From: Acidobacteriota bacterium
GTDB lineage: Bacteria; Acidobacteriota; Terriglobia; Terriglobales; Acidobacteriaceae
Assembly: GCA_018268755.1 (NCBI GenBank)
Contig: JAFDVW010000003.1
Span: 153,278 to 217,277 of the forward strand
Direction: 5' to 3'
Length of the DNA: 64,000 nt
Shown: in pieces, positions 1 through 64,000 of the stretch
Position numbering within the stretch: the stretch's first letter is position 1
How the letters are laid out: every line of letters begins with the position of its first letter
Notes under the pieces: generated by a model
What the model saw: only the letters and a program-made list of their open reading frames with translations
Databases searched by the model: none
Told to the model about the DNA's origin: nothing
Made by a program: the position numbers and the translations under genes

Positions 1-159
1 GGCGAACCCACTAGCTTTCAGCAGACCTCGCAGCAGGAGCGCGGCGGCATGACCTACCGCGGCTATATCATTCACTTTGCGGGGGCCAGTCTGCAGCTCT
101 CGGTGCGCGCCATGCCCGACGGGAAGATCGAGCAATACCAGATTTACGCCGGTGAATGA
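1..159 (+). CDS. C-terminal fragment of an unidentified protein
   Basis: The reading frame is open from the first base of the window to a TGA at 157-159, giving the last 52 residues of a protein whose start lies outside. The visible tail contains MTYRGYIIHF and ends EQYQIYAGE, a compact beta-strand-rich pattern. No catalytic motif or membrane segment is visible, and I do not recognise the family. It is followed by a hairpin repeat and then nadE on the same strand. Confidence 0.6.
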   Translation, partial: GEPTSFQQTSQQERGGMTYRGYIIHFAGASLQLSVRAMPDGKIEQYQIYAGE

Positions 160-175
160 CGGCGAGCGGTACTGT

Positions 176-205
176 AGCGGACAGCCGGGGCGGCTGTCCC
201 TACGT
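176..205. repeat. GGACAGCC/GGCTGTCC hairpin repeat, copy 1
   Basis: Perfect 8-bp inverted arms GGACAGCC (179-186) and GGCTGTCC (192-199), flanked by CTACGTAATTTTGT. Read on the other strand this is the same unit as the copy near 59057-59095 (GTAGGGACAGCCGCC, then GGCTGTCC, then ATTTTGT). It may act as an mRNA 3' structure for the preceding partial gene, but there is no T-run directly after the stem. Confidence 0.6.
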
Positions 206-328
206 AATTTTGTGGAGGAATCCCTCTGCAATGCCGGCGTACTCTGCGGTTCAAGGGGTTGACCTGGTCAGGCCACGTCCCCACTCCGTGACTTGGCTGG
301 CCATGGCACCTCCTCTTACACTAAGAGG

Positions 329-1963
329 GTGAAGATTGCGTTAGGCCAGATCAACCCTACGGTCGGGGACTTCGAAGGCAATTCCGCGAAAATCATCGAC
401 TACTCCCGCCGGGCGCAGGCCGCCGGGGCGGCCCTGGTGCTTTTCCCTGAACTCTCCGTGTGCGGATACCCGCCCCGCGATCTGGTGGAGCGGCCCTCGT
501 TTGTGGCCCGCAACCGTCAGGCCGCGGAGCACATTGCGGCGGAGACGCGCGGTATCGCCGTCATTTGTGGGCTGGTTACGCCCGCCCTCGCCGGGACCGG
601 CAAGTCCGCCATGAACTCGGCCGCCTTGCTGCGGGATGGTGCGGTTGCCTTCATTCAGTCCAAGATGCTGCTGCCCACCTACGACGTCTTTGATGAGATG
701 CGCACCTTTGCGCCGGCCACCAGTCAGGCCGTGTTTCCTATGGACGGGAAGCAACTCGCGTTGACCATCTGCGAGGACGCCTGGAATGACAAGCACTTCT
801 GGAGCAAACGGCTCTATCCCGTAGACCCGGTCGAGACCCTGATTCGGGCCGGCGGAAATCTGGTACTGAATATTTCGGCCTCTCCCTTTTGGGTGGGCAA
901 GCGGGAATTTCGCCGCGACATGCTGGCCAGCTTCGCCAAAAATTACCGTGTGCCGGTGGCCCTGGTGAACCAGGTCGGTGGCAATGACAGTCTGGTGTTC
1001 GACGGCTCCAGCCTGGTGCTGGGACCGGACGGGCGGGTGATTGCGCAAGGGAAGTCGTTTGAAGAAGACCTGATCTTTTTTGACGCGCAGCAACTCACCG
1101 GCGACCTGCACGGGCAGATTGCGGGCGATGATGCCAGTGCCTATGAAGCGCTGGTGCTGGGCACCCGCGACTATGTGCGCAAGTGCGGCTTTCAGCGGGT
1201 GATCATCGGATTGAGCGGCGGCATTGATTCCGCGCTTACCGCGGCCATCGCCGCTGACGCCCTGGGCCCGGAGAATGTGATCGGCGTGGGTATGCCGGGG
1301 CCCTATTCCTCGCAAGGCTCCATCGACGACGCGAAAGCTCTGGCCCACAACTTGGGCCTCCGCTTCGAGATGCTCCCCATCCGCGGCGTGTTCGAGGCCT
1401 ACAAGAAAACGTTGCAGCCGGTTTTCGCCGGGCTGAAAGAAGATGTTACAGAAGAAAATATTCAGTCGCGCATCCGCGGATCGCTGCTGATGGCGCTCTC
1501 CAATAAATTGGGCGCCCTGCTGCTCAGCACCGGCAACAAGAGCGAAATGGCGGTGGGCTACTGCACGTTGTACGGGGACATGGCGGGAGGGCTGGCTGTG
1601 ATCTCCGATGTGCCCAAAATGCTGGTCTATCGGCTGTCGCGCTATGTGAACTCGCGCAAGCCGGTGATTCCCTTGGCCAGTCTGGAAAAGCCACCTTCGG
1701 CGGAGTTGCGCCCCGACCAGAAAGACACCGACAGTCTGCCTCCGTACGAAGTGCTGGATGCCATTCTCGAAGAGTACATCGAAGACTCGCATCCGGCGGA
1801 ACAGATTGCCAAAGACCACGGCTTCGCGCTCGAGCTGATACGGCGGGTCATCCAGATGGTGGACCGGGCGGAATACAAGCGCCAGCAGGCGGCCCCGGGA
1901 CTCAAGATTTCGCCCAAGGCCTTCGGTTATGGGCGGCGCTTTCCCATCGCTGCTCGGTGGTAG
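329..1963 (+). CDS. nadE: Glutamine-hydrolysing NAD+ synthetase
   Basis: This 544-residue protein makes NAD+ from deamido-NAD+, ATP and glutamine in the cytoplasm, the last step of NAD synthesis. The N-terminal nitrilase-like glutaminase domain shows the expected triad: Glu41 in FPELSVCGY, Lys112 in SKMLLPTYD and Cys148 in TICEDAW. The C-terminal synthetase domain carries the PP-loop SGGIDSALTA and the later STGNKSEMAVGYCT motif. I chose the GTG at 329, which gives the typical start MKIALGQINPTVGDF just after AAGAGG; a TTG at 293 would add 12 untypical residues. The combined glutaminase-synthetase form lets the enzyme use glutamine rather than free ammonia. Confidence 0.95.
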   Translation: MKIALGQINPTVGDFEGNSAKIIDYSRRAQAAGAALVLFPELSVCGYPPRDLVERPSFVARNRQAAEHIAAETRGIAVICGLVTPALAGTGKSAMNSAALLRDGAVAFIQSKMLLPTYDVFDEMRTFAPATSQAVFPMDGKQLALTICEDAWNDKHFWSKRLYPVDPVETLIRAGGNLVLNISASPFWVGKREFRRDMLASFAKNYRVPVALVNQVGGNDSLVFDGSSLVLGPDGRVIAQGKSFEEDLIFFDAQQLTGDLHGQIAGDDASAYEALVLGTRDYVRKCGFQRVIIGLSGGIDSALTAAIAADALGPENVIGVGMPGPYSSQGSIDDAKALAHNLGLRFEMLPIRGVFEAYKKTLQPVFAGLKEDVTEENIQSRIRGSLLMALSNKLGALLLSTGNKSEMAVGYCTLYGDMAGGLAVISDVPKMLVYRLSRYVNSRKPVIPLASLEKPPSAELRPDQKDTDSLPPYEVLDAILEEYIEDSHPAEQIAKDHGFALELIRRVIQMVDRAEYKRQQAAPGLKISPKAFGYGRRFPIAARW

Positions 1964-2031
1964 ACAGGCGGCGTGTACACTGGCTTCACCGAGCTGGCAG
2001 CGCAAAGCAGACAGGCACCCGAAAGGAAACC

Positions 2032-2916
2032 ATGGTTCGTCCCCTAGCAGTGGTTGTATTGTTGGCCGTTTTGGCTGGCGCGCAACAGAAGCCGGCCGTC
2101 CATGCCGTGGCTAAGCCGGCCGCTCCGGCCGCCGTTCTGCCTTCGGAAGAGACGGTCGATGCTTTTATGAAACAGTGGCTGGGATACGATCCCACGCTGA
2201 CCTGGAAGGTGGCGGACATACGCCCCTCCAAGGCCGCCGGCCTGGCCGAGGTCACGGTAGTGATCAGCAACCCGCAGGGCACGCAGGCCAGCACACTGTA
2301 TGTGGCGCCGGATGGGACGCATGCCTTGATCGGCGAGATTCTGCCCTTCGGGGCGCGGCCCTTTGATCCCACCAACGAAATCCTCAAGAAGGGAATCAGC
2401 GGTCCCAGCAAGGGACCGGCGGACGCTCCGGTGCTGCTGGTGGAGTTCAGTGACTTCGAGTGTCCGCACTGCAAGCGCGCGGTGCCGGTGCTGAACCAGG
2501 TGCTGGAGGCCGAGCCCAATGTGCGCTTTGTCTCGCAGAATTTTCCCCTGCCCACGCATGACTGGGCGGCCAAGGCCGCAGCCTATGCGGACTGTGTCGG
2601 ACGCGCCTCCAATGACGCCTTCTGGAAGTTTTCCGAGAGCGTCTTCAACGCACAAACCGAGATTACTGCCGCCAATGCCGAGGAGAAGTTGACCGGCTTG
2701 GCGGAGCAATCCGGGGTCAAAGGGGCAGAGATTGCCGCTTGCGCTGCCAAGCCCGAAACAGTTACCCGAGTGGAACGCTCCGTGGCCCTGGGTAAGTCCA
2801 TTGATGTGACGGCTACGCCCACACTGTTCATCAATGGCCGCAAAGTAGTGGTGGGCGAGGTCCCCGTCGAAGTGTTGAAGCAGTTGGTGGAGTACGCCGC
2901 CAAAACCGCAAAGTAG
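2032..2916 (+). CDS. DsbA-family thiol:disulfide oxidoreductase, exported
   Basis: A 294-residue protein starting at an ATG preceded by GAAAGGAAAC. An N-terminal hydrophobic signal segment (VVVLLAVLAGAQ) is followed by an Ala/Pro linker, a domain of about 110 residues without a recognised motif, and a DsbA-like thioredoxin fold from about residue 125. The active site is CPHC in DFECPHCKRAVP, and the cis-proline loop TPTLFINGRKV lies near the C terminus. Family knowledge suggests periplasmic disulfide formation or isomerisation. It follows nadE by 68 bases, so transcription could be shared, but no functional link is evident. The N-terminal extra domain is typical of acidobacterial DsbA-like proteins as I understand them, though its role is unknown. 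Confidence 0.85.
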   Translation: MVRPLAVVVLLAVLAGAQQKPAVHAVAKPAAPAAVLPSEETVDAFMKQWLGYDPTLTWKVADIRPSKAAGLAEVTVVISNPQGTQASTLYVAPDGTHALIGEILPFGARPFDPTNEILKKGISGPSKGPADAPVLLVEFSDFECPHCKRAVPVLNQVLEAEPNVRFVSQNFPLPTHDWAAKAAAYADCVGRASNDAFWKFSESVFNAQTEITAANAEEKLTGLAEQSGVKGAEIAACAAKPETVTRVERSVALGKSIDVTATPTLFINGRKVVVGEVPVEVLKQLVEYAAKTAK

Positions 2917-2936
2917 AGAGATCGGCCAAGGCGGGC

Positions 2937-4772
2937 TTAGCGGGGAAGCACGACTTCGCTCGACTCAGCTTCGTTTTCGCTGAGGATGTGTGGGGTGATC
3001 ACGACCAGCAGCTCATCTTCATCGATGTCCTTGCTGTTGCTGGTGGTCACCCGGTTCAAGCCCGGCAGGGTCCCCATGCCGTGAATCCCATTCATGGCAT
3101 TTTGATCGGTCCGCGTGATGGCCCCGGCCACGAAGGCGGGTTCTCCATTCCGCAACATAATGCTGCCCTTGTATTCCCGGTTGGAAATGATGGGCACTCC
3201 GTTCTCTGAGGTGCCGGTGAGGGTGCGCATCTGCATTTCCAATTGCAGGGCCACATCCATGCTGCGATTGATGGTGGGTTTGGCTTTCAGCGTGAGCCCA
3301 AGATCTTCGTAGTTGAAGGAAGGAAAAGCCGGCTGGTAAGAGTTGTTCTGCAGGACCTGGGAAATCGCCGGAGTGTTGTAGATGGGAGCGAAGCTGGCAT
3401 TCAAAATCGGATAGCGCGAACCCAGGCGGAAGGTCGTCTCATTGTTCTGCCCGGCGCGCAGGATGGCATGCTCCAGGATGCGCGCCGAACTTTGGTTCAG
3501 CGAAAGTTTGGCGCCTCCCGTCCCCAGGCTCAATCCCATAAAGGTCAAGCCGCCGCCAAAGGTGGCCAGGGGCTGGCTGAAGATGGAATTCTGCTGCCCC
3601 TGTAACTGGGACAACAGCCCGGAGAGCGCGGTGGAACTGGCCTGGTTGATGCCGCCGTTGGCGATCAGCTGGTTGATCAGGTCCTGAATGTTCTGCCCTC
3701 CCAGCGCGGCCAGCGCCCCGGCGGGAATGTTATAGAGCTGGAATTGGTTAGGGATCTGCACGCCCATGTCCCGCGCCACGGTGTGGCTGATCTGGTAGAC
3801 CTTGATGTCGAGCATGACCTGGGGGCGGGAGCTGTTGAGCCCCTGCAGAAATTGTGTGGCCGCCTCCAGTATGCGTTGCGGGGCCCGCAGGGTGAGGGTG
3901 GAGGAGCGGGGCTGGGGCGTGATGAAGCGGACTTCAAATAAATTGCGCAGCAGATTGACCAGGTCGGTAAGCTCTTGCGGCGCGCTGATCCCGGGCACGT
4001 AGAACGTGCGCATGGCCATCTGCTCATACTGGCGGCGGTTGTCGGTGGAATCGAGCGCCACCAGAATCTGCTTCTCGTTTAACGGCGTCCAGAAAGCGCG
4101 AGTCACATCGCAGGCCGCCCGCATGGCGGTGTAAAAGTCCACCGCATCGATGTCAAAGCGGACCTTGCGGGAGGGCACGGTGTCGTCCACCGTGGCGGCG
4201 ATGCCGAAGCTCTGTGCGACCTGGGTCAACAACATGCGGCTGTCGCCCCGGAAGTGGAACTCCTTCTTTTCCGGCTTGGGCACAACTTCGGCAGGACCGG
4301 CGGCGGCGATGACGCGGGTCTGCTCCTGCATCCTGGGGGCCCATTCGCTATAGGCTTCCTGCATGCGCTGCTGGGCAAATTGATTTTCCGGGTCCAGATG
4401 CAGGGCGGCGCGAAATTCTCCCAGCGCCTCCACGCGGCGGTTTTCGAGCAATTGCTGATTGCCGCTTTGCAGGTGGTCAAAGACCAGCTGCTGCCGCGTC
4501 ATCTCGCGGGCAGTAACGTAGTCCACGTTTTGCGGGGCCAGGCGGGCTGCGCTTTCGAAGCTGTCGAAGGCCTCCTGCAGATGCTTGTTCTTCTGCAGCT
4601 TCAAGCCCTTTTCAAAATTCTTGCGGGCGGCCTTGGCGTCTTTCTTAGAGGGCGTGCACTGGCTGGGGCCGTTGCCCGGGCAGGGCAACAGCAGGGTGCC
4701 CTGCGGCTCCTCGGCATGGGCCCAGGTCAGGCACAGCAGCACACTCAGAATGATGACCCAGCGAGGCCGCAT
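2937..4772 (-). CDS. Stand-alone TPR-containing secretin (GspD/PilQ-like)
   Basis: 611 residues starting at MRPRWVIILSVLLCLTWAHA, a clear signal peptide; an upstream start at 4868 would bury it. After a short Cys-containing linker come two or three TPR-like helices (about residues 45-140), then a short N-domain (FHFRGDSRMLLTQVAQSFG), a NolW-like domain and a C-terminal secretin core. The core shows DLGLTLKAKPTI, the inner-gate-like NREYKGSIMLRNGEPA and the terminal DEDELLVVITPHIL. Secretins form outer-membrane channels for type II secretion or type IV pili. No other pilus or secretion gene adjoins it, so its partner system is elsewhere or unknown. Confidence 0.85.
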   Translation of the reverse strand: MRPRWVIILSVLLCLTWAHAEEPQGTLLLPCPGNGPSQCTPSKKDAKAARKNFEKGLKLQKNKHLQEAFDSFESAARLAPQNVDYVTAREMTRQQLVFDHLQSGNQQLLENRRVEALGEFRAALHLDPENQFAQQRMQEAYSEWAPRMQEQTRVIAAAGPAEVVPKPEKKEFHFRGDSRMLLTQVAQSFGIAATVDDTVPSRKVRFDIDAVDFYTAMRAACDVTRAFWTPLNEKQILVALDSTDNRRQYEQMAMRTFYVPGISAPQELTDLVNLLRNLFEVRFITPQPRSSTLTLRAPQRILEAATQFLQGLNSSRPQVMLDIKVYQISHTVARDMGVQIPNQFQLYNIPAGALAALGGQNIQDLINQLIANGGINQASSTALSGLLSQLQGQQNSIFSQPLATFGGGLTFMGLSLGTGGAKLSLNQSSARILEHAILRAGQNNETTFRLGSRYPILNASFAPIYNTPAISQVLQNNSYQPAFPSFNYEDLGLTLKAKPTINRSMDVALQLEMQMRTLTGTSENGVPIISNREYKGSIMLRNGEPAFVAGAITRTDQNAMNGIHGMGTLPGLNRVTTSNSKDIDEDELLVVITPHILSENEAESSEVVLPR

Positions 4773-4867
4773 GCAAGAGATTGTAACGGGAATAGCGTGC
4801 GGCGACGACAGTTTCCGCAAGGTACCTGTACCTTCGGGTAGACCGGGGCTGGTGATAGCGGCGCCCA

Positions 4868-6940
4868 CTATTTCCGGGGAGGGGAAGACCGCAGTTCCTT
4901 GAGCAGGCGGTCTGCCCGGTAGATAGAGTGCAGGGCTTCTACAATGCCGCGGGAATCGACGCTTACCGCCCGGGCCTGCGCATCGTCGAAGGCAAAGTTC
5001 CAGACCAGCGACTGAATATTGCCGTCGAAAATCACCCCGACGACTTCAGCATTCCGGTTCACGATGGGGCTGCCGGAGTTGCCGCCGATAATGTCTACGG
5101 TGGAGACAAAGTTGAGTGGGGTGGATGGCTTGAGCTTACCCTTTGCCTTGATCCAGCTCTCCGGCAAGCGATAGGGCGGTTGATTGCCGCGCACGGCGGC
5201 ATGTTGGTAAGCGCCGCCTATCGTCGTAAAGGGAGGAACGGGTTTCCCCTTTTCTACGTAGCCTTTTACCGTGCCATAGCTCAGGCGCAGGGTGAAGGTG
5301 GCGTCGGGAGGCTGGGTGAAGCCGCTGCGCGCGAAGCGCAACTTCACGATACGCGCCCCCTCCATTCTCTCCGGTGATTCCACTTCATCTTCATACTGGC
5401 GGCGGACACGGCGGGCTTCCGGATCGAGGGCCCGCATCATTGCCAGCATTGGGTCACTGGACGCTGCCACGGCCTCCGGCCCGCCGGTGTAGAGCTGTTT
5501 GCGGAAAGCCACGTCGTCCAATCGGGTGCCGGTAATGGCCGCGCGTGCCGCCTCTTCCGGAGTTTTGCCGCGTAGAACGGCCTGGACCGCCGGGTCGTCT
5601 TTGCCCAGAAGGTCCTGCATCTCGGTGAGAGAGTCGGTGAGGGTGACGATCTCCAGCGACTTATAAATAGGCGCGGGAGAAAACAGGTTGGCTTCGAAGG
5701 AAGGCAAGGCGGAGTCCCGGTATTCGCGCATGCGCTGCGGGTTGGGTTTGCTCTTTTCTTCGGTGGCCCGCAGCAGGTCGCGTGCGATGGTGGCCAGATC
5801 GGCATAGAAGCCGCGCCGCCGCTCCAGATACCAGAAGCGGTTGTAAAGTTGTCTCTGCCGCAGCATGGCCCGGGCAATGGCTTCCCAGGGATCGGCGATG
5901 CCAGGAGGCAGGTTGGCCGCCGCGCGTAGTTTCTGTTCTTCCGCAATCTTACGCGCCATCAGCTGAGGGTCCTTCAGGCCGTTCTGATATCCAGTGATGG
6001 CCTTCTGGGAATTCTCCAGAGAAAAAATATCCTCTTTGGCGATGCGGGCGTTCTCCGCCGACCCGCCGCTGAACGCCTTTAGCAGTGCGATGCGCCGGGC
6101 ATACAGCGCCAGGCGCGCCGGGAAATCGATGTCGCGGGCATACTCCAGTTGCGCCACGGTGCGCAGCCGTCCCGTAGAGCCGGGGTTCCCGGAAACCAAA
6201 ACCAGATCGCCGTCTTTCGCTCCGTCTTTTGCCCAGCGCAGATAATTCTCCAGATGGGCGGGCTGGCCGTTCTCATAGACGCGGAAAAAAGTGATGTCCA
6301 GGTCGTAGCGCGGATAGGTGAAGTTGTCGGCGTCCCCGCCAAAAAATGCGATCTCGAATTCGGGTGCGAATACCAGGCGCACGTCCGTGTATTTCTTGTA
6401 TTGGTACAGGTGAAATACTTCGCCGGAATAAAAGGGAATGACATCGCAGCGCAGGCCGGTAGTGCGCGCACAATTTTTCTCGATCTCTGCCATGGCCGCG
6501 CGCTGCTGCTGGCTGGCCTCCGGGGCGCTCATTCCCGGGGAGACCCGGGCATTCACCTGCGCGGTGACGTCCTGCATGGCAACCAACTGGTTCAGCTCAA
6601 GGTCCGGGCAGGGAGCTTCCTGGGCCCGCGTGGCCGCGTAGAAGCCGGTTTTCATGTAGTCGTGACCGCCGGTGGAGAGCTGTTGGATGCACTTGGCGCC
6701 CACGTGGTGATTGGTCAGGGTCAGTCCATCCGGGGAAACGAAGGAACCGGAGCCGCCGTTGTTGAAGCGTACCGACGCCAGGCGCAGGTGATCGAGCCAT
6801 TCCTGGGTGAGGGAAGCCCCGTACTGTGACTGGATCTTGTCCTTAGGGAAGTTCTCGTACAGCCATAAGCCTTCTTCGGTATGTCCAAAGGAAGGAAAGA
6901 AGGCGAAAAACAGGAGGCAGAGCAGGAAATAACGTTTCAT
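4868..6940 (-). CDS. S46-family dipeptidyl-peptidase, exported
   Basis: A 690-residue protein with signal peptide MKRYFLLCLLFFAFFPSFG. The mature part begins EEGLWLYENFPKDKI, the usual start of S46 peptidases (DPP7/DPP11 group). The catalytic His lies in LTLTNHHVGAKC near residue 78 and the catalytic Ser in IIGGNSGSPIVN near residue 635; the Asp lies between them in the DITFFRVYENG region. These enzymes remove dipeptides from peptide N termini in the periplasm. Specificity (hydrophobic versus acidic P1) depends on a residue just before the catalytic Ser that I cannot assign with confidence. The start at 6940 is preferred because upstream codons lack signal-peptide character. Confidence 0.9.
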   Translation of the reverse strand: MKRYFLLCLLFFAFFPSFGHTEEGLWLYENFPKDKIQSQYGASLTQEWLDHLRLASVRFNNGGSGSFVSPDGLTLTNHHVGAKCIQQLSTGGHDYMKTGFYAATRAQEAPCPDLELNQLVAMQDVTAQVNARVSPGMSAPEASQQQRAAMAEIEKNCARTTGLRCDVIPFYSGEVFHLYQYKKYTDVRLVFAPEFEIAFFGGDADNFTYPRYDLDITFFRVYENGQPAHLENYLRWAKDGAKDGDLVLVSGNPGSTGRLRTVAQLEYARDIDFPARLALYARRIALLKAFSGGSAENARIAKEDIFSLENSQKAITGYQNGLKDPQLMARKIAEEQKLRAAANLPPGIADPWEAIARAMLRQRQLYNRFWYLERRRGFYADLATIARDLLRATEEKSKPNPQRMREYRDSALPSFEANLFSPAPIYKSLEIVTLTDSLTEMQDLLGKDDPAVQAVLRGKTPEEAARAAITGTRLDDVAFRKQLYTGGPEAVAASSDPMLAMMRALDPEARRVRRQYEDEVESPERMEGARIVKLRFARSGFTQPPDATFTLRLSYGTVKGYVEKGKPVPPFTTIGGAYQHAAVRGNQPPYRLPESWIKAKGKLKPSTPLNFVSTVDIIGGNSGSPIVNRNAEVVGVIFDGNIQSLVWNFAFDDAQARAVSVDSRGIVEALHSIYRADRLLKELRSSPPRK

Positions 6941-7162
6941 GAGACCGATCCAAAAATCCGGCGGCCAAGCGGACCCGGCGGGACGGAAGTCCGCATGCCG
7001 GAGGCCCAACCCATCACTATACCTTTGCAGCGCAAGCCTCGGCAAATCACTGGGTTGGAAACTTGCCGGATTTGGGATATAAAAGAAAGTGGTGTCGGCA
7101 CGCCTGCGTACTTTCCGTGCGGCCACGCGGAAATCCCTGACAAGCGAAGAGTGAGAAAGCCC

Positions 7163-8305
7163 ATGTCGAGCCCCACCATCACGCATGCTCCAAAAGGCCT
7201 GGAAGGCGTTGTCGCAACCACATCCAGCATCTGTTACATCGACGGCGATAAGGGAGTCTTGGCCTATCGCGGTATCGACATTCACGAATTAGCCGACCAC
7301 TCTAATTTCGAGGAAGTTTGCTACCTGCTCTGGTTTGGCAAACTGCCCAGCCGTACCGAACTCAAGCAGCTGCGGGAACGTTTGGCGGAGGAGCGCAAGC
7401 TCGACGCCTCCATTTATCACCGCATGCAGCTGGTCCCCAAGCATGCTCTGCCCATGGATGTGTTGCGCACCATGGTCTCGACGCTTTCCTTCTTCGATCC
7501 CGAAGAAAAGAGCAATGACCGTGACGCCAACGTCCACAAGGCCATCCGCCTGACTTCGCAGATTGCCATGATCGTGGCGGCCTATGACCGCATCCGCAAA
7601 GGCCTGCCGGTCATCGAGCCGGACCGCTCGTTATCGCATGCGGCCAATTTCCTGTGGATGCTGACCGGCAAGCAGCCCTCGACAACCGCGGAACGCGCCT
7701 TTGATATCGCGCTTATTCTCCACGCCGATCACGAACTCAATGCTTCCACCTTCGCCGCCCGCGTGACTGCGGCCACGCTTTCCGACATGCACTCCGCCAC
7801 CACCTCTGCCATCGGCGCCCTGAAAGGCCCGCTGCACGGCGGCGCGAACGAGGCGGTGTTCCGCATTCTGGAGCAGATTGACGCCTCCGGCGCGGATCCG
7901 GTCGAGTACGTGAAGGGCATGCTGGCGCAAAAGAAGAAGGTGCCCGGCTTCGGCCATCGTGTCTACCACACCGAAGATCCGCGGGCTACCCATCTACGTA
8001 AGATGTCGGAGGACCTGGGCAAGTCCAGCGGGCAGGCCAAATGGTTCGAAATTTCCCACAAGATTGAAGAGTTCGTGAAGGCGGACAAGAAACTGAACGC
8101 CAACGTGGACTTTTACTCGGCCTCGACCTATCACACATTGGGGATCGACGTGGACCTGTTCACGCCGGTGTTTGCGGTCTCGCGTATCAGCGGTTGGACG
8201 GCCCACGTCATCGAGCAGCTCGACGACAACCGTCTGATCCGTCCGCGCGCCGACTATGTCGGGCCGGCTTATCCTAACCAATACGTTTCTATTAGCAATC
8301 GCTAA
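7163..8305 (+). CDS. gltA: Citrate synthase
   Basis: 380 residues. It condenses oxaloacetate and acetyl-CoA at the entry to the TCA cycle. The N terminus SSICYIDGDKGVLAYRGIDI is diagnostic. The catalytic residues are visible as His in GPLHGGANE, His in PGFGHRVYH and Asp in NVDFYSAS. The length and the absence of the long N-terminal extension fit the short dimeric type found in Gram-positives and archaea (and methylcitrate synthases), rather than the E. coli hexamer, so activity with propionyl-CoA cannot be excluded. The ATG at 7163 was chosen; upstream codons overlap the divergent peptidase gene. A strong terminator follows at 8331. Confidence 0.93.
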   Translation: MSSPTITHAPKGLEGVVATTSSICYIDGDKGVLAYRGIDIHELADHSNFEEVCYLLWFGKLPSRTELKQLRERLAEERKLDASIYHRMQLVPKHALPMDVLRTMVSTLSFFDPEEKSNDRDANVHKAIRLTSQIAMIVAAYDRIRKGLPVIEPDRSLSHAANFLWMLTGKQPSTTAERAFDIALILHADHELNASTFAARVTAATLSDMHSATTSAIGALKGPLHGGANEAVFRILEQIDASGADPVEYVKGMLAQKKKVPGFGHRVYHTEDPRATHLRKMSEDLGKSSGQAKWFEISHKIEEFVKADKKLNANVDFYSASTYHTLGIDVDLFTPVFAVSRISGWTAHVIEQLDDNRLIRPRADYVGPAYPNQYVSISNR

Positions 8306-8330
8306 TAATCAGCAAAGTAAGGCGAAAACA

Positions 8331-8358
8331 GAGGCGTTGCTCAGGCAACGCCTCTTTT
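8331..8358 (+). terminator. Intrinsic terminator of gltA
   Basis: Perfect 10-bp stem GAGGCGTTGC (8331-8340), loop TCAG and GCAACGCCTC (8345-8354), followed directly by TTTTG. It separates gltA from the cysteine desulfurase gene that begins at 8389. Confidence 0.85.
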
Positions 8359-8388
8359 GTCTTTGGCTGCCTCGGGTACAATAGAGGC

Positions 8389-9546
8389 ATGCGTAGGGTT
8401 TACTTCGATAACAATGCCACTACGCCTCTGCTGCCTGAAGTGTTTGCCGCCATGGAGGCCATCTATCGCGAGCACTTCGGCAACGCCTCCTCCATTCATC
8501 ACCATGGGCAGGAGACGCGCGCCGCGGTAGAGCGGGCGCGGGAGTCTGTCGCCGTGCTGCTGGGGTGCCGTCCGGCGGAGGTGGTTTTCACCAGCGGCGG
8601 CACGGAAGCCGACAACTTTGCCCTCTTCGGACTGGCTCGCTCCGGACAGCACGTGATTTCCTCCTCCATCGAGCACCACGCCGTGATGAATGCCTGCGAG
8701 CACCTCAAGACGCGCGGCTGCGAAGTGACTTTTGTGCCGGTGGATGGAAATGGGCAAGTCGATCCCCAGGACGTGCGCCGTGCTTTGCGGCCCAACACCA
8801 AGCTCATCAGCATCATGATGGCCAACAACGAGACCGGCGTTCTGCAGCCGGTGGAAGAAATTGGCAAGCTGGCCGCGGAAGCGGATGTGTACTTTCATAC
8901 CGATGCCGTGCAGGCGGTAGGCAAGGTCGCCGTGGATGTAAACAAGATCGGTTGTGATCTGCTCTCGCTGTCCAGCCACAAGATCCACGGGCCGCAGGGG
9001 GTGGGAGCGCTGTACGTCCGCAAGGGAACGATTCTTCAGCCCATGATGTATGGCGGACGCCATGAGCGCTCGCGGCGCGCCGGCACGGAGAATGTGCCGG
9101 GCATCGTCGGCCTGGGCAGGGCGGCCGAGTTGGCCCGCAATGGCCTGGGCAACAGCGAAATGGCGCGTCTGGCGGGCTTGCGCGATCGCCTGGAGAAGAC
9201 TTTGCTGGCTGCGGTAGACGCGACCCGCGTCAATGGACGCAATGCCCCGCGCGTGCCCAACACCAGCAGCATTTGTTTTGACTCCATTGAAGGCGAGGCG
9301 CTGGTGATTGCCCTCGACCTGAAGGGACTGGCGGTTTCTACCGGCGCCGCCTGCTCCTCCGGGGCAATTGAGCCCTCCCATGTGCTGACTGCGATGGGCC
9401 TTTCGCCCGACCAGGCCCGCGCCAGCCTGCGTTTCAGCCTGGGCAAGCAGAATACCGCCGAGGATGTGGACTTCGCCCTGGATCTGGTCCCCCAGACCGT
9501 GGCCCGCCTGCGTGAGCTTTCCCCGGTTTACAATAGAAGCCATTAG
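8389..9546 (+). CDS. Cysteine desulfurase (NifS/IscS family)
   Basis: A 385-residue PLP enzyme that moves sulfur from cysteine to a protein persulfide. The N terminus RRVYFDNNATTPLLPEV is standard. The Schiff-base lysine lies in SLSSHKIHGPQG and the persulfide cysteine in STGAACSSGAIEPS, whose longer loop is IscS/NifS-like rather than SufS-like. Downstream, 77 bases away, lies mnmA, whose product needs persulfide sulfur for tRNA 2-thiouridine; this pairing suggests the enzyme supplies thiolation, although a role in Fe-S assembly is equally possible. No iscU or regulator gene is adjacent. Confidence 0.93.
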   Translation: MRRVYFDNNATTPLLPEVFAAMEAIYREHFGNASSIHHHGQETRAAVERARESVAVLLGCRPAEVVFTSGGTEADNFALFGLARSGQHVISSSIEHHAVMNACEHLKTRGCEVTFVPVDGNGQVDPQDVRRALRPNTKLISIMMANNETGVLQPVEEIGKLAAEADVYFHTDAVQAVGKVAVDVNKIGCDLLSLSSHKIHGPQGVGALYVRKGTILQPMMYGGRHERSRRAGTENVPGIVGLGRAAELARNGLGNSEMARLAGLRDRLEKTLLAAVDATRVNGRNAPRVPNTSSICFDSIEGEALVIALDLKGLAVSTGAACSSGAIEPSHVLTAMGLSPDQARASLRFSLGKQNTAEDVDFALDLVPQTVARLRELSPVYNRSH

Positions 9547-9577
9547 CTATTAGCCATTGGCCATTAGCAATTAGCCT
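9537..9577. repeat. TTAGC-word repeat tract
   Basis: Between the two sulfur genes lies a run of near-repeats of the words CCATTAGC, TATTAGCC and CCATTGGCC. The tract overlaps the last codons of the desulfurase gene. Related word tracts occur at 19254-19457 and 48960-48990. It has no coding potential. Confidence 0.6.
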
Positions 9578-9623
9578 CAGTTGGAACTTAAGGTTAGCCG
9601 CTGACATCCAACGAAATAGATCT

Positions 9624-10733
9624 ATGCCCACGAAGACCATCGCCGTAGCCATGTCGGGAGGAGTTGACTCCTCGACCGTTGCGGCCATGCTGCGCGCGGA
9701 AGGGCACAACGTGATCGGCCTGACCATGCAGCTCTGGAACCAGCGCCGTCTGGCTGGGCATGAGGGCATGCCGGAATCGGTACAGGGACGCTGCTGCTCG
9801 CTGGACGACGTCTACGATGCGCGCCGTGTGGCCGAGACCCTGGGCATTCCGTATTACGTGGTCAACCATGAGGAGCGCTTTGAGCGCGATGTGGTGCGCC
9901 CCTTTGTGCAGGAGTACGTTTCCGGGCGTACGCCCATTCCCTGTAGTCTCTGCAACAATCACTTGAAGTTTGACCAGCTTCTGATTGTGGCGCGGCAGGT
10001 TGGAGCGGACGCGCTTGCTACCGGGCACTACGCCCGGGTGGAGTTCGACGAGCCCTCCGGGCGTTGGCGTTTATTGCGTCCGGCGGACCGCGCCAAGGAC
10101 CAGACGTACTTCCTGTTTGGTTTGACGCAGGAGCAGTTGAGCCGGACCATTTTCCCTTTGGGCCATATGACGAAGCCGGATGTGCGTGAGACGGCGCGCC
10201 AGCAGGGACTGGCTTTGGCCGAGAAGCCCGATTCGCAGGAGATCTGCTTTGTCCCCGGCGGAGACTATAAGACATTCCTCGATGCCTATCTGGCTGAGCA
10301 GAACCAGTCCTTGCCGGACACAGCGGGGGAACTGGTCACGACCAGCGGAGAGGTCATCGGCGAGCACTCCGGCATCCACAACTTTACGGTGGGACAGCGT
10401 AAGGGTCTGGGTGTTGCCACCGGATCCGCGCTCTACGTGCTGCAGATTAAGGGAGACGCGCGCCAGGTGGTGGTGGGCAACGAAGAGCAGCTTTATTCCC
10501 GCACCTTGCGCACGCATCGCAGCAATTTGATATCGGTGGAGGAGCTTTCCCAACCCATGCGGGTGGCGGTCAAGATCCGCCATAAGCATCAGCCCGCCCC
10601 TGCGGTGATCGAGCGGGTGGGCCCGGATGAAATACTCGCCACCTTCGATGAACCGCAGCGGGCTATTACCCCAGGGCAGGCGGCTGTGTTTTATGACGGG
10701 GATATGGTGGTGGGCGGCGGGTGGATTCTTTGA
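9624..10733 (+). CDS. mnmA: tRNA-uridine 2-sulfurtransferase
   Basis: 369 residues, the usual MnmA length. It adds sulfur to U34 of tRNAs for Lys, Glu and Gln. The PP-loop AMSGGVDSSTVAAML sits at residues 9-23. The catalytic cysteine pair is in the PCSLCNNHLKFD segment (Cys110 by position) and in QEICFVPGG further on. The C-terminal substrate-binding part GQRKGLGVATG is present. It follows the cysteine desulfurase on the same strand, so both steps of sulfur delivery are encoded together. A bidirectional terminator follows. Confidence 0.95.
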   Translation: MPTKTIAVAMSGGVDSSTVAAMLRAEGHNVIGLTMQLWNQRRLAGHEGMPESVQGRCCSLDDVYDARRVAETLGIPYYVVNHEERFERDVVRPFVQEYVSGRTPIPCSLCNNHLKFDQLLIVARQVGADALATGHYARVEFDEPSGRWRLLRPADRAKDQTYFLFGLTQEQLSRTIFPLGHMTKPDVRETARQQGLALAEKPDSQEICFVPGGDYKTFLDAYLAEQNQSLPDTAGELVTTSGEVIGEHSGIHNFTVGQRKGLGVATGSALYVLQIKGDARQVVVGNEEQLYSRTLRTHRSNLISVEELSQPMRVAVKIRHKHQPAPAVIERVGPDEILATFDEPQRAITPGQAAVFYDGDMVVGGGWIL

Positions 10734-10758
10734 ACCTAGTACAGACTTGCCGGAATAG

Positions 10759-10786
10759 AAAAGGCATCGCCTAAGCGATGCCTTTT
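10759..10786. terminator. Bidirectional terminator between mnmA and the YtxG-like gene
   Basis: AAAAGGCATCGC (10759-10770), loop CTAA, GCGATGCCTTTT (10775-10786): a 12-bp perfect palindrome with a T-run on both strands. It sits between two convergent genes. Confidence 0.85.
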
Positions 10787-10806
10787 CTTATGATTACTGC
10801 GAATAT

Positions 10807-11313
10807 TTAAATAAACATCTCGTCGTCCTGGGACGCCCCGGCTCCATCCCGGCGCCGCCGTCTTCCCCCCAGGAAAACCTCAAATCCGGTGGTCAAGCCC
10901 TGAATTAAGCCGGAGAGTTGCCGTACCGGAGAGATCACGCTCTTGGTGACCAACTCGGTGGTATCTTCCACCTGGTCGAGGGTCCGGTTCAGGAATTCGT
11001 CGGCGCGGATGACCTGCAGGCGGGTGCGATCGATGACATCATTCAGGGTGACGTCGAGGCGATCCATCTGCGCCTTGACCACGTTGGAGGTTTCACTGAC
11101 GTTGCCGAGAATGTTCTCGATCTTAGGGCGGAGATCCAGCAGCATGGCGTGCGCGGTTTCCGCGGTAGGCAACACTTTGGTGCTGACTTCCGTGGCCAAG
11201 GCCTCCATGCGGGCACTGGTTTTACGCATGGCCAGGTACATGGCGACAAGAATAAGTGCTTGCAGCACCACCGCCGCCATGGTCACGCCGATGAAGATCG
11301 GTAAATAATCCAT
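10807..11313 (-). CDS. Membrane-anchored DUF948/YtxG-like protein
   Basis: 168 residues: one N-terminal membrane helix (YLPIFIGVTMAAVVLQALILVAMYLAM) and then a long, charged, mostly helical segment with heptad-like spacing up to about residue 140, ending in an Arg-rich stretch and an acidic tail (DDEMFI). This is the layout of DUF948 proteins such as Bacillus YtxG. The neighbouring gene, transcribed just before it, is YtxH-like, matching the ytxGH arrangement of general-stress genes in Bacillus. The biochemical role is unknown; envelope stress is an inference from the association. Confidence 0.65.
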   Translation of the reverse strand: MDYLPIFIGVTMAAVVLQALILVAMYLAMRKTSARMEALATEVSTKVLPTAETAHAMLLDLRPKIENILGNVSETSNVVKAQMDRLDVTLNDVIDRTRLQVIRADEFLNRTLDQVEDTTELVTKSVISPVRQLSGLIQGLTTGFEVFLGGRRRRRDGAGASQDDEMFI

Positions 11314-11366
11314 AAGCTTTCCTCCGCCTTATGCGCAGATTGTCCCCGCGCGCTGCGGAGAGGGAA

Positions 11367-11672
11367 TTAGGAGTTCTTGGGGCCGCCCTCGGTCACGGTC
11401 GTCTGGTAGGCCTGTTTGCCCGCCTCGTACGCGGAACGAATCTGGTCCTTCTGCTGGTTCAGGACGTCGCGTCCCCGGTCCACCCATTCGTTGGCCTGTT
11501 CCCGGGCCTCGCGGGCACGATTGCGCACGTACTCCCGGCCTTCTTCAGCATGGGAAAGAATGGCTTCCCGGGTCTCGCTTCCCGAGCGCGGGGCATACAG
11601 AATGCCCACCGCGGCGCCGATGCCCAGTCCCGCCAGAAACCAGAGAACTCCACTGCCGTTGCGATCTGACAT
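11367..11672 (-). CDS. YtxH-like membrane protein
   Basis: 101 residues. It has a glycine-rich N-terminal membrane helix (GVLWFLAGLGIGAAVGILYAPRSG) followed by an amphipathic, charged helix rich in Arg, Glu and Ala. The AAVGILYAPRSGSETR junction is the hallmark of the YtxH family (DUF883/YtxH type). It precedes the YtxG-like gene by 53 bases on the same strand, forming a two-gene unit. The family is linked to stress survival, but the molecular function is not known. Confidence 0.75.
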   Translation of the reverse strand: MSDRNGSGVLWFLAGLGIGAAVGILYAPRSGSETREAILSHAEEGREYVRNRAREAREQANEWVDRGRDVLNQQKDQIRSAYEAGKQAYQTTVTEGGPKNS

Positions 11673-11788
11673 GTGACAACCTCCAGCAAGTCTTCGACTC
11701 TATCGGATGGTAGCACCCGATTTCTGGAATTACAATTCTGCCCATCCGGTACTGGTTACTCTTGTGAGAAATCGCCGAAAGCGAGACA

Positions 11789-12238
11789 ATGACGCCCGGG
11801 GTGCCTGCCTTGTCCGATCGCAAATATCGCCAGCGCGGCTATCAGGACCAGAAAGAAGAAGCGCGCCGCCCGCAGACCGCCGGAAGTGGCCCGGCCAAAA
11901 AAGACAATACCTTCGGGCCTCGCCCTTTGCAGATGGCCGCGACCCGCTCCGTTTCCCGCTGCTCCCAGTGCGGGACCTTATTGCAAGGGATGACGGAGAT
12001 AGGGAAATGTCCCAAGTGCGGGTTCGAACTGCACTCCTGCAAGCAGTGCACGTACTTTGATCCTTCCAGCCGCTTTGAGTGCATGCAGCCTATCCCGGCG
12101 CGGATTTCTCCCAAAGATGCGCGTAACGAGTGCGCTTTTTACGCCATACGGGTGACCATGGAGAAAGAGACTTCGACGCCGGCCACGCTGCGCCCCAATG
12201 ATGCCCGTGCTGCTTTTGAAAATCTTTTCAAAAAGTAA
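11789..12238 (+). CDS. Zinc-ribbon protein, function unknown
   Basis: 149 residues. A basic, disordered-looking N-terminal part (to about residue 50) precedes a cysteine cluster: CSQC, CPKC, CKQC, then a further Cys in RFECMQPIPARI and another in RNECAFYAI. The first two CxxC pairs form a classical zinc ribbon. The remaining four cysteines (CKQC, FEC, NEC) could make a second zinc or Fe-S site. No catalytic residues are recognised. The start is the first ATG after GCGAGACA; an internal start cannot be excluded. It stands alone, divergent from the ytxH-like gene. Confidence 0.6.
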   Translation: MTPGVPALSDRKYRQRGYQDQKEEARRPQTAGSGPAKKDNTFGPRPLQMAATRSVSRCSQCGTLLQGMTEIGKCPKCGFELHSCKQCTYFDPSSRFECMQPIPARISPKDARNECAFYAIRVTMEKETSTPATLRPNDARAAFENLFKK

Positions 12239-12521
12239 ACGGCTTTGCAGAGATGTGGCGCGGGCACTCCTGCCCGCGAAAGCCTGCCCGAAACATGTAG
12301 GCCCGGATGTCCCCATCCGGGCGGCCGGGCGCAGCCCGGTAAGACGGAAAATTGCACAGGGTGGAGCAGGCCGTCAGGCCTGCATTTTAGGTTGCACCCG
12401 AATGTTTCGCGCGGAGCGCTAGCGCGCGCGCCAGAAAGCACTCTCCCGATGCAGGGCTGAAAGCCCTGCGCCACCCAACCCAGCTGAAACAGCCCGGCAA
12501 AGACATTGCTACAATCAATCC
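12239..12521. repeat. Intergenic nest of five short hairpins
   Basis: This 283-base gap has no gene but holds five compact stem-loops: CGCGGGCA/TGCCCGCG (12259-12278), GCCCGGATG/CATCCGGGC (12301-12322), CCGGGC/GCCCGG (about 12326-12340), GCAGGCC/GGCCTGC (12366-12383) and GCAGGGCT/AGCCCTGC (12451-12469). Arms differ but loops are short and the flanks recur elsewhere (for example TGTAG before GCCC at 46990). This looks like a cluster of small repeat elements rather than a single terminator. Confidence 0.65.
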
Positions 12522-13385
12522 GTGGGAATTCTGCATAATCTGCGGGTCACGTTAGAAATGATCAAGTGGGAGCACTCCATTTTTGCGCTCCCCTTTGCCC
12601 TATGTGGGGCCATGCTGGCGGCCAACGGCCTGCCGGCTCCGCGCCAGCTGCTTTGGATTGTGGTGGCCATGGTCGCGGCGCGCTCGGCGGCGATGGCCTT
12701 CAATCGCCTGGCCGACGCCGCCATCGATGCCGAAAATCCTCGCACCCAGACGCGCGCCTTGCCGGCCGGCACGCTCAGCCCCGCTTTTGTGGGGACCTTC
12801 GTCACGGTTTCCAGCGCAATCTTCGTGCTGGCGGCGTGGCAGCTGAACCGCCTGACGCTTTGGCTCTCCCCCGTGGCACTGGGGGTGGTCCTGGCCTATT
12901 CCTATACCAAGCGGTTCACACGCTGGTCCCACCTGGTGCTGGGCTTCGCCCTCGGCATTGCGCCGGCGGCGGCTTGGATCGCTGTCCGCGGCGCGCTGGA
13001 TCCGCGCATACTGCTGCTGACCGCGGCCGTTACCTTCTGGGTGGGCGGTTTTGACGTGCTCTATGCCTGCCAGGACTATGAATTTGATTCCGAAGCTGGA
13101 CTGCACTCCATTCCGCGTTATGTCGGGATTCAGGCCGCGTTATGGATTGCGCGGGGATTTCATGGGGTGATGTTGCTTCTCCTGGTGGCGCTGGTATTGG
13201 CCTTCGGTCTGGGGAAGATCGCGCTGGCCGGCGTGTTGGTGGTTGGGGCGCTGCTCCTGTACGAGCATTCGCTGGTTTCGCACACCGACCTGAGCAAGCT
13301 GAACGCCGCATTTTTCACCATGAACGGCGTCATTTCCGTGGTCTTCTTCGCCTTCACCGCGGCCGATGTCCTGCTGCATCGCTAA
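12522..13385 (+). CDS. UbiA-family polyprenyltransferase (MqnP/UbiA type)
   Basis: A 287-residue integral membrane protein that transfers a polyprenyl chain to an aromatic quinone precursor. The first Mg2+/diphosphate motif is [18 protein letters not shown] (residues about 67-84) and the second is [12 protein letters not shown] near residue 175. About eight hydrophobic helices are visible. The start [14 protein letters not shown] is typical of the putative 4-hydroxybenzoate polyprenyltransferase group, which in many bacteria serves the futalosine menaquinone route (MqnP). The start is GTG. A UbiD-like decarboxylase at 35253 would provide the next step. Which quinone is made cannot be decided from this window alone. 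Confidence 0.85.
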
Positions 13386-13396
13386 GATGCAATCTG

Positions 13397-14353
13397 CTAG
13401 GAACTGCCAATCAGGATTCCGGTCAGAAACACCAGCACGCCTCCCAGCCCGACCTGCAGGGCCGCCGAGAAAATGGGCGTATCCATGTAGCGATTGCGGA
13501 TCCAGGTGATGGTTCCCAGTTCGATCACCACGACCAGCGCGGCCAGAGTCATGGCCAGGCGGAAATCATGGAAAAGGAAGGGCAGGGTATGGCCAATGCC
13601 GCCGATGGTGGTCATGGCCCCGCACACCAGGCCGCGGATCCAGGGATGACCGCGCCCGGTGAGGCTGCCGTCGTCGGACAAGGCCTCGGCGAAGCCCATG
13701 CTGATGCCCGCCCCTAGAGAGGCGGCCAGGCCCACCAGAAAGGCGTCCCAGCTGTCGCGGGTGGCTAGGGCTGCGGCGAACACCGGCGCCAGGGTCGACA
13801 CCGAGCCATCCATCAGGCCGGCCAGGCCGGGTTGGACGATCTGCAAGACAAACAGCCGGCGCTGCGCCATCTCCTCCGTCTCCCGTACCTGCGGAGTGAG
13901 TTTCTCGGCGCTCAGGTCCTGGGCCCGCAGTTCGTGATAACGCTCCTCATTGGCCAGGTCGTCGAGCAGTTGGCGGATACTGGCATCCTGGGTGCGCCGC
14001 GCCGCCTTTTCGTAGAAGCGGCGGGTTTCCACCTCCATGGTGCTGGCGTAGCGGCGGACCGCGTCCAGACCCAGCGGGCGGGCAAGCCACAGGGATTTTC
14101 TGGGCACAAAGCCCTGCACATCCTGCCGCCGGATAAGGGGGATATGCTCTCCGAACTTGCTGCGGTAGAGTTCGAGCAGACGCCGGCGGTGGCCGGACTC
14201 CTCCTCCCGCATGGCGCCGAAGACCTCAGCCGAGGCAGGGTACTCGCCGCGCAGGCCCTCCACAAAATCGGCGTAGACGCGCTCATCTTCCTCTTCCAGC
14301 CCGATGGCCAGGGCCAGGATTTCCTGCTCCGTAAGTTGGTTGAATTTCTTCAT
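13397..14353 (-). CDS. mbfA: Ferritin-like/VIT1 fusion iron transporter (MbfA type)
   Basis: 318 residues in two parts. Residues 1-145 are a rubrerythrin-type ferritin-like domain with the four iron-binding helices visible as [32 protein letters not shown] and [11 protein letters not shown]. Residues 150-318 are a VIT1/CCC1 membrane domain of about five helices with [18 protein letters not shown] and [10 protein letters not shown]. Such proteins (MbfA) export iron from the cytoplasm and protect against iron and peroxide stress. All carboxylate and histidine ligands seem intact. It is convergent with the UbiA gene, with only 11 bases between stops. Confidence 0.85.
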
Positions 14354-14514
14354 GGCTGGCTAGATTAAACCATGGCCGGATGGCGGGACGAAGCCGAGGA
14401 GCCCCGGTATTTTTGGTCGCGCAATAAGGAACCTTGCATCCCCTAGGGTAATTGCATTATCTAAGATGATGTAGTTTTAGCGCCGTAAATACTGGTAGTA
14501 AGGAGGAGGACGAT

Positions 14515-15045
14515 ATGAAGATTCGCGCATTATTGCTGGTGCTTGGCATGATGGCGGCTACGGTCTTACTGCCGGCCCAGGAAGCTTCGGACCGCGCTAC
14601 CGCGCGCATTGCCAAAGAAGTGCGGCATGAAATCCTGATGCTCCCCTATCTCGGAGTATTCGACAACATCACCTATAGGGTGGACGGTTACAACGTGACC
14701 CTGGCCGGGCAGGTCACACGCCCCACCCTCAAATCCGATGCCGGAAATGTCGTGAAGAAGATTGAAGGCGTGGAAAAGGTGGACAATCAGATTGAAGTAT
14801 TGCCGGTGTCCCCTAACGATGATAGTCTGCGCCGCCAGCTGTATCGCTCCATTTATGGCTTTTCGTCTCTGCAGAAATACTCCATGGGCGTGCAGCAGCC
14901 CATTCGCATCATCGTGAAGAACGGGAATGCCACCCTGGAAGGCGTGGTGGACAATGAGTCGGACAAGAACGTGGCGGAAATTCGCGCGAAAGGTGTGAGC
15001 GGAGTCTTTTCCGTAACCAATCACTTGCAGGTGGTAAAACCTTGA
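14515..15045 (+). CDS. Exported protein with two BON domains
   Basis: 176 residues with a signal peptide (MKIRALLLVLGMMAATVLLPAQ). Two BON-like modules follow, each with the pattern of a helix, then strands carrying V.L.G.V. (YNVTLAGQVTRPTLK around residue 62 and GNATLEGVVDNESDK around residue 142), both followed by a helix ending in G(V)xxVxN. BON domains are thought to bind membranes or lipids; OsmY is a periplasmic example. A strong AAGGAGGAGG ribosome site stands just before the ATG. It is likely a periplasmic envelope-stress protein. Confidence 0.8.
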   Translation: MKIRALLLVLGMMAATVLLPAQEASDRATARIAKEVRHEILMLPYLGVFDNITYRVDGYNVTLAGQVTRPTLKSDAGNVVKKIEGVEKVDNQIEVLPVSPNDDSLRRQLYRSIYGFSSLQKYSMGVQQPIRIIVKNGNATLEGVVDNESDKNVAEIRAKGVSGVFSVTNHLQVVKP

Positions 15046-15151
15046 GATAGGGAAGTAGCATCAGCGGGGAAACTGTGTCAGGCTGCGCGATCCTAAAGTG
15101 GCGGAAGGGGATTTCGCAGCCTGCTCAGGTTTTTGGGAAGAAGATATGGAT

Positions 15152-15370
15152 TTAAGCCGCGGCCTTCTTAGCTCTGACCCGAGCCCAACGAGCCCTCTGT
15201 GCTGCGGCAATCTTCTTCCGCGCAGCGATGGAAAGAATCCGTTTCACGCCCTTCGTCTTTCCCGCGCCGCTGCTCAATGCGGACAGCGCCGCATCCAGCC
15301 TTTCTACTTCTTTCTGCGCTGCTGCTCTTGCTTTTCTTAACTGCTGCACCACGCTATCTATATTGGACAT
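15152..15370 (-). CDS. Small Lys/Ala-rich protein with coiled-coil start
   Basis: 72 residues, preceded on its strand by GGGGGGACTTT. The first 40 residues form an amphipathic helix (SNIDSVVQQLRKARAAAQKE), and the tail IAARKKIAAAQRARWARVRA is strongly basic. Short proteins with this RKKIAAAQRARW tail are frequent in Acidobacteria and some other phyla; a nucleic-acid-binding role is a guess from charge. The good ribosome site and codon use argue that it is real. It sits between the BON gene and tRNA-Ser. Confidence 0.6.
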   Translation of the reverse strand: MSNIDSVVQQLRKARAAAQKEVERLDAALSALSSGAGKTKGVKRILSIAARKKIAAAQRARWARVRAKKAAA

Positions 15371-15616
15371 AAAGTCCCCCCTCGCTTCGAATTGTACATG
15401 CCCCATGTTCTGGGCAGCGAAGGAATGTAGCCAGAACTCATTTTGGGAATCAAGCCTACCAAGACAAAAAGGGGAATACCGCCCAGTAAAGGTTTACTTG
15501 GCTTCTCCGCGGCTAGGCAGAACTCTTGGTCAAGCTACCGCGGTGGAGAAGATCACCTCGCCGAGTGAGATAGCAGAGCTGCAGCTGGTAGGTAAGCGGA
15601 GGAGTGCCGGTAAGTA

Positions 15617-15706
15617 TGGCGGAGAGGGTGGGATTTGAACCCACGATACCCGTTAAGGTATGTCCGCTTTCGAGGCGGATCGTTTCAACCACTCACGCAC
15701 CTCTCC
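15617..15706 (-). tRNA. tRNA-Ser (anticodon CGA)
   Basis: Read on the minus strand the gene starts GGAGAGG and ends CCTCTCC-G-CCA, so the CCA is encoded. The anticodon stem is TCCGC/GCGGA with loop CTCGAAA, giving anticodon CGA for codon UCG. The long variable arm (ATACC, loop, GGGTAT) is the class II feature of serine tRNAs, and the T arm GTGGG-TTCAAAT-CCCAC is intact. Confidence 0.95.
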
Positions 15707-15799
15707 GCACCAAAGCTGTCGACCGTGGTCAAAGCAGACAGCCTACCTGGCCGATAGAACCCCCATCTTTTGCTCCCGGATGGGCCGGGATAGGGGAAC

Positions 15800-16273
15800 T
15801 TACCGGCGATTTCGAAAGAACTCCTGCACGATCTCGGCGCAGCGTCCCGCCAAAACACCCCCGCGAACAGCCATTTGGTGGTTCAAGCTGGGGTGGTTCA
15901 CAACCTGCATCACGGAGCGTACCGCCCCGGCCTTGGGATCGTCGGCCCCGTAGACCAGGCGCTGGATCCGGGCATGCACCAGAGCGCCCGCGCACATCGC
16001 GCAAGGTTCAATTGTAGCAAAGAGTTCGCATTCTCCGAGGCGGTGGTTACCAACGGCAGCACCGGCTTCGCGCAGGGCCACGATCTCGGCATGAGCGGTG
16101 GGGTCGTGGTCGCTGAGGTTGCGGTTCCATCCCCGGCCGACGATGCGGCCCTCGCGCACCACGACGGCCCCTACCGGCACTTCGCCGGCTTCCAGGGCGC
16201 GTTGCGCCGCGCGCAGGGCCTCTTCCATCCACAGTTCATCGCTTGCAAGCTGGGGTGCGGGAGTTTGGCTCAC
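15800..16273 (-). CDS. tadA: tRNA adenosine-34 deaminase
   Basis: 157 residues of the cytidine-deaminase fold. The zinc site and catalytic glutamate are in HAE (His61, Glu63) and PCAMC (Cys91, Cys94). The conserved VPVGAVVV start and the C-terminal FFRNRR are typical of TadA, which converts A34 to inosine in tRNA-Arg(ACG). It lies 94 bases downstream of nothing else on its strand but immediately above tRNA-Ser, which is not its substrate, so the adjacency is probably incidental. Confidence 0.93.
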   Translation of the reverse strand: MSQTPAPQLASDELWMEEALRAAQRALEAGEVPVGAVVVREGRIVGRGWNRNLSDHDPTAHAEIVALREAGAAVGNHRLGECELFATIEPCAMCAGALVHARIQRLVYGADDPKAGAVRSVMQVVNHPSLNHQMAVRGGVLAGRCAEIVQEFFRNRR

Positions 16274-16344
16274 GATCCTGCTATTTTATCTGGCAGGGCA
16301 CAACCAAACCAAGGTTGGCCCGTCAGTAAGAATGCTGGTTCGGA

Positions 16345-16366
16345 GTATGGGCATTCCTGCCCGCGA
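16345..16366. repeat. GGGCA-ttcc-TGCCC hairpin
   Basis: A short GGGCA/TGCCC hairpin with a TTCC loop inside ATGGGCATTCCTGCCCGCG. Its sequence is nearly that of the 12259-12278 hairpin (loop CTCC, same right arm TGCCCGCG). It lies in the leader before the M13 peptidase gene. Confidence 0.5.
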
Positions 16367-16407
16367 GGCGATTGAGAATGTCCGCCCCACATACGAGGAG
16401 TGAAGAT

Positions 16408-18444
16408 ATGTCACGGAGTCGTGCCTTTTTGTGTCGTGCTTGGTCAGGCGCATGCTTCTTCTTGCTGCTTACTTTCACCGCGCAGGGCCAGACGGGAATT
16501 ATTGCCTCGGACATCAAGCGCAGCGTGAATCCGTGCGCCGACTTCTACGAATACGCCAACGGGGCGTGGCGTGACGCCAACCCAATTCCCCCCTCCATGC
16601 AGCGCTGGAGCCGGCGCTGGGCCTCCGGAGAGCTGGCCAAAGATCAGATCAAGACCATCGTGGAGCCGCTGGCGGCGAAGACGGACTGGCCGCAGGGAAG
16701 CGTAGATCAGCTTACGGGCGATTACTACGGCGCGTGTATGAACGAAGCCCGTATCAACCAGCTGGGGTATCAGCCGATCCAACCCTGGTTGGCAGATATT
16801 GACGGCATGAAAAATTCGGCCGATGTCTTTGCCATGATCGTCCGCTTCCATAAGTACGGAATCCAAGCCCCGTTTAATCTGGCGGCCGGTTCCGACACGC
16901 GAGATCCCAACCAGGTGATTGTGGACATTGCGGCGAGCGGCCTGGACATGCCGGACCGCGATTACTATCTGAATCCGGAAGCTCGTTTTAAGGAAGCGCG
17001 CGAGAAGTATAGGGTGCACGTAGCCGCGAGCTTTCGGCTGATCGGCTATAGCCAGCCTGAGGCTGAGAGGGCCGCCGACCAGGTATTTGCCATGGAGAGC
17101 AAGCTGGCGGAAGCTTCGCTCGACAACGTGGCCCTACGCGATCCCCATAACACGGATCATAAGCTTGCCTTTGCCGACTTACAGAAACTCACGCCGCACT
17201 TTGACTGGGCTGTCTACTACGGCAGCGCCAATCTGAAGCCCGCCACACTCAATGTGCAGGAGCCGAAGTTTTTGCAGGAAGTGGACCGCCGGCTGGCTTC
17301 CGCCCCCCTCGAGGACTGGAAGAGCTATCTGAAGTTTCACCTGGTGGAATCGGCGGCGAATTCTTTGTCCCAGCCTTTTGTCGAGGAGACATTCAATTTC
17401 CATGGCCGCTATCTGGGCGGGCAAGCCGAGATGAAGCCGCGCTGGAAGCGCTGCATTGAGGCGGAAGACAACGACCTGGGCGAGGCCCTCGGGCAAAAGT
17501 ATGTGGAGAAGTATTTCCCGCCCGAAGCCAAGGCGCGCATGCTGGAGATGGTGAAGAATCTTCGCCTGGCCATGCAGGACACCATCGAAGGTCTGGAGTG
17601 GATGGGTCCGGATACCAAGAAGAAGGCCCTGGAGAAACTGGCCACCTTCAACCCCAAAATCGGCTATCCCGATAAGTGGAAGGACTACAGCAGCGTCAAA
17701 ATTGAGCGCGATTTCTACTGGAGCGACGTCCTGGAGTCCCGGAAGTTCAACGTGGCTGACGATCTGGCGACCATTGGCCGGCCGGTAGACCGGGGACGCT
17801 GGGGCATGACGCCTTCCACCTCCGATGCTTATTACAACCCGCCGCTCAACGAGATCGTTTTTCCCGCCGGCATTCTGCAACCGCCGGGTTTTGACGTGAA
17901 GGCGGTAGATGCCGTGAACTATGGCGGTATCGGCGTGGTCATTGGCCATGAAATCAGCCATGGCTTCGACGATGAAGGCTCGCAATATGACGCGCAGGGC
18001 CGGCTGCAGAACTGGTGGACCGCGGAAGATCGCAAGCGCTTTGATGTGCGCACCCAGTGCGTGGTCGACCAGTTCGACCACTATTTCATCGAGCCTGGCA
18101 TTCATCACAATGGGAAGCTGGTGCTGGGCGAATCCATCGGCGACCTGGCCGGGGCCAAAATCGCCTTTCTGGCCTTTCAGAAGTCGTTGCAGGGCAAGCC
18201 GCCGGCGCCGGTGATTGACGGCTTTACCCCGGAACAGCAGTTCTTTCTGGCCTGGGGGCAGTGGCGGGGGGACGAAATTCGTCCGGAAGCTCAGCGCCTG
18301 ATGGTGCAGACCGATCCCCACCCCATCGCCAAGTATCGGGTGATCGGGCCGCTTTCGAACCTGCCGGAGTTTCAGAGGGCCTTTTCCTGCAAGGCTACGG
18401 ATGCCATGGTGCGGCCGGCGGCGAAACGTTGTCAGGTCTGGTAA
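16408..18444 (+). CDS. M13-family zinc metallopeptidase (neprilysin/PepO type), exported
   Basis: 678 residues with a signal peptide (ACFFLLLTFTAQGQ, cleavage near residue 29). The mature start NPCADFYEYANGAWRD is diagnostic of M13. The zinc site HExxH is in VVIGHEISHGFDDEG and the third ligand and partner Asp in LGESIGDLAGAKIAF. The substrate-backbone motif appears as NAYYNP-like DAYYNPPLNEIVFPAG. The C terminus ends RCQVW, close to the CxxW end of the family. These enzymes cut short peptides outside the cytoplasm. CGAGGAG precedes the chosen ATG; an in-frame ATG 36 bases upstream lacks one. Confidence 0.93.
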   Translation: MSRSRAFLCRAWSGACFFLLLTFTAQGQTGIIASDIKRSVNPCADFYEYANGAWRDANPIPPSMQRWSRRWASGELAKDQIKTIVEPLAAKTDWPQGSVDQLTGDYYGACMNEARINQLGYQPIQPWLADIDGMKNSADVFAMIVRFHKYGIQAPFNLAAGSDTRDPNQVIVDIAASGLDMPDRDYYLNPEARFKEAREKYRVHVAASFRLIGYSQPEAERAADQVFAMESKLAEASLDNVALRDPHNTDHKLAFADLQKLTPHFDWAVYYGSANLKPATLNVQEPKFLQEVDRRLASAPLEDWKSYLKFHLVESAANSLSQPFVEETFNFHGRYLGGQAEMKPRWKRCIEAEDNDLGEALGQKYVEKYFPPEAKARMLEMVKNLRLAMQDTIEGLEWMGPDTKKKALEKLATFNPKIGYPDKWKDYSSVKIERDFYWSDVLESRKFNVADDLATIGRPVDRGRWGMTPSTSDAYYNPPLNEIVFPAGILQPPGFDVKAVDAVNYGGIGVVIGHEISHGFDDEGSQYDAQGRLQNWWTAEDRKRFDVRTQCVVDQFDHYFIEPGIHHNGKLVLGESIGDLAGAKIAFLAFQKSLQGKPPAPVIDGFTPEQQFFLAWGQWRGDEIRPEAQRLMVQTDPHPIAKYRVIGPLSNLPEFQRAFSCKATDAMVRPAAKRCQVW

Positions 18445-18454
18445 GAAAGCCGGA

Positions 18455-18610
18455 TTAGAGCAGGCGGAGGAGGTTCCGCAAAGCTTCCGGGACCAGCAGG
18501 CGAACCACCTCCGGGCAGACCGCCACGAAGATCTGGTGTCCCACCACCAGCGCGGGCAGCGCCAGGATGGCCCAGGTCAGGGTGGAAACGCGTTCGAGGC
18601 GGGCTTTCAT
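18455..18610 (-). CDS. Small single-span membrane protein, unknown
   Basis: 51 residues starting at ATG 18610 after CAGGAACATTT. The sequence has a basic start (MKARLERVS) and one hydrophobic segment (LTWAILALPALVVGHQIFVAV), then an amphipathic tail. It is convergent with the M13 peptidase, 10 bases away. No homology is recognised. It is listed because the ribosome site, size and hydrophobic profile are coherent, but it could be a chance frame. Confidence 0.35.
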   Translation of the reverse strand: MKARLERVSTLTWAILALPALVVGHQIFVAVCPEVVRLLVPEALRNLLRLL

Positions 18611-18795
18611 AAATGTTCCTGCAGGCATATACGGAAGCATAGACGGCCCGGTTCCCGGAAAGTGAGTCGCGGTTCACACTTTGTCACAAAGTGTGAGGAC
18701 CTTTGGGCGCCCTAGTCCCCGTTCGCCTCTTCCCTCGGTCCATCGGCTGCAAGAAGGGTGCTATCCGCGGGGCATGGTGGTATGCTAGGCCGGTT

Positions 18796-19257
18796 ATGGG
18801 AATTCCTGGCTTGCTGCGCAAAGTCTTCCTCGGAGACCTGCTCAAAGGTCTAAGCGTTACTTTTCGCTATCAGAATCCCAAGGAAATCTACACCGAGCAG
18901 TATCCGCTGGAGCGGCCGCAAGTGGCCGAGCGCTATCGTGGCGCGCCCCGTCTGAATGTGAATCCGGACACCAACGAGACCATGTGCATTGCCTGCGATC
19001 TGTGCGCGTTGGCTTGCCCCGAGCACCTGATTGTGGTCTCCAGCGCCCGCAACGAGCAGACCCGCCGCAAGGAGCTCACCACCTTCACCTACGATCTGAG
19101 CCGCTGCATGTTCTGCGGATTATGCGAGGATGCCTGCCCGGTGGACGCGCTGGAGCTGACCCAGGACTTCGAACTGGCCAACTACACTCGCGAAGGCGCT
19201 ATCTGGAACCGCGAGGCGCTCGAAAAAGGCCCCCAGCCGACGCAGTACAAGAGATAG
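18796..19257 (+). CDS. nuoI: NuoI-like ferredoxin subunit, isolated
   Basis: 153 residues resembling the complex I subunit NuoI, which carries electrons through two [4Fe-4S] clusters toward the quinone site. The two cluster motifs are CIACDLCALACP and CMFCGLCEDACP. The N-terminal amphipathic part LLRKVFLGDLLKGLSVT and the YPxERPxxxxRYRGAPRL stretch are typical of NuoI. No other nuo gene is nearby, so this is either a dispersed complex I gene or a paralog serving another oxidoreductase. The downstream 190 bases are repeat DNA. Confidence 0.8.
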   Translation: MGIPGLLRKVFLGDLLKGLSVTFRYQNPKEIYTEQYPLERPQVAERYRGAPRLNVNPDTNETMCIACDLCALACPEHLIVVSSARNEQTRRKELTTFTYDLSRCMFCGLCEDACPVDALELTQDFELANYTREGAIWNREALEKGPQPTQYKR

Positions 19258-19457
19258 CCGTTAGCCCTTGGCTGTTAGCTATTAGCTCGATTAGCTTTTC
19301 GCCGCTGCTACTGCAAATTCCTCGTCGCTACGCTCCTTGGAATGACAGAAAAGCCCGAATTTTTAGCGAGTGCTAGAGGTTAGAAGCTGAAAGCTAGCAG
19401 CTAATAGCTAACGGCCAACGACTAAGGACCAAGGGCTATGGCCAACGGCTAACGGTC
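19254..19457. repeat. Inverted TTAGC-word element, about 200 bases
   Basis: Two word-repeat arms face each other: GTTAGCTATTAGCT (19274-19287) and its exact complement AGCTAATAGCTAAC (19399-19412), extended by further GTTAGCC / GGCTAAC and GGCC-AACG words. The centre contains CTCGTCGCTACGCTCC and GGAATGACA, fragments of another repeat family. The element separates nuoI from aguA and slightly overlaps the last codons of both genes. Confidence 0.6.
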
Positions 19458-20567
19458 GCTTTTGGGTTGTTGCTGTGTCATGCAGTGCAGCGTGCCGAAT
19501 CCCCAGACTAAATCTCCACAATAGATGCCGACGATTTCCCGCTCGGGGAAAAGGTTGGCCAGGGTATCCAGCGCAAAACGGTCATGCGGATCGTTGAACA
19601 CCGGCACCAGCACGATGCCGTTCGCGATATAAAAATTGGCGTAGCTGGCGGGCAGGCGAGTGCTTTCGAAAGAAATTTTCTGCGGCATGGGCAGTTCCAC
19701 GATGTTCAGGGGCTTGCCGCCCTGGTCGGTAGCCACGCGCAGTCGCCGCAGGTTGTCGCGCAGCGGGCGATAGTTCTTGTCGTCGGGATCGGGCTCGACG
19801 ACAGTCACCACCGTGTCTGCAGAGACGAAACGGGTGAGATCATCCACGTGGCCATGCGTGTCGTCGCCCGTGATACCTTTGTCCAGCCAGATCACGTTCT
19901 TAATTCCCAGATAGTCGGCGAAGATCTGCTCATAGTCTTCGCGCTGCATGCCAGGATTGCGCTGCTGCACGGTGCTTAGCAAACATTCTTCCGTGGTCAG
20001 AAGCGTGCCCAGGCCGTTGACGTCGATGGAGCCCCCTTCCAGCACCATGCGCTCCTTGCCGAAGAGGGGACGGAACTCGCGGGCGCGGGCGGTTTCCGCC
20101 ATCCGGCTGCCGATTTTTTCATCGTGCTTCCAATTGGAGTATTTGGCCCAGGCGTTGAAGCGCCATTTCACCGCACCCAGCCGGCTCTTTCCGGCTCGTG
20201 GGCTTGTGCCCGGATTGCTACCCAGCAGAAAACTGCACCCTGAGTCGCGGGTCCACACCCGGTCGGTCGGCCAGCGATGGAATCGCACGTTCTTGTGAAG
20301 GGCTCCGGCGCGGCCCAGGACTTTGCGGGCCTGCTTTTCGGAGGCGGCGTTGTTGACGATGAGCTCAACCCGCTCGTGGCGGGCCAGGTGGCGGATAATC
20401 TCGGCGTAAACCCACGGGATGGGCTCGAACTTGCCCGGCCAGTCTCCAGCAAAGTGGGGCCAGGCCAGCCAGGTGGCGGAGTGGGGTTCCCACTCGGCGG
20501 GCATGCGATAGCCCAGCTGGGCTGGGGTGGAAGCGAGGCTGAGGGTTTTCTTGAGATCTGGTTTCAT
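19449..20567 (-). CDS. aguA: Agmatine deiminase
   Basis: 372 residues of the Porphyromonas-type peptidyl-arginine deiminase fold. It hydrolyses agmatine to N-carbamoylputrescine and ammonia. The start RMPAEWEPHSATWLAWPH and the internal ITGDDTHGHVDDLTRFV carry the conserved Asp, His and Glu-type active-site positions, and the nucleophile is Cys362 in GFGTLHCMTQQ. The gene begins 10 bases after the stop of aguB on the same strand, so the two are co-transcribed. It is the second enzyme of the arginine-to-putrescine route whose first enzyme lies at 23270-23827. Confidence 0.93.
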   Translation of the reverse strand: MKPDLKKTLSLASTPAQLGYRMPAEWEPHSATWLAWPHFAGDWPGKFEPIPWVYAEIIRHLARHERVELIVNNAASEKQARKVLGRAGALHKNVRFHRWPTDRVWTRDSGCSFLLGSNPGTSPRAGKSRLGAVKWRFNAWAKYSNWKHDEKIGSRMAETARAREFRPLFGKERMVLEGGSIDVNGLGTLLTTEECLLSTVQQRNPGMQREDYEQIFADYLGIKNVIWLDKGITGDDTHGHVDDLTRFVSADTVVTVVEPDPDDKNYRPLRDNLRRLRVATDQGGKPLNIVELPMPQKISFESTRLPASYANFYIANGIVLVPVFNDPHDRFALDTLANLFPEREIVGIYCGDLVWGFGTLHCMTQQQPKSDR

Positions 20568-20576
20568 GGAGAAAGG

Positions 20577-21512
20577 TCAGTCGATCAAGCGGCTGGTGAT
20601 GGGGCCGTAGCTGTCAATACGGCGGTCCCGCAGGAAGGGCCAGTTGCGCCGCACTTCCTCCAGGGCTTTCACGTCCACTTCGCCGATCAGGATTTCTTCC
20701 TTGTCGTGGGAGGCCTCGGCGAGCACGCGGCCGAAGGGATCGCAGAAGAAGGAGCCACCCCAGAATTCCAGGCCCGGGCCGGAAGCGGCGTTGCCGCGAA
20801 TGTTGCCATTCTCGTGTCCCACACGATTCACCACCGCGACATACACGCCATTGGCGATGGCGTGCGCGCGCTGGATGGTCCGCCAGGCATCATGCTGGGC
20901 TTGGCCAAACTCCGCTTTTTCCGCCGGGTGCCAGCCGATAGCGGTGGGATAAAAAAGAACATTCGCGCCCTGCAGCGCGGTCAGGCGCGCCCCTTCGGGA
21001 TACCACTGGTCCCAGCACACCAGGGTGCCGACTTTGCCGGCGCTGGTTTCACAAGCTTTGAACCCCAGATCACCGGGCGTGAAGTAATACTTTTCGTAGT
21101 ACAGCGGATCATCCGGGATGTGCATTTTGCGGTAGGTCCCGACGCGCGAACCATCGCGGTCCAAGGTGATCGCCGTGTTGTGATACACCCCGGGGGCGCG
21201 CTTTTCAAACAGAGAAGCGATCAGCACAATACGCAATTCTTTGGCCAGAGATTCCAGCCGCACGGTGGTCGGGCCGGGAATGGGTTCCGCGAGATCGAAC
21301 AGGGCTGAGTCCTCGCGCTGGCAGAAGTACTGCGTCTGGAAAAGTTCCGGCAGGCAGACCACTTGGGCGCCGCGGGCCGCGGCCTCCCGCACGTGTACGA
21401 TGGCGCGCTCCAGATTCTCTTCTGGCGAGGGCGTCGCCGACATCTGCACCAGTCCAACTTTAAATTTCTCCGCCGCCAAATCTGCCTCCGCGAAGTCTTT
21501 AGATGACGCCAT
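20577..21512 (-). CDS. aguB: N-carbamoylputrescine amidase
   Basis: 311 residues, nitrilase superfamily. It cleaves N-carbamoylputrescine to putrescine, ammonia and CO2. The triad is Glu56 (LPELFQTQYFC), Lys129 (YRKMHIPDD) and Cys166 (LVCWDQWYPEGAR). The FYPTAIGWHP and NRVGHE segments are specific to the AguB subgroup. It is the first gene of the minus-strand aguB-aguA pair and is divergent from the deoxyhypusine-synthase-like gene across a repeat-filled gap. Confidence 0.95.
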   Translation of the reverse strand: MASSKDFAEADLAAEKFKVGLVQMSATPSPEENLERAIVHVREAAARGAQVVCLPELFQTQYFCQREDSALFDLAEPIPGPTTVRLESLAKELRIVLIASLFEKRAPGVYHNTAITLDRDGSRVGTYRKMHIPDDPLYYEKYYFTPGDLGFKACETSAGKVGTLVCWDQWYPEGARLTALQGANVLFYPTAIGWHPAEKAEFGQAQHDAWRTIQRAHAIANGVYVAVVNRVGHENGNIRGNAASGPGLEFWGGSFFCDPFGRVLAEASHDKEEILIGEVDVKALEEVRRNWPFLRDRRIDSYGPITSRLID

Positions 21513-21570
21513 AGAATATCAGACGCAAAAAGTCTTTATTCGGTCATGCATTTCCATCTTCTCCGCTGTT

Positions 21571-21630
21571 GTTCTGAGCGGAACAACCCTTCGCGAGTGA
21601 AGGGTTGTGCAGTCGAAGAATCCCTATCTG
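21571..21630 (+). repeat. TCTGAGCGGA hairpin repeat, copy A
   Basis: Head GTTCTGAGCGGA, arms ACAACCCTTC (21583-21592) and GAAGGGTTGT (21599-21608) around loop GCGAGT, then tail CAGTCGAAGAATCCCTA. The head and tail are shared with the copies at 21781 and 43064, while the arms are different. Confidence 0.7.
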
Positions 21631-21654
21631 CACGGGAAGAGTTTCTGACAAGAA

Positions 21655-21722
21655 AATAGGGATGCTTCGACTGCGTGGAAGCTGCGCTTCGCTTGCTTCT
21701 ACTCCGCTCAGCAGGACAGTCT
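21655..21722 (-). repeat. TCTGAGCGGA hairpin repeat, copy D (reverse)
   Basis: On the minus strand: head CTGCTGAGCGGA, an imperfect hairpin with arms AGAAGC and GCTTCC, then tail CAGTCGAAGCATCCCTA. The order head, stem-loop, tail is as in copy A. Confidence 0.6.
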
Positions 21723-21728
21723 TCTGTT

Positions 21729-21770
21729 GGCCACGGATTTACACGGATTCTCACGGATTCTCACGGATTA
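21729..21770. repeat. CACGGATT word tract
   Basis: Starts GGCCACGGATTTACACGGATT and continues with two direct copies of CTCACGGATT. A related reverse-strand fragment (AATCTGTGTCAATCCGTGGCC) is at 36882-36902. Confidence 0.6.
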
Positions 21771-21780
21771 GACAACCCCT

Positions 21781-21840
21781 GTCATCTGAGCGGAAGCATC
21801 GTTCACGCAGGGAACGATGCTGAAGTCGAAGAACCCCTTG
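21781..21840 (+). repeat. TCTGAGCGGA hairpin repeat, copy B
   Basis: Head GTCATCTGAGCGGA, arms AGCATCGTTC (21795-21804) and GAACGATGCT (21812-21821) around loop ACGCAGG, tail GAAGTCGAAGAACCCC. The 10-bp arms are perfect and unrelated to those of copy A. Confidence 0.7.
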
Positions 21841-21931
21841 TTCACAAATGCTGGCACAAGCGCGGAGAGGTATTTCCGGTTTTGCTCGGAGGAGAGAACT
21901 CCTGGAGGGGCCGCCCCCGCTATCCAAGAGA

Positions 21932-21993
21932 AAGCGATCTTTCGACTGCATGTGGGCTCGCTTTGCGAACCCTCATTCCGCTCAAGATGACAA
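21932..21993 (-). repeat. TCTGAGCGGA hairpin repeat, copy E (reverse)
   Basis: On the minus strand: head TTTGTCATCTTGAGCGGAAT, arms GGGTTCGC and GCGAGCCC (one G-U pair), tail GCAGTCGAAAGATCGC. Its plus-strand edge supplies the ATG at 21987 that could start the next gene. Confidence 0.6.
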
Positions 21994-22100
21994 AAATGGA
22001 TATACAGGTTCTGAGTCGTCCCGCAGCTTCACGATCCGTGGACGCTTCTAGTAAAGTAATCCTGCAAAAACATTCTGATTCTGCTGCGGAGGGTAGGACC

Positions 22101-23204
22101 TTGAAGCATGAAAATCCCGATGGTTCGGGAATCGACCGCGAACTCCATGATCCGATAGAGGACAAACTGGTGCCCCTCGCCCCGCTGGACCTGGGCCATA
22201 TCCGCTCCATCGATGACCTGGTGCGGGCCATGGCCAAGACGGCCTTTACCGGCCGCCAGCTGGGGGAAGCCGCCGATGTGCTGGAAGCCATGGCGCGCGA
22301 CCAGGATTGCTTTGTGGTCATGACGCTGGCCGGGGCCATGACGGTCGCTAAGCAGGGGCTGATCGTTGCTGAATTGATTGATCGCGGCATCGTGAACGCC
22401 ATTGTTTCGACCGGCGCGCTGATGGCGCACGGCCTGGTCGAGGCCACCGGACGAGCCCATTTCCGCTACAACCCCGAGGTCTCTGACGAGGAGTTGTACG
22501 AGCAGGGCTACAACCGTGTCTACGACACGCTGGAGCCGGAGCAGAACCTGGACGATGTGGAGAAAGTTATGGCCCAGGTGCTGGAAGCCTGGGACCCAGG
22601 TGAGGTGATGTGCTCCTACAAGCTCAACCACGCCATCGGGTCGCACCTTGCCAAGCATGCTAAAGGGCAGCGGGGAATTCTGAAGTCGGCCTATGAAAAA
22701 GGCGTGCCGGTGTTCGTGCCGGCCTTCACCGACTCCGAGCTGGGGCTGGACGTAGCCCTCACCAATCGGGTGCGCGAGGGCTCGGGGCGGCACAAACTGC
22801 GCTTCGATCCCTTTGAAGACCTGGAGCACTTCGCCTCCACCCTCCTCCGCCAGAAGCGGCTGGGCATCTTCACCATCGGGGGCGGTGTGCCGCGCAACTG
22901 GTCACAGCAGTTCGGGCCCTTCATCGAGCTGCGTCACCGCCGTACGGGAGAGAACATTCCTCTGAAGCGCTACCACTATGGCTTGCGCATCTGTCCTGAG
23001 CCCGTGTACTGGGGAGGACTTTCGGGCAGCCCCTACAGCGAAGCCATCTCCTGGGGCAAGTTTGTGCCTCCAGCGGAGGGCGGGAAATTTGGGGAAGTAT
23101 TTGTCGACGCCACGGTAGGGTTGCCCATCATTGTGGCGGCGGTGCTGGAGCGTCTGGACAAGGGCAAGAGCAAAGCAACGGGGAAGCGGAAATCCAAGAA
23201 ATAG
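22101..23204 (+). CDS. Deoxyhypusine synthase-like NAD-dependent aminobutyltransferase
   Basis: 367 residues from TTG 22101 (GGAGGGTAGG just upstream); ATG 21996 or 21987 would add 35-38 residues. The fold is that of deoxyhypusine synthase: MTLAGAMTVAKQG, VSTGALMAHGLVEATG, TIGGGVPRNWSQQ, and the catalytic lysine in SEAISWGKFVPP (codon 23058-23060), matching human Lys329. Family members transfer the aminobutyl group of spermidine to an amine acceptor through an enzyme-imine. Bacteria lack eIF5A, so a small diamine acceptor is expected, giving homospermidine or a similar polyamine. Its place between aguB and the arginine decarboxylase supports that. The acceptor is not decided by sequence. The tail is Lys-rich (KGKSKATGKRKSKK). 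Confidence 0.85.
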   Translation: MKHENPDGSGIDRELHDPIEDKLVPLAPLDLGHIRSIDDLVRAMAKTAFTGRQLGEAADVLEAMARDQDCFVVMTLAGAMTVAKQGLIVAELIDRGIVNAIVSTGALMAHGLVEATGRAHFRYNPEVSDEELYEQGYNRVYDTLEPEQNLDDVEKVMAQVLEAWDPGEVMCSYKLNHAIGSHLAKHAKGQRGILKSAYEKGVPVFVPAFTDSELGLDVALTNRVREGSGRHKLRFDPFEDLEHFASTLLRQKRLGIFTIGGGVPRNWSQQFGPFIELRHRRTGENIPLKRYHYGLRICPEPVYWGGLSGSPYSEAISWGKFVPPAEGGKFGEVFVDATVGLPIIVAAVLERLDKGKSKATGKRKSKK

Positions 23205-23220
23205 TCGTGTAGAGGGGATA

Positions 23221-23249
23221 AAAATGCGGGGCAGCTTTGCTGCCCCGCA
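23221..23249. terminator. Bidirectional terminator between DHS-like gene and pdaD
   Basis: Perfect 11-bp stem TGCGGGGCAGC (23225-23235), loop TTT, GCTGCCCCGCA (23239-23249). On the minus strand it is followed by TTTTTATCC, so it terminates pdaD best; it also lies 20 bases after the DHS-like stop codon. Confidence 0.8.
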
Positions 23250-23269
23250 AGTGGTTTCCGGCCGCTCGA

Positions 23270-23827
23270 TTAATCGAAGATGAAGATGGCCGCGGCGATG
23301 ACCGTGGTCCAGAGCGCGCGCTTGTCGCCGACGGCGGATTGGGTCACATTGGCGGTGCGCACGATTTTATTGGAAATGCGGTAAATCTCTTTCTTTTCGT
23401 CCCAGGAGCGGTCGGGATCGAATTCCACATTCAGAGTGGTGGCGAGCATTTCCGCCGCCAGCTCTTCCGCATAATCTCCACAGGAGTCTTCCGTCTCACC
23501 GAAAGAGTGGTGCTCGCTGAGGTAGCCATAGGTGTTGCGGTCGGCGGGGATGGCCACGCCGATGCTCGAAGCCAGCAGGCGGTGCGGCTCGCGCGTCGAG
23601 TTTTCCGCCACCACGGCAAACACCACCTCGCCCGGATGCAGATACTTCAAGCCCTGGGAGCGGGGGATCAGTTTGCACTGTGGTGGGAAAATCGAGGAAA
23701 CCCGGACCAGATTTTGGGCTGCGATGCCGGCATCGCGCAGGGCTAACTCAAAAGAGGTGAGACGTTCTTTGTGTTTTCCGACCCCCTTAGTAAAGAAAAT
23801 GCGCTTGGGGACCATGTCTTTGGCCAA
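23270..23827 (-). CDS. pdaD: Pyruvoyl-dependent arginine decarboxylase
   Basis: 185 residues. It decarboxylates arginine to agmatine using a self-made pyruvoyl group instead of PLP. The self-cleavage site is the Ser44-Ser45 pair in [12 protein letters not shown], aligned with the VSSILPP motif of the archaeal enzyme; Ser45 should become the pyruvoyl of the large chain. The catalytic Glu lies in the [13 protein letters not shown] region, and the family signature [17 protein letters not shown] is present. I chose TTG 23827, ten bases after GGAGG; ATG 23815 is possible. It starts the arginine route completed by aguA and aguB and is convergent with the DHS-like gene. Confidence 0.93.
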
Positions 23828-23918
23828 TTTATTTCTTCCTCCACTGTAGAAAAGGCTCTGTTCCGCGTTAAATCTAACATAGCGAATCGCCGGTCAATAT
23901 GAAAATTGCGTTACCTGG

Positions 23919-23956
23919 CAAAAAAATCCACGGGAGCCGCCGCGGCGGTCCCGTGG
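23919..23956 (-). terminator. Terminator of the small exported protein gene at 23983
   Basis: On the minus strand the stem CCACGGGA/TCCCGTGG encloses an inner CCGCC/GGCGG stem and is followed by ATTTTTTTGCC. This is a strong intrinsic terminator 27 bases after the stop codon at 23983. Confidence 0.8.
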
Positions 23957-23982
23957 GCAGCGGCGGGGCCGCTGGGTGCGCT

Positions 23983-24327
23983 CTATTTCGCCGCCGCCAC
24001 GCTGGCTACGGCAATACTGTCTCCCTCCAAGGTGCCGCTGATCGTGGCCTTTTCGCCGGCTAATTTATCCAGCTCCGCATTGGCGGTTGGGTCTTGGGTG
24101 GTGAGGGTATAGACCTTGTCGCCCGAAACCAGGGCATATTTCGAGCCGTGCTTTACGCAGCCTTTGACGCAGCCGGCGGAACTGCCGGCCATTTCATGCT
24201 TGGCCCCGCACATGGCGTCGCTGACCGTACCGGTGAAGGTCGCGGCCTTGCCGGCGGCCAGGACCGCGGGCGCGGCCAGCATGCCGCTAAGCATGAGAAT
24301 CCCTACTTGCTTCCAAATCGTTCGCAT
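23983..24327 (-). CDS. Small exported protein with a Cys/His cluster
   Basis: 114 residues starting at an ATG preceded by AAGGAGGACGACG. The signal peptide is MRTIWKQVGILMLSGMLAAPAVLAAG. The mature part has a strand-rich fold with a conserved-looking cluster DAMCGAKHEM, then GCVKGCVKHGSKYALVSGDKVYTL, and ends in a second small beta unit (EKATISGTLEGDSIAVASV). Three cysteines and two histidines could bind a metal or form disulfides. I have seen this DAMCGxKH pattern in acidobacterial exported proteins but know no function. It is divergent from nothing close and ends at its own terminator. Confidence 0.7.
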   Translation of the reverse strand: MRTIWKQVGILMLSGMLAAPAVLAAGKAATFTGTVSDAMCGAKHEMAGSSAGCVKGCVKHGSKYALVSGDKVYTLTTQDPTANAELDKLAGEKATISGTLEGDSIAVASVAAAK

Positions 24328-24469
24328 CGTCGTCCTCCTTGGCGATTCGGCGTGAAACTGGGAGGACGCCACGCATCCACCCCGTCTGCTTCCTCACAGG
24401 GTAGCAAATTGCACCCGGCCAGGGGCAAAAATCGGGCCAAGGGGCGTCCGCTGAAAAACGAAAAGGCTC

Positions 24470-25780
24470 CTAGCGGGTGCCTTTGGGATCGAAGCGAAGG
24501 GTGACGTCCACCACTTTTTCCTTGGCGTCCGTCGATTCATGGACGCTGCTGCTCCATTCTCCATTGGGAAGCAAATCCCGTGTCTGATAGAGAAACTCTT
24601 TGACGTAGCTCGTGTCGTAGGGCTCTCCGCCGCGCAGTTTCCAGGCTTCCAGCAAACGGGCCGTGGTGCGGCTGTCGACCCCGTGAATCTCCAGCTCTCC
24701 CATGCGGTAGAGTTCGCCTTCCTGCACACGCAATTCATAGGCAACCGTTTTATTGGCATCGTCCAAAACGGGGACAGAAGTGACTTTGGCCGCTACGTAG
24801 CCGCGCGTGCCATAGAGCGCTTCCGTGGCGGCCAGATTTTTCTCCAGCAGCACTGCGTCGGCCACTTTTCCCGGCGAGGTTTCGAGCAATTCCTGCAGTT
24901 TGGTGGCTGGAAACACTTTGTTGCCGGACCAGGTGACGGCGGTCAGCGTATATTGCGGGCCCGGTGTGACCGGAAATCTGACCTGCACGCCGGTCTGGTC
25001 GGCATCTTGTGAAATCACTTTAGTTTCGGGCGTTCCGATGACCGCCTTCAGTCGTCCCCGGGCCAGGAAGACCGGCAGGAAGGCCTTTTCGGCCTGGGTG
25101 AGGAGCAGGGAACGCAGGTATTCCTGATGGAGCAAAGGGCGGGCGCCCGGCTCGAGCGCCGATTGCTCCTCCGGGCTGACCCCGGTGAACAATATGCTCT
25201 GGATGCGCAGCACAGGGCCGGCGACGCTGTAGAGGAAGGCGCTGGGCGGCCCGTCCTCCGGTCCCTGCCGCAGGTAGTCTACGTGGCCGGAAATGTTGTG
25301 TTCGACCAGCAGGGACTGCAGGACGTCGGAAACCTGCTCGGCCAGGTCCCCCGAGAGGGGGAGTTCTCCGTGAAATAGCGGCACGCTGGTATGGAGCCGA
25401 GCCAAAAGCTCGGCGTCGGAAAACCAGACAAAATTATCGAACTGGGCGGGAGCAAACTGGTCGCTCTCCTCCACCTGCAAAACCAGCTTGGCGCCTGGCC
25501 CGGAGTATTGGTAGCTGTACATTACATTGCGGAACGCGCCGGTCGATCCCAGGCGTGCCATGGCGCGTTGGAAGTCGTCCTCGCTGGCGGTCTGGCCCAC
25601 TTCCAGTCCGCTGGCCGCGACAATGTCCGGCGCGGGAAAACGGTGTGCACCGGTCACCTGGATGGAAACGAGAGAAAAGGAGCTGGGGGCGGCCGGTGGA
25701 CGCGTGCTCTGGGCCTGCGCAAACAAGCACAGGAGCACGGCGAGTAGGCAACTCGCCGTCCTATGCCAGGTGCGCAGCAT
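24470..25780 (-). CDS. Exported POTRA-repeat protein without a barrel
   Basis: 436 residues: signal peptide (SCLLAVLLCLFAQAQ), then a series of POTRA-like domains with the pattern of a strand, helix with LL or G, and V.V..G. Examples are FSLVSIQVTGAHRFPAPDIV (about residue 35), VLRIQSILFTGVSPEEQ (190), YTLTAVTWSGNKVFPATKLQ (285) and YRMGELEIHGVDSRTTARLL (365). BamA and TamA carry such repeats before a membrane barrel, but here the protein stops after the last POTRA and no barrel follows. It may be a periplasmic partner of an Omp85 protein coded elsewhere. The stop of the LysR gene upstream is 3 bases from its start, so the two are co-transcribed. Confidence 0.75.
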   Translation of the reverse strand: MLRTWHRTASCLLAVLLCLFAQAQSTRPPAAPSSFSLVSIQVTGAHRFPAPDIVAASGLEVGQTASEDDFQRAMARLGSTGAFRNVMYSYQYSGPGAKLVLQVEESDQFAPAQFDNFVWFSDAELLARLHTSVPLFHGELPLSGDLAEQVSDVLQSLLVEHNISGHVDYLRQGPEDGPPSAFLYSVAGPVLRIQSILFTGVSPEEQSALEPGARPLLHQEYLRSLLLTQAEKAFLPVFLARGRLKAVIGTPETKVISQDADQTGVQVRFPVTPGPQYTLTAVTWSGNKVFPATKLQELLETSPGKVADAVLLEKNLAATEALYGTRGYVAAKVTSVPVLDDANKTVAYELRVQEGELYRMGELEIHGVDSRTTARLLEAWKLRGGEPYDTSYVKEFLYQTRDLLPNGEWSSSVHESTDAKEKVVDVTLRFDPKGTR

Positions 25781-25782
25781 TT

Positions 25783-26703
25783 CTATACGGTAGCGCCCGA
25801 AAGGGCATTGTTATTGAAGTGCGCGGTCTTGATTTTGACCGCAATATCGATGAAAGCCAGCGCCGCCCGGCTGAGTGCTTTGTCCTTGCGGAACACCAGG
25901 GCCAGGTCGCGGCGGATTTGCACATCTTTCAGGGGCACGGCCACCAGCACCCCCGCCAGGACGTCCTCCAGCACATTGGAGCGGGAAATAAAACCTACCC
26001 CGACATCCACGGCCACGAAGCGCTTGAGCAGTTCACTGGAATCCAGTTCCATGGCATAGCGCGGCTTCAGTTTGTGTTCATAGAACAGGCCGTCCAGGGC
26101 GTCGCGGGTATGGCCGCCTTTGGGCACTACCAGAGGATACTTGGCGATTTCGCCGATCTCCGCGAACTTATGCTGGGTGAGGGGATGGTGGGGTGGGGTA
26201 ATGGCCACCAGTTCATCGCGGTGAATGGGCACCACGGTCAGGCGATTGTCATTGACGGGTAAAGAAACCACGCCAAAATCCACCGAGTTGTCAATTACCG
26301 ACTCCAGGATGCGGGCGTAGTCGGCGCGCTTGATGCTGACCGCCACATCGGAGTACTGCTTCTTAAATTCCGCGAAGACTTCGGGCAGAATGTGCAGACA
26401 AGTGCCCTCGTTGGCCCCGACCACAATCTCACCGCGCGGCACGCGCTCGGTCTCGGCGATGGCGGTAAAGGCGGCCTTGCGGGCCTCCAGGGCCTCCTCG
26501 GCGTATTTCTGAAACAGCTTGCCCGCCGCGGTGATGGAGACCTTGCCTCCGGAGCGGTCGAGCAGTTTGGCGCCCACCTCCTCTTCCAGACTGCGAATCT
26601 GGGAAGAAATGGCGGGCTGGGTGCGGAAACGCTTTTCCGCCGCCCGCGAAAAGGAGCTGAGCCGCGCTACTTCCAGAAAAGTCTCTAACTGGTCAAAGTC
26701 CAT
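25783..26703 (-). CDS. LysR-family transcriptional regulator
   Basis: 306 residues. The N-terminal winged helix-turn-helix is MDFDQLETFLEVARLSSFSR with the recognition part RFRTQPAISSQIRSLEEEVG. From about residue 90 the protein has the periplasmic-binding-protein-like effector domain (GEIVVGANEGTCLHILPEVF). The gene is divergent from glnA with a 277-base shared upstream region and overlaps no other gene, so regulation of itself, the POTRA gene or glnA is possible. The effector cannot be read from sequence. Confidence 0.9.
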   Translation of the reverse strand: MDFDQLETFLEVARLSSFSRAAEKRFRTQPAISSQIRSLEEEVGAKLLDRSGGKVSITAAGKLFQKYAEEALEARKAAFTAIAETERVPRGEIVVGANEGTCLHILPEVFAEFKKQYSDVAVSIKRADYARILESVIDNSVDFGVVSLPVNDNRLTVVPIHRDELVAITPPHHPLTQHKFAEIGEIAKYPLVVPKGGHTRDALDGLFYEHKLKPRYAMELDSSELLKRFVAVDVGVGFISRSNVLEDVLAGVLVAVPLKDVQIRRDLALVFRKDKALSRAALAFIDIAVKIKTAHFNNNALSGATV

Positions 26704-26980
26704 GGTTTGCTTGTTTCGTGTGCAGGGGGCCGGGCCGACCGCCCCACGTCCTTGCGTCGCTAGAATAGTCGCACTTTATGTTCCCGATAAAAACAATCAA
26801 TTTCTAGAACCGGCGCTATGACGGTACACTTAAACGCGGCCTGTGCGTGCTCCGATTGTAGCAGGCCTGATCCGTGGATATTGTTGGCAAATCTCTAAAC
26901 CGCCTTTTTCCTGGGTCCCGCGCTATTTCCGTTCTCCGACATCCCTTATATTGGAACGTTGATTCTCACGAGGAGGATTC

Positions 26981-28393
26981 ATGGCAGATTCCAAGACGAT
27001 TCTGGATTTCGTGAAGAAGCACGAGGTCAAAATGCTGGACCTCCGTTTCACGGACCTTCCCGGCATGTGGCAACACGTTTCCTATCCTATTTCCCAGCTC
27101 AGCGAAGACTCCTTTGAGGAAGGCTTTGGCATGGATGGTTCTTCCATTCGAGGCTGGGCCGCCATCAACGAGAGCGACATGCTGCTGGTCCCCGACCCTG
27201 CTTTTTACATGCTCGACCCTTTTACCGAAGTTCCCACCCTGGTGTTGATCTGCGATGCCGTAGACCCAGTGACCAAACAGCGCTACGACCGCGACCCGCG
27301 CTACATCGCCAAGAAGGCGGAGATGTACCTGGGTTCGACCGGGGTGGCCGACACCGCATATTTTGGGGCCGAAGCCGAGTTCTTCATCTTCGACAATGTT
27401 CGCTTTGATCAACGCGAGCAGCACGGCTTCTACTACATCGATGCCGAGGAGGGCCGCTGGAATTCCGGGCGCGAAGACAACAACCTGGGCTATCGTCCGC
27501 GCTACAAAGAAGGCTATTTCCCGGTGCCTCCCACCGACCATTACCAGGACCTGCGCACAGAAATGGTCCTGGCTATGCAGGATTGCGGGCTGGAGGTGGA
27601 ATGCCACCATCACGAAGTCGCCACCGGCGGCCAGACGGAAATTGACCTGAAATACAACTCGCTGGTGAAGTCGGCCGACAGCATGCTGCTCTACAAGTAC
27701 ATCGTCAAAAATGTCGCTAACCAGTATGGCAAGACGGTGACCTTCATGCCCAAACCGATCTTCCAGGACAACGGCAGCGGCATGCATACCCATCAATCGC
27801 TGTGGAGGGAAGGCAAGCCCTTGTTTGCCGGAGACGGCTATGCCGGGCTCTCGCAGATGGCGCTTTACTACATCGGTGGCCTGATCAAGCACGGACCGGC
27901 CTTAGCGGCGCTGATCGCCCCCAGCACTAACTCCTACAAACGGCTGGTGCCGGGATTTGAGGCGCCGGTGAATCTGGCCTATTCCCGCCGCAATCGCTCC
28001 GCCGCCTGCCGTATTCCCATGTACTCCGCGTCGCCCAAGGCGAAGCGGGTCGAGTTCCGTCCGCCAGACCCCAGTTGCAATCCCTATCTGGCTTTCGCCG
28101 CCATGCTGATGGCGGGGCTCGACGGCATCGAGAACAAGATCGATCCCGGACAGCCGCTGGACAAGGACATCTATGATCTGGGTCCCGAGGAGTTGGCGAA
28201 AGTGCCCTCCATGCCGGGCTCGCTGGAAGATGCTCTGGACGCTCTGGAGCGCGACTACACCTTCCTGCTCAAGGGGGACGTGTTTACGGAAGAGATTCTC
28301 ACCGCCTATGTCGCCTACAAGCGTACGAAGGAGGTAGATGCGGTGCGTCTACGACCACATCCCTACGAGTTCGCGCTGTACTACGACGTATAG
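26981..28393 (+). CDS. glnA: Glutamine synthetase, type I
   Basis: 470 residues, matching the dodecameric GSI-beta type. It makes glutamine from glutamate, ammonia and ATP. Visible motifs: [34 protein letters not shown], the ATP loop [20 protein letters not shown], and NRSAACRIP. Tyr398 in [15 protein letters not shown] aligns with the adenylylation Tyr397 of E. coli, and the modifying enzyme GlnE is encoded 2 kb downstream. AGGAGG lies just before the ATG. TATATT at 26947 may be a -10 element, but I see no convincing -35 or sigma-54 site. Confidence 0.97.
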
Positions 28394-28420
28394 CGATGTG
28401 GTTATTTGCAACAGGCAAAC

Positions 28421-28445
28421 AAAAAGCCCGGCTTCGGCCGGGCTT
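28421..28445. terminator. UUCG-loop terminator between glnA and a convergent gene
   Basis: AAGCCCGGC (28424-28432), loop TTCG, GCCGGGCTT (28437-28445). On the minus strand it is followed by TTTGTTTG, making a good terminator for the gene ending at 28467; on the plus strand the following GATTTC is weaker for glnA. Confidence 0.8.
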
Positions 28446-28466
28446 GATTTCTGGCTGGGCTGGAGG

Positions 28467-28784
28467 CTAAACGGCCCCGACCGCCTGGCTGACGATTTGG
28501 CCCATCTTGGAGAACTTGTTGGGCACATGCTCGCGGAGGGCTTCGGCTTCCTTGAAAGCTACGAAACCATCCCCAATGGCGGCAAGGCTGGTGTTGGAAC
28601 GTTCGAGGACCATCATCAGATATTTCTGGGCCATGGGCCGGTCGGCGGGATGCACTAACTTCCACCACCTCCGCATGGATTCCTGGACTTCCTGCTCGGT
28701 TTTTTCGCCTTCGACCAAAGCGTCAATGAGCTTATAGACTCGGCTTTTTACCGCCTGGTACGAGATGGATACTTCCTGACCCAT
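28467..28784 (-). CDS. Hypothetical helical protein
   Basis: 105 residues, soluble and mostly helical (VSISYQAVKSRVYKLIDALV at the start). The middle has WWKLVHPADRPMAQKYLMMV, and the tail is FSKMGQIVSQAVGAV. There is no signal peptide, membrane segment or recognised motif. It is convergent with glnA and shares its terminator. I do not recognise the family. Confidence 0.6.
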   Translation of the reverse strand: MGQEVSISYQAVKSRVYKLIDALVEGEKTEQEVQESMRRWWKLVHPADRPMAQKYLMMVLERSNTSLAAIGDGFVAFKEAEALREHVPNKFSKMGQIVSQAVGAV

Positions 28785-28935
28785 GAAAATTTACCCCGGA
28801 CATCCTTACAAGCAAGATAGGGGCCAAATCATATTTCCAATCAGTTCTATAAGTTAGCGAGAATGAAATTCCCACTTGTTGGAGAATTTCGAGGCCCGGC
28901 TATGGAAATGCGTAGGGCGGGTGCGAGCCTCGAAA

Positions 28936-28974
28936 CAGAGAAAAGGCGCTCCGGGCAATGGGTCCGGAGCGCCT
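28936..28974 (-). terminator. Terminator of the glutathione peroxidase gene
   Basis: Perfect 11-bp stem AGGCGCTCCGG (28944-28954) and CCGGAGCGCCT (28964-28974). On the minus strand it is followed by TTTCTCTGTTTCG, 22 bases after the stop codon at 28997. Confidence 0.8.
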
Positions 28975-28996
28975 CAGCTTTCCTCTGCCAAACTGC

Positions 28997-29557
28997 TTAT
29001 GGCTTAAGGAGTTTTTCGATGGCGGAGGTAACCTCCCCGGAATCGGGAGTCACTGCCGGCTCGAACCGCTGCACGACCGCACCCTGACGGTCGACCAGGA
29101 ACTTGGTGAAATTCCATTTGATGTCACCGGCGACGGCGGGTCCGGTTTTTCGGGTGAGGTATTGATAAAGCGGGGTCTGGTCAGCGCCTTTGACGGAAAC
29201 CTTGGCGAACATTGGGAACTTTACGCTATAAGTGCGCTGACAAAACGTCTTGATCTCTTCGTTGCTTCCTGGTTCCTGGGCCCCGAAATTGTTGGCCGGG
29301 AAACCCAGAATCACAAAACCCTGGTCTTTGTACTTTTCGTAAATGGATTCCAGCGCGGTGTATTGCGGCGTGTAACCGCAACGGCTGGCCACATTCACGA
29401 TCAACACCACCTTGCCTTTGAAATCCGACAAAGGGAGAGGCTTGCCATCGATCGAAGGAAGGGTGTAGCCGTAAACCCCGTCCGCGGCAGACAGGGAGGT
29501 CGTTATCATCATTACCATACTCCACAGAACAAATTTGTAGAACTTGACTTTTGGCAT
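28997..29557 (-). CDS. Glutathione peroxidase-like thiol peroxidase, exported
   Basis: 186 residues with an N-terminal signal segment (FYKFVLWSMVMMITTSLSAA). The peroxidatic Cys is in VNVASRCGYTPQY, the Gln/Trp partners in LGFPANNFGAQEPGSNEEI and IKWNFTKFLV, and the possible resolving Cys in EIKTFCQRTY. The last Cys makes it like the thioredoxin-dependent GPx group, which does not need glutathione. It would reduce lipid or hydrogen peroxides outside the cytoplasm. Start chosen at 29557 because GGGGGG lies at the right distance; an ATG five codons upstream lacks it. Confidence 0.9.
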   Translation of the reverse strand: MPKVKFYKFVLWSMVMMITTSLSAADGVYGYTLPSIDGKPLPLSDFKGKVVLIVNVASRCGYTPQYTALESIYEKYKDQGFVILGFPANNFGAQEPGSNEEIKTFCQRTYSVKFPMFAKVSVKGADQTPLYQYLTRKTGPAVAGDIKWNFTKFLVDRQGAVVQRFEPAVTPDSGEVTSAIEKLLKP

Positions 29558-29805
29558 GCTCGTACCCCCCATGATGTGGTCAGCTTATCCGAGCCCACCC
29601 GGCAAAGCAATGAGGGGGAATCGCAAAAAGCCACCCCCGAAGAATTCCGGGCGACGCGCGTTAAGGCTGGGAAGAAGAAAAGCTGAAGCGGCCCGCAGCC
29701 TGCCCATGTACAATGTGTCGCCACTCCCCGTGCCGTGACAGTCCCAGGTTGCGCGCCACGGGTTATGCATTCCCAAGCACTCAATTCTGCTTTCCCGGAG
29801 GCCCC

Positions 29806-30369
29806 ATGAAGCGGCTGCTGTGGATGTTTGCTGTGCTCGCATTGGCTGGAATTGCCTCGGCGCAGGAGGCGCCGCAAGCAAAGACGCAGGACCGCATGTT
29901 CTTTCCTCGCGATATGTTTTACGGCTACGGGCAGTTTGATCTGGCCGGCCCGCACAACGAAATTGATCCCAACCTCTGCCGCTGGGACGCCGGGCAGGAC
30001 GGCGGAGTGAACGCGCCCTGTACCGCTTTTGCCCGCTACATGATTTCCGGAAACATCGAAATCCGGCCGTTTGGCCGCGGCATCTTCCGGCGCTTCATGA
30101 TTTTTGGAGAGCCCAAGTTCCTATTCGGGAAAAACCTGCCCCAGACCCTCTATACCTGGTCTTTCGATGCCATCGGGGTGGAGCGCTCCTGGGGCGTGGG
30201 CATTTATCTGGGCAAGGGCTTTGAGCTGCGGGCCACGCAGCACTCCATGTTCAGCCGTTTCGGGGCCCGCGACCGCTATCTGGGAGTGGCCGACCTGGGT
30301 CCCAATGGGCCCTGGGGACGTTACAACACCATCGGGGTACGCAAATATTTCGGCCAGCGCCGCTGGTAG
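29806..30369 (+). CDS. Exported beta-rich protein, unknown (possible outer-membrane barrel)
   Basis: 187 residues preceded by CGGAGGCCCC. Signal peptide MKRLLWMFAVLALAGIASAQ, then alternating aromatic strands (FYGYGQFDLAGPHNEIDP, RYMISGNIEIRPFG, RRFMIFGEPKFLFG, VGIYLGKGFELRATQH, NTIGVRKYF). The alternation and Tyr/Phe girdles suggest a small outer-membrane barrel or lipocalin-like fold. Family not recognised. It is followed by a long hairpin and then glnE. Confidence 0.65.
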   Translation: MKRLLWMFAVLALAGIASAQEAPQAKTQDRMFFPRDMFYGYGQFDLAGPHNEIDPNLCRWDAGQDGGVNAPCTAFARYMISGNIEIRPFGRGIFRRFMIFGEPKFLFGKNLPQTLYTWSFDAIGVERSWGVGIYLGKGFELRATQHSMFSRFGARDRYLGVADLGPNGPWGRYNTIGVRKYFGQRRW

Positions 30370-30383
30370 GGATTTGGGGCATG

Positions 30384-30414
30384 GGCCGAGAGGCGGCAGG
30401 GCCGCCTCTCGGCC
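30384..30414 (+). terminator. Strong hairpin after the beta-rich protein gene
   Basis: Perfect 14-bp stem GGCCGAGAGGCGGC (30384-30397), loop AGG, GCCGCCTCTCGGCC (30401-30414). There is no T-run, so it may be an mRNA-end stabiliser or repeat element rather than a true intrinsic terminator. Confidence 0.5.
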
Positions 30415-30452
30415 TTCAGGTCCGTGCTATGCTGGCCTGCGAGTGAAGCGTC

Positions 30453-33410
30453 TTGTCCGCCCCTGATCCCGCCATCCCCGAGAAAGCGCGCCGGGCACGC
30501 CATGTCCCGTCAATCCAGTTTCAAGATGCCGCGGCCGCCGCGGCCGCTCTGCGCCGCATCCTGCCTCGGCTCTCCGATTCCCTGGCGGCGGCCCTTCCCG
30601 AGCTATTGAGCGAGTCGCCGGACCCGGACTCCGCTCTGATTTTCTTGGAACGCTTCCTGCAACAATGCAGCGGAAGCCTGCAGATGTTTGAGCGAAACCA
30701 CGCCCTGGCCCATTACGCCCTTCTGGTGGGCGGCCACAGCCGTTATCTCTCCGAGACCCTGATCCAGGGGCCCGAGCTGTTACCCGCTCTGATCAAGGAA
30801 AGGAATCTCGACCGCAGTTTCAGCCATGAAGATTTTGAGCAGAGCCTGGCGCGCTTTCGCACCCGGGGCTTCGAGAGCGACATTTCGCTGTTGCTGGCGC
30901 GCTTTAAGAAGCGGGAGTACATCCGCATCATGCTGCGCGACGTGCTCAAGCTGGCGCCCTTGGCGGAAACGACAGCCGAGATCTCCGCGCTGACCGACGT
31001 TCTGATCAGCGACGCCTGGCGCGAGGCCGGCAGCCGCCTGCAACGGCGCTTTGGTTCGCCCCAGCATGTGGACGCCGCGGGCCGCCTGGCCGATACTCCG
31101 TTCACCGTGCTTTCCCTGGGCAAGCTGGGCGGCAATGAGCTGAACTACAACTCGGATGTCGACCTGCTCTACATTTTCGGGGGAGGGCAGGAACCGCTCC
31201 AAGCCCCGCTTTCCAATCGCGAATATTTCATTCGCCTGGCCCAGGAGGTGACCGGCATCCTTTCCCAACTGACCCGGGAAGGGGCGGTGTTCCGCATCGA
31301 TTTGCGGCTGCGCCCCCAGGGCAATGAGGGAGAGTTGGCCATCAGCCTGCCCCATGCCTTGCAGTATTATGCCGCGCGGGCCCACGACTGGGAAAAACAG
31401 GCGCTGATCAAGCTGCGCTATTCCGCCGGCGACCGGCGGCTGGCGCGGGACTTTCTCCACGGGGTGCAGCAATGGGTCTACACCGAAGAGGTGAATTTTG
31501 CGGCGGTAAAGACCGCGCTCAGCGCGCGGGAAAAAATTCTGCAGCACCGCCTGCACCAGCCCGGACTGGGTGGCTTGGCCCAGGGCACGGATGTCAAGAT
31601 CGATGCGGGTGGAATTCGCGACATTGAATTTCTGGTGCAGTGCCTGCAGCGCGTCTATGGCGGCAAAGAGCCCTGGCTGCGCTCGCGGGGAACGCTGTTC
31701 GCCCTGCAAAAACTGCACGACAAGGGCCACATCAGCGGCAAGGAATTTCATGAGCTGTCTTGCGCCTATGAGTTCCTGCGCCATCTGGAACACCGCATGC
31801 AGTTGCGCCAGGGCCAGCAGACCCATCGCTTGCCCAGCGAGGGCCCGGAACTTCTGGTCTTGCAGCGCGCCATGGAGGGCTACACTCCGGGAGAAGACCA
31901 GGTGCTGGATCTGCCGGCTGCCGTGCGCCAGCGTATGGCCGAAGTCACGGAGATCTATCAGCGCGTGGTTTATCACCAGAACGTACGCAGCCAGGCCGAC
32001 CCGGCTGACGGTGCCTTCGAGTTGCACAATGCCCCCGAGGCCGGCCTGGCCGAGCAATCCAACCAGCAAATCCTGGAACGACTTTCCCTGGACGCGCCTG
32101 CCCTCTACGAACTGGCGGGTCGTTCCGACCTGAGTGCCCAGGCCCGCCGCAACCTGTTCCGCTTTCTTTCCGCGGCATTTACCAGTTCGGAGCGCTATGC
32201 CGCGGTGGTGCGTCAGCCGGAAGCCGTGGCCTATGCACTGCCGCTGTTTGAGGTGAGCGACTACCTCACCGATATCCTGGTCCGCCATCCCGCGGAGATC
32301 ACCACCCTTTCCGATCTGCGACACAGCGCCGGGGGCGGGGAAAGCGCCCTGTTTGACGCGGCAGGGGATGAGTCGTTGCCCCCCGATCCGGTCTTTGATT
32401 ACCTGGCGATTCCCGGGGCCGCGCCTGCCGAGAAATTGGCCCTGCTGCGCCAGCACTACCGCCATCGCATGTTTGAGGCCGGCGCGAAAGATCTGGCTGC
32501 TCTTCGCGATGTGGGGGAATCCTTGCAGGAAACCAGCCACGCCGCCGATGGCGCGATTGCCGCGGCTTTCGGCATTGCCGGGGCCCCCGCCGGACTGGCC
32601 GTGCTGGCCGTAGGACGGCTGGGAAGCTCGGAGTTCGATCTGCTATCCGACGCGGATTTGATTTTTGTTTGCCAAGAGAATGCCGATCGCCTGGGGCTGA
32701 ACAAAGCGGCGGAGCAGCTGATGCAGACGCTCAGCGCCTATACCCGCGATGGCATGGTGTTCCCGGTGGATGGACGTCTGCGCCCGCACGGTAGCCAGGG
32801 CGAGTTGCTCATGTGTCCGGCGCAGTTCGAGACCTACCTGGCCCAGGAAGCCCAGCCCTGGGAGTCGCTGATGTACAGTAAAGCGCGCTGGGTGGCGGGT
32901 TCGCCGGAACTGGCGGCCCGCGTGCTGGCTTCGCGCGAAGCCTTGTTCCAGAAGATGGCGGCGGACGTAGGATTTTCCTCCGCCGTGTGCGAGATGCGCA
33001 GCCGCCTGGAAACACCTGAAGAGCGGGAAATCAACCTAAAGACCTCGCCGGGCGGGGCCTACGATCTGGATTTCCTGGCGGCGTACCTGCATATCCGCCA
33101 TCAGGCGGGCGAAAAGAACGGGAGCCTGCGGGCCCGGCTGGCGCGCTGCGTCAGCGCCGGCTGGATTTCCGGAGAAGAAGGGAAGACGCTGGATGCGGCC
33201 GCCGAGCTTTTGCGCACGGTGGAGCATATCGTGCGCTTGGTGGTCGGACGGGCGCGCAAGTCGCTGCCGGCCAACGAGCATGCCTGCCAGCTCACCGAGA
33301 AGCTGACTGCGCAAATCCTGGGCCGCGAGTTCGCCGAAGGACTGGAAGCGGAACTGAGGCAGACCATGCAGGCCGTCCGGACCATTTTCTCCCGGTACAT
33401 CCCGGCGTAG
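30453..33410 (+). CDS. glnE: Glutamine synthetase adenylyltransferase/deadenylase
   Basis: 985 residues. It adds AMP to, and removes it from, glutamine synthetase in response to nitrogen status via PII. Two nucleotidyltransferase domains are present: LGKLGGNELNYNSDVDLLY near residue 225 (deadenylation side) and VGRLGSSEFDLLSDADLIF near residue 720 (adenylation side), both with the GS...DxD pattern intact. Linker helices carry IREIEFxVQ-like GGIRDIEFLVQCLQ. The only possible start near the 5' end is TTG 30453, since TGA lies three codons upstream. Its presence fits the conserved Tyr398 in glnA 2 kb upstream. Confidence 0.95.
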   Translation: MSAPDPAIPEKARRARHVPSIQFQDAAAAAAALRRILPRLSDSLAAALPELLSESPDPDSALIFLERFLQQCSGSLQMFERNHALAHYALLVGGHSRYLSETLIQGPELLPALIKERNLDRSFSHEDFEQSLARFRTRGFESDISLLLARFKKREYIRIMLRDVLKLAPLAETTAEISALTDVLISDAWREAGSRLQRRFGSPQHVDAAGRLADTPFTVLSLGKLGGNELNYNSDVDLLYIFGGGQEPLQAPLSNREYFIRLAQEVTGILSQLTREGAVFRIDLRLRPQGNEGELAISLPHALQYYAARAHDWEKQALIKLRYSAGDRRLARDFLHGVQQWVYTEEVNFAAVKTALSAREKILQHRLHQPGLGGLAQGTDVKIDAGGIRDIEFLVQCLQRVYGGKEPWLRSRGTLFALQKLHDKGHISGKEFHELSCAYEFLRHLEHRMQLRQGQQTHRLPSEGPELLVLQRAMEGYTPGEDQVLDLPAAVRQRMAEVTEIYQRVVYHQNVRSQADPADGAFELHNAPEAGLAEQSNQQILERLSLDAPALYELAGRSDLSAQARRNLFRFLSAAFTSSERYAAVVRQPEAVAYALPLFEVSDYLTDILVRHPAEITTLSDLRHSAGGGESALFDAAGDESLPPDPVFDYLAIPGAAPAEKLALLRQHYRHRMFEAGAKDLAALRDVGESLQETSHAADGAIAAAFGIAGAPAGLAVLAVGRLGSSEFDLLSDADLIFVCQENADRLGLNKAAEQLMQTLSAYTRDGMVFPVDGRLRPHGSQGELLMCPAQFETYLAQEAQPWESLMYSKARWVAGSPELAARVLASREALFQKMAADVGFSSAVCEMRSRLETPEEREINLKTSPGGAYDLDFLAAYLHIRHQAGEKNGSLRARLARCVSAGWISGEEGKTLDAAAELLRTVEHIVRLVVGRARKSLPANEHACQLTEKLTAQILGREFAEGLEAELRQTMQAVRTIFSRYIPA

Positions 33411-33412
33411 CC

Positions 33413-35062
33413 CTAGGATGCTGGTGTCCAATTACGGCGTTCCAGGATGGTGGGCGGCTCGTAAGTCTTACCGGCAGCCAGGCGTCTTTCTTCGCGGCGG
33501 TGTGTCCACCAAAGAAATGGGCCCAGGAGACCGGCCGAGGTCCGCGATAGAAGTCCGAATTCCTGTCCAATTTCCTGCCGCACTTCGTGGATCTGCCGGC
33601 TGACCCGGGCGTTGACCCTCCGGAATTCCCGTTCCATGACCCACAGCGCCGCACTATAGCCCAGGCTGACCTTGCGCATCTCCCGGGCAAAGCGCTCGCG
33701 GACCCGCGGGTCGGCGTAGTTCCGGTAACGCCGCCAGCCCTGCAACATGGTGCGGCAGATCCGGTACAGGCTGGGGCCATTGCGTTCAAAGTCGCGCTGG
33801 AATGCCCAGTCCAGGAAGCGTTGTGAGTCCTCGCGCGAAATCGCAGCATGGCGGAAGTTGAATTGGAATTGTCCGTGGATGTCGGCGAGGTCGACATCCG
33901 GGAGCAGGCGGCCTTCCTGCTCCATCTGCTGGTAGAGCGGGGTGCCGGGGACCGGCGTGTACAGCATGAATTGATGGAAATCGGTGTCGTGCGACACGGC
34001 ATATTCGATCTCTTGCTCAATGTTGGCCGGGGTGTGGTGCTCCAACCCGACGATGGTGGAGCCCTGGACGCGAATGCCGTGTTCGCGCAGCTCGCGGGTG
34101 AGCTGGCGGGTGTCCGTGCCCTGCAACTTGCTGTAGCTGGAGTGGGGTGATTCCAGGCCCATCCACAGCCAGGAGACCCCCAGTTCCACCAGCTCTTGCA
34201 TGGAATATTTGCGGATGGCATTGGCGGAGGCGAACACCGCCAGCTCCCAACTTTTGCCGGCCGCCTTCATGCACTCCAGCAGACGCATGGCGCGCGGTTT
34301 GTGCAGCAGGAAGTTCTCGTCCATGACAAAGAAGGATTGCACCTTGAGCGTGGTTTCCAGCTGGCACATCACGCGGAAGAGTTCATCCCCGCTTTCAAAG
34401 AAGTTGATGAATTTTCCCTTGCCGCCGAAGAAGGCCGATGTCGTACAGAAATTGCATCCCATGGGGCAGCCCACCGAGGGAATGACCGTGGCTGCGGTCG
34501 AGCCTTTTCGTTCCGGCAGGCGAAAACCCAGGGTGCGGGTGCGCAGGCCGGAGACGATGGCCGGGTGCCGCACCGGCGCGCCGGCGTCTTCCCCCAAATA
34601 GCGCCGCATCCAGGCGATGCCCTCGCCGCGCACGATGTAGTCCGCGTCAATCATGGCTGCGATCCCGGGAATGGCCGCCACGTGTCCACCCACCACGATG
34701 ACCGAGTGCGGCGAAAGCTCGCGCACCAGGCGGCACATCTCGCGCACTTTGCCGACATTGACGATGATGGAGGAAATGCCCACGATGTCATAGGTATTCC
34801 TGGCAAGTTCACGGCGAAACGCCTCCAGAGTCGGAAAATCCAGCACCGTGCTGGGCGCGGAGATGTTTTGCTGGATCATCATGATGCCCCAGGAGCGATG
34901 AAACATACGCAGGGAGAACCCGCCCTGTGCCCGCGTCACCTGGTTGTGATACAGCTCCATGGGATTGATGGCCCGGCTGCCGAATTCGTCGTCTTGCGCG
35001 TAGGGCCCGAATACCGAGGTGAGCAATACCCTCGCCTTGTTTCCCTTGGGATGGACTGGCAT
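33413..35062 (-). CDS. B12-binding radical SAM protein, substrate unknown
   Basis: 549 residues starting at MPVHPKGNKARVLLTSVFGP, twelve bases after GGAGG. Residues 10-150 form a cobalamin-binding Rossmann domain (VVGGHVAAIPGIAAMIDADYIVRGEG lies in it, lacking the classical DxHxxG). Residues 165-400 form the radical SAM barrel with CPMGCNFC. The last 110 residues are a basic helical domain with YRICRTMLQGWRRYRNY. Such proteins often methylate or rearrange unactivated carbons (BchE, hopanoid and lipid methylases). The gene faces the UbiD gene divergently and ends 3 bases from the glnE stop. The substrate is not known. Confidence 0.8.
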   Translation of the reverse strand: MPVHPKGNKARVLLTSVFGPYAQDDEFGSRAINPMELYHNQVTRAQGGFSLRMFHRSWGIMMIQQNISAPSTVLDFPTLEAFRRELARNTYDIVGISSIIVNVGKVREMCRLVRELSPHSVIVVGGHVAAIPGIAAMIDADYIVRGEGIAWMRRYLGEDAGAPVRHPAIVSGLRTRTLGFRLPERKGSTAATVIPSVGCPMGCNFCTTSAFFGGKGKFINFFESGDELFRVMCQLETTLKVQSFFVMDENFLLHKPRAMRLLECMKAAGKSWELAVFASANAIRKYSMQELVELGVSWLWMGLESPHSSYSKLQGTDTRQLTRELREHGIRVQGSTIVGLEHHTPANIEQEIEYAVSHDTDFHQFMLYTPVPGTPLYQQMEQEGRLLPDVDLADIHGQFQFNFRHAAISREDSQRFLDWAFQRDFERNGPSLYRICRTMLQGWRRYRNYADPRVRERFAREMRKVSLGYSAALWVMEREFRRVNARVSRQIHEVRQEIGQEFGLLSRTSAGLLGPFLWWTHRREERRLAAGKTYEPPTILERRNWTPAS

Positions 35063-35252
35063 GAATACTTGGCCTCCGGAAACGAGCTTAGGTACAGGCG
35101 TGCGGGCGGGCTGTGATTGCACACGCAAATGGCGGGAAATTACAAAAGTATTACAGGGCAGGCGCGAGTGCATTTTCGGGAAATACGCCTACGCTGCGGC
35201 TGCGCGCTGCCCGGGCAAAACCCTTATAATCGCCCTTTCACAGGAGAGCACT

Positions 35253-36842
35253 TTGGCTTACGACGATCTGCGTGACTGGCTGGCGGCGCTCGAGCGCGCC
35301 GGGGAACTGAAGAAGATCCGCACGGAAGTGGACCCCATCCTGGAGATCGCGGAGATCACCGATCGCGTCTCCAAGGGGCGCGACGCCCAGGGGAACCCGG
35401 GCGGGCCGGCATTGTTGTTTCAGAACGTGAAAGGCCATCCCGGCGCGCAGGTGCTGATTAACCAATTTGGTTCGGCGCGGCGCATGAATATGGCGCTTGA
35501 AGTGGACCGGCTGGAGGAGATTGCCGAGCGCATTCGCGGCTTCATGGATGTGAAGTCCCCGCAAGGCTTCCTCGACAAGGTCAAAATGCTGCCCATGCTG
35601 GCCGAAATGGGGAAGTTCTTTCCCAAAACCGTGGCCACCGGCCCTTGCAAGGAAGTGGTGCTCAAAGACAATTTCTCGCTGGAAAGGTTCCCCGTGCTGC
35701 AATGCTGGCCAAAGGACGCCGGCCGCTTCATTACCTTGCCTTGCGTGGTCACGCGCGATCCCAAGACCGGTAAACGCAACGTGGGCATGTATCGCTTGCA
35801 GGTCTATGACGGGCAGACCACCGGCATGCACTGGCAGCGTCAGAAAGTGGCCGCCGAGCATTACCGCGACCGCATGCGGCAGGCCACGGTAGAAGCGCTG
35901 GGCGACGCCTCCCGTCCGGCGGCGTCTTGGAAGGTCGATATTATGGCGCGCTCAGGCGGAGGCTCCATGGTGGCCGAAGGGGGCCAGCCCTCGGGCAAGA
36001 TGGAAGTGGCCGTGGCTATCGGCACCGATCCAGCGGTCACATTTTCCGCCATTGTGCCTGCGCCGCCCGATATCGAGGAATACCTGATCGCTGGCTTCCT
36101 GCGCCAGAAGCCGGTGGAACTAGTGAAATGCGAGACGGTAGACCTAGAAGTCCCTGCCGCCGCGGAGATCGTGCTGGAAGGCTACGTCAATCTCGACGAG
36201 CTGCGTACCGAGGGGCCGTTCGGCGACCACACCGGGTTTTACTCGCTGGATGATCTCTATCCGGTCTTTCACCTGACCTGCATCACCCATCGCAAAGATC
36301 CCATTTATGCCACCACCATCGTGGGCAAGCCACCTCAGGAAGACGCCTATATGGGCAAAGCGGTGGAGCGGATTTTCCTGCCCATGATGCGCCTGACCAT
36401 CCCCGAGATGGTGGACATCCACCTGCCGGTCGAAGGGGTGTTTCACAACCTGATGATTATTTCCATCCGCAAGTCCTATCCCGGACAGGCCCGCAAGGTG
36501 ATGAACGCCATCTGGTCACTGGGGCAGGCCATGTTCACCAAGTGCGTGGTGGTGGTGGATGAGGATGTGAACGTGCAGGACCTGGGCGAGGTAACGCTCA
36601 AGGTGTTCAACAATATCGATCCGGAGCGCGACATCCAGTTCACCTTAGGGCCGGTGGATTCGCTCGACCACGCCTCACGCCTGCCCAATTTTGGCTCTAA
36701 AATGGGCATCGACGCCACCCGCAAGTGGCCGAGCGAAGGCTTTACCCGCCCTTGGCCCGACGACATTGTGATGGACGGCAAAACCCGCGCGCTCGTGGAT
36801 GGTAAGTGGAAGGCGCTGGCCAAAGAGCTGGGCCTCGCCTAG
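35253..36842 (+). CDS. UbiD-family decarboxylase
   Basis: 529 residues from TTG 35253 (ACAGGAGAGCAC just before); the resulting LAYDDLRDWLAALERAGELK is the usual UbiD start. These enzymes use prenylated FMN to decarboxylate aromatic acids. The prFMN/Mn site region is seen in FITLPCVVTRDPKTGKRNVGMYR, and the active-site acidic part in LRTEGPFGDHTGFYSLDD. The C-terminal LDHASRLPNFGSKMGIDATRK is typical of menaquinone/ubiquinone-type UbiD. Together with the UbiA-like gene at 12522 it probably serves quinone synthesis, but no mqn or ubi gene adjoins it and a catabolic role cannot be excluded. The prFMN maker UbiX is not in the window. Confidence 0.87.
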   Translation: MAYDDLRDWLAALERAGELKKIRTEVDPILEIAEITDRVSKGRDAQGNPGGPALLFQNVKGHPGAQVLINQFGSARRMNMALEVDRLEEIAERIRGFMDVKSPQGFLDKVKMLPMLAEMGKFFPKTVATGPCKEVVLKDNFSLERFPVLQCWPKDAGRFITLPCVVTRDPKTGKRNVGMYRLQVYDGQTTGMHWQRQKVAAEHYRDRMRQATVEALGDASRPAASWKVDIMARSGGGSMVAEGGQPSGKMEVAVAIGTDPAVTFSAIVPAPPDIEEYLIAGFLRQKPVELVKCETVDLEVPAAAEIVLEGYVNLDELRTEGPFGDHTGFYSLDDLYPVFHLTCITHRKDPIYATTIVGKPPQEDAYMGKAVERIFLPMMRLTIPEMVDIHLPVEGVFHNLMIISIRKSYPGQARKVMNAIWSLGQAMFTKCVVVVDEDVNVQDLGEVTLKVFNNIDPERDIQFTLGPVDSLDHASRLPNFGSKMGIDATRKWPSEGFTRPWPDDIVMDGKTRALVDGKWKALAKELGLA

Positions 36843-36881
36843 CCGGGTATTGGCCAGGGATTCATGGGGATCGTCCATGAA

Positions 36882-36902
36882 AATCTGTGTCAATCCGTGG
36901 CC
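36882..36902. repeat. CACGGATT-type word fragment (reverse)
   Basis: AATCTGTGTCAATCCGTGGCC is the reverse complement type of the 21729-21770 tract (GGCCACGGATTTACACGG). It forms part of the upstream region of the MarR-GNAT gene. Confidence 0.5.
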
Positions 36903-36910
36903 AATGTTCT

Positions 36911-36951
36911 TATAATTGCTATAAGCAATAAATTTAATTGCTCATAGCAAT
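36911..36951 (+). promoter_or_regulatory. Twin palindromic operator overlapping promoter and start codon
   Basis: Two perfect palindromes with the same half-sites: ATTGCT-ATA-AGCAAT (36915-36929) and ATTGCT-CAT-AGCAAT (36937-36951). Centres are 22 bp apart, two helical turns. The first overlaps a consensus-like -10 TATAAT (36911-36916); the second runs into the ATG at 36950. This is the form of a MarR-type autorepressor operator. A possible -35, GTGTCA, is 18 bases upstream of TATAAT. Confidence 0.8.
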
Positions 36952-37903
36952 GAATTTCAGATCCGCAACTCGCGGCAAGGTCCCGGCGGCGCTGGTTGGA
37001 GAGGTGCGCCGCTTCAATCGCTTCTACACCACCAAAATCGGCGTCCTGCGCCAAGGTCTGCTGGAGAGCCCCTTTTCTCTTACCGAAGTAAGAGTGCTGT
37101 ATGAGCTGGCGCACCAACCATCGCTCACGGGCAGTGCGCTGGCGCGGCAGCTGGGCGTCGATCCCGGCTATTTGAGCCGCCTGCTGCAAGGGCTCAAGCG
37201 GAAAGGCCTGCTGCGGATCCGCGTCTCCCGCGACGACGCCCGCCAGAATCTTCTCTCCCTTACGCGCCGCGGCCGGCAGTGGTTTGGCCGGCTCGACCGG
37301 CGGCAAAATGCCGAGGTCTCCGCTTTGCTGCAAGGGCATTCTCCGGCCGAGCAGAAGCGGCTGGCACAGGCCATGGGCACGATTGCGCAGGTGCTGGGTG
37401 GACCTGCAGAGGTGGGCAACCCTCCCTACATTCTGCGTCCGCCGCAGCCGGGAGATATGGGATGGGTGGTGCATCGCCACGGCGCTCTGTATTGGCAAGA
37501 GCACGGCTACGACGAGCGCTTCGAAGCGATCGTAGCGGAGATCGTGGCCCACTTCGTAAAGAACTTTCGCCCTCGCCGCGAGCGTTGCTGGATCGCTGAA
37601 CGAAATCACGAAATTGTGGGTTCGATCTTCCTGGTGCAAAGATCAAAGACCGTGGCCAAGCTGCGGCTGTTACTGGTGGAGCCGCAGGCGCGCGGATTGG
37701 GCATTGGCAAACGCCTGGTCGAGGAGTGCGTGCAGTTTGCCCGTCAGGCCGGCTATAGGAAAATTGTTTTGTGGACGCAGAGTGAGTTGCTTCCCGCCCG
37801 CGCGCTCTACCAATGGGCGGGATTCCGCCTTACCGCCCGCGAGAAGCATAAGAGCTGGGGACGAGACCATCTGGTCTCCGAAACCTGGGAATTGAAACTA
37901 TAG
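36950..37903 (+). CDS. MarR-type regulator fused to a GNAT acetyltransferase
   Basis: 317 residues in two domains. Residues 15-150 are a MarR winged helix (SLTEVRVLYELAHQ, GSALARQLGVDPGYLSRLLQ, RVSRDDARQNLLSLTRRG). Residues 160-317 are a GNAT domain with the acetyl-CoA loop in LLLVEPQARGLGIGKRLVEE and the C-terminal LWTQSELLPARALYQWAGF. Such fusions exist widely; the acetyl acceptor is usually unknown. Twin operators cover its own promoter and start, so autorepression is expected. There is no clear ribosome site, and the leader would be under 30 bases. It is convergent with the serine protease gene. Confidence 0.9.
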   Translation: MNFRSATRGKVPAALVGEVRRFNRFYTTKIGVLRQGLLESPFSLTEVRVLYELAHQPSLTGSALARQLGVDPGYLSRLLQGLKRKGLLRIRVSRDDARQNLLSLTRRGRQWFGRLDRRQNAEVSALLQGHSPAEQKRLAQAMGTIAQVLGGPAEVGNPPYILRPPQPGDMGWVVHRHGALYWQEHGYDERFEAIVAEIVAHFVKNFRPRRERCWIAERNHEIVGSIFLVQRSKTVAKLRLLLVEPQARGLGIGKRLVEECVQFARQAGYRKIVLWTQSELLPARALYQWAGFRLTAREKHKSWGRDHLVSETWELKL

Positions 37904-37908
37904 AAGGC

Positions 37909-38862
37909 TTAGGGCTGGCGTTTCTGCGCTGCATCCATCACCGGCTTCAGTGCCTGCACGGAAACGCCCAGGGTGCCGCCGGAAAATCCGTCGATATAAG
38001 CCGAGTTGATGCCGATGACTTCTCCGTGGGAGTTGAAGACCGGGCCGCCGCTGCCCCCGTGCGCTGTGGGCGCGTCGTAGATCAGCTTGTCGCCCACCAC
38101 ATCGCCCAGATGTCCACAGGTAGCGGAGGGGCGAATCAGGGACAAAGCCGCCAGTTCGTTGGCCGCATTCATATCGTCACGCCGGTAAGCCAGACGCTCA
38201 TAGACCGCGGCCGGCGATTTGGCCACCATGCCAAGCACACCCATGGGATAGCCAATCACCGTCACCAGCTCTCCCGGATTGGAGATGCCTGCGGCCAGGG
38301 GCAAGGGACGCAATGATTTTTCCAGTTCCTCGTCATCCATGTGCAACACCGCCAGGTCGCCTTGCGCAGAATAGGCCAGCGGCGTGATGTTGACCGGGGT
38401 GGGCAGGCCGGGAAAGAAGGCCATCAGCTTTTCCAATTGCGGTTTGGCGCCGGTGTGGATCAAGCCTTCGGCTTCCGAATCGCCATACCAGGGCTGGGCC
38501 ACGTGGCGATTGGTCGCCAGCATGCCCTGTGCGACCACAAATCCTGTCCCGGAAACCCGGGCCCGCAAGGCCGGCCGCTGGTTGGGATAGCCCACGCGGT
38601 AGACCCCAAAGATGTAGCAAATCGAGTTGCGATAGCGGTTCAGCACCATAGACGGCATGGCCTGTTCCTGCTGCAGCTGCTGCACCTGCAAGCTCAGCTG
38701 CTGGATCTCCTTATGCAAATCGGGGCTGGGCGGTTGTTGCATATACTGCTGCACCAGGAAAACGGTCCCGGCGAACAATACAATTCCCAGCACTCCCTGT
38801 AGCATGTGCTGCCAGGAGGTGCAGACGGATTCTTCCTGCGGTTCGGGTTGCTGGTCGGCCAT
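37909..38862 (-). CDS. Membrane-anchored trypsin-like serine protease (S1C-like, no PDZ)
   Basis: 317 residues. One N-terminal membrane helix (MLQGVLGIVLFAGTVFLV, about residues 20-38), a short coiled coil (HKEIQQLSLQVQQLQQEQ), then a chymotrypsin-fold domain. The triad is visible as His in LATNRHVAQPWY, Asp in QGDLAVLHMD and Ser in AHGGSGGPVFNSHG. The protein ends after the protease domain, without the PDZ domains of DegP. It probably acts in the periplasm as an envelope protease or sensor. The start is the ATG giving MADQQPEPQEE. Confidence 0.88.
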   Translation of the reverse strand: MADQQPEPQEESVCTSWQHMLQGVLGIVLFAGTVFLVQQYMQQPPSPDLHKEIQQLSLQVQQLQQEQAMPSMVLNRYRNSICYIFGVYRVGYPNQRPALRARVSGTGFVVAQGMLATNRHVAQPWYGDSEAEGLIHTGAKPQLEKLMAFFPGLPTPVNITPLAYSAQGDLAVLHMDDEELEKSLRPLPLAAGISNPGELVTVIGYPMGVLGMVAKSPAAVYERLAYRRDDMNAANELAALSLIRPSATCGHLGDVVGDKLIYDAPTAHGGSGGPVFNSHGEVIGINSAYIDGFSGGTLGVSVQALKPVMDAAQKRQP

Positions 38863-39046
38863 GATGGTGCGTGCCGCTGTCTTCGCGAATGGGGAACTCG
38901 CGGGGAACACAGCGTAGTGATTTCTTATCTTCCTCTATGCCGCGCCTTTGCTCCACGGTACCGAAGGCACTGTACGGGTGGTAACGGGGGATAACTCATT
39001 GGGTGACAGTGCTTTCCATTGTTGCGAGACCTTCCAAGGAACGGTT

Positions 39047-39060
39047 TATTCTGAGCGGAA
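39047..39060 (+). repeat. Head fragment of the TCTGAGCGGA repeat
   Basis: ATTCTGAGCGGAAG matches the head of the hairpin repeat at 21571, 21781 and 43064, but no matching arms or tail follow. It lies in the 250-base gap before the M23 gene, which otherwise shows nothing recognisable. Confidence 0.35.
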
Positions 39061-39112
39061 GCAAACGTGAGGCGGATACAGGTGCATCCAATCGAGTTTT
39101 AGCGGAGGACGA

Positions 39113-40396
39113 GTGAATCGCCGGTTTATCCGAGTGGCAGGGTATGTGGTTTTGGGAGTGGTTTTGGCGGGCGCGTCGTGGGGGATCCGCCGGGCAGCGG
39201 AGAAGCGCTGGGCGGGAGAAGTGCGCGCCAATAACGCGGTGATGGCCGCCAACGCCGCCGTTCCGCCCGACACCCATCTGGAAAGTATCGTGGGCAGTGG
39301 CACCAACTGGAGCGAGCTGCTTCAGGACATGGGCTTCAGCAATGCGACGGTCTATGAGATCACTCAGGCCGCGCAAAAGGTCTTCAACCTGCGCCGGCTT
39401 CGTGCCGGAAACAAGGTGTTGGCGGTGCGCGCGCCCAACGGCGAACCCCGTCTGGTGAACTACCGCATCGATCCCGAACACGAGCTGTGGGTCACCAGGG
39501 AAAAAGAAGGCTTCCATGCCGAGGTGCGGGAGACGCCCGGCACGGTGCGCGTGGTGACGGTGGCCGGGGATGTGGAAGGATCGCTCTTCGACAGCGTGAT
39601 CGCCGCCGGCGAAAGACCGGACCTGGCGTTGCGTCTGGCGGAAATTTTCGCCTGGGACATGGATTTCAATACCGACACGCAGCCGGGCGATAAATTCCGC
39701 CTGGTGCTGGAGAAAAAGGAATTCAAGAACGGCGCCGAGCCGGCTTACGGAAAAATCATGGCGGCCGAGTATGACAATCGCGGCCACGTGTACCAGGCGG
39801 TACTGTTTCACGACCGCCAGGGAAGTCCCGCGTACTATTCGGCAGATGGCAAGTCATTGCAGAAGGCCTTTCTGCGCTCGCCCCTGCGGTTTGCTGCCCG
39901 GGTCAGCTCGCACTTCAGCTTGCACCGCATGCACCCCATCCTGAAGATTGCGCGCCCGCATCTGGGAACAGACTACGCCGCCCCGGTGGGCACGCCGGTG
40001 CAGTCGATTGCCAATGGCCGGGTCACCTTTTCCGGGCGCAAGGGCGGGGGAGGGATCATCGTGCAGATCAGCCACGACCGGGGCTATGAAAGTTTCTACA
40101 TGCACCTCTCCCGGGCGCTGGTACGTTCCGGACAGAGAGTTGAACAGGGACAGAGAATCGGACTGGTGGGGGCCACCGGACTGGCAACCGGGCCCCATCT
40201 GGATTTTCGCCTGCGCCAACACGGGAAGTTTGTGGACTTTGAGAGATTGAAGATGCCCCCGGCCTATCCCGTGGACAAGAGTGATTGGGCGGAATTCGCA
40301 GCCGCGCGCGACCACTGGATGGTGCAGCTGGCCGCCGGGCCAGAACATAATGCCGCCGCCTCGAAACCGGCCAATGAGCCGGGCGGAAGCATATAG
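39113..40396 (+). CDS. M23-family cell-wall peptidase (MepM-like)
   Basis: 427 residues from GTG 39113 after GCGGAGGACGA. N-terminal membrane anchor (YVVLGVVLAGASWGI), then OapA/LysM-like part (LESIVGSGTNWSELLQDMGF), a middle beta domain, and the LytM peptidase at about residues 280-380. Zinc-site motifs are HPILKIARPHLGTDYAAPVG and FYMHLSR, with the last motif as GPHLDFRL where many relatives have HLH; HLD variants do occur in this family, but the change would alter the third ligand region. It probably trims peptidoglycan cross-links or acts as a scaffold. Confidence 0.85.
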   Translation: MNRRFIRVAGYVVLGVVLAGASWGIRRAAEKRWAGEVRANNAVMAANAAVPPDTHLESIVGSGTNWSELLQDMGFSNATVYEITQAAQKVFNLRRLRAGNKVLAVRAPNGEPRLVNYRIDPEHELWVTREKEGFHAEVRETPGTVRVVTVAGDVEGSLFDSVIAAGERPDLALRLAEIFAWDMDFNTDTQPGDKFRLVLEKKEFKNGAEPAYGKIMAAEYDNRGHVYQAVLFHDRQGSPAYYSADGKSLQKAFLRSPLRFAARVSSHFSLHRMHPILKIARPHLGTDYAAPVGTPVQSIANGRVTFSGRKGGGGIIVQISHDRGYESFYMHLSRALVRSGQRVEQGQRIGLVGATGLATGPHLDFRLRQHGKFVDFERLKMPPAYPVDKSDWAEFAAARDHWMVQLAAGPEHNAAASKPANEPGGSI

Positions 40397-40406
40397 ATTT
40401 AAAGGA

Positions 40407-40438
40407 TGAGCGCGGGCTTTCCGCAATGCCCGCGCTCA
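40407..40438. terminator. Hairpin between the M23 gene and fumC
   Basis: TGAGCGCGGGC (40407-40417) and GCCCGCGCTCA (40428-40438), a perfect 11-bp stem between convergent genes. T-runs are weak (CCTTTAAAT on the minus strand), so efficiency is uncertain. Confidence 0.55.
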
Positions 40439-40448
40439 GTTCCGGCCT

Positions 40449-41849
<1,401 letters not shown>

Positions 41850-41998
41850 AAGTTCCTGATGGGTATTTCGGGATGAAGGCAACCTGAGATTATACAATCC
41901 GGCGCGGCGAAAATCTGCCGCCCCTGCCTGCATGCTAGAATCAACTTCCCTCAGTCCCCGTTGTCAGCACGGGTGCGCTGACTTTCGCGGCAAAGTTT

Positions 41999-43048
41999 AT
42001 GGCGACCCAGCAAATTCCCGACACATTGCCCCGGCAGCAATTGGAATCGCGATCCAACATTCGCACCGATGTCCTGGTGATCGGGGCCGGCCCAACCGGA
42101 CTGGCCTGCGCCATTGAGGCGCAAAAGGCGGGCTTCAAAGTCATCGCCATCGATAAGGGATGCGTGGTGAATTCGATCTACAACTATCCCTCGAACATGA
42201 CGTTTTTCACCACGCCGGAGCTGCTGGAAATCGGCGAGATTCCCTTCAGCTCGGCCAATCAAAAGCCCAACCGGCATGAGGCCCTGGAGTACTACCGCAA
42301 GGTGGCCGAGCACTACAAGCTGGACATCCGGCAATATCAGTGGGTGAAAACCGTGACTGGGAAGGACGGCGACTTCCACATCACGGCCAGCGATCAGCTG
42401 GGCCGGGTCTACGACTATCAAACCCGCAAGCTGATTGTGGCTACTGGATACTACGATCTGGCCAATGAGTTGGGCGTGCCGGGTGAGGACCTGCCCAAGG
42501 TCTTCCACTACTATCGCGAGCCGCACCCATTCTTTGATACCGATGTACTGGTGGTGGGGGGCAAGAACTCCGCGGCCATTGCGGCGCTGGATTTGTGGCG
42601 GCACGGGGCGCGCGTGACCCTGGCGCATCGCGGTCCCAAGATGCACAGCCACGTCAAGTACTGGATCCTGCCCGACATTGAAAACCGCATCAAGAACCAT
42701 GAGATTGCCGCCCACTTCAATACCGCCGTGGTGGAGATCGTCGCCGATTCCGTGTTGCTGGAGACTCCGGAAGGCCCGCGGCGAATTAAGAACGATTTCG
42801 TCTTCGCCATGACCGGCTACCATCCCGACTATGATTTTTTGCGCTCCATGGGCATGGAGCTCTCGCCCAATCAATGCCGCCCCATCTGCGATCCCAAGAC
42901 CCTGGAATGCAATGTGCCCGGTATTTATGTCGCGGGAGTGATCGTGGCGGGCTCGCGCACCAATGAAATCTTCATCGAAAATGGCCGCTTCCATGGGCGG
43001 CAGATCGCGGATGACTTACGAGCCAAGCTGGGCGGGGCTGACAAATAG
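41999..43048 (+). CDS. ypdA: YpdA-type bacillithiol disulfide reductase
   Basis: 349 residues with two Rossmann motifs: DVLVIGAGPTGLACAIEA (FAD, residue 24 on) and DVLVVGGKNSAAIAALDL (NADPH, residue 181 on). It lacks the CxxC of thioredoxin reductase, as expected for YpdA, which keeps bacillithiol reduced. The segment DKGCVVNSIYNYPSNMTFFTT is typical of the family. It is divergent from fumC with 149 bases between. This implies that the organism makes bacillithiol; the bsh genes are not in the window. Confidence 0.9.
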   Translation: MATQQIPDTLPRQQLESRSNIRTDVLVIGAGPTGLACAIEAQKAGFKVIAIDKGCVVNSIYNYPSNMTFFTTPELLEIGEIPFSSANQKPNRHEALEYYRKVAEHYKLDIRQYQWVKTVTGKDGDFHITASDQLGRVYDYQTRKLIVATGYYDLANELGVPGEDLPKVFHYYREPHPFFDTDVLVVGGKNSAAIAALDLWRHGARVTLAHRGPKMHSHVKYWILPDIENRIKNHEIAAHFNTAVVEIVADSVLLETPEGPRRIKNDFVFAMTGYHPDYDFLRSMGMELSPNQCRPICDPKTLECNVPGIYVAGVIVAGSRTNEIFIENGRFHGRQIADDLRAKLGGADK

Positions 43049-43063
43049 CATTCCGTTCCCCAC

Positions 43064-43124
43064 TGTCATTCTGAGCTAGGAAAGCCTTCGCGTCAGCGAA
43101 GGCTGCTGAGTCGAAGAATCCCTA
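43064..43124 (+). repeat. TCTGAGCGGA hairpin repeat, copy C
   Basis: Head TGTCATTCTGAGCTAGGA, perfect arms AGCCTTCGC (43083-43091) and GCGAAGGCT (43096-43104) around GTCA, tail CTGAGTCGAAGAATCCCTA. Same head and tail as at 21571, with new arms. Confidence 0.7.
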
Positions 43125-43149
43125 CGGGCAGAAACGCTCCGGATAGATA

Positions 43150-43203
43150 TGTTTCGCCTTCGCCATCCCTCGCTTCGCGACGGATGCGCTCCGCTCAACA
43201 GGG
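43150..43203 (-). repeat. Degenerate TCTGAGCGGA repeat, copy F (reverse)
   Basis: On the minus strand: CTGTTGAGCGGAGCG, then an imperfect hairpin with arms CATCC and GGATG. No good tail is left. It lies just before the MFS gene. Confidence 0.4.
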
Positions 43204-43292
43204 CAAACTTCGCTGTTATTCCAGGCGAAGGCCTTCAGAAAGACAGGCACGTGTGCAAGAGACCGCGAAACCTTGTACGATGACCCACTTGT

Positions 43293-44612
43293 ATGGACCC
43301 GCGACCTGAGCCCGCAACCGGGAAAATCTCGCTCTCCGCCTATTTCCATCTGGTCAAGCGGAACCGTAATTTTCGGCGCTTGTGGGGAGCGCAGATCGTC
43401 AGCGAGATCGGCGACTGGTTTTACACTCTGGCGATCTACACCTTGCTGCTGGAGTTGACCGGGCGCGCCGAATCCGTGGCCCTCGCTCTGGTCCTGCAAG
43501 TCTTACCGCAGACCTTCATCGGCCCCACGGCGGGGGTGGTGAACGACCGCCTGCGCCGCAAGCAGGTCATGATTGCCGCCGATATCGGCCGCATGGTCAT
43601 CGTCTTTGCCATGTTGCTGGTGCGCACCCGCTCCATGGTCTGGCTGGTGTATCCCTTGCTGCTGATCGAGACCCTGATGGCGGCTTTTTTTGAGCCCGCC
43701 CGCACCGCGGTGATTCCCAATATCACGTCTAAAGAAGATGTCATCGTGGCCAATACGCTCTCCTCGGCCACCTGGTCGGTGAACCTGTTGCTGGGAGCAT
43801 CGCTGGGCGGGGTGATAGCGGCATTTCTTGGACGTGATGCGGTTTTTGCGTTAAACGCCTTGTCATTTCTGGTTTCCGCCTGGCTGCTTCGCGGCATGCG
43901 CTTTGCAGAGCCGCACGCCGAAGGCAATCCGCCGTTGCGGGCGCGCGAACTGCTGGATTTTTCGCCCGTGCTCGAAGGCATCCGCTATGTGCGGAGCGAC
44001 CGCCGCTTGTTTGCCACCATCTTTGCCAAGGCGGGAGAGCTCATGATCGGCCCCAGTTGGGTGTTGTTCACGGTCATGGGGAGGGAGTATTTTCCGGTGC
44101 GCTGGCACGGCATTGATCCCCAACGTGGCGCCATGCTGGGCATGAGCCTGCTGCTGGGGGCGCGCGGCATCGGCGCATTAGTGGGGCCGCTGGTTTCCGC
44201 GCGCTGGGCAGGGCGCTCCAATCGCCGCCTGCAAGTGGGGGTCTTGTGGGGGTATGTGTTCATTGCCCTGGGCTACACGCTGTTTGGCTTCAGTGGAAGC
44301 GTGTGGACGGCATGTTTGTGGATTGTCCTGGCCCATGGCGGCGGTTCGACGGTGTGGGTGTTTTCCACTACCATCCTGCAACTCAATACCGAAGATCGTT
44401 TTCGCGGGCGAGTGTTTTCCGCTGATCTGGGTCTTTCCATGCTGACCATTGCCATCGGCGCTTTTCTCTGCGGGCATTTCCTGGATTGGGGATATCATCC
44501 GCGATCGGTCGCCATCTTTGTCGGAATACTTATGCTATTGCCGGCGCTCCTATGGGGTGTGATCGTGGTGCGGGGGCAGCGGAAACCCACGCAAGAAGTC
44601 GTGCGGGGCTGA
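43293..44612 (+). CDS. MFS exporter (EntS/MFS_3 type)
   Basis: 439 residues with about 12 hydrophobic helices. The cytoplasmic loop GVVNDRLRRKQVMIAADIGR is the motif A of this MFS group, and the ARTAVIPNITSKEDVIVANTL segment is typical of EntS-like exporters and of macrolide-efflux-type members. The substrate cannot be predicted. The gene stands alone, followed at 33 bases by carbonic anhydrase. Confidence 0.85.
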   Translation: MDPRPEPATGKISLSAYFHLVKRNRNFRRLWGAQIVSEIGDWFYTLAIYTLLLELTGRAESVALALVLQVLPQTFIGPTAGVVNDRLRRKQVMIAADIGRMVIVFAMLLVRTRSMVWLVYPLLLIETLMAAFFEPARTAVIPNITSKEDVIVANTLSSATWSVNLLLGASLGGVIAAFLGRDAVFALNALSFLVSAWLLRGMRFAEPHAEGNPPLRARELLDFSPVLEGIRYVRSDRRLFATIFAKAGELMIGPSWVLFTVMGREYFPVRWHGIDPQRGAMLGMSLLLGARGIGALVGPLVSARWAGRSNRRLQVGVLWGYVFIALGYTLFGFSGSVWTACLWIVLAHGGGSTVWVFSTTILQLNTEDRFRGRVFSADLGLSMLTIAIGAFLCGHFLDWGYHPRSVAIFVGILMLLPALLWGVIVVRGQRKPTQEVVRG

Positions 44613-44645
44613 AGCGGCGGGAAGATGCTGATAGAATTTTGAATA

Positions 44646-45290
44646 ATGTCTGAACTCCAACATCTTTTCGAAAACAATCGGCGCTGGGTGGCGAAGATCA
44701 CGGCCCAGGACCCTGAATTCTTCCAGAAGCTCTCCCACCAGCAGACGCCGCAATACCTGTGGATCGGCTGTGCGGACAGCCGCGTCCCGGCCAACGAAAT
44801 CGTCGATCTGATGCCGGGAGAGCTCTTTGTGCACCGCAATGTGTCCAACGTGGTGTCGCTGAATGATCCAAATTGTCTTTCCGTAATCCAATTCGCCGTG
44901 GATGTTCTGAAGGTGCGGCACATTATCGTGACCGGGCACTATGGCTGCGGCGGCGTGGAGGCCGCGTTGGAGAACCGGACCCTGGGCCTGGTGGACCAGT
45001 GGATTGAGCACGTGAAGCTGGTCCGCGACAAGCACCAGGAACAGCTCGCCGGGCTCAAGAAAGAGGTGCGCTTCCGGCGGCTGTGCGAGCTGAATGTGAT
45101 TGAGCAGGTATGGAACGTCTCCCAGACCAGTATTCTGCGCGAGGCCTGGGCGCGGCAGCAGAAGGTCAGCATTCACGGCTGGATTTATGGCGTGAGCGAC
45201 GGCTTGCTGCGCGATCTGGGCGTTTCGACTAAGCGGCCGGAAGAAGCATCACCCCAGTACGCGGCCGCCATCCGCAATCTGGCCGCTTAG
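44646..45290 (+). CDS. can: Beta-class carbonic anhydrase
   Basis: 214 residues. It interconverts CO2 and bicarbonate. Zinc ligands and the catalytic dyad are in GCADSRVPANEIVDL (Cys, Asp-Arg) and HIIVTGHYGCGGVEAAL (His, Cys). The length, the IQFAVDVLKVRHII core and the RRLCELNVIEQV C-terminal helix fit the Can subgroup of E. coli and plants. It follows the MFS gene closely and ends 3 bases before the convergent pterin dehydratase. Confidence 0.95.
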   Translation: MSELQHLFENNRRWVAKITAQDPEFFQKLSHQQTPQYLWIGCADSRVPANEIVDLMPGELFVHRNVSNVVSLNDPNCLSVIQFAVDVLKVRHIIVTGHYGCGGVEAALENRTLGLVDQWIEHVKLVRDKHQEQLAGLKKEVRFRRLCELNVIEQVWNVSQTSILREAWARQQKVSIHGWIYGVSDGLLRDLGVSTKRPEEASPQYAAAIRNLAA

Positions 45291-45292
45291 GC

Positions 45293-45622
45293 TTACGGCG
45301 CCAGCGCGTCGATTTTCGCGGCCATGATGAAGTCGCTTTCGGTCAGGCCGTCAATGGAGTGCGTCCACAGAGTGATCTGCGCCTTGCCCCAGGTAAAGTT
45401 GATGTCGGGGTGGTGACCCTGTTGTTCCGCCACCTCGCCCACCCGGTTTACAAACGCCAAGGCTGTCTTGAAGTCGGGGAATTTGAACAATCGGGTGAGG
45501 TGATGTTCGTCGACCACCTGCCACTCCGGCAACTCATGATGCAGGGTTTGCAGCTCTTTGCCCTTGAGGGGAGCCACTCCCCCTTTACAGGGAACGCAGG
45601 TCTTACCGGCAAGCGTCGACAT
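45293..45622 (-). CDS. Pterin-4a-carbinolamine dehydratase
   Basis: 109 residues. It dehydrates 4a-hydroxytetrahydrobiopterin, recycling the pterin cofactor of aromatic amino acid hydroxylases. The active-site motif is EQQGHHPDINFTWGKAQITL, with the last histidine in WTHSIDGLTESDF. The N-terminal cysteine pair CVPCKGG is typical of many bacterial members. No hydroxylase gene is nearby; in bacteria lacking one the enzyme may serve molybdopterin or folate pterins instead. Confidence 0.93.
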   Translation of the reverse strand: MSTLAGKTCVPCKGGVAPLKGKELQTLHHELPEWQVVDEHHLTRLFKFPDFKTALAFVNRVGEVAEQQGHHPDINFTWGKAQITLWTHSIDGLTESDFIMAAKIDALAP

Positions 45623-45783
45623 TAGAAATCTCCTTCCCTTGCAGTCCTTCGATAGTAGCCGAGAAGCATTGTTCCTGGGAATGAGGAGGGAAGGCCGAAT
45701 GGTTGCGCGTGCGGCGTTCTAGCCCAACCCGCACCCTTCCCGTATACTGTGGGCCCAAGTTCCATTTGCGGCAAAGGGCGGAC

Positions 45784-46881
45784 ATGGCAACACAGGCGGA
45801 GCACATCGGAGTTACCTTACCAGCGCGGTATTACGTCGATCCGGACGTCTATAAGCAAGAGATTGACCGGTTCTTCTGCAGGATGTGGGTCTGCGCGGGG
45901 CGGGCCGACCAGGTCTCCAACCCCGGCGACTATTTCCTGCGCGAGCTGGCCAACGAAAGCATTATCGTCATTCGCGACAACCAGCGGCAGATTCGCGCCT
46001 TCTACAACGTTTGCCGTCATCGCGGCACGCGCATGTGTACCGTTGAAGAAGGGAAGTTCTCCGGGCGCATTCAGTGTCCTTACCATGGCTGGACCTATGG
46101 GCTGGATGGCAAGCTGATTGGCGCGCCGCACATGGAGGGCCTGGCGCGCGAAGAGTATCCGCTGCACGGCGTGCGGACCGAGCTGTGGGACGGGCATATT
46201 TTCATCAATCTCCAGTCGCAGGCGGCCCCGCTTGCGGCGCAACTGCAAGACCTGCCGCAGAAATTCGCCAACTGGCGCATGCAGGACCTGCGTCTCTACA
46301 AACGCAAGGTGTATGACGTGAAGGCGAACTGGAAATTCATCATCCTGAATTACAACGAGTGCCTGCATTGCCCGGTATTGCACCCCACGCTGAACAAGCT
46401 GACCGACTATATGAGCGGCGACAATGCGGACCCCAATCGCGGTTACGTCGGCGGGTCCATGGGATTCAAAGACGGGGTCAAAACCATGAGCCTCGACGGC
46501 AAACTGCGCCGTGACTATCTGCCCTGTCTTACAGAAAAGGAACGCCAAGAGGTGCAGTATTACTCGATCTATCCCAACCTGCTACTGAGCCTGCACCCCG
46601 ACTACATGATGCTCCATACCTTGTGGCCCAAGGCGGTGGACCGCACCGAGATCATCTGCGAGATGTATTTTCATCCCCAGGAGATGGCCAAGCCGGATTT
46701 TCAGGGCGATGATGCCGTGGAATTCTGGGACCGCACGAATAAAGAAGACTGGAGCGTTTCCGAGCTGTCGCAACTGGGCATTCAGTCGCGCTCTTACACG
46801 CCCGGGCCGTATTCCGCACGGGAACGCCTGCCGCATGCCTTTGAGCAGATGATCCTGCAGCGGGAGAGGGAAGACCGCTAG
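45784..46881 (+). CDS. Rieske-type ring-hydroxylating or demethylating oxygenase, alpha subunit
   Basis: 365 residues. The Rieske cluster ligands are CRHRG (about residue 77) and CPYHGWTYG (about residue 98). The mononuclear iron site is in NYNECLHCPVLHP (two His) with an Asp near residue 315. Length and order place it among alpha subunits such as the GbcA/choline-monooxygenase-like group, which oxidise quaternary amines or demethylate small substrates. No reductase or beta subunit is adjacent. The ATG at 45784 follows CGGACA. It is divergent from the pterin dehydratase gene. Confidence 0.87.
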   Translation: MATQAEHIGVTLPARYYVDPDVYKQEIDRFFCRMWVCAGRADQVSNPGDYFLRELANESIIVIRDNQRQIRAFYNVCRHRGTRMCTVEEGKFSGRIQCPYHGWTYGLDGKLIGAPHMEGLAREEYPLHGVRTELWDGHIFINLQSQAAPLAAQLQDLPQKFANWRMQDLRLYKRKVYDVKANWKFIILNYNECLHCPVLHPTLNKLTDYMSGDNADPNRGYVGGSMGFKDGVKTMSLDGKLRRDYLPCLTEKERQEVQYYSIYPNLLLSLHPDYMMLHTLWPKAVDRTEIICEMYFHPQEMAKPDFQGDDAVEFWDRTNKEDWSVSELSQLGIQSRSYTPGPYSARERLPHAFEQMILQREREDR

Positions 46882-46984
46882 AAACGGTGAGCTATGGAGC
46901 TTACGCTCCGCTGGGCAGGACACCTTCAACTTTGCTCAGGACAGGCTCTGCCCCTACACATGCAGGGGCGCTGAAATCATCGCA

Positions 46985-47018
46985 GCTCCTGTAGGCCCAG
47001 ATGTCCTCATCTGGGCAT
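46985..47018. repeat. Hairpin repeat paired with 12296-12322
   Basis: TGTAG followed by arms GCCCAGATG (46995-47003) and CATCTGGGC (47008-47016) around TCCT. The copy at 12296 reads TGTAG, GCCCGGATG, TCCC, CATCCGGGC. Both arms change at the same stem pair (G-C to A-T), so pairing is kept. Confidence 0.7.
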
Positions 47019-47050
47019 GCGAGCGGTAGCTCGCTCAGGCGCTCAGAATC

Positions 47051-47704
47051 TCATTGCGGCGGCAGCAGGTTCACCTGGGGCAGCCGGCACTCCCGCACGC
47101 TCTCCGTGCAGGCGCGATACTTCAAGTCTTTATCCAGGCAGATTTCCATGCCCACAAAATCCTGCCCATGGCAGGAGACGCGGAAGGCCTCTACCGGCGC
47201 GTGGTTGGCCTGTGCGAAGCTCAGCTCCAGATCGCGGACCTGCAGATTCTGCTGCCGGTTGATCTGCTGATATTTTTCCGGCACGCGCACTCTGGTGTAG
47301 GCCCGCTCCACCGTCTGAAAGTAGTCCTGCGCGGCAAGCCCCGTACAGGTGCCGTGCCTGGCCCATTCATGCTGGATTAGGCCGCGGCTGGGCATGAATT
47401 GCAGCATGTGATCGACCGTTGCAGCTGCTACCGGGCTGGCCGGCGCGCAGGACACGGGCGGCGCGCCGCTCTGGGCTTGCGGCCACAGTCCATGTAGCAC
47501 GAATGCCACGTGGCCACCGATTTGGCACTCCCTCGAATGATCACTGGGATGTCCGGCGCAATAGTTCGGCGCCCAGGAGATGGCCAGCAGGTAATAGTCA
47601 AAAGCGTAGTTGGAAGAATCGGCATGGTGCTTGTGCTTCTTCGCCCAGGCGGCAGGCGCAAGCAACAATAAGCAGATCATCGCAACGGCTAAAAAGGTTT
47701 TCAT
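47051..47704 (-). CDS. RNase T2-family ribonuclease, exported
   Basis: 217 residues with signal peptide MKTFLAVAMICLLLLAPAAWA. The two catalytic segments are HVAFVLHGLWPQ (CAS I) and LIQHEWARHGTC (CAS II), each with the needed His. Cysteines along the mature chain fit the family disulfides. It would degrade RNA outside the cytoplasm, like RNase I. Start ATG 47704; the preceding region is not coding. Confidence 0.92.
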   Translation of the reverse strand: MKTFLAVAMICLLLLAPAAWAKKHKHHADSSNYAFDYYLLAISWAPNYCAGHPSDHSRECQIGGHVAFVLHGLWPQAQSGAPPVSCAPASPVAAATVDHMLQFMPSRGLIQHEWARHGTCTGLAAQDYFQTVERAYTRVRVPEKYQQINRQQNLQVRDLELSFAQANHAPVEAFRVSCHGQDFVGMEICLDKDLKYRACTESVRECRLPQVNLLPPQ

Positions 47705-47810
47705 AACGGCGCGTTCCGACCCTCTATTGTTCCGTATCGCGTGCGAGGCGATGCTGTGGAAATTTTGCGCGTCTTTCACGCCCGGCGTCGCTGGCCTAGT
47801 ACCCCATAGT

Positions 47811-47843
47811 AAACAGCAACGGCCCGCGAAAAGCGCGGGCCGT
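47811..47843 (-). terminator. Terminator of ssb
   Basis: Perfect 10-bp stem ACGGCCCGCG (47819-47828) and CGCGGGCCGT (47834-47843) with an AAAAG loop. On the minus strand it is followed by TGCTGTTTAC. It lies between ssb and the RNase T2 gene. Confidence 0.65.
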
Positions 47844-47869
47844 CATTTCTTACGATGAAGAGCAGAATG

Positions 47870-48334
47870 CTAGAACGGGATGTCTTCATCGCTGATGGGC
47901 GAGGCCGGAGACATCTCCGGTTCCGGGGTGCGCTGGTCGAAGCTGTTGCTGCTGCGCGCGCCGCCGAAGTCGCCGCCGCCGCCCCCACCGTCGCCGCGGC
48001 CGCTGAGCAGGATCAGGTCGCTGCCCACTACTTCGGTCATATATTTCTTGGTGTTGGTCTTGGGGTCGTCCCAGGAACGGGTCTGCAGGCGCCCTTCAAT
48101 GTAGACCTTGCCACCCTTTTTCAGATATTCGCCGGCAATCTCCGCCAGACGCTGCCACAGCACGACATTGTGCCACTCGGTGCGGTCCTGCCACTCCCCG
48201 CCCTTATCTTTGAAGCGCTCGTTGGTGGCGATGGTCAGTTTGGCGACCGGGGTCCCGCTAGGCGTGTATTTGACCTCGGGGTCTTTGCCAAGGTTGCCGA
48301 TCAATTGCACTCGATTCAGACTCTTGCCTGCCAT
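47870..48334 (-). CDS. ssb: Single-stranded DNA-binding protein
   Basis: 154 residues. The OB fold begins NRVQLIGNLGKDPEVKYTPSG and continues EWHNVVLWQRLAEIAGEYL and KVYIEGRLQTRSW. A Gly-rich linker leads to the acidic tail SDEDIPF, the peptide that binds replication and repair partners. Start ATG follows GGAGCAG on its strand. The 250 bases upstream contain repeats only. Confidence 0.96.
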   Translation of the reverse strand: MAGKSLNRVQLIGNLGKDPEVKYTPSGTPVAKLTIATNERFKDKGGEWQDRTEWHNVVLWQRLAEIAGEYLKKGGKVYIEGRLQTRSWDDPKTNTKKYMTEVVGSDLILLSGRGDGGGGGGDFGGARSSNSFDQRTPEPEMSPASPISDEDIPF

Positions 48335-48440
48335 AATGGCTGCTCCTTTTGCCCCCGGAAACTCGATCAGGGAGCCGTTAAACCGGGATGATGACCTGGG
48401 ACTGGGACTCCAAGGGGCTGGAAGGTCACTATATCAGAAA

Positions 48441-48545
48441 GTCGTTGGTTGTTGGCCCTTGGCCATTGGCAAATCTGCGAATGGGCCCGAATGTGGAAAG
48501 GGACGGATTTGGCCAAAGACTAATGACCAACGACGAACGACAAAT
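48441..48545. repeat. Inverted CGTTGG-word element
   Basis: Left arm GTCGTTGGTTGTTGGCCC and right arm GACCAACGACGAACGAC are inverted near-copies around about 65 bases; further TTGG/CCAA words fill the middle. The same design is at 56925-57018. It lies between ssb and a ferredoxin gene. Confidence 0.6.
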
Positions 48546-48584
48546 TGCTTCCAATTGCCCCAATCTGAGCTATAATTCCCGCCC

Positions 48585-48956
48585 ATGGCCGCCGAAAGCA
48601 AAGCCCTCGGCATGGTGCCGGACGAACTCAAGTTCGAGCCGCGATCCAAAGGCATCGACACTCCACGCAAGAAAAAACCCAAAGAACTGGCCGTGATTAC
48701 CGAGTGCTGCACCGGCTGTGCCGGATCGCCGGCCTGCGTCGAATATTGCCCGATTGAAGACTGCATGTTCTGGGTGCCGGATGAAGACCATCCGCCCTTC
48801 GGCCGCATTCAGGTGGACCCCATCCTCTGCATCGGCTGCAAGAAGTGCACCAGCAAAGGCCCGGACGGGGCCTTCCTCGATGGCTGCCCGTGGGATGCGA
48901 TTGTCATGGTGGAGACCACGGAAGTGGAAAAAGAAGTCGGCTTCATGCCGATTTAA
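48585..48956 (+). CDS. Two-cluster ferredoxin
   Basis: 123 residues. The first iron-sulfur motif is CCTGCAGSPACVEYCP and the second CIGCKKCTSKGPDGAFLDGCPW, each able to bind a [4Fe-4S] cluster; the spacing differs from the usual CxxCxxCxxxCP, with an insert of five residues between the second and third Cys of the first. The 40-residue N-terminal part is basic (SKGIDTPRKKKPKEL). The redox partner is unknown. The ATG starts directly after the repeat element. Confidence 0.85.
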   Translation: MAAESKALGMVPDELKFEPRSKGIDTPRKKKPKELAVITECCTGCAGSPACVEYCPIEDCMFWVPDEDHPPFGRIQVDPILCIGCKKCTSKGPDGAFLDGCPWDAIVMVETTEVEKEVGFMPI

Positions 48957-48959
48957 AAG

Positions 48960-48990
48960 CAGCCGTTAGCATTTGGCCGTTAGCCTTTTG
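48960..48990. repeat. TTAGC-word tract
   Basis: GCAGCCGTTAGCATTTGGCC followed by GTTAGCC, the same words as at 9537 and 19254. It lies directly after the ferredoxin gene. Confidence 0.5.
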
Positions 48991-49019
48991 CTATGCGTGC
49001 TGCTCTGGGCGTGGTGTTT

Positions 49020-49152
49020 GTATCAGGGCATCGCTTCAGCGATGCCGCTTCACGCAATCGAAAATTTCGCGCCGGAACGGCGCATAGATCGGCCGCGCCG
49101 CGTGATCTTCTGCACCAACGGATGCGATATGGCTGAAGCCATATCCTGATAC
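49020..49152. repeat. GTATCAGG-bounded element with two internal hairpins
   Basis: Outer inverted repeat GTATCAGG (49020-49027) and CCTGATAC (49145-49152). Inside the left end is GGCATCGCT-TC-AGCGATGCC (49027-49046), and inside the right end is GATATGGCT-GA-AGCCATATC (49126-49145). Read outward from each GTATCAGG the two ends share the CTTCAG loop but have different self-complementary arms. Confidence 0.65.
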
Positions 49153-49203
49153 CAACCCTCTCGGATATTGGTCGTGTCCTAAACTTACATTGCTGAAACG
49201 GTG

Positions 49204-50073
49204 TTACCTGGCTCGCTGGCGGATGGCCTGCTCGGTTTCCAATGCTTGCTTACGAATGTGCTCGGGAATTTCCGGCAGGTCGCGTTGGTAGCGGGAAACT
49301 GCGGGAAGGTCTTCCGCTTGCCCCACCAGATAGAGCGCCCGCAGGGCCTCCCAAACCTGGTCGGTGGCAGGGGAGACGGTGGCGAGCGGTGCGCCCACTT
49401 TTACGGATTGTCCCATCCCGGCGGCGAGCGCGCTGACTCTTCCGCTGATAGGCGAGCGCACCTCGATCATCTCGCCGTTGCTCTCCAGTCGTGCAATCAC
49501 CCCGTTCTGATGCACGGCGGTGCCTACCGAACTGGTCTTGGCGACCAGTCCAATTTGTGGCGCGACGATATTCACCGGCAAGAGCAGCCCGACAATCTGC
49601 GCCCGCCCGCTGGCATCTCCAAAACGCACCAGGGATAATGCCGCATTGCCTCGCACCATGGGCGAAGGATCATTCAGCATCTTGAGCAGCGCTTGGTGAA
49701 AGCCTGCTCCGGAAGTGTCCTGCCCCATGAGCCAGGCGTCGGTGTTGCGGACCTCTTCTTCAGGATGCGAGGACAAGCGCACCAGATCGGGATACCAGTC
49801 TTTTACCTTAGGATCGCTCTTGGCCATGCGCTCCCCGACCTGCACCAGGGCGTGCTGGATATGGCGAGGCTTTTTGTCGTCGTGCAGGTATTCCGTGAGC
49901 TGTTTGTCGGAAAGGTTGCGGCCGAACCAGGTGTTCCACCAGAACAAAAAGGGCATGAGCACAATCAGCCATGCGGTGAGGAAGAAAAGCAGGCGCTGCC
50001 TGGTGGACAGGCGGCGGCGAGGCTGGGGCGGCTGGTCCGGCAATGCAGATGGTGGGGTCTGTTCCGGTGGCAT
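49204..50073 (-). CDS. Membrane protein with HEAT repeats and a barrel-sandwich domain
   Basis: 289 residues. After a Pro-rich start (MPPEQTPPSALPDQPPQPRR) comes one membrane helix (LLFFLTAWLIVLMPFLFWW). Residues 70-165 look like HEAT repeats (WYPDLVRLSSHPEEEVRNTD, MLNDPSPMVRGNAALSLVRF). Residues 170-245 form a lipoyl/HlyD-type barrel sandwich (IEVRSPISGRVSALAAGMGQ, VKVGAPLATVSP), without the lysine that would carry lipoate or biotin. It is the last of ten co-oriented genes of the cytochrome bc region, so a role in its assembly or export is an inference. Confidence 0.65.
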   Translation of the reverse strand: MPPEQTPPSALPDQPPQPRRRLSTRQRLLFFLTAWLIVLMPFLFWWNTWFGRNLSDKQLTEYLHDDKKPRHIQHALVQVGERMAKSDPKVKDWYPDLVRLSSHPEEEVRNTDAWLMGQDTSGAGFHQALLKMLNDPSPMVRGNAALSLVRFGDASGRAQIVGLLLPVNIVAPQIGLVAKTSSVGTAVHQNGVIARLESNGEMIEVRSPISGRVSALAAGMGQSVKVGAPLATVSPATDQVWEALRALYLVGQAEDLPAVSRYQRDLPEIPEHIRKQALETEQAIRQRAR

Positions 50074-50134
50074 GGGTCGGTTCCGGCAGGGAACTATAGC
50101 AGATTCAGGGAATAAGAATTTAAAAACCTTAACG

Positions 50135-50198
50135 ACAGAGGACACAGAATTCCACAGAGGATCCGCCACTTTTCTCTGTGAAACTCTGTGCCCTCTGT
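50135..50198. repeat. 25-bp CTCTGTG inverted repeat
   Basis: Left arm 50135-50159 (begins ACAGAGGACACAG) and right arm 50174-50198 (CTCTGTGAAACTCTGTGCCC and on). All three mismatches become G-U pairs in the minus-strand RNA, giving an unbroken 25-bp stem 11 bases after the DUF420 stop codon. A half-copy is at 51691-51711. Confidence 0.65.
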
Positions 50199-50208
50199 GG
50201 TGATAGTT

Positions 50209-50643
50209 CTAAACCGCGAACCAGTGGTACAGCATGAAATAGACAATCACGCCGGTCACCGAGACATAGAGCCAGAGAGGGAACGTCCAGCGGGCAATAG
50301 CGCGGTGCTGCGGATAGCGCGCCTTAAACGCCCGGGTCAGGGTGATGATGACCAGCGGCACAATCACCGCCGCCAGAATGGTGTGCGAGATCAGGATAGT
50401 GAAGTAGACCGGACGCGACCAGCCTTGTCCCTGAAAGCGCACCGAGCCGACGTGGGCGTGGTAATAGAGATACGAAGTCAGAAACAGGCTGGATGACACC
50501 AAAGCCGCGATCATGACCGCCCGATGGGCGGCGATGCGGCGCTTGGCAATCAGCCAGCGTCCGATCAGCAGCAGCACACCGCTGGCGCCATTCAGTATGG
50601 CATTCATGGTGGGATAAATGGCGAATTCTGCAGGAACCTGCAT
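50209..50643 (-). CDS. DUF420 membrane protein, likely cytochrome oxidase/bc assembly
   Basis: 144 residues, four hydrophobic helices, with the family pattern of histidines in HRAVMIAALVSSSLFLTSYLYYH, FTILISHTILAAV and YPQHRAIARWTFPLWLYVSV. DUF420 includes the staphylococcal CtaM protein needed for heme-copper oxidase assembly, which is why I infer a respiratory assembly role. The ATG at 50643 is 3 bases from the stop of the ABC permease gene, so translation is coupled. Confidence 0.8.
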   Translation of the reverse strand: MQVPAEFAIYPTMNAILNGASGVLLLIGRWLIAKRRIAAHRAVMIAALVSSSLFLTSYLYYHAHVGSVRFQGQGWSRPVYFTILISHTILAAVIVPLVIITLTRAFKARYPQHRAIARWTFPLWLYVSVTGVIVYFMLYHWFAV

Positions 50644-50645
50644 GG

Positions 50646-51464
50646 TTAGGCCGCTGGCTTGCTCCCCCGGCGGTTGGCCATCACAAAAGCCAGCCCGAAC
50701 ATAAACAAGGTGAACAATAGAAGCGTGGCCAGCGAGGACGCCAGCGAGAAGGTCTGCGGACTCGCGGGGTAGAGCAAATTCCGCAAGGCTTCCACGCCGT
50801 AAGTCAGCGGGTTGATCTGCATCAGCATGCGGACCCATCCGGAAGCCCCGTTCAAGGGGAATAAGGAACCGGAGAGCAGCCACAGCGGAATCAGAAATAG
50901 ATTGATGATGGCGTGAAAGGCCTGGCTGGAATCCATGGGCCAGGCGATGGCGAAGCCCAGGGCTGTGAGCGCAAACGAGACCAGAAAAATGGTGAGCAAG
51001 GAGAGCAGCAAAGAGGCGGCGCTGAAGTGAATGCCTAGCAAGGGTGCGAAGGCCAGAAAAATTGCGCCCTGAATCGTAGAAAGGGTGGTCCCACCCAGCA
51101 CTTTACCCAGCACGATGGCGGAGCGCGGCACCGGGGCCACCAGCACGGAAAGCAGAAAGCCTTCTTTGCGGTCTTCGATCACCGACATCATGGTAAAGAT
51201 CGAGGTAAACAGCACGATCATGATGAGCGCGCCGGGATAGAAGTAGTCCAGATAGTGCTGCTGCCCGGGCGCGTCCCCGGAGCGAAAGGAGGAGCCAAAG
51301 CCCGAGCCAATGACCACCCAGAACAGAAGCGGCGACGCGATGACGCCCACCACGCGGGAACGCTGGCGGTAGAAGCGGACCACTTCGCGCCACCACAGCG
51401 TAAAAGCCGCGAGGAGTGCACTATCGGGGGACGGGGAAGATAAGGCTGCTGCCGGGGTCGCCAT
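50646..51464 (-). CDS. ABC-2 type transporter permease
   Basis: 272 residues, six membrane helices in the usual ABC-2 order. The motif GALIMIVLFTSIFTMMSVIEDRKEGFLLSVLVAPVPRSAIVLGK is spread over residues 75-120, and its ERxxG-type cytoplasmic loop is DRKEGFL. The export substrate is unknown. The ATPase partner is the gene at 51718. Location among cytochrome genes recalls NosFY-type maturation exporters. The gene ends on DUF420 (3-base gap) and starts 1 base after the small membrane gene. Confidence 0.88.
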   Translation of the reverse strand: MATPAAALSSPSPDSALLAAFTLWWREVVRFYRQRSRVVGVIASPLLFWVVIGSGFGSSFRSGDAPGQQHYLDYFYPGALIMIVLFTSIFTMMSVIEDRKEGFLLSVLVAPVPRSAIVLGKVLGGTTLSTIQGAIFLAFAPLLGIHFSAASLLLSLLTIFLVSFALTALGFAIAWPMDSSQAFHAIINLFLIPLWLLSGSLFPLNGASGWVRMLMQINPLTYGVEALRNLLYPASPQTFSLASSLATLLLFTLFMFGLAFVMANRRGSKPAA

Positions 51465-51465
51465 G

Positions 51466-51663
51466 CTAGCTCTTCTTTTCTGCCTTTCTAAATTTCTTGC
51501 GAGCTTCCAATGCCACGTTCAAAAAGAGGATTCCGGAGAGTGCCAGCAGGATCAGGCTGGTGAACAAGCCGTCCACGGTGGTCAGGGACCCACTCTCGAC
51601 AGTCCAGGCGATTCCCAGCAAGGGCACTACCGCGAAAATCACTGCAAGCGCCAGTATGACCAT
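51466..51663 (-). CDS. Small two-helix membrane protein of the ABC operon
   Basis: 65 residues from ATG 51663, preceded by AGGAGGCGTG. Two hydrophobic helices (VILALAVIFAVVPLLGIAW and FTSLILLALSGILFLNVAL) and a basic C-terminal tail (EARKKFRKAEKKS). It lies between the ABC ATPase and permease genes and is separated from the permease by one base, so it is probably an accessory subunit. I know no named family. Confidence 0.7.
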   Translation of the reverse strand: MVILALAVIFAVVPLLGIAWTVESGSLTTVDGLFTSLILLALSGILFLNVALEARKKFRKAEKKS

Positions 51664-51690
51664 CACGCCTCCTAATGCTTGTACCGCTGT

Positions 51691-51711
51691 GTTCTCTGTG
51701 CCCTCTGTGGT
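51691..51711. repeat. Half-copy of the CTCTGTG repeat
   Basis: TTCTCTGTGCCCTCTGTGGT matches the right arm and edge of the 50135-50198 inverted repeat. It lies between the ATPase gene and the small membrane gene. Confidence 0.5.
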
Positions 51712-51717
51712 AAGGCT

Positions 51718-52713
51718 TTATCCTTTCGTCTCGGACTCCTCGGTCCAAAAGCGATGCCCGGTGCGATGGATAAACACATCCTCGAGCGTCGGCTTGCTGA
51801 CCGAGATGGCCTGAATTTCTCCTGGGAAAGCCTCTACCAGATCAGTAATGAAGCGGTGTCCCTGCTCACGTTCCAGCCGCACCTGGTTGCCCAGCGGCTG
51901 CGCTTCCACCACGAAGCGGGAGCGGATGCGTTCGGCCAAAGTCTCAGGGTTGGTGGTTTCCAGGGTAATCACGTCGCCCCCGATTTCGTGCTTGAGCTCA
52001 AGCGGCGTGCCCAAGGCGACCAATTCTCCCTGGTTCATGATGGCCAGCCGGTCACAACGCTCAGCTTCCTCCATCAGGTGGGTGGTGACGATCACGGTGA
52101 CCGCCTCTTCCTGCCGCAGAGAGTTCAGGTATTGCCAGAGATCGCGACGGGCGGCGGGGTCGAGGCCGGTGGTGGGCTCATCGAGGAGAAGCACAGAAGG
52201 CCGGTGCATCAGGCCCTTGGCCACGTCCAGCCGGCGCTGCATGCCGCCGGAGAAAGTCTCCACCTTATCTTTTGCGCGGTCGGCGAGCCCGATGTGCCCC
52301 AGCATTTCGTGAATGCGCGCCTTTAAAGCCGCTCCACGCAAGCCGTACAAGTGTCCCTGATGCCAGAGGTTCTCTTCCGCGGTGAGCTTTACGTCGACGC
52401 TCTGCGCCTGGAAGACGACCCCGATATGCCGGCGCAGGGCGGAAGGCTCCTTCGCGGCATCGTGCCCCAACACCACGGCTTTGCCGCCGGTCGGCACCAT
52501 GAGCGTGGAGAGAATGCGAAACAACGTGGTTTTGCCGCTACCGTTGGGGCCCAGCAGGCCGAACATCTCGGCGGGGCGGACGTCAAACGACACGCCATTC
52601 AGGGCAGCGCGCTCTCCATAGTGATGGACGAGTTCCTGTACGGAAACCGCAGGGGTCGAGGAGAGATGCTCCTCCATAGAAGAGACTGGGGAATCAGTTA
52701 CTTTGGAAGCCAC
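51718..52713 (-). CDS. ABC-2 exporter ATP-binding protein
   Basis: 331 residues. Walker A GPNGSGKTT, Q-loop VFQAQSVD, signature FSGGMQRRLDVAKG, Walker B LLLDEPTTGLDP and H-switch TTHLMEEAERCD are all intact, so it is an active ATPase of the DrrA/NatA/NosF type. The C-terminal 80 residues form the usual regulatory extension. It is the partner of the permease at 50646 and follows the cupredoxin-like lipoprotein gene by 105 bases. Confidence 0.93.
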   Translation of the reverse strand: MASKVTDSPVSSMEEHLSSTPAVSVQELVHHYGERAALNGVSFDVRPAEMFGLLGPNGSGKTTLFRILSTLMVPTGGKAVVLGHDAAKEPSALRRHIGVVFQAQSVDVKLTAEENLWHQGHLYGLRGAALKARIHEMLGHIGLADRAKDKVETFSGGMQRRLDVAKGLMHRPSVLLLDEPTTGLDPAARRDLWQYLNSLRQEEAVTVIVTTHLMEEAERCDRLAIMNQGELVALGTPLELKHEIGGDVITLETTNPETLAERIRSRFVVEAQPLGNQVRLEREQGHRFITDLVEAFPGEIQAISVSKPTLEDVFIHRTGHRFWTEESETKG

Positions 52714-52818
52714 GATTCATTCTACGACGAGAGACGCTTGCGAGTCTCCCTGCCGGAACAGGCTGCCGCCGGAAGCTACGGGAGGGCGGGCCCAAGGGCG
52801 CGCCCTCTCCCAAGGTCT

Positions 52819-53595
52819 TCACTGCTGCTTAAAGCTGGCGTCCACCTTTTTGCTGTCTTTGGCGGCCAGGGTGACTTTCTGGTCCTGTTCGCCCAATTTC
52901 TCGTGTACGAAGGCCAGGGTGTAGTCTCCCGGGGGCAGGCCCTTGAGTTCATATTTGCCATCGGGGCCGGTGACGGCAAAGAACGGGCTCTTCACCACGT
53001 TGACGTACATCTTCATCCAGGGATGCTGGTTGCATTTGACCGGCAGCAGGATTTCCTCGCGGGCGAAAGTCTTTTCAATGGGAGCGGCTTTCGGCGGTTG
53101 CGATTCATTCCACTCGCGATTCGCCTGGGGTGTGGGGTGAATATTGTGCGTAGTGGGATCGGTGTTCTGGATCTCCACGTTCTGTCCGGTCATTACGCCG
53201 AGCACATGAGGGTGGTAGCGGCAGCCGTCCTGGTCAATGACCGCGGAAGTCTTGGGCACTTCAAAGGTGCGGTTGCCCAGACCTTCTTTCACATAAACGA
53301 AGACGTTGGCCAGGTTGCCGTTGTCGACCACCAGGGTTTCCACATTGTTGCTGCCCTTGCAGGCGGGGTCCTGGCTCATGTCGATCTTGGCCGGCTTGGG
53401 GGCGGCGCCATCAAACTTTACCGAGCCGCTCACCGATGCGGCCGTGGCGGGATCGATCGGCGTAGGCGCAGGCGCGGACGCCGATTCGGTGGCAGGTTGT
53501 TCTTCATTTGCGGCTTCTTTTTTGCTACAGCCGGCGAGCAGCCATAAGGCCAGCAGGCAAAGGCTGAGCAGTGCTGCCCAGGTTTTTCTATTCAT
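52819..53595 (-). CDS. Cupredoxin-like lipoprotein with carboxypeptidase-regulatory domain
   Basis: 258 residues. The lipobox is LLAGCSKK, so Cys22 is the lipidated N terminus. An Ala/Pro linker leads to a cupredoxin-like domain whose possible type-1 copper ligands are the His in DPTTHNIHPTP and Cys, His and Met in VKCNQHPWMKMYV. A beta-sandwich like carboxypeptidase regulatory domains follows (GPDGKYELKGLPPGDYTLAF). It directly follows the octaheme cytochrome gene in the same direction, so it may carry or receive electrons there. Confidence 0.8.
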   Translation of the reverse strand: MNRKTWAALLSLCLLALWLLAGCSKKEAANEEQPATESASAPAPTPIDPATAASVSGSVKFDGAAPKPAKIDMSQDPACKGSNNVETLVVDNGNLANVFVYVKEGLGNRTFEVPKTSAVIDQDGCRYHPHVLGVMTGQNVEIQNTDPTTHNIHPTPQANREWNESQPPKAAPIEKTFAREEILLPVKCNQHPWMKMYVNVVKSPFFAVTGPDGKYELKGLPPGDYTLAFVHEKLGEQDQKVTLAAKDSKKVDASFKQQ

Positions 53596-53653
53596 GATGT
53601 CGCCCTTTCTGAAATGGAAAGCTTTTTGTTTATAAGATTGGCGTTGTCCCATT

Positions 53654-56600
53654 CTACGGTGACCCGCCACCGGTTGCGGAAGCATTGCCGTGCCAGGCTT
53701 GCTGATCTCGATTCCGCGCCGGACCCGCGGCGCGCGTGCGCCCCATGGCGCCGGCTACGCGATGCTGCTCCTCCGGCGTGAGCTGGAAGATGTAATCCAC
53801 GAGCAGCTTGCTGTGGTCGCGAGTGTAGCCCTGGAATGATGAGGGCGTCGGCCCGGCGAAGACCCACTGACTGTTTTCTCGCCGGAAAAGGCCCGAAGGC
53901 ATGGCGGTGCCGGGGCTGATGGCCTGGGGATCGAGAATCCAACGCTCCACCCAGTCCGGCTTCAGGCGTTCGCGGGCCAGCAGGAAATTGGGCGCGGTGG
54001 CGTGCAGATCGTGCGCATCATCTCCTGTGGCATGGCACTTCAGGCAAGGTGCGGCCGTGCTGGAGAACAGGCTGCGCGCCATGTCGGTTTCCTTCGCGGT
54101 GAGCGTTGGCACCTGCTCGGGCACATAGGGAATCGGCTGTTGCGAGAGCGCCTGGAAGAAGCGCACCAGCTTGCGCAGTTCGTTGTCCGAGAAGGAGAAG
54201 GTGGGCATGCGCACTTTGAGATAGGGCCGCACGCCATTGCGGTTGGTGTCAGTCGTGCTCAGCGCCGGGTTGCTGAGGAAGCGGCGCAGCCACTCGGGAT
54301 CGACGCGCGCGCCTTCGGTGAGCAGCTTGGGCGGCAGTTGCTCCTGCACGTCTTTGTACTGTGCCATGCCCATCAGGATGGTGCCCTGCCCAGGAATGAA
54401 CTGGTGACAGCCCATGCAGTTATATTTGCGAACAATCCACCAGCCTTCCTGAATGTCCTTGCGCGTATCGCTGGGGTTGTACTGGTAGCTGGCGGGCAGG
54501 GAGGTTTCCTGGCTGCCCAGCAAGAAGGTGGTGAGGGCGCGAATCTGCTCCTGGTCCAGGTGCAGGTTCGGCATGCGCAGCTTTTCTTCCTCGCTCTTGA
54601 TCTTGCCCTTGTCAAAGATCTCGGGCTCGGCCAGCTTATGCTCGAAGAATCCCTTGTGGTCGTACCAGGGGCCTTTGGCCGGGCCGCCCGGCAGGCGGGC
54701 CAGATCGTCGGGATTGGTGATGGGATCTTTCCCGCCGCGTTGCGCAGCTTCGGTATAGAGGGCGAAATCGAGGCGCTCAATCGGCTTGCTGCCTTCGACG
54801 GTCAGATCAGTGCCGATGCGTCCTTCCTCTTCAAAGCCGGAAATCTCGTGGCATCCGGCGCAGCCGAAGTGGCGAATCCACTTCTTGCCCTCATCTCTCA
54901 GCTTGGCATCATCCATGAACGAGGCATCGGCGTAGGAGGATGGTTCCTGTTTCTTCTGCGTGATCAGGTAAGAGGCGATATCCTGCGCATCTTCGGGACT
55001 TAGCCGCAGACTGGGCATGACGGTCATGTTCTGGACCTGCAGTTCGTGACCGTCATTGGGGCACTGGCTGTGCTGCAGGTCGAACTGATAGGGAAGGCCG
55101 TGTTTGGCGTAGTCTTCCGGGCCGATGTCCTTCTTTTCGTAGGGGCAGTAGGGCCGGGTGCGCTCGCGGGCGTTGTGGATCCAGCGCACCAGATAATCGT
55201 AGTTTGCCTTCTCGCCCACGCGGGTGAGGTTGGCGGCAAAGGTCCCGCCTTCGAGTTGGCTGCCTTCGCCGATAGAGTGGCAGGCCAGGCATCCGCGGGT
55301 TTCAAACAGTTCCTTGCCGTGGGCAGCATTCCCGGCTTTTTGTTTAGGCAGGGAATCGGTCAGCCCGGTTTGCCACAGATACGCCGAAATCGAATGAACC
55401 TGCTCGTCATTCAGGCGGAAATTCGGCATCTTGGTGGTGGGACGGAAGTCGGTGGGTTTCTTGAGCCAGACGGGAATCCAGTTCTTGTTCAGCTTGAGCC
55501 GGATGTCTTTCAGGTTGGGCGCAATCTTCTTCATGTCCTGCATCAGACTGTGGGAGCGGAAATCGAACTGCTGGACCTGCCCGTCAATCTTGCTGTTGGT
55601 CACGCGCAGCGCTATGGCTTGCTCATTGAAGCGGGTGGCTTCGGCGTTGGTCTCGGCGGTGTCGGCCTGCTTCATGAGCGAGGCCGATTGCTTGCTGTTG
55701 TCCTTTTTCTGCTGCTCGAGCAGCTTGATCTGCTGCGTCATCGACTGCAGCTCTTCCGGCTCTTTATCGTAGCCCTCATAGCGATGGCAGCCGTTGCAGC
55801 CCTTCTGCCGGAAAAGGTCTTTGCCCTCGCTGATGGTCCAGCCCACATCTCCGCTGACCAGCACCATGTCGGCGGCATGGCAGGTCTGGCAACCCGCCTC
55901 CACATTGGCTTTGGGGAACAGCGGCCACAGCCAGTGTTCGTAATTGCCGTGGGCCTTCTCCAGGCTGGTGGTGGCGCGCCCATTGCCCTGATGGCAAGGC
56001 GAACAACCGAATTTGTCCGGATCATGCACCTTGAGCAAATCGGTATCGGGATGGCTGACGAAAGCCTGGGCATATTCGTCCGGCTTCTTGTGGCCCTTCA
56101 GCGTCATGGCAGCCGCGGTGATCTTCAGCGGCTCGCGGATGCCCATGTGGCAGGATTCGCAGCGGTCCACGATGTTGGCGTCCGCTACGTTGATCTGCAG
56201 AATTTTCGGGTCCCAATCGGCATACTTCTTATGCAGGCCTTCGATCTGCGCCGGGGTGAGATCAACCATGTGGTCGGAGACATATTCGGCGAGTTTGGCG
56301 TTGGCCTCGGTGACCGGCTTTAAGGCTTCGCCCAGCTCGGCGCTGAGCGCCGTCCGCTGGTCGCGCAGCTGATTGTAGGTTTCTTCGAGTTGTCCGTAGT
56401 TGAATTGCTTTTTGCTGTGGTCGGGGAACTCGACTGTGGCCAGCTTTGCCTTATAGGCGTCGAGGTCTTTTTGCTTGTTCTTCTTGCCCGACGGGCTGGG
56501 ATCGGTCTCGATCTGATAAGTCAAGGCATTGGCATAGGCCCGGCGGTCGGTGAAGACATTCTGTACCGCCAGGATGCGGGCATTCAGGTCGCTGAGCTGC

Positions 56601-56911
56601 TTTTGGATGGCATCGACCCGGGGCTGCGCCCCCTGCCTGGCCTGCTTGTAGTTGTCCTCCAGCCGGGCGTAGTCGGAGCTCTGCGTAATTTCCTTTTGCG
56701 ATTGCTGCGACTTCGATTTCGCCGTGGTGAGGAAAGCGAGATAGCGGTCCTTGAATTCGTGCTGGAAGGCCTTCCAGGGGCGCTGGCCGAAGGATTCGTC
56801 CCACAAAGCCCAGAAGAGGGTGGCCAGCAGAATGGCCATCGCCACCACGTAGTGCACTGCATAGGACTTGGTTACAACCGGGTCCTGTTCGGGGATGGGT
56901 TGTTCAGGCAC
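53654..56911 (-). CDS. Octaheme membrane-anchored cytochrome c of a bc-type complex
   Basis: 1085 residues. One N-terminal membrane helix (VVAMAILLATLFWALW, residues 23-38), a coiled-coil stretch to about residue 210, then eight CxxCH heme sites: CESCH 251, CSPCH 303, CQTCH 341, CNGCH 372, CLACH 541, CAGCH 684, CMGCH 832, CLKCH 956. Each of the last five is followed by a MP motif (Met495, 632, 780, 902, 1004), so it resembles five mono-heme Met-ligated domains behind a three-heme head. The gene lies between cytochrome b and a cupredoxin lipoprotein gene, so it replaces cytochrome c1 or f. The helix anchors it to the membrane, with hemes in the periplasm. Confidence 0.88.
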   Translation of the reverse strand: MPEQPIPEQDPVVTKSYAVHYVVAMAILLATLFWALWDESFGQRPWKAFQHEFKDRYLAFLTTAKSKSQQSQKEITQSSDYARLEDNYKQARQGAQPRVDAIQKQLSDLNARILAVQNVFTDRRAYANALTYQIETDPSPSGKKNKQKDLDAYKAKLATVEFPDHSKKQFNYGQLEETYNQLRDQRTALSAELGEALKPVTEANAKLAEYVSDHMVDLTPAQIEGLHKKYADWDPKILQINVADANIVDRCESCHMGIREPLKITAAAMTLKGHKKPDEYAQAFVSHPDTDLLKVHDPDKFGCSPCHQGNGRATTSLEKAHGNYEHWLWPLFPKANVEAGCQTCHAADMVLVSGDVGWTISEGKDLFRQKGCNGCHRYEGYDKEPEELQSMTQQIKLLEQQKKDNSKQSASLMKQADTAETNAEATRFNEQAIALRVTNSKIDGQVQQFDFRSHSLMQDMKKIAPNLKDIRLKLNKNWIPVWLKKPTDFRPTTKMPNFRLNDEQVHSISAYLWQTGLTDSLPKQKAGNAAHGKELFETRGCLACHSIGEGSQLEGGTFAANLTRVGEKANYDYLVRWIHNARERTRPYCPYEKKDIGPEDYAKHGLPYQFDLQHSQCPNDGHELQVQNMTVMPSLRLSPEDAQDIASYLITQKKQEPSSYADASFMDDAKLRDEGKKWIRHFGCAGCHEISGFEEEGRIGTDLTVEGSKPIERLDFALYTEAAQRGGKDPITNPDDLARLPGGPAKGPWYDHKGFFEHKLAEPEIFDKGKIKSEEEKLRMPNLHLDQEQIRALTTFLLGSQETSLPASYQYNPSDTRKDIQEGWWIVRKYNCMGCHQFIPGQGTILMGMAQYKDVQEQLPPKLLTEGARVDPEWLRRFLSNPALSTTDTNRNGVRPYLKVRMPTFSFSDNELRKLVRFFQALSQQPIPYVPEQVPTLTAKETDMARSLFSSTAAPCLKCHATGDDAHDLHATAPNFLLARERLKPDWVERWILDPQAISPGTAMPSGLFRRENSQWVFAGPTPSSFQGYTRDHSKLLVDYIFQLTPEEQHRVAGAMGRTRAAGPARNRDQQAWHGNASATGGGSP

Positions 56912-56924
56912 CGAATCCTCCAGG

Positions 56925-57018
56925 CAGTCGTTCGTCTTTCGTCGTTGGCCGTTCGCCTCTTACTCATTCGCCGTTTTGGCAGCCGCCAACCAACGACAAA
57001 CGACCAAAGACCAACGGC
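56925..57018. repeat. Inverted CGTTGG-word element
   Basis: Left arm starts GTCGTTCGTCTTTCGTCGTT and the right arm contains CCAACGACAAACGACC and CCAACGGC, inverted relative to it. The element fills the gap between the octaheme and cytochrome b genes of one probable operon. It is the same design as 48441-48545. Confidence 0.6.
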
Positions 57019-57025
57019 TGGTTTC

Positions 57026-57955
57026 TCACACATTGAACCAGGGCGTAATCCACACGTACTTGATGTTCAGGGCCAGACGCAGCAGCATCTTGATGGGCAG
57101 GCCGATCATGGTCAGCATGAAAACCTGCATGACCGAGTACTGCAGCAGGCTCATACGCCGGTAATCTTTCGGGTTAAAGCGGCGGAAGAGCGCGTGCAAA
57201 AGGAATCCGCCGACCGCGAAATACCCCCCCACCACGACCGCGCCAAAGATTCCCTTGGCCCAATTCGAAGTAATGCCGAACAGGTCGGGCAGGTCGCGGT
57301 TTACCTCGTAGATCAGGCGATTGTGGTCCCAGGTCTGGCCCGGCCAGAACCACTGCCACCCTGGCCCGCGAATGAAGGTGCCGATGATGATCATCGAGAC
57401 CCACAAAACGATGAAGCCGAACAGGAACGTGCCGATGGCGAACTTGCGCTGCTTCCAGGTGTAATAGCCGCTGCCCATGGGATTGGTGTCGATGTAGGGA
57501 ATGACCATCAGCCCGATGATGATCAGCGTGGGCATGACTACGCCGGCGATCCAGGGATCGAAATACACCAGCATCTCCTGCAGACCGAGGAAGTACCAGG
57601 GCGCTTTGGCCGGGTTCATGGTGAGGTTGGGGTTGGCCGGCTCTTCCATGGGTGCGTTCAGCGTGAGCGACCAGACCATCAGGATGATGGTCACGATGAT
57701 GGCGGCCAGAAATTCCACGCGCAGCAGGAAGGGCCAGACATGCACTTCCTTCTGCCAGCCCGGCCGGAAAGGCCAGGTCTTGCGATGATGCGTCTTGGCG
57801 AGGACGGGGTCGGCTTCCAGCTCGGAGACAAGCTCGTCGTTGGCCTTGGCCTGCTTCCACGCCAGATAGCAGTAGAAGATCAGCAGCGGAATCAGGGCCA
57901 CGATCGGCACGTTGTCCGGCGTGGAAACGATGTCCCAAAGTTGTCGCCAATCCAT
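57026..57955 (-). CDS. Cytochrome b C-terminal part (subunit IV-like)
   Basis: 309 residues with about seven hydrophobic helices. The quinol-site motif appears as NPAKAPWYFLGLQEML where bc1 has PEWY; the PWY form is usual in non-proteobacterial b subunits. There is an unusual N-terminal helix (IVALIPLLIFYCYLAWKQ) before the conserved part and a long C-terminal part with three further helices. No heme-binding His pairs are expected in this half. It pairs with the heme-bearing protein at 58092 to form a split cytochrome b. Confidence 0.87.
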   Translation of the reverse strand: MDWRQLWDIVSTPDNVPIVALIPLLIFYCYLAWKQAKANDELVSELEADPVLAKTHHRKTWPFRPGWQKEVHVWPFLLRVEFLAAIIVTIILMVWSLTLNAPMEEPANPNLTMNPAKAPWYFLGLQEMLVYFDPWIAGVVMPTLIIIGLMVIPYIDTNPMGSGYYTWKQRKFAIGTFLFGFIVLWVSMIIIGTFIRGPGWQWFWPGQTWDHNRLIYEVNRDLPDLFGITSNWAKGIFGAVVVGGYFAVGGFLLHALFRRFNPKDYRRMSLLQYSVMQVFMLTMIGLPIKMLLRLALNIKYVWITPWFNV

Positions 57956-57994
57956 AGTTGCTCCCCAAACTGCTCAGCCATCCTTGCCACGGTT

Positions 57995-58047
57995 CGTGTA
58001 GGAACAGCCGCCCTTCGACCATGCTCAGGGCAAGCCCTCGGCTGTCC
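57995..58047. repeat. GGACAGCC hairpin repeat, copy 2 (interrupted)
   Basis: GTAGGAACAGCCGCCC and CCCTCGGCTGTCC are separated by about 20 extra bases (TTCGACCATGCTCAGGGCAA). The outer words match the copies at 176 and 59057. It lies between the two cytochrome b genes. Confidence 0.5.
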
Positions 58048-58091
58048 GGTCACGCGCAGTTCGACAATTCACCTGCCCATGTGGGCAGGAT

Positions 58092-59015
58092 TCACCTTCG
58101 TGCCTTGTCTGCTTCCGCCGTCAGCATGACCGGCGCCGGGCCGGAGATGCCGCCGTCCTTCCTCACTCGCCAGAAATGCACAATCATGAAAATCGAAGCC
58201 ACAATCGGAATGCCGATGCAGTGCCAGATGTAGGAACGCAGCAGGGCATTCGCGTCCACAATGGAGCCGCCCAGTAGTCCAAAGCGCACGTCGTTGTATG
58301 GCGTCATGCCCAGTTGATGGCCGAACGGGCCTTCATGTCCCAGGCCGGGCGTAGCCCGGGCCATGTTGGTGCCCACGGTCACCGCCCAGAAGCCCAGCTG
58401 GTCGTCGGGCAGCAGATATCCGGTGAACGAGAGCAGCAGCGTCAGCACCAGCAGAATTACGCCTACGTTCCAGTTGAATTCGCGCGGCTTTTTGTAGGAT
58501 CCGGTGAGGAAGACGCGGAACATGTGCAGCCAGACGGCGATCACCATCAGGTGCGCGGCCCAGCGATGCATATTGCGCAGAATACGGCCGAAGGGAACAT
58601 CGTGCTCGAGGTAGAGCACATCGCGGAAGGCCTGCACTTTGCTGGGGTGGTAATAAAACATCAGCAGCACCCCGGTGAAGGTGAGCACGATGAACAGGTA
58701 GAAGGTGATTCCACCCATGCCCCAGGTGTAGCTGTAGCGCACGGCGTCGCGATTGATTTTGGCCGGGTGCAAGTGGAGGAAGACGTTCGACAACACGCCG
58801 AGCGCGCGGTTGCGCGGCGTGTCGTCGTGCTTATGGCGGAAGATCGAGGTGAAGACCTGGGTCTTGGTCGGGTCCTTCAGCCCTTCGATCTGCTCTTTCG
58901 CCTTGGCGGGAATGTCGGTCTTGAGCGACTGCAGGTCTTCCTGAATGCCGCTCTTGACCTTCTCCATCAGTCCGGTCTGGTTGCCGTTCTTTCCGTTCTC
59001 ATCTTCGATAGGCAT
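58092..59015 (-). CDS. Cytochrome b6-like heme protein
   Basis: 307 residues. Four membrane helices carry two bis-His heme b sites: the His pair in NMHRWAAHLMVIAVWLHMF (13 residues between) and that in WHCIGIPIVASIFMIVHFW (14 between), as in b6. The Qo-site region is in FNWNVGVILLVLTLLLSFTG. The N-terminal 75 residues are a charged soluble extension (QEDLQSLKTDIPAKAKEQIE). I chose ATG 59015 because GAGGA precedes it; starts at 59030 and 59033 are possible. Together with the C-terminal half and the Rieske protein it forms the quinol-oxidising core. Confidence 0.9.
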   Translation of the reverse strand: MPIEDENGKNGNQTGLMEKVKSGIQEDLQSLKTDIPAKAKEQIEGLKDPTKTQVFTSIFRHKHDDTPRNRALGVLSNVFLHLHPAKINRDAVRYSYTWGMGGITFYLFIVLTFTGVLLMFYYHPSKVQAFRDVLYLEHDVPFGRILRNMHRWAAHLMVIAVWLHMFRVFLTGSYKKPREFNWNVGVILLVLTLLLSFTGYLLPDDQLGFWAVTVGTNMARATPGLGHEGPFGHQLGMTPYNDVRFGLLGGSIVDANALLRSYIWHCIGIPIVASIFMIVHFWRVRKDGGISGPAPVMLTAEADKARR

Positions 59016-59056
59016 CGTGTCCTCGTGCATCATGACTGCGTATATCGTCAGTGCTT

Positions 59057-59095
59057 GCGTAGGGACAGCCGCCCTCGGCTGTCCATTTTGTAGAG
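59057..59095. repeat. GGACAGCC hairpin repeat, copy 3
   Basis: Arms GGACAGCC (59063-59070) and GGCTGTCC (59077-59084), loop GCCCTC, flanked by GCGTA and ATTTTGTAG. Inverted match of the 176-205 copy including the flank. It lies between the Rieske and cytochrome b genes. Confidence 0.65.
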
Positions 59096-59114
59096 ACATT
59101 GCAAGCAAAAGCTT

Positions 59115-60257
59115 CTACGTCGATAAGAACGCCCCCGGATCGTTGAACTGGGTGGGCTGTCCCTTCGGCCACTGGTAGAGCCGCGCCACATCGACGAGAA
59201 TTTGCCCGTCGGGCGCAAGCTCGACATGGGCGCGGTCCATGGGGCGGGGCGCCGGGCCCTCAAAGTTCACGCCCTCGCTGTCGTATCCGCTGCCGTGGCA
59301 GGGACATTTGAATTTGTTCTCACTGGGCTTCCAGTCCGGCGTGCAGCCCAGATGCGTGCAGCGCGCGTAGATCACGAAAATGCGGTCCGGCGTGCGGTCC
59401 ACCCAGATGCGGAATTTCTGCTGGAATTTGGTGTCGACCCCGAGACCGAAGTCCGAGGCATAGCCGATCTTGAAGCTAGTCGCGGGCTCAAACAGCGTGC
59501 GGGGCAGGAAGAAGCGAAAGAAAGCCAGGAACCATGCCACGAGAAAAGCTGCCACTGCGCTCCATACGAAACGCCGGCGCTGCTGGTTGACCGGCCCGTC
59601 TTCCGGGCCAACGGAAGCGACTCCGCCTGCCGCCGCAGCTTTCGAAGTTCCGACGGCCGGCGTGCCCACATAGCGAGTGGATTCTCCCGACCTTGCCACC
59701 GGCGGCGGGCCAGCCGGTGTAGCCGGAGCGGCCGCTCGCACCGCAGGCGCAGCGGCAGAAGCTGCCTGAGAAGCCGCGGTTGCGACCACAGGTGCGGCGG
59801 GAGCAGCCGCGGAAGTTTCGCCCAGCAGCGCCGTGATTTCGACGTCCGTGAGCGGAGGAAGATTGTTGCGTTTGCGCCGCGCTTGTTCCGCGGCGATGGA
59901 GGACTTGCTCCATTTTTTCCCGGCCGCGACTTGCTTGGCGACTTCGAGGCTTAGCCCCGCTGTACTCACAGCAGTTGCAGGGGGAACTGGGGCCGAGTCA
60001 AGAGGGGGCGCAGCGAGGGTGGCTGCCGGCGGCACGGCGGAAGCAGGGGATGCAGCAGGGACGCCGTCGCCGCGCTCCCAGGCCAGGGGCTCTCCCGCTT
60101 TGAGGTTGGCGATGTCTTCGTCGGTAAGGAGGGGAAGACCCGAGCGCTTGCGATACGCCTGTTCCGCAGCGATCACAGAAGCGTTGAGTGCCTGGCGTGG
60201 CCAGGCAGGAAGGCGGCCGCGAACTCCGGTGGTCGCGGTATTGGACTGGTCTGCCAT
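59115..60257 (-). CDS. Rieske iron-sulfur protein with a duplicated N-terminal motif
   Basis: 380 residues, about twice the usual length. The C-terminal Rieske fold binds [2Fe-2S] through CTHLGC (Cys300, His302) and CPCHGS (Cys318, His321), with Cys305 and Cys320 for the disulfide. The membrane helix is residues 229-250 (RFVWSAVAAFLVAWFLAFF). Before it lies an Ala/Pro-rich cytoplasmic extension with two copies of a 28-residue unit: SVIAAEQAYRKRSGLPLLTD (27 on) and SSIAAEQARRKRNNLPPLTD (119 on), each ending in an acidic DxxI. The repeat has no known function. The gene is the first of the bc operon. Confidence 0.9.
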   Translation of the reverse strand: MADQSNTATTGVRGRLPAWPRQALNASVIAAEQAYRKRSGLPLLTDEDIANLKAGEPLAWERGDGVPAASPASAVPPAATLAAPPLDSAPVPPATAVSTAGLSLEVAKQVAAGKKWSKSSIAAEQARRKRNNLPPLTDVEITALLGETSAAAPAAPVVATAASQAASAAAPAVRAAAPATPAGPPPVARSGESTRYVGTPAVGTSKAAAAGGVASVGPEDGPVNQQRRRFVWSAVAAFLVAWFLAFFRFFLPRTLFEPATSFKIGYASDFGLGVDTKFQQKFRIWVDRTPDRIFVIYARCTHLGCTPDWKPSENKFKCPCHGSGYDSEGVNFEGPAPRPMDRAHVELAPDGQILVDVARLYQWPKGQPTQFNDPGAFLST

Positions 60258-60308
60258 CCGTCCTTACCCCTGATTGTTGGTTTTGGCCCTGGGCCCGTCT
60301 TACATGTC

Positions 60309-61328
60309 TTAGTCCGCAGCTACGGCGAAGTATCCCGCGCTGCTCTTTCTCCTTGCTGGTAGTCCCACCGCGGACGATACGAGGTCCGCGAGTGCGGCAA
60401 TAAAAATCGGTGAATCGTTCAAACCCGCTGTCATTTCGAAACGCTCCATGCCCAGCGTGACCGCTTCGGCGCGCGCTTCGTGATCAATCTCCCCTAAAGT
60501 CTCGACATGATCGGACACAAAAGAGATGGGCACAACACAAATCTGCCGGGTCCCCTGCGCGGCCAGGTCCCGCAAAGTCCGGCGCAGGGAAGGTTGCAGC
60601 CAGCGGCTGGCCCCAACTTTGCTCTGGTAGCAGAGCCGGTGTGGATTGCTCCACCCGCCGCGTTCCATGAGCAGCGCCACGGTTTCCTCGATCTGGCGTT
60701 GGTATGGATCGCCCTGTTCAATCACGGACACCGGAACGCTGTGCGCGCTGAAAACAATTTCGGGACGCGCGGCCTGGGGAAAGCGGGAGAGGGCCTGGTC
60801 GATCTTTTCGATCAGGGCATCGAGGTACTGAGGGTGACGATAGAATTCGCGAACCGTATGCACCGTGGCATCGCCATGATACTGCCGCTGCCATTCGTTC
60901 AGGCTGCTGCCCGTGGTCGTGCTGGAATAGTGCGGATACAGCGGCAGTAGCACCACCTCATCGCAATCCGCCGCGTGCAACTGCGCGACCGCTTCCGCGG
61001 TAAAGGGATGCCAATAGCGCATGGCCACAAAGCAACGGGCATCGATGCCGGCATCGGCGAGGGCGGCTTCGAGCGCGCGGGCCTGCTGCTCGGTGAAGCG
61101 CCGAATAGGCGAGCCGCCGCCAATCACCGCATAGTGGTGCTCCACTTTTTTGGCGCGGGTGGAAGAGATCAGTTTGGCGAGAGGTTTGCGTGCAAGGCGC
61201 GCGAAAGGGAAGTCGATAATATCGGGATCGCAGAATAAATGGAACAGGAATGGTTCAATGGCTTGTAGCGAGTCTGGCCCGCCAAGCTGGAAAAGAATCA
61301 CCCCCACGCGCCGTGCCTTATCTGCCAT
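60309..61328 (-). CDS. hemH: Ferrochelatase
   Basis: 339 residues. It inserts iron into the porphyrin at the end of heme synthesis. The catalytic His is in VFSAHSVPVSVIEQGDPY and the acidic partner in VETLGEIDHEAR. LLPLYPHYSSTTTGSS and SKVGASRWLQPS are typical. It is 51 bases upstream of the Rieske gene on the same strand, so heme supply may be co-expressed with the cytochrome complex. Its start ATG yields MADKARRVGVILFQLGG. Confidence 0.95.
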   Translation of the reverse strand: MADKARRVGVILFQLGGPDSLQAIEPFLFHLFCDPDIIDFPFARLARKPLAKLISSTRAKKVEHHYAVIGGGSPIRRFTEQQARALEAALADAGIDARCFVAMRYWHPFTAEAVAQLHAADCDEVVLLPLYPHYSSTTTGSSLNEWQRQYHGDATVHTVREFYRHPQYLDALIEKIDQALSRFPQAARPEIVFSAHSVPVSVIEQGDPYQRQIEETVALLMERGGWSNPHRLCYQSKVGASRWLQPSLRRTLRDLAAQGTRQICVVPISFVSDHVETLGEIDHEARAEAVTLGMERFEMTAGLNDSPIFIAALADLVSSAVGLPARRKSSAGYFAVAAD

Positions 61329-61404
61329 TCCTCAGGGATCCCCGCAAACGGGGGGCATGTTACTCAAAAACCCGGGCAAGGTCAAACACGGAATTTTGGC
61401 AGGC

Positions 61405-62415
61405 TTATGTCCCCTGTTCCATGGCTTCAATCACCGAGTCGGCGAACTCGGAGGTGCCGGCGCTGCCGCCGACGTCGCGGGTCAGCTTCTCTTTGGTGCG
61501 ATAGACCCTTTCCAGTGCGTTCTTGATCTTGGCTTCGGCTTCCAGTTCGCCGAGATGGCGCAGCATCAGCTGAGCGGAACGGATGACGGCTGTGGGATTG
61601 GCCAGGTTCTTGCCGGCGATGTCTGGGGCTGAGCCGTGCACCGCTTCGAAGATGGCGCAGTGTTCGCCCAGGTTGGCGCTGGGGACGAAGCCCAGTCCGC
61701 CGACGAAGGCCGCGCACAGGTCGGAGATGATATCGCCGTAGAGATTTTCCATCACCAGGATGTCGTACTGATAGGGGTTCATCACCAGCTGCATGCAGGT
61801 GTTGTCCACGATATGTTCGGCATAGGTGACTTCGGGGAAGTCCTTGGCCACGTTACGGGCGCAACGCAGGAATAACCCATCCGAAAGCTTCATGATGTTG
61901 GCTTTGTGGATGGCATGCACTTTCTTGCGCCCGTTCTTGCGGGCATATTCGAAGGCGAATTTAGCGATGCGCGTCGAAGCCTTCTCGGTGATGATCTTCA
62001 GACTCTCGACCACCCCGGGGACAACTTCGTGCTCCAGGCCGGAATAAAGGCTCTCGGTATTCTCGCGCACGATAATCAGGTCGACGTCGGGATAGCGTGT
62101 GGGGATGTGCGGCAGATTGCTGATAGGACGGAAGTTGGCGAAGAGATCAAACTTCTTGCGCAGGGCCACGTTGATGCTGGAAAATCCGCCGCCCACGGGC
62201 GTCGTCACCGGCCCCTTGAGCGCCACGTGGGTGCGTTCCACGGATTCGATCAGCTCTTTGGGGATGTATTCGTGGTATTTCTCGTAGGCTTCGGCGCCGG
62301 CCTGAAAGCTCTCCCACTCGAACTTCAATCCGGTGGCTTCGACAATGCGCACCGCCGCGCGAGTGACTTCTGGACCAATACCATCTCCGGGAATCAACGT
62401 GATCTTATAAGGCAT
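61405..62415 (-). CDS. NAD-dependent isocitrate dehydrogenase
   Basis: 336 residues of the decarboxylating dehydrogenase family. Substrate motif: VIRENTE-like LIIVRENTESLYSG; metal-binding ENLYGDIISDLCAAFVGGLG; and nucleotide-site GSAPDIAGKNLANP, whose residues favour NAD over NADP. The short form with FSSINVALRKKFDLFANFRP is the monomer type related to 3-isopropylmalate dehydrogenase, so leuB must be considered, but the SSINVALRK substrate loop favours isocitrate. It fits the scattered TCA genes in the window. Confidence 0.87.
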   Translation of the reverse strand: MPYKITLIPGDGIGPEVTRAAVRIVEATGLKFEWESFQAGAEAYEKYHEYIPKELIESVERTHVALKGPVTTPVGGGFSSINVALRKKFDLFANFRPISNLPHIPTRYPDVDLIIVRENTESLYSGLEHEVVPGVVESLKIITEKASTRIAKFAFEYARKNGRKKVHAIHKANIMKLSDGLFLRCARNVAKDFPEVTYAEHIVDNTCMQLVMNPYQYDILVMENLYGDIISDLCAAFVGGLGFVPSANLGEHCAIFEAVHGSAPDIAGKNLANPTAVIRSAQLMLRHLGELEAEAKIKNALERVYRTKEKLTRDVGGSAGTSEFADSVIEAMEQGT

Positions 62416-62466
62416 ATATTTGGAATATCGGGCTAAGGCAATTTGAACTTGAAACGGAAAACCAGA

Positions 62467-62961
62467 TTAATTCTTTAACGGCACTTTGGGCCGGACTTCG
62501 GTAGCGTCCTTGCTCTTCAGCAGGTCTTTCAGCTCGGCCATGAATTCCTGCACGTCTTTGAAATCCAGATAGACTGAAGCGAAACGCACATAGGCCACTT
62601 TGTCATGGCGGCGCAGGCGGTTCATGATCAGTTCGCCCAGTTCACTGGTTTTACGCTCGCGCTCGGGCGACTCGATGACAAAGGTCTCCGCCTCGTTCAC
62701 GATCTGCTCCAGCTTGCTGATGGGGACGGGACGCTTTTCACAAGCGCGCAACAGGCCATTCAGAATTTTCTGGCGGTCGAATTTTTCCCGGCGTCCGTCC
62801 TTTTTCACCACCATGTAAGGGATTTCGTCGATGCGCTCGTAGGTGGTGAAGCGCTTTTCACACTTCAGGCACTCGCGGCGGCGGCGAATGGAATCGGCTT
62901 CCTTGCTCTCGCGCGAGTCCACCACTTTGTCGTTGGCAAAGCCGCAAAAAGGACACTTCAT
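62467..62961 (-). CDS. nrdR: Ribonucleotide reductase repressor NrdR
   Basis: 164 residues starting MKCPFCGFANDKVVDSR. The zinc ribbon is CPFC and CLKCEKRFTTYERI, and the ATP-cone follows (VVKKDGRREKFDRQKILNGL). NrdR binds NrdR boxes before ribonucleotide reductase genes in an ATP/dATP-dependent manner. No nrd gene or NrdR box was seen here. ATG 62961 is chosen over upstream codons because it gives the conserved MxCPFC start. Confidence 0.96.
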   Translation of the reverse strand: MKCPFCGFANDKVVDSRESKEADSIRRRRECLKCEKRFTTYERIDEIPYMVVKKDGRREKFDRQKILNGLLRACEKRPVPISKLEQIVNEAETFVIESPERERKTSELGELIMNRLRRHDKVAYVRFASVYLDFKDVQEFMAELKDLLKSKDATEVRPKVPLKN

Positions 62962-63098
62962 GGTTGTAGGGAAGAACACCTATTGTAACAGGAGGGCGCG
63001 CGCGACACAGGACATGCCGGAAACGGGTGCCGGGAAAAGTAATGCCGGAAAGCCTCAGAGCACAAGGAGTTTCTTCGAGACAAGGCGGGACCCTGGGG

Positions 63099-64000
63099 TT
63101 AACTGGAGGCAGCTGGATCCGGAACGTCTTCCTCCTCGCGATGGCTCTCTTTCGAAAGCTTCACCAATGAGAGGCGGGCGCGGTGAGCGATCAGCAGCCC
63201 GATCGGCACGATGGCGAAGAAGGTCACCAGCCAGAGCATGATGCCGCAGCTGGCGGCCAGCTCGGGCGAAACGTCAAAGACATGCTGCAAGGTGGCGATG
63301 GTCGCCAGCTGGGAGCCGCCGCCGACCCCCGGCAGCTGGATCAACGATCCCACCATGCTCGAACCCATGAGCAGTAAAACCTGGGTCTGGGGGATTTCCA
63401 GCTCGGGATGGCCGTAGGCATGGGCCACTTCCTTGTAGGCCACGGCAATCATGCACCACATGACCAGCGAAACCACGGTAATCAGCAGGAAGGACAAGGG
63501 GCCATGGATGGTATTCAGGCCGCCGCGAAATTCACGGATACGCAGCGCCAGCTTGTGGCCCACGGTGGAGGCGCGCTGCGAGAATCGCCGTCCCACCCAG
63601 TCCGCCAGCTCTTCGCCCTTCCAGCTCAACACACAGGCCCCCGTACCCATCAGGGCGACCAGTCCGACCAGGACAAAGCCCAACTCGCGAAATTTGCTGT
63701 AGTAGCTCAGTTCTCGCGGGCCGGGGGTGAAGAAAAGCGCGATCACCAGCAGTAAGGCGTAAGCCCCGATATCGAAGATGCGTTCTACTGCCCATACGGC
63801 AAGTTGCGAGGAAAAGCTCAAGTCTTGCTTGTGGGCAATGAGATAAGGCCGGATGAGTTCGCCCGGACGCCCCAGCAACGCCAGCCCGGTAAAGCCGATG
63901 ATCGTCGGAGGGAGCATCTGCAGCGCCGTGGCTTTAGGACGCACCGGGCGCAGAAACAGCTTCCAGCGAATGGCGCGCATGGCATAACCCAGATAAATCA
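63099..64000 (-). CDS. Lysylphosphatidylglycerol synthase TM-region family protein, partial
   Basis: At least 300 residues; the frame runs off the window's right end. Its last coded residues upstream of the first Met read IYLGYAMRAIRWKLFLRP, which is the usual inside of this family, so the gene starts beyond 64000. About six helices are visible, with the family pattern GFTGLALLGRPGELIRPYLI and LPGVGGGSQLATIATLQHVF. Members (UPF0104/AglD) are lipid-linked flippase- or LPG-flippase-like; here no catalytic synthase domain is seen. The C terminus is acidic (SHREEEDVPDPAASS). Confidence 0.85.
   Translation of the reverse strand, partial: IYLGYAMRAIRWKLFLRPVRPKATALQMLPPTIIGFTGLALLGRPGELIRPYLIAHKQDLSFSSQLAVWAVERIFDIGAYALLLVIALFFTPGPRELSYYSKFRELGFVLVGLVALMGTGACVLSWKGEELADWVGRRFSQRASTVGHKLALRIREFRGGLNTIHGPLSFLLITVVSLVMWCMIAVAYKEVAHAYGHPELEIPQTQVLLLMGSSMVGSLIQLPGVGGGSQLATIATLQHVFDVSPELAASCGIMLWLVTFFAIVPIGLLIAHRARLSLVKLSKESHREEEDVPDPAASS

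Follow-up and report, generated by a model that had tools for sequence, protein, structure and literature searches.

An octaheme cytochrome c as the probable c-type subunit of a b6-type Rieske/cytochrome b complex in an Acidobacteriota bacterium

Most descriptions of complex III-type enzymes give them one or two c-type hemes. How does a protein with eight heme-binding sites fit into an operon that encodes a Rieske protein and cytochrome b? We analysed such a gene within a 64,000-nucleotide stretch of Acidobacteriota DNA (hereafter, the window). In our reading, the octaheme protein is very probably the c-type subunit of a b6-type Rieske/cytochrome b quinol-oxidising (complex III-like) complex, in the place held by cytochrome f or cytochrome c1.

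The octaheme gene, its operon and its family

The octaheme c-type cytochrome is encoded on the minus strand (53654..56911) by an ORF of 1085 codons, which runs from 56911 to 53654, starts with GTG and is preceded by GGAGG 5–6 nt 5′ of the start codon. The 1085-aa product carries eight CxxCH motifs and matches Pfam Cytochrom_C (4e-19), and its gene is present in a single copy in its own genome. It is the fourth of five genes on the minus strand, in the order: Rieske [2Fe-2S] protein (59115..60257; Pfam Rieske, 2.5e-8; motif CTHLGC...CPCHGS), four-helix cytochrome b6-like subunit (58092..59108; Pfam Cytochrome_B, 3e-40, and position in the tree), subunit IV-like protein representing the C-terminal half of cytochrome b (57026..57955; Pfam Cytochrom_B_C, 2.5e-6), octaheme cytochrome, and putative blue-copper (cupredoxin-like) lipoprotein with a CarboxypepD_reg domain (52819..53595; lipobox LLAGC, motif HN...CNQHPWM, synteny). 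A b6-type octaheme complex was recognized by a Rieske protein, a four-helix cytochrome b, a separate subunit IV and a c subunit within one operon, the last with eight CxxCH motifs and one N-terminal transmembrane helix, and all of these were found at this locus. The HN...CNQHPWM motif of the lipoprotein resembles type I copper ligands. As Pfam calls the copper domain in a relative (PF00127, 1.6e-6) and makes no such call in the window lipoprotein itself, the label 'blue copper' is one that we infer.

Several other features of the operon were observed. Subunit IV (57026–57955) carries KAPWY where bc1/b6f complexes have PEWY, and the same holds for the relatives checked. A long N-terminal extension of the Rieske protein (59580–60257) is rich in Ala and Pro and contains two copies of an IAAEQAxRKRxxLPxLTDxxI-like motif; in the first 40 relative loci, none of the ORFs was found to carry this motif. 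Between the genes for subunit IV and the octaheme protein (56925–57020) lies a 29-nt inverted repeat, rich in GTCGTTGG/CCAACGAC. About a dozen genomic sites share pieces of 25–33 nt with this repeat, and the window has similar stretches at 19414 and 48526; the repeat therefore looks like a dispersed palindromic element. Searches of the operon region gave no Rfam match and no promoter-like site.

Relatives of the octaheme protein number at least 577 in public genomes. The best 80 of these come from Acidobacteriota, Omnitrophota, Neomarinimicrobiota, Planctomycetota, Hydrogenedentota, Poribacteria, Bdellovibrio-like bacteria, Methylomirabilota and others, and the Rieske–cytochrome b6–subunit IV–octaheme operon recurs in Omnitrophota, Neomarinimicrobiota, Planctomycetota, Hydrogenedentota, Poribacteria and others. 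In the best 80 loci, the subunit IV gene stands directly upstream of the octaheme gene wherever the upstream DNA suffices (the exceptions, L048, L061, L090 and L096, have fewer than 300 bases of it), and eight hemes are present save in a few truncated or split loci. Octaheme matches were detected in 59 of 247 sampled genomes of the phylum of the window (E 1e-60) and in 120 of 294 genomes of Planctomycetota, the phylum of record L108 (E 1e-40). Two forms of the protein were distinguished: long forms of about 1010–1140 aa, whose gene is nearly always followed by the lipoprotein gene, and short forms of about 690 aa, which have eight hemes and no coiled coil and are mostly encoded in a Rieske–cytochrome b–subunit IV operon. 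A still shorter variant of the family, a 522-aa six-heme relative, was found beside Rieske and cytochrome b genes (L023, 5045–6610).

Candidate heme ligands and the five class I cytochrome c modules

The initial annotation had placed heme sites at residues 251, 303, 341, 372, 541, 684, 832 and 956, and an MP motif after each of hemes 4–8, at residues 495, 632, 780, 902 and 1004. All eight CxxCH motifs and all five MP positions were confirmed exactly. Based on composition, 0.009 CxxCH motifs are expected, and none of 20,000 shuffled sequences contained more than two; with the hemes held fixed, an MP in each of the last five segments occurred in one of 20,000 shuffles. The eight CxxCH motifs and M495, M632, M780 and M902 do not vary among 76 homologues; 75 of these extend to position 1004, and each has Met there. 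Three head histidines absent from the initial annotation, H287, H296 and H321, are likewise invariant in the 76 homologues. Together, the three His and five Met residues provide a candidate distal ligand for every heme, and three hemes would accordingly be bis-His and five His/Met, if these conserved residues bind the iron as their positions suggest.

With such ligands every heme would be six-coordinate, which suggests that the octaheme protein is an electron transfer protein and not an enzyme. A catalytic multiheme protein coupled to the Rieske/b complex, similar to nitrite reductase or the hydroxylamine oxidoreductase (HAO)-like octahemes, would also have eight hemes, and one anammox complex contains an additional HAO-like octaheme (PMC12954380); moreover, the short forms lose the Met of heme 8, where a site could open. 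However, an invariant distal ligand candidate stands at every heme of the long form, five hemes lie within class I cytochrome c domains, which have an electron-transfer fold, and the Pfam and NCBIfam matches are exclusively to electron-transfer type cytochrome c, with no match of the HAO or octaheme nitrite reductase type in either collection. We therefore regard a catalytic role as extremely unlikely. In the short forms concerned (L021–L030, L034 and L037; about 690 aa), M1004 is replaced, mostly by Glu, and several of them carry another Met about five residues on (RNMSDDD), so that the ligand of their heme 8 may be shifted or of another kind.

The segments that follow the head are five class I cytochrome c domains, an identity absent from the initial annotation, and the MP motif belongs to the general motif of this class. 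In modules 4–8 an N-terminal CxxCH, a C-terminal distal Met and the cytochrome c fold were all found, least clearly in module 6. Module 4 (55367..55840, minus strand; C372xxCH376/M495), which is split by a helical hairpin, matches solved cytochromes c at E 5e-8, and module 8 (53732..54097, minus strand; C956xxCH960/M1004) matches them at 1e-5 to 1e-6; these two matches are clear, that of module 7 (54146..54469, minus strand; C832xxCH836/M902; NorC, 0.0013) is weak, and module 6 (54515..54910, minus strand; C684xxCH688/M780), a diverged member assigned by hhalign to the other modules, has hardly any. The alignment of module 5 (54956..55345, minus strand; C541xxCH545/M632) with mitochondrial-type cytochrome c spans the full domain and places the MP Met on Met80 of the solved cytochromes c. 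By homology, the proposal that the MP Met residues serve as heme ligands is thus supported. In most close relatives, the insert that long forms have in module 5 (55046–55147; residues 589–622) contains two cysteines, C589 and C617 (YCPYEKK...SQCPNDGH), which may form a disulfide or a metal site.

In a structure search with the AF2 model of the whole window protein, the helical hairpin was dominant, so that most hits were unrelated coiled-coil proteins. A second model was therefore made from the cytochrome part of an orthologue (pLDDT 88.7, pTM 0.86). With this model, VIA-align, in a comparison covering mainly module 5, matched the module 5 region to SoxX and cytochromes c (Z 8–11.6, rmsd about 2–3.6 over 77–96 residues).

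The initial annotation had further read the MP segments as copies of one module, implying growth by domain duplication. When aligned to each other, the five modules are homologous, with E values of 1e-6 to 1e-32 in profile–profile comparison (hhalign). HMMs of the single modules scored the other modules at means of mostly 25–59 bits, the pair 6/8 alone being low (4–8 bits), whereas 25 segments from further class I cytochromes c encoded in this genome scored means of 5–8 bits (best, 25 bits). In a FastTree phylogeny, all modules separated from these further cytochromes c (support 0.76), and modules 6 and 7 were sisters across long and short forms (0.87). These results favour duplication. Separate recruitment of five common class I cytochromes c, with no duplication in place, could be suspected from the generality of the MP...L motif in this class, from the joint support of just 0.76 and from the remoteness of module 6 from module 8. 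This alternative is nevertheless rather unlikely, as the scores between modules are mostly far above those of the other 25 cytochrome c segments and modules 6 and 7 pair in both forms. Duplication in place, modestly supported by the tree, thus appears to be the more likely origin, and, from the same phylogeny, it appears to be older than the split between long and short forms.

Helical regions and the three-heme head

The octaheme protein has a single N-terminal transmembrane helix at about residues 18–38 (56798..56860, minus strand), the sole hydrophobic window above 1.6 and part of a model helix spanning residues 11–41. It is followed by a long helical region. Residues 40–210 had been described as coiled coil, which might act as a spacer from the membrane or mediate dimerisation. 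The AF2 prediction of residues 45–215 (56267..56779, minus strand; pLDDT mostly about 75–89) as long helices (45–76, 79–136, 140–159 and 163–215) agrees with a coiled coil. In the alignment, this region is missing from the short forms. A second helical hairpin that the initial annotation did not contain, residues 385–452 inside module 4 (55556..55759, minus strand; model helices 385–418 and 422–452), is specific to the long-form clade and is represented by a gap in the other forms.

Between the long helices and the modules lies the three-heme head (55865..56170, minus strand), with CxxCH at residues 251, 303 and 341 and the histidines H287, H296 and H321; it was assigned by a Pfam Cytochrome_C7 match (1e-6) and by conservation in the 76 homologues. 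The model of the window protein (76 sequences; pLDDT 71.8, pTM 0.66) is confident in the modules and poor in the head (pLDDT about 50). A search of solved structures with the head profile gave no convincing relative (best, 0.0038), and viral neuraminidase rows in its output were rejected as chance.

Proposed electron path and the nearest known complexes

In the mechanism that we propose, the N-terminal helix would anchor the octaheme protein in the inner membrane, with the remainder in the periplasm. Quinol would be oxidised at the Rieske/b site, with one electron reducing the low-potential b hemes and the second, high-potential electron entering the octaheme protein via the Rieske cluster; there it would travel from heme to heme until it reached a periplasmic acceptor, from which an oxidase would receive it. 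The acceptor might be the blue-copper-like lipoprotein encoded next, as the gene order suggests. The assembly of the complex, the heme-to-heme path and the lipoprotein as acceptor are all parts that we infer from the data above, and the direction of electron flow is an assumption. For a nitrite oxidiser whose octaheme operon is similar, reverse flow has been proposed, in which the bc complex of that organism lifts electrons from a high-potential donor into the quinone pool (PMC3578206). No genes for nitrite or iron oxidation were found next to the window operon, and for the window complex reverse flow seems unlikely.

A further alternative is a conduit for extracellular electron transfer, through which quinol electrons would leave the cell. 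Eight hemes and a large size would suit such a protein, and the cytochrome b and subunit IV match the models of Geobacter ExtP and ExtQ, below the cut-offs. On the other hand, the octaheme protein is anchored by an inner-membrane helix, a scan of the neighbouring genes identified no porin or outer-membrane cytochrome, and most of the carrier phyla are not known for extracellular electron transfer, which makes this possibility very unlikely. As regards the terminal steps of respiration, NrfD-type genes beside cytochrome c genes and COX1 genes were found elsewhere in the genome, and these are candidates for an alternative complex III with a caa3-type oxidase. Since the genome also encodes this candidate system, the octaheme complex need not serve aerobic respiration.

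Operons of this kind were already known. An operon with an 'atypical octaheme cytochrome c' was noted in 2013 in Nitrospina, Kuenenia and Methylomirabilis (PMC3578206), and a probable anammox counterpart has been modelled (PMC12954380). The bc-like operon of Nitrospina gracilis, likened here by its description only, combines a Rieske protein, a split cytochrome b and an octaheme, as in the window (PMC3578206). The Kuenenia complex Kustd1480–1485 shares with the window complex a b6-like cytochrome b, a separate subunit IV, a Rieske protein and a large multiheme c subunit with long helices (PMC12954380). In its AlphaFold3 model, published in 2025, the long helices of Kustd1485 reach halfway around the complex and its Rieske protein, the nearest c heme lies 26–28 Å from the membrane cofactors, and the hemes are grouped in twos and threes (PMC12954380). 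The helices of the window octaheme probably pack against its complex as well, while the linear heme array implied by the initial annotation finds no support by analogy with this probable counterpart.

A locus of the anammox type was found in a 4.41-Mb single-contig genome of Planctomycetota (L189), with genes for a Rieske protein, cytochrome b, an NAD(P) oxidoreductase with 4Fe4S motifs, subunit IV and a 956-aa octaheme; by this layout it would correspond to Kustd1480–1485. Its octaheme is homologous to that of the window (BLASTP E 1e-69, 24% identity) and carries the same three His and five Met residues, and a tree of cytochrome b places the window clade and this anammox-type complex as sisters (0.986). 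The two loci differ in that the NAD(P) oxidoreductase gene between cytochrome b and subunit IV is absent from the window operon, which for that reason is not of the Kustd1480–1485 type, and in that the copper-protein-like lipoprotein follows the octaheme only in the window operon. ORFs similar to the NAD(P) oxidoreductase were also found at L190 and L191.

Compared with better-known c subunits, the octaheme protein stands apart. Cytochromes f and c1 have the same role, accepting electrons from the Rieske protein, but they contain a single c heme and differ in anchoring and size; with eight heme sites, the window protein is not a canonical member of either. Actinobacterial QcrC, the diheme cytochrome cc of bcc complexes, likewise consists of tandem class I domains and is the c subunit of a Rieske/b complex. 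The NCBIfam QcrC model matched the octaheme weakly (1.5e-14, below the cut-off), and Foldseek aligned about 220 columns of the two; however, QcrC has two hemes instead of eight and lacks both the three-heme head and the coiled coil. ActA of alternative complex III is also a multiheme subunit of a quinol oxidoreductase, with a class I domain that aligns with module 5 (1.6e-6), but alternative complex III has neither a Rieske protein nor cytochrome b.

To these earlier descriptions, the present work adds the ligand set, the homology of the modules and the phylum-wide spread. More tentatively, and with considerable doubt, the octaheme family may be a third, phylum-spanning type of c subunit, in which five duplicated and separately tunable His/Met hemes serve distant or membrane-bound partners such as the copper lipoprotein without a diffusing cytochrome c, and in which the hairpins hold the mobile Rieske head. 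The three His and five Met residues are specific residues that can be tested. The Acidobacteriota complex is akin to the anammox complex for which NAD(P)H production has been proposed, yet has no NAD(P) module, and is thus a natural comparison for it. The octaheme family is widespread in poorly studied phyla. In many uncultured bacterial phyla, a c subunit with eight hemes and a constant set of candidate ligands appears to be a standard part of the Rieske/b complex.
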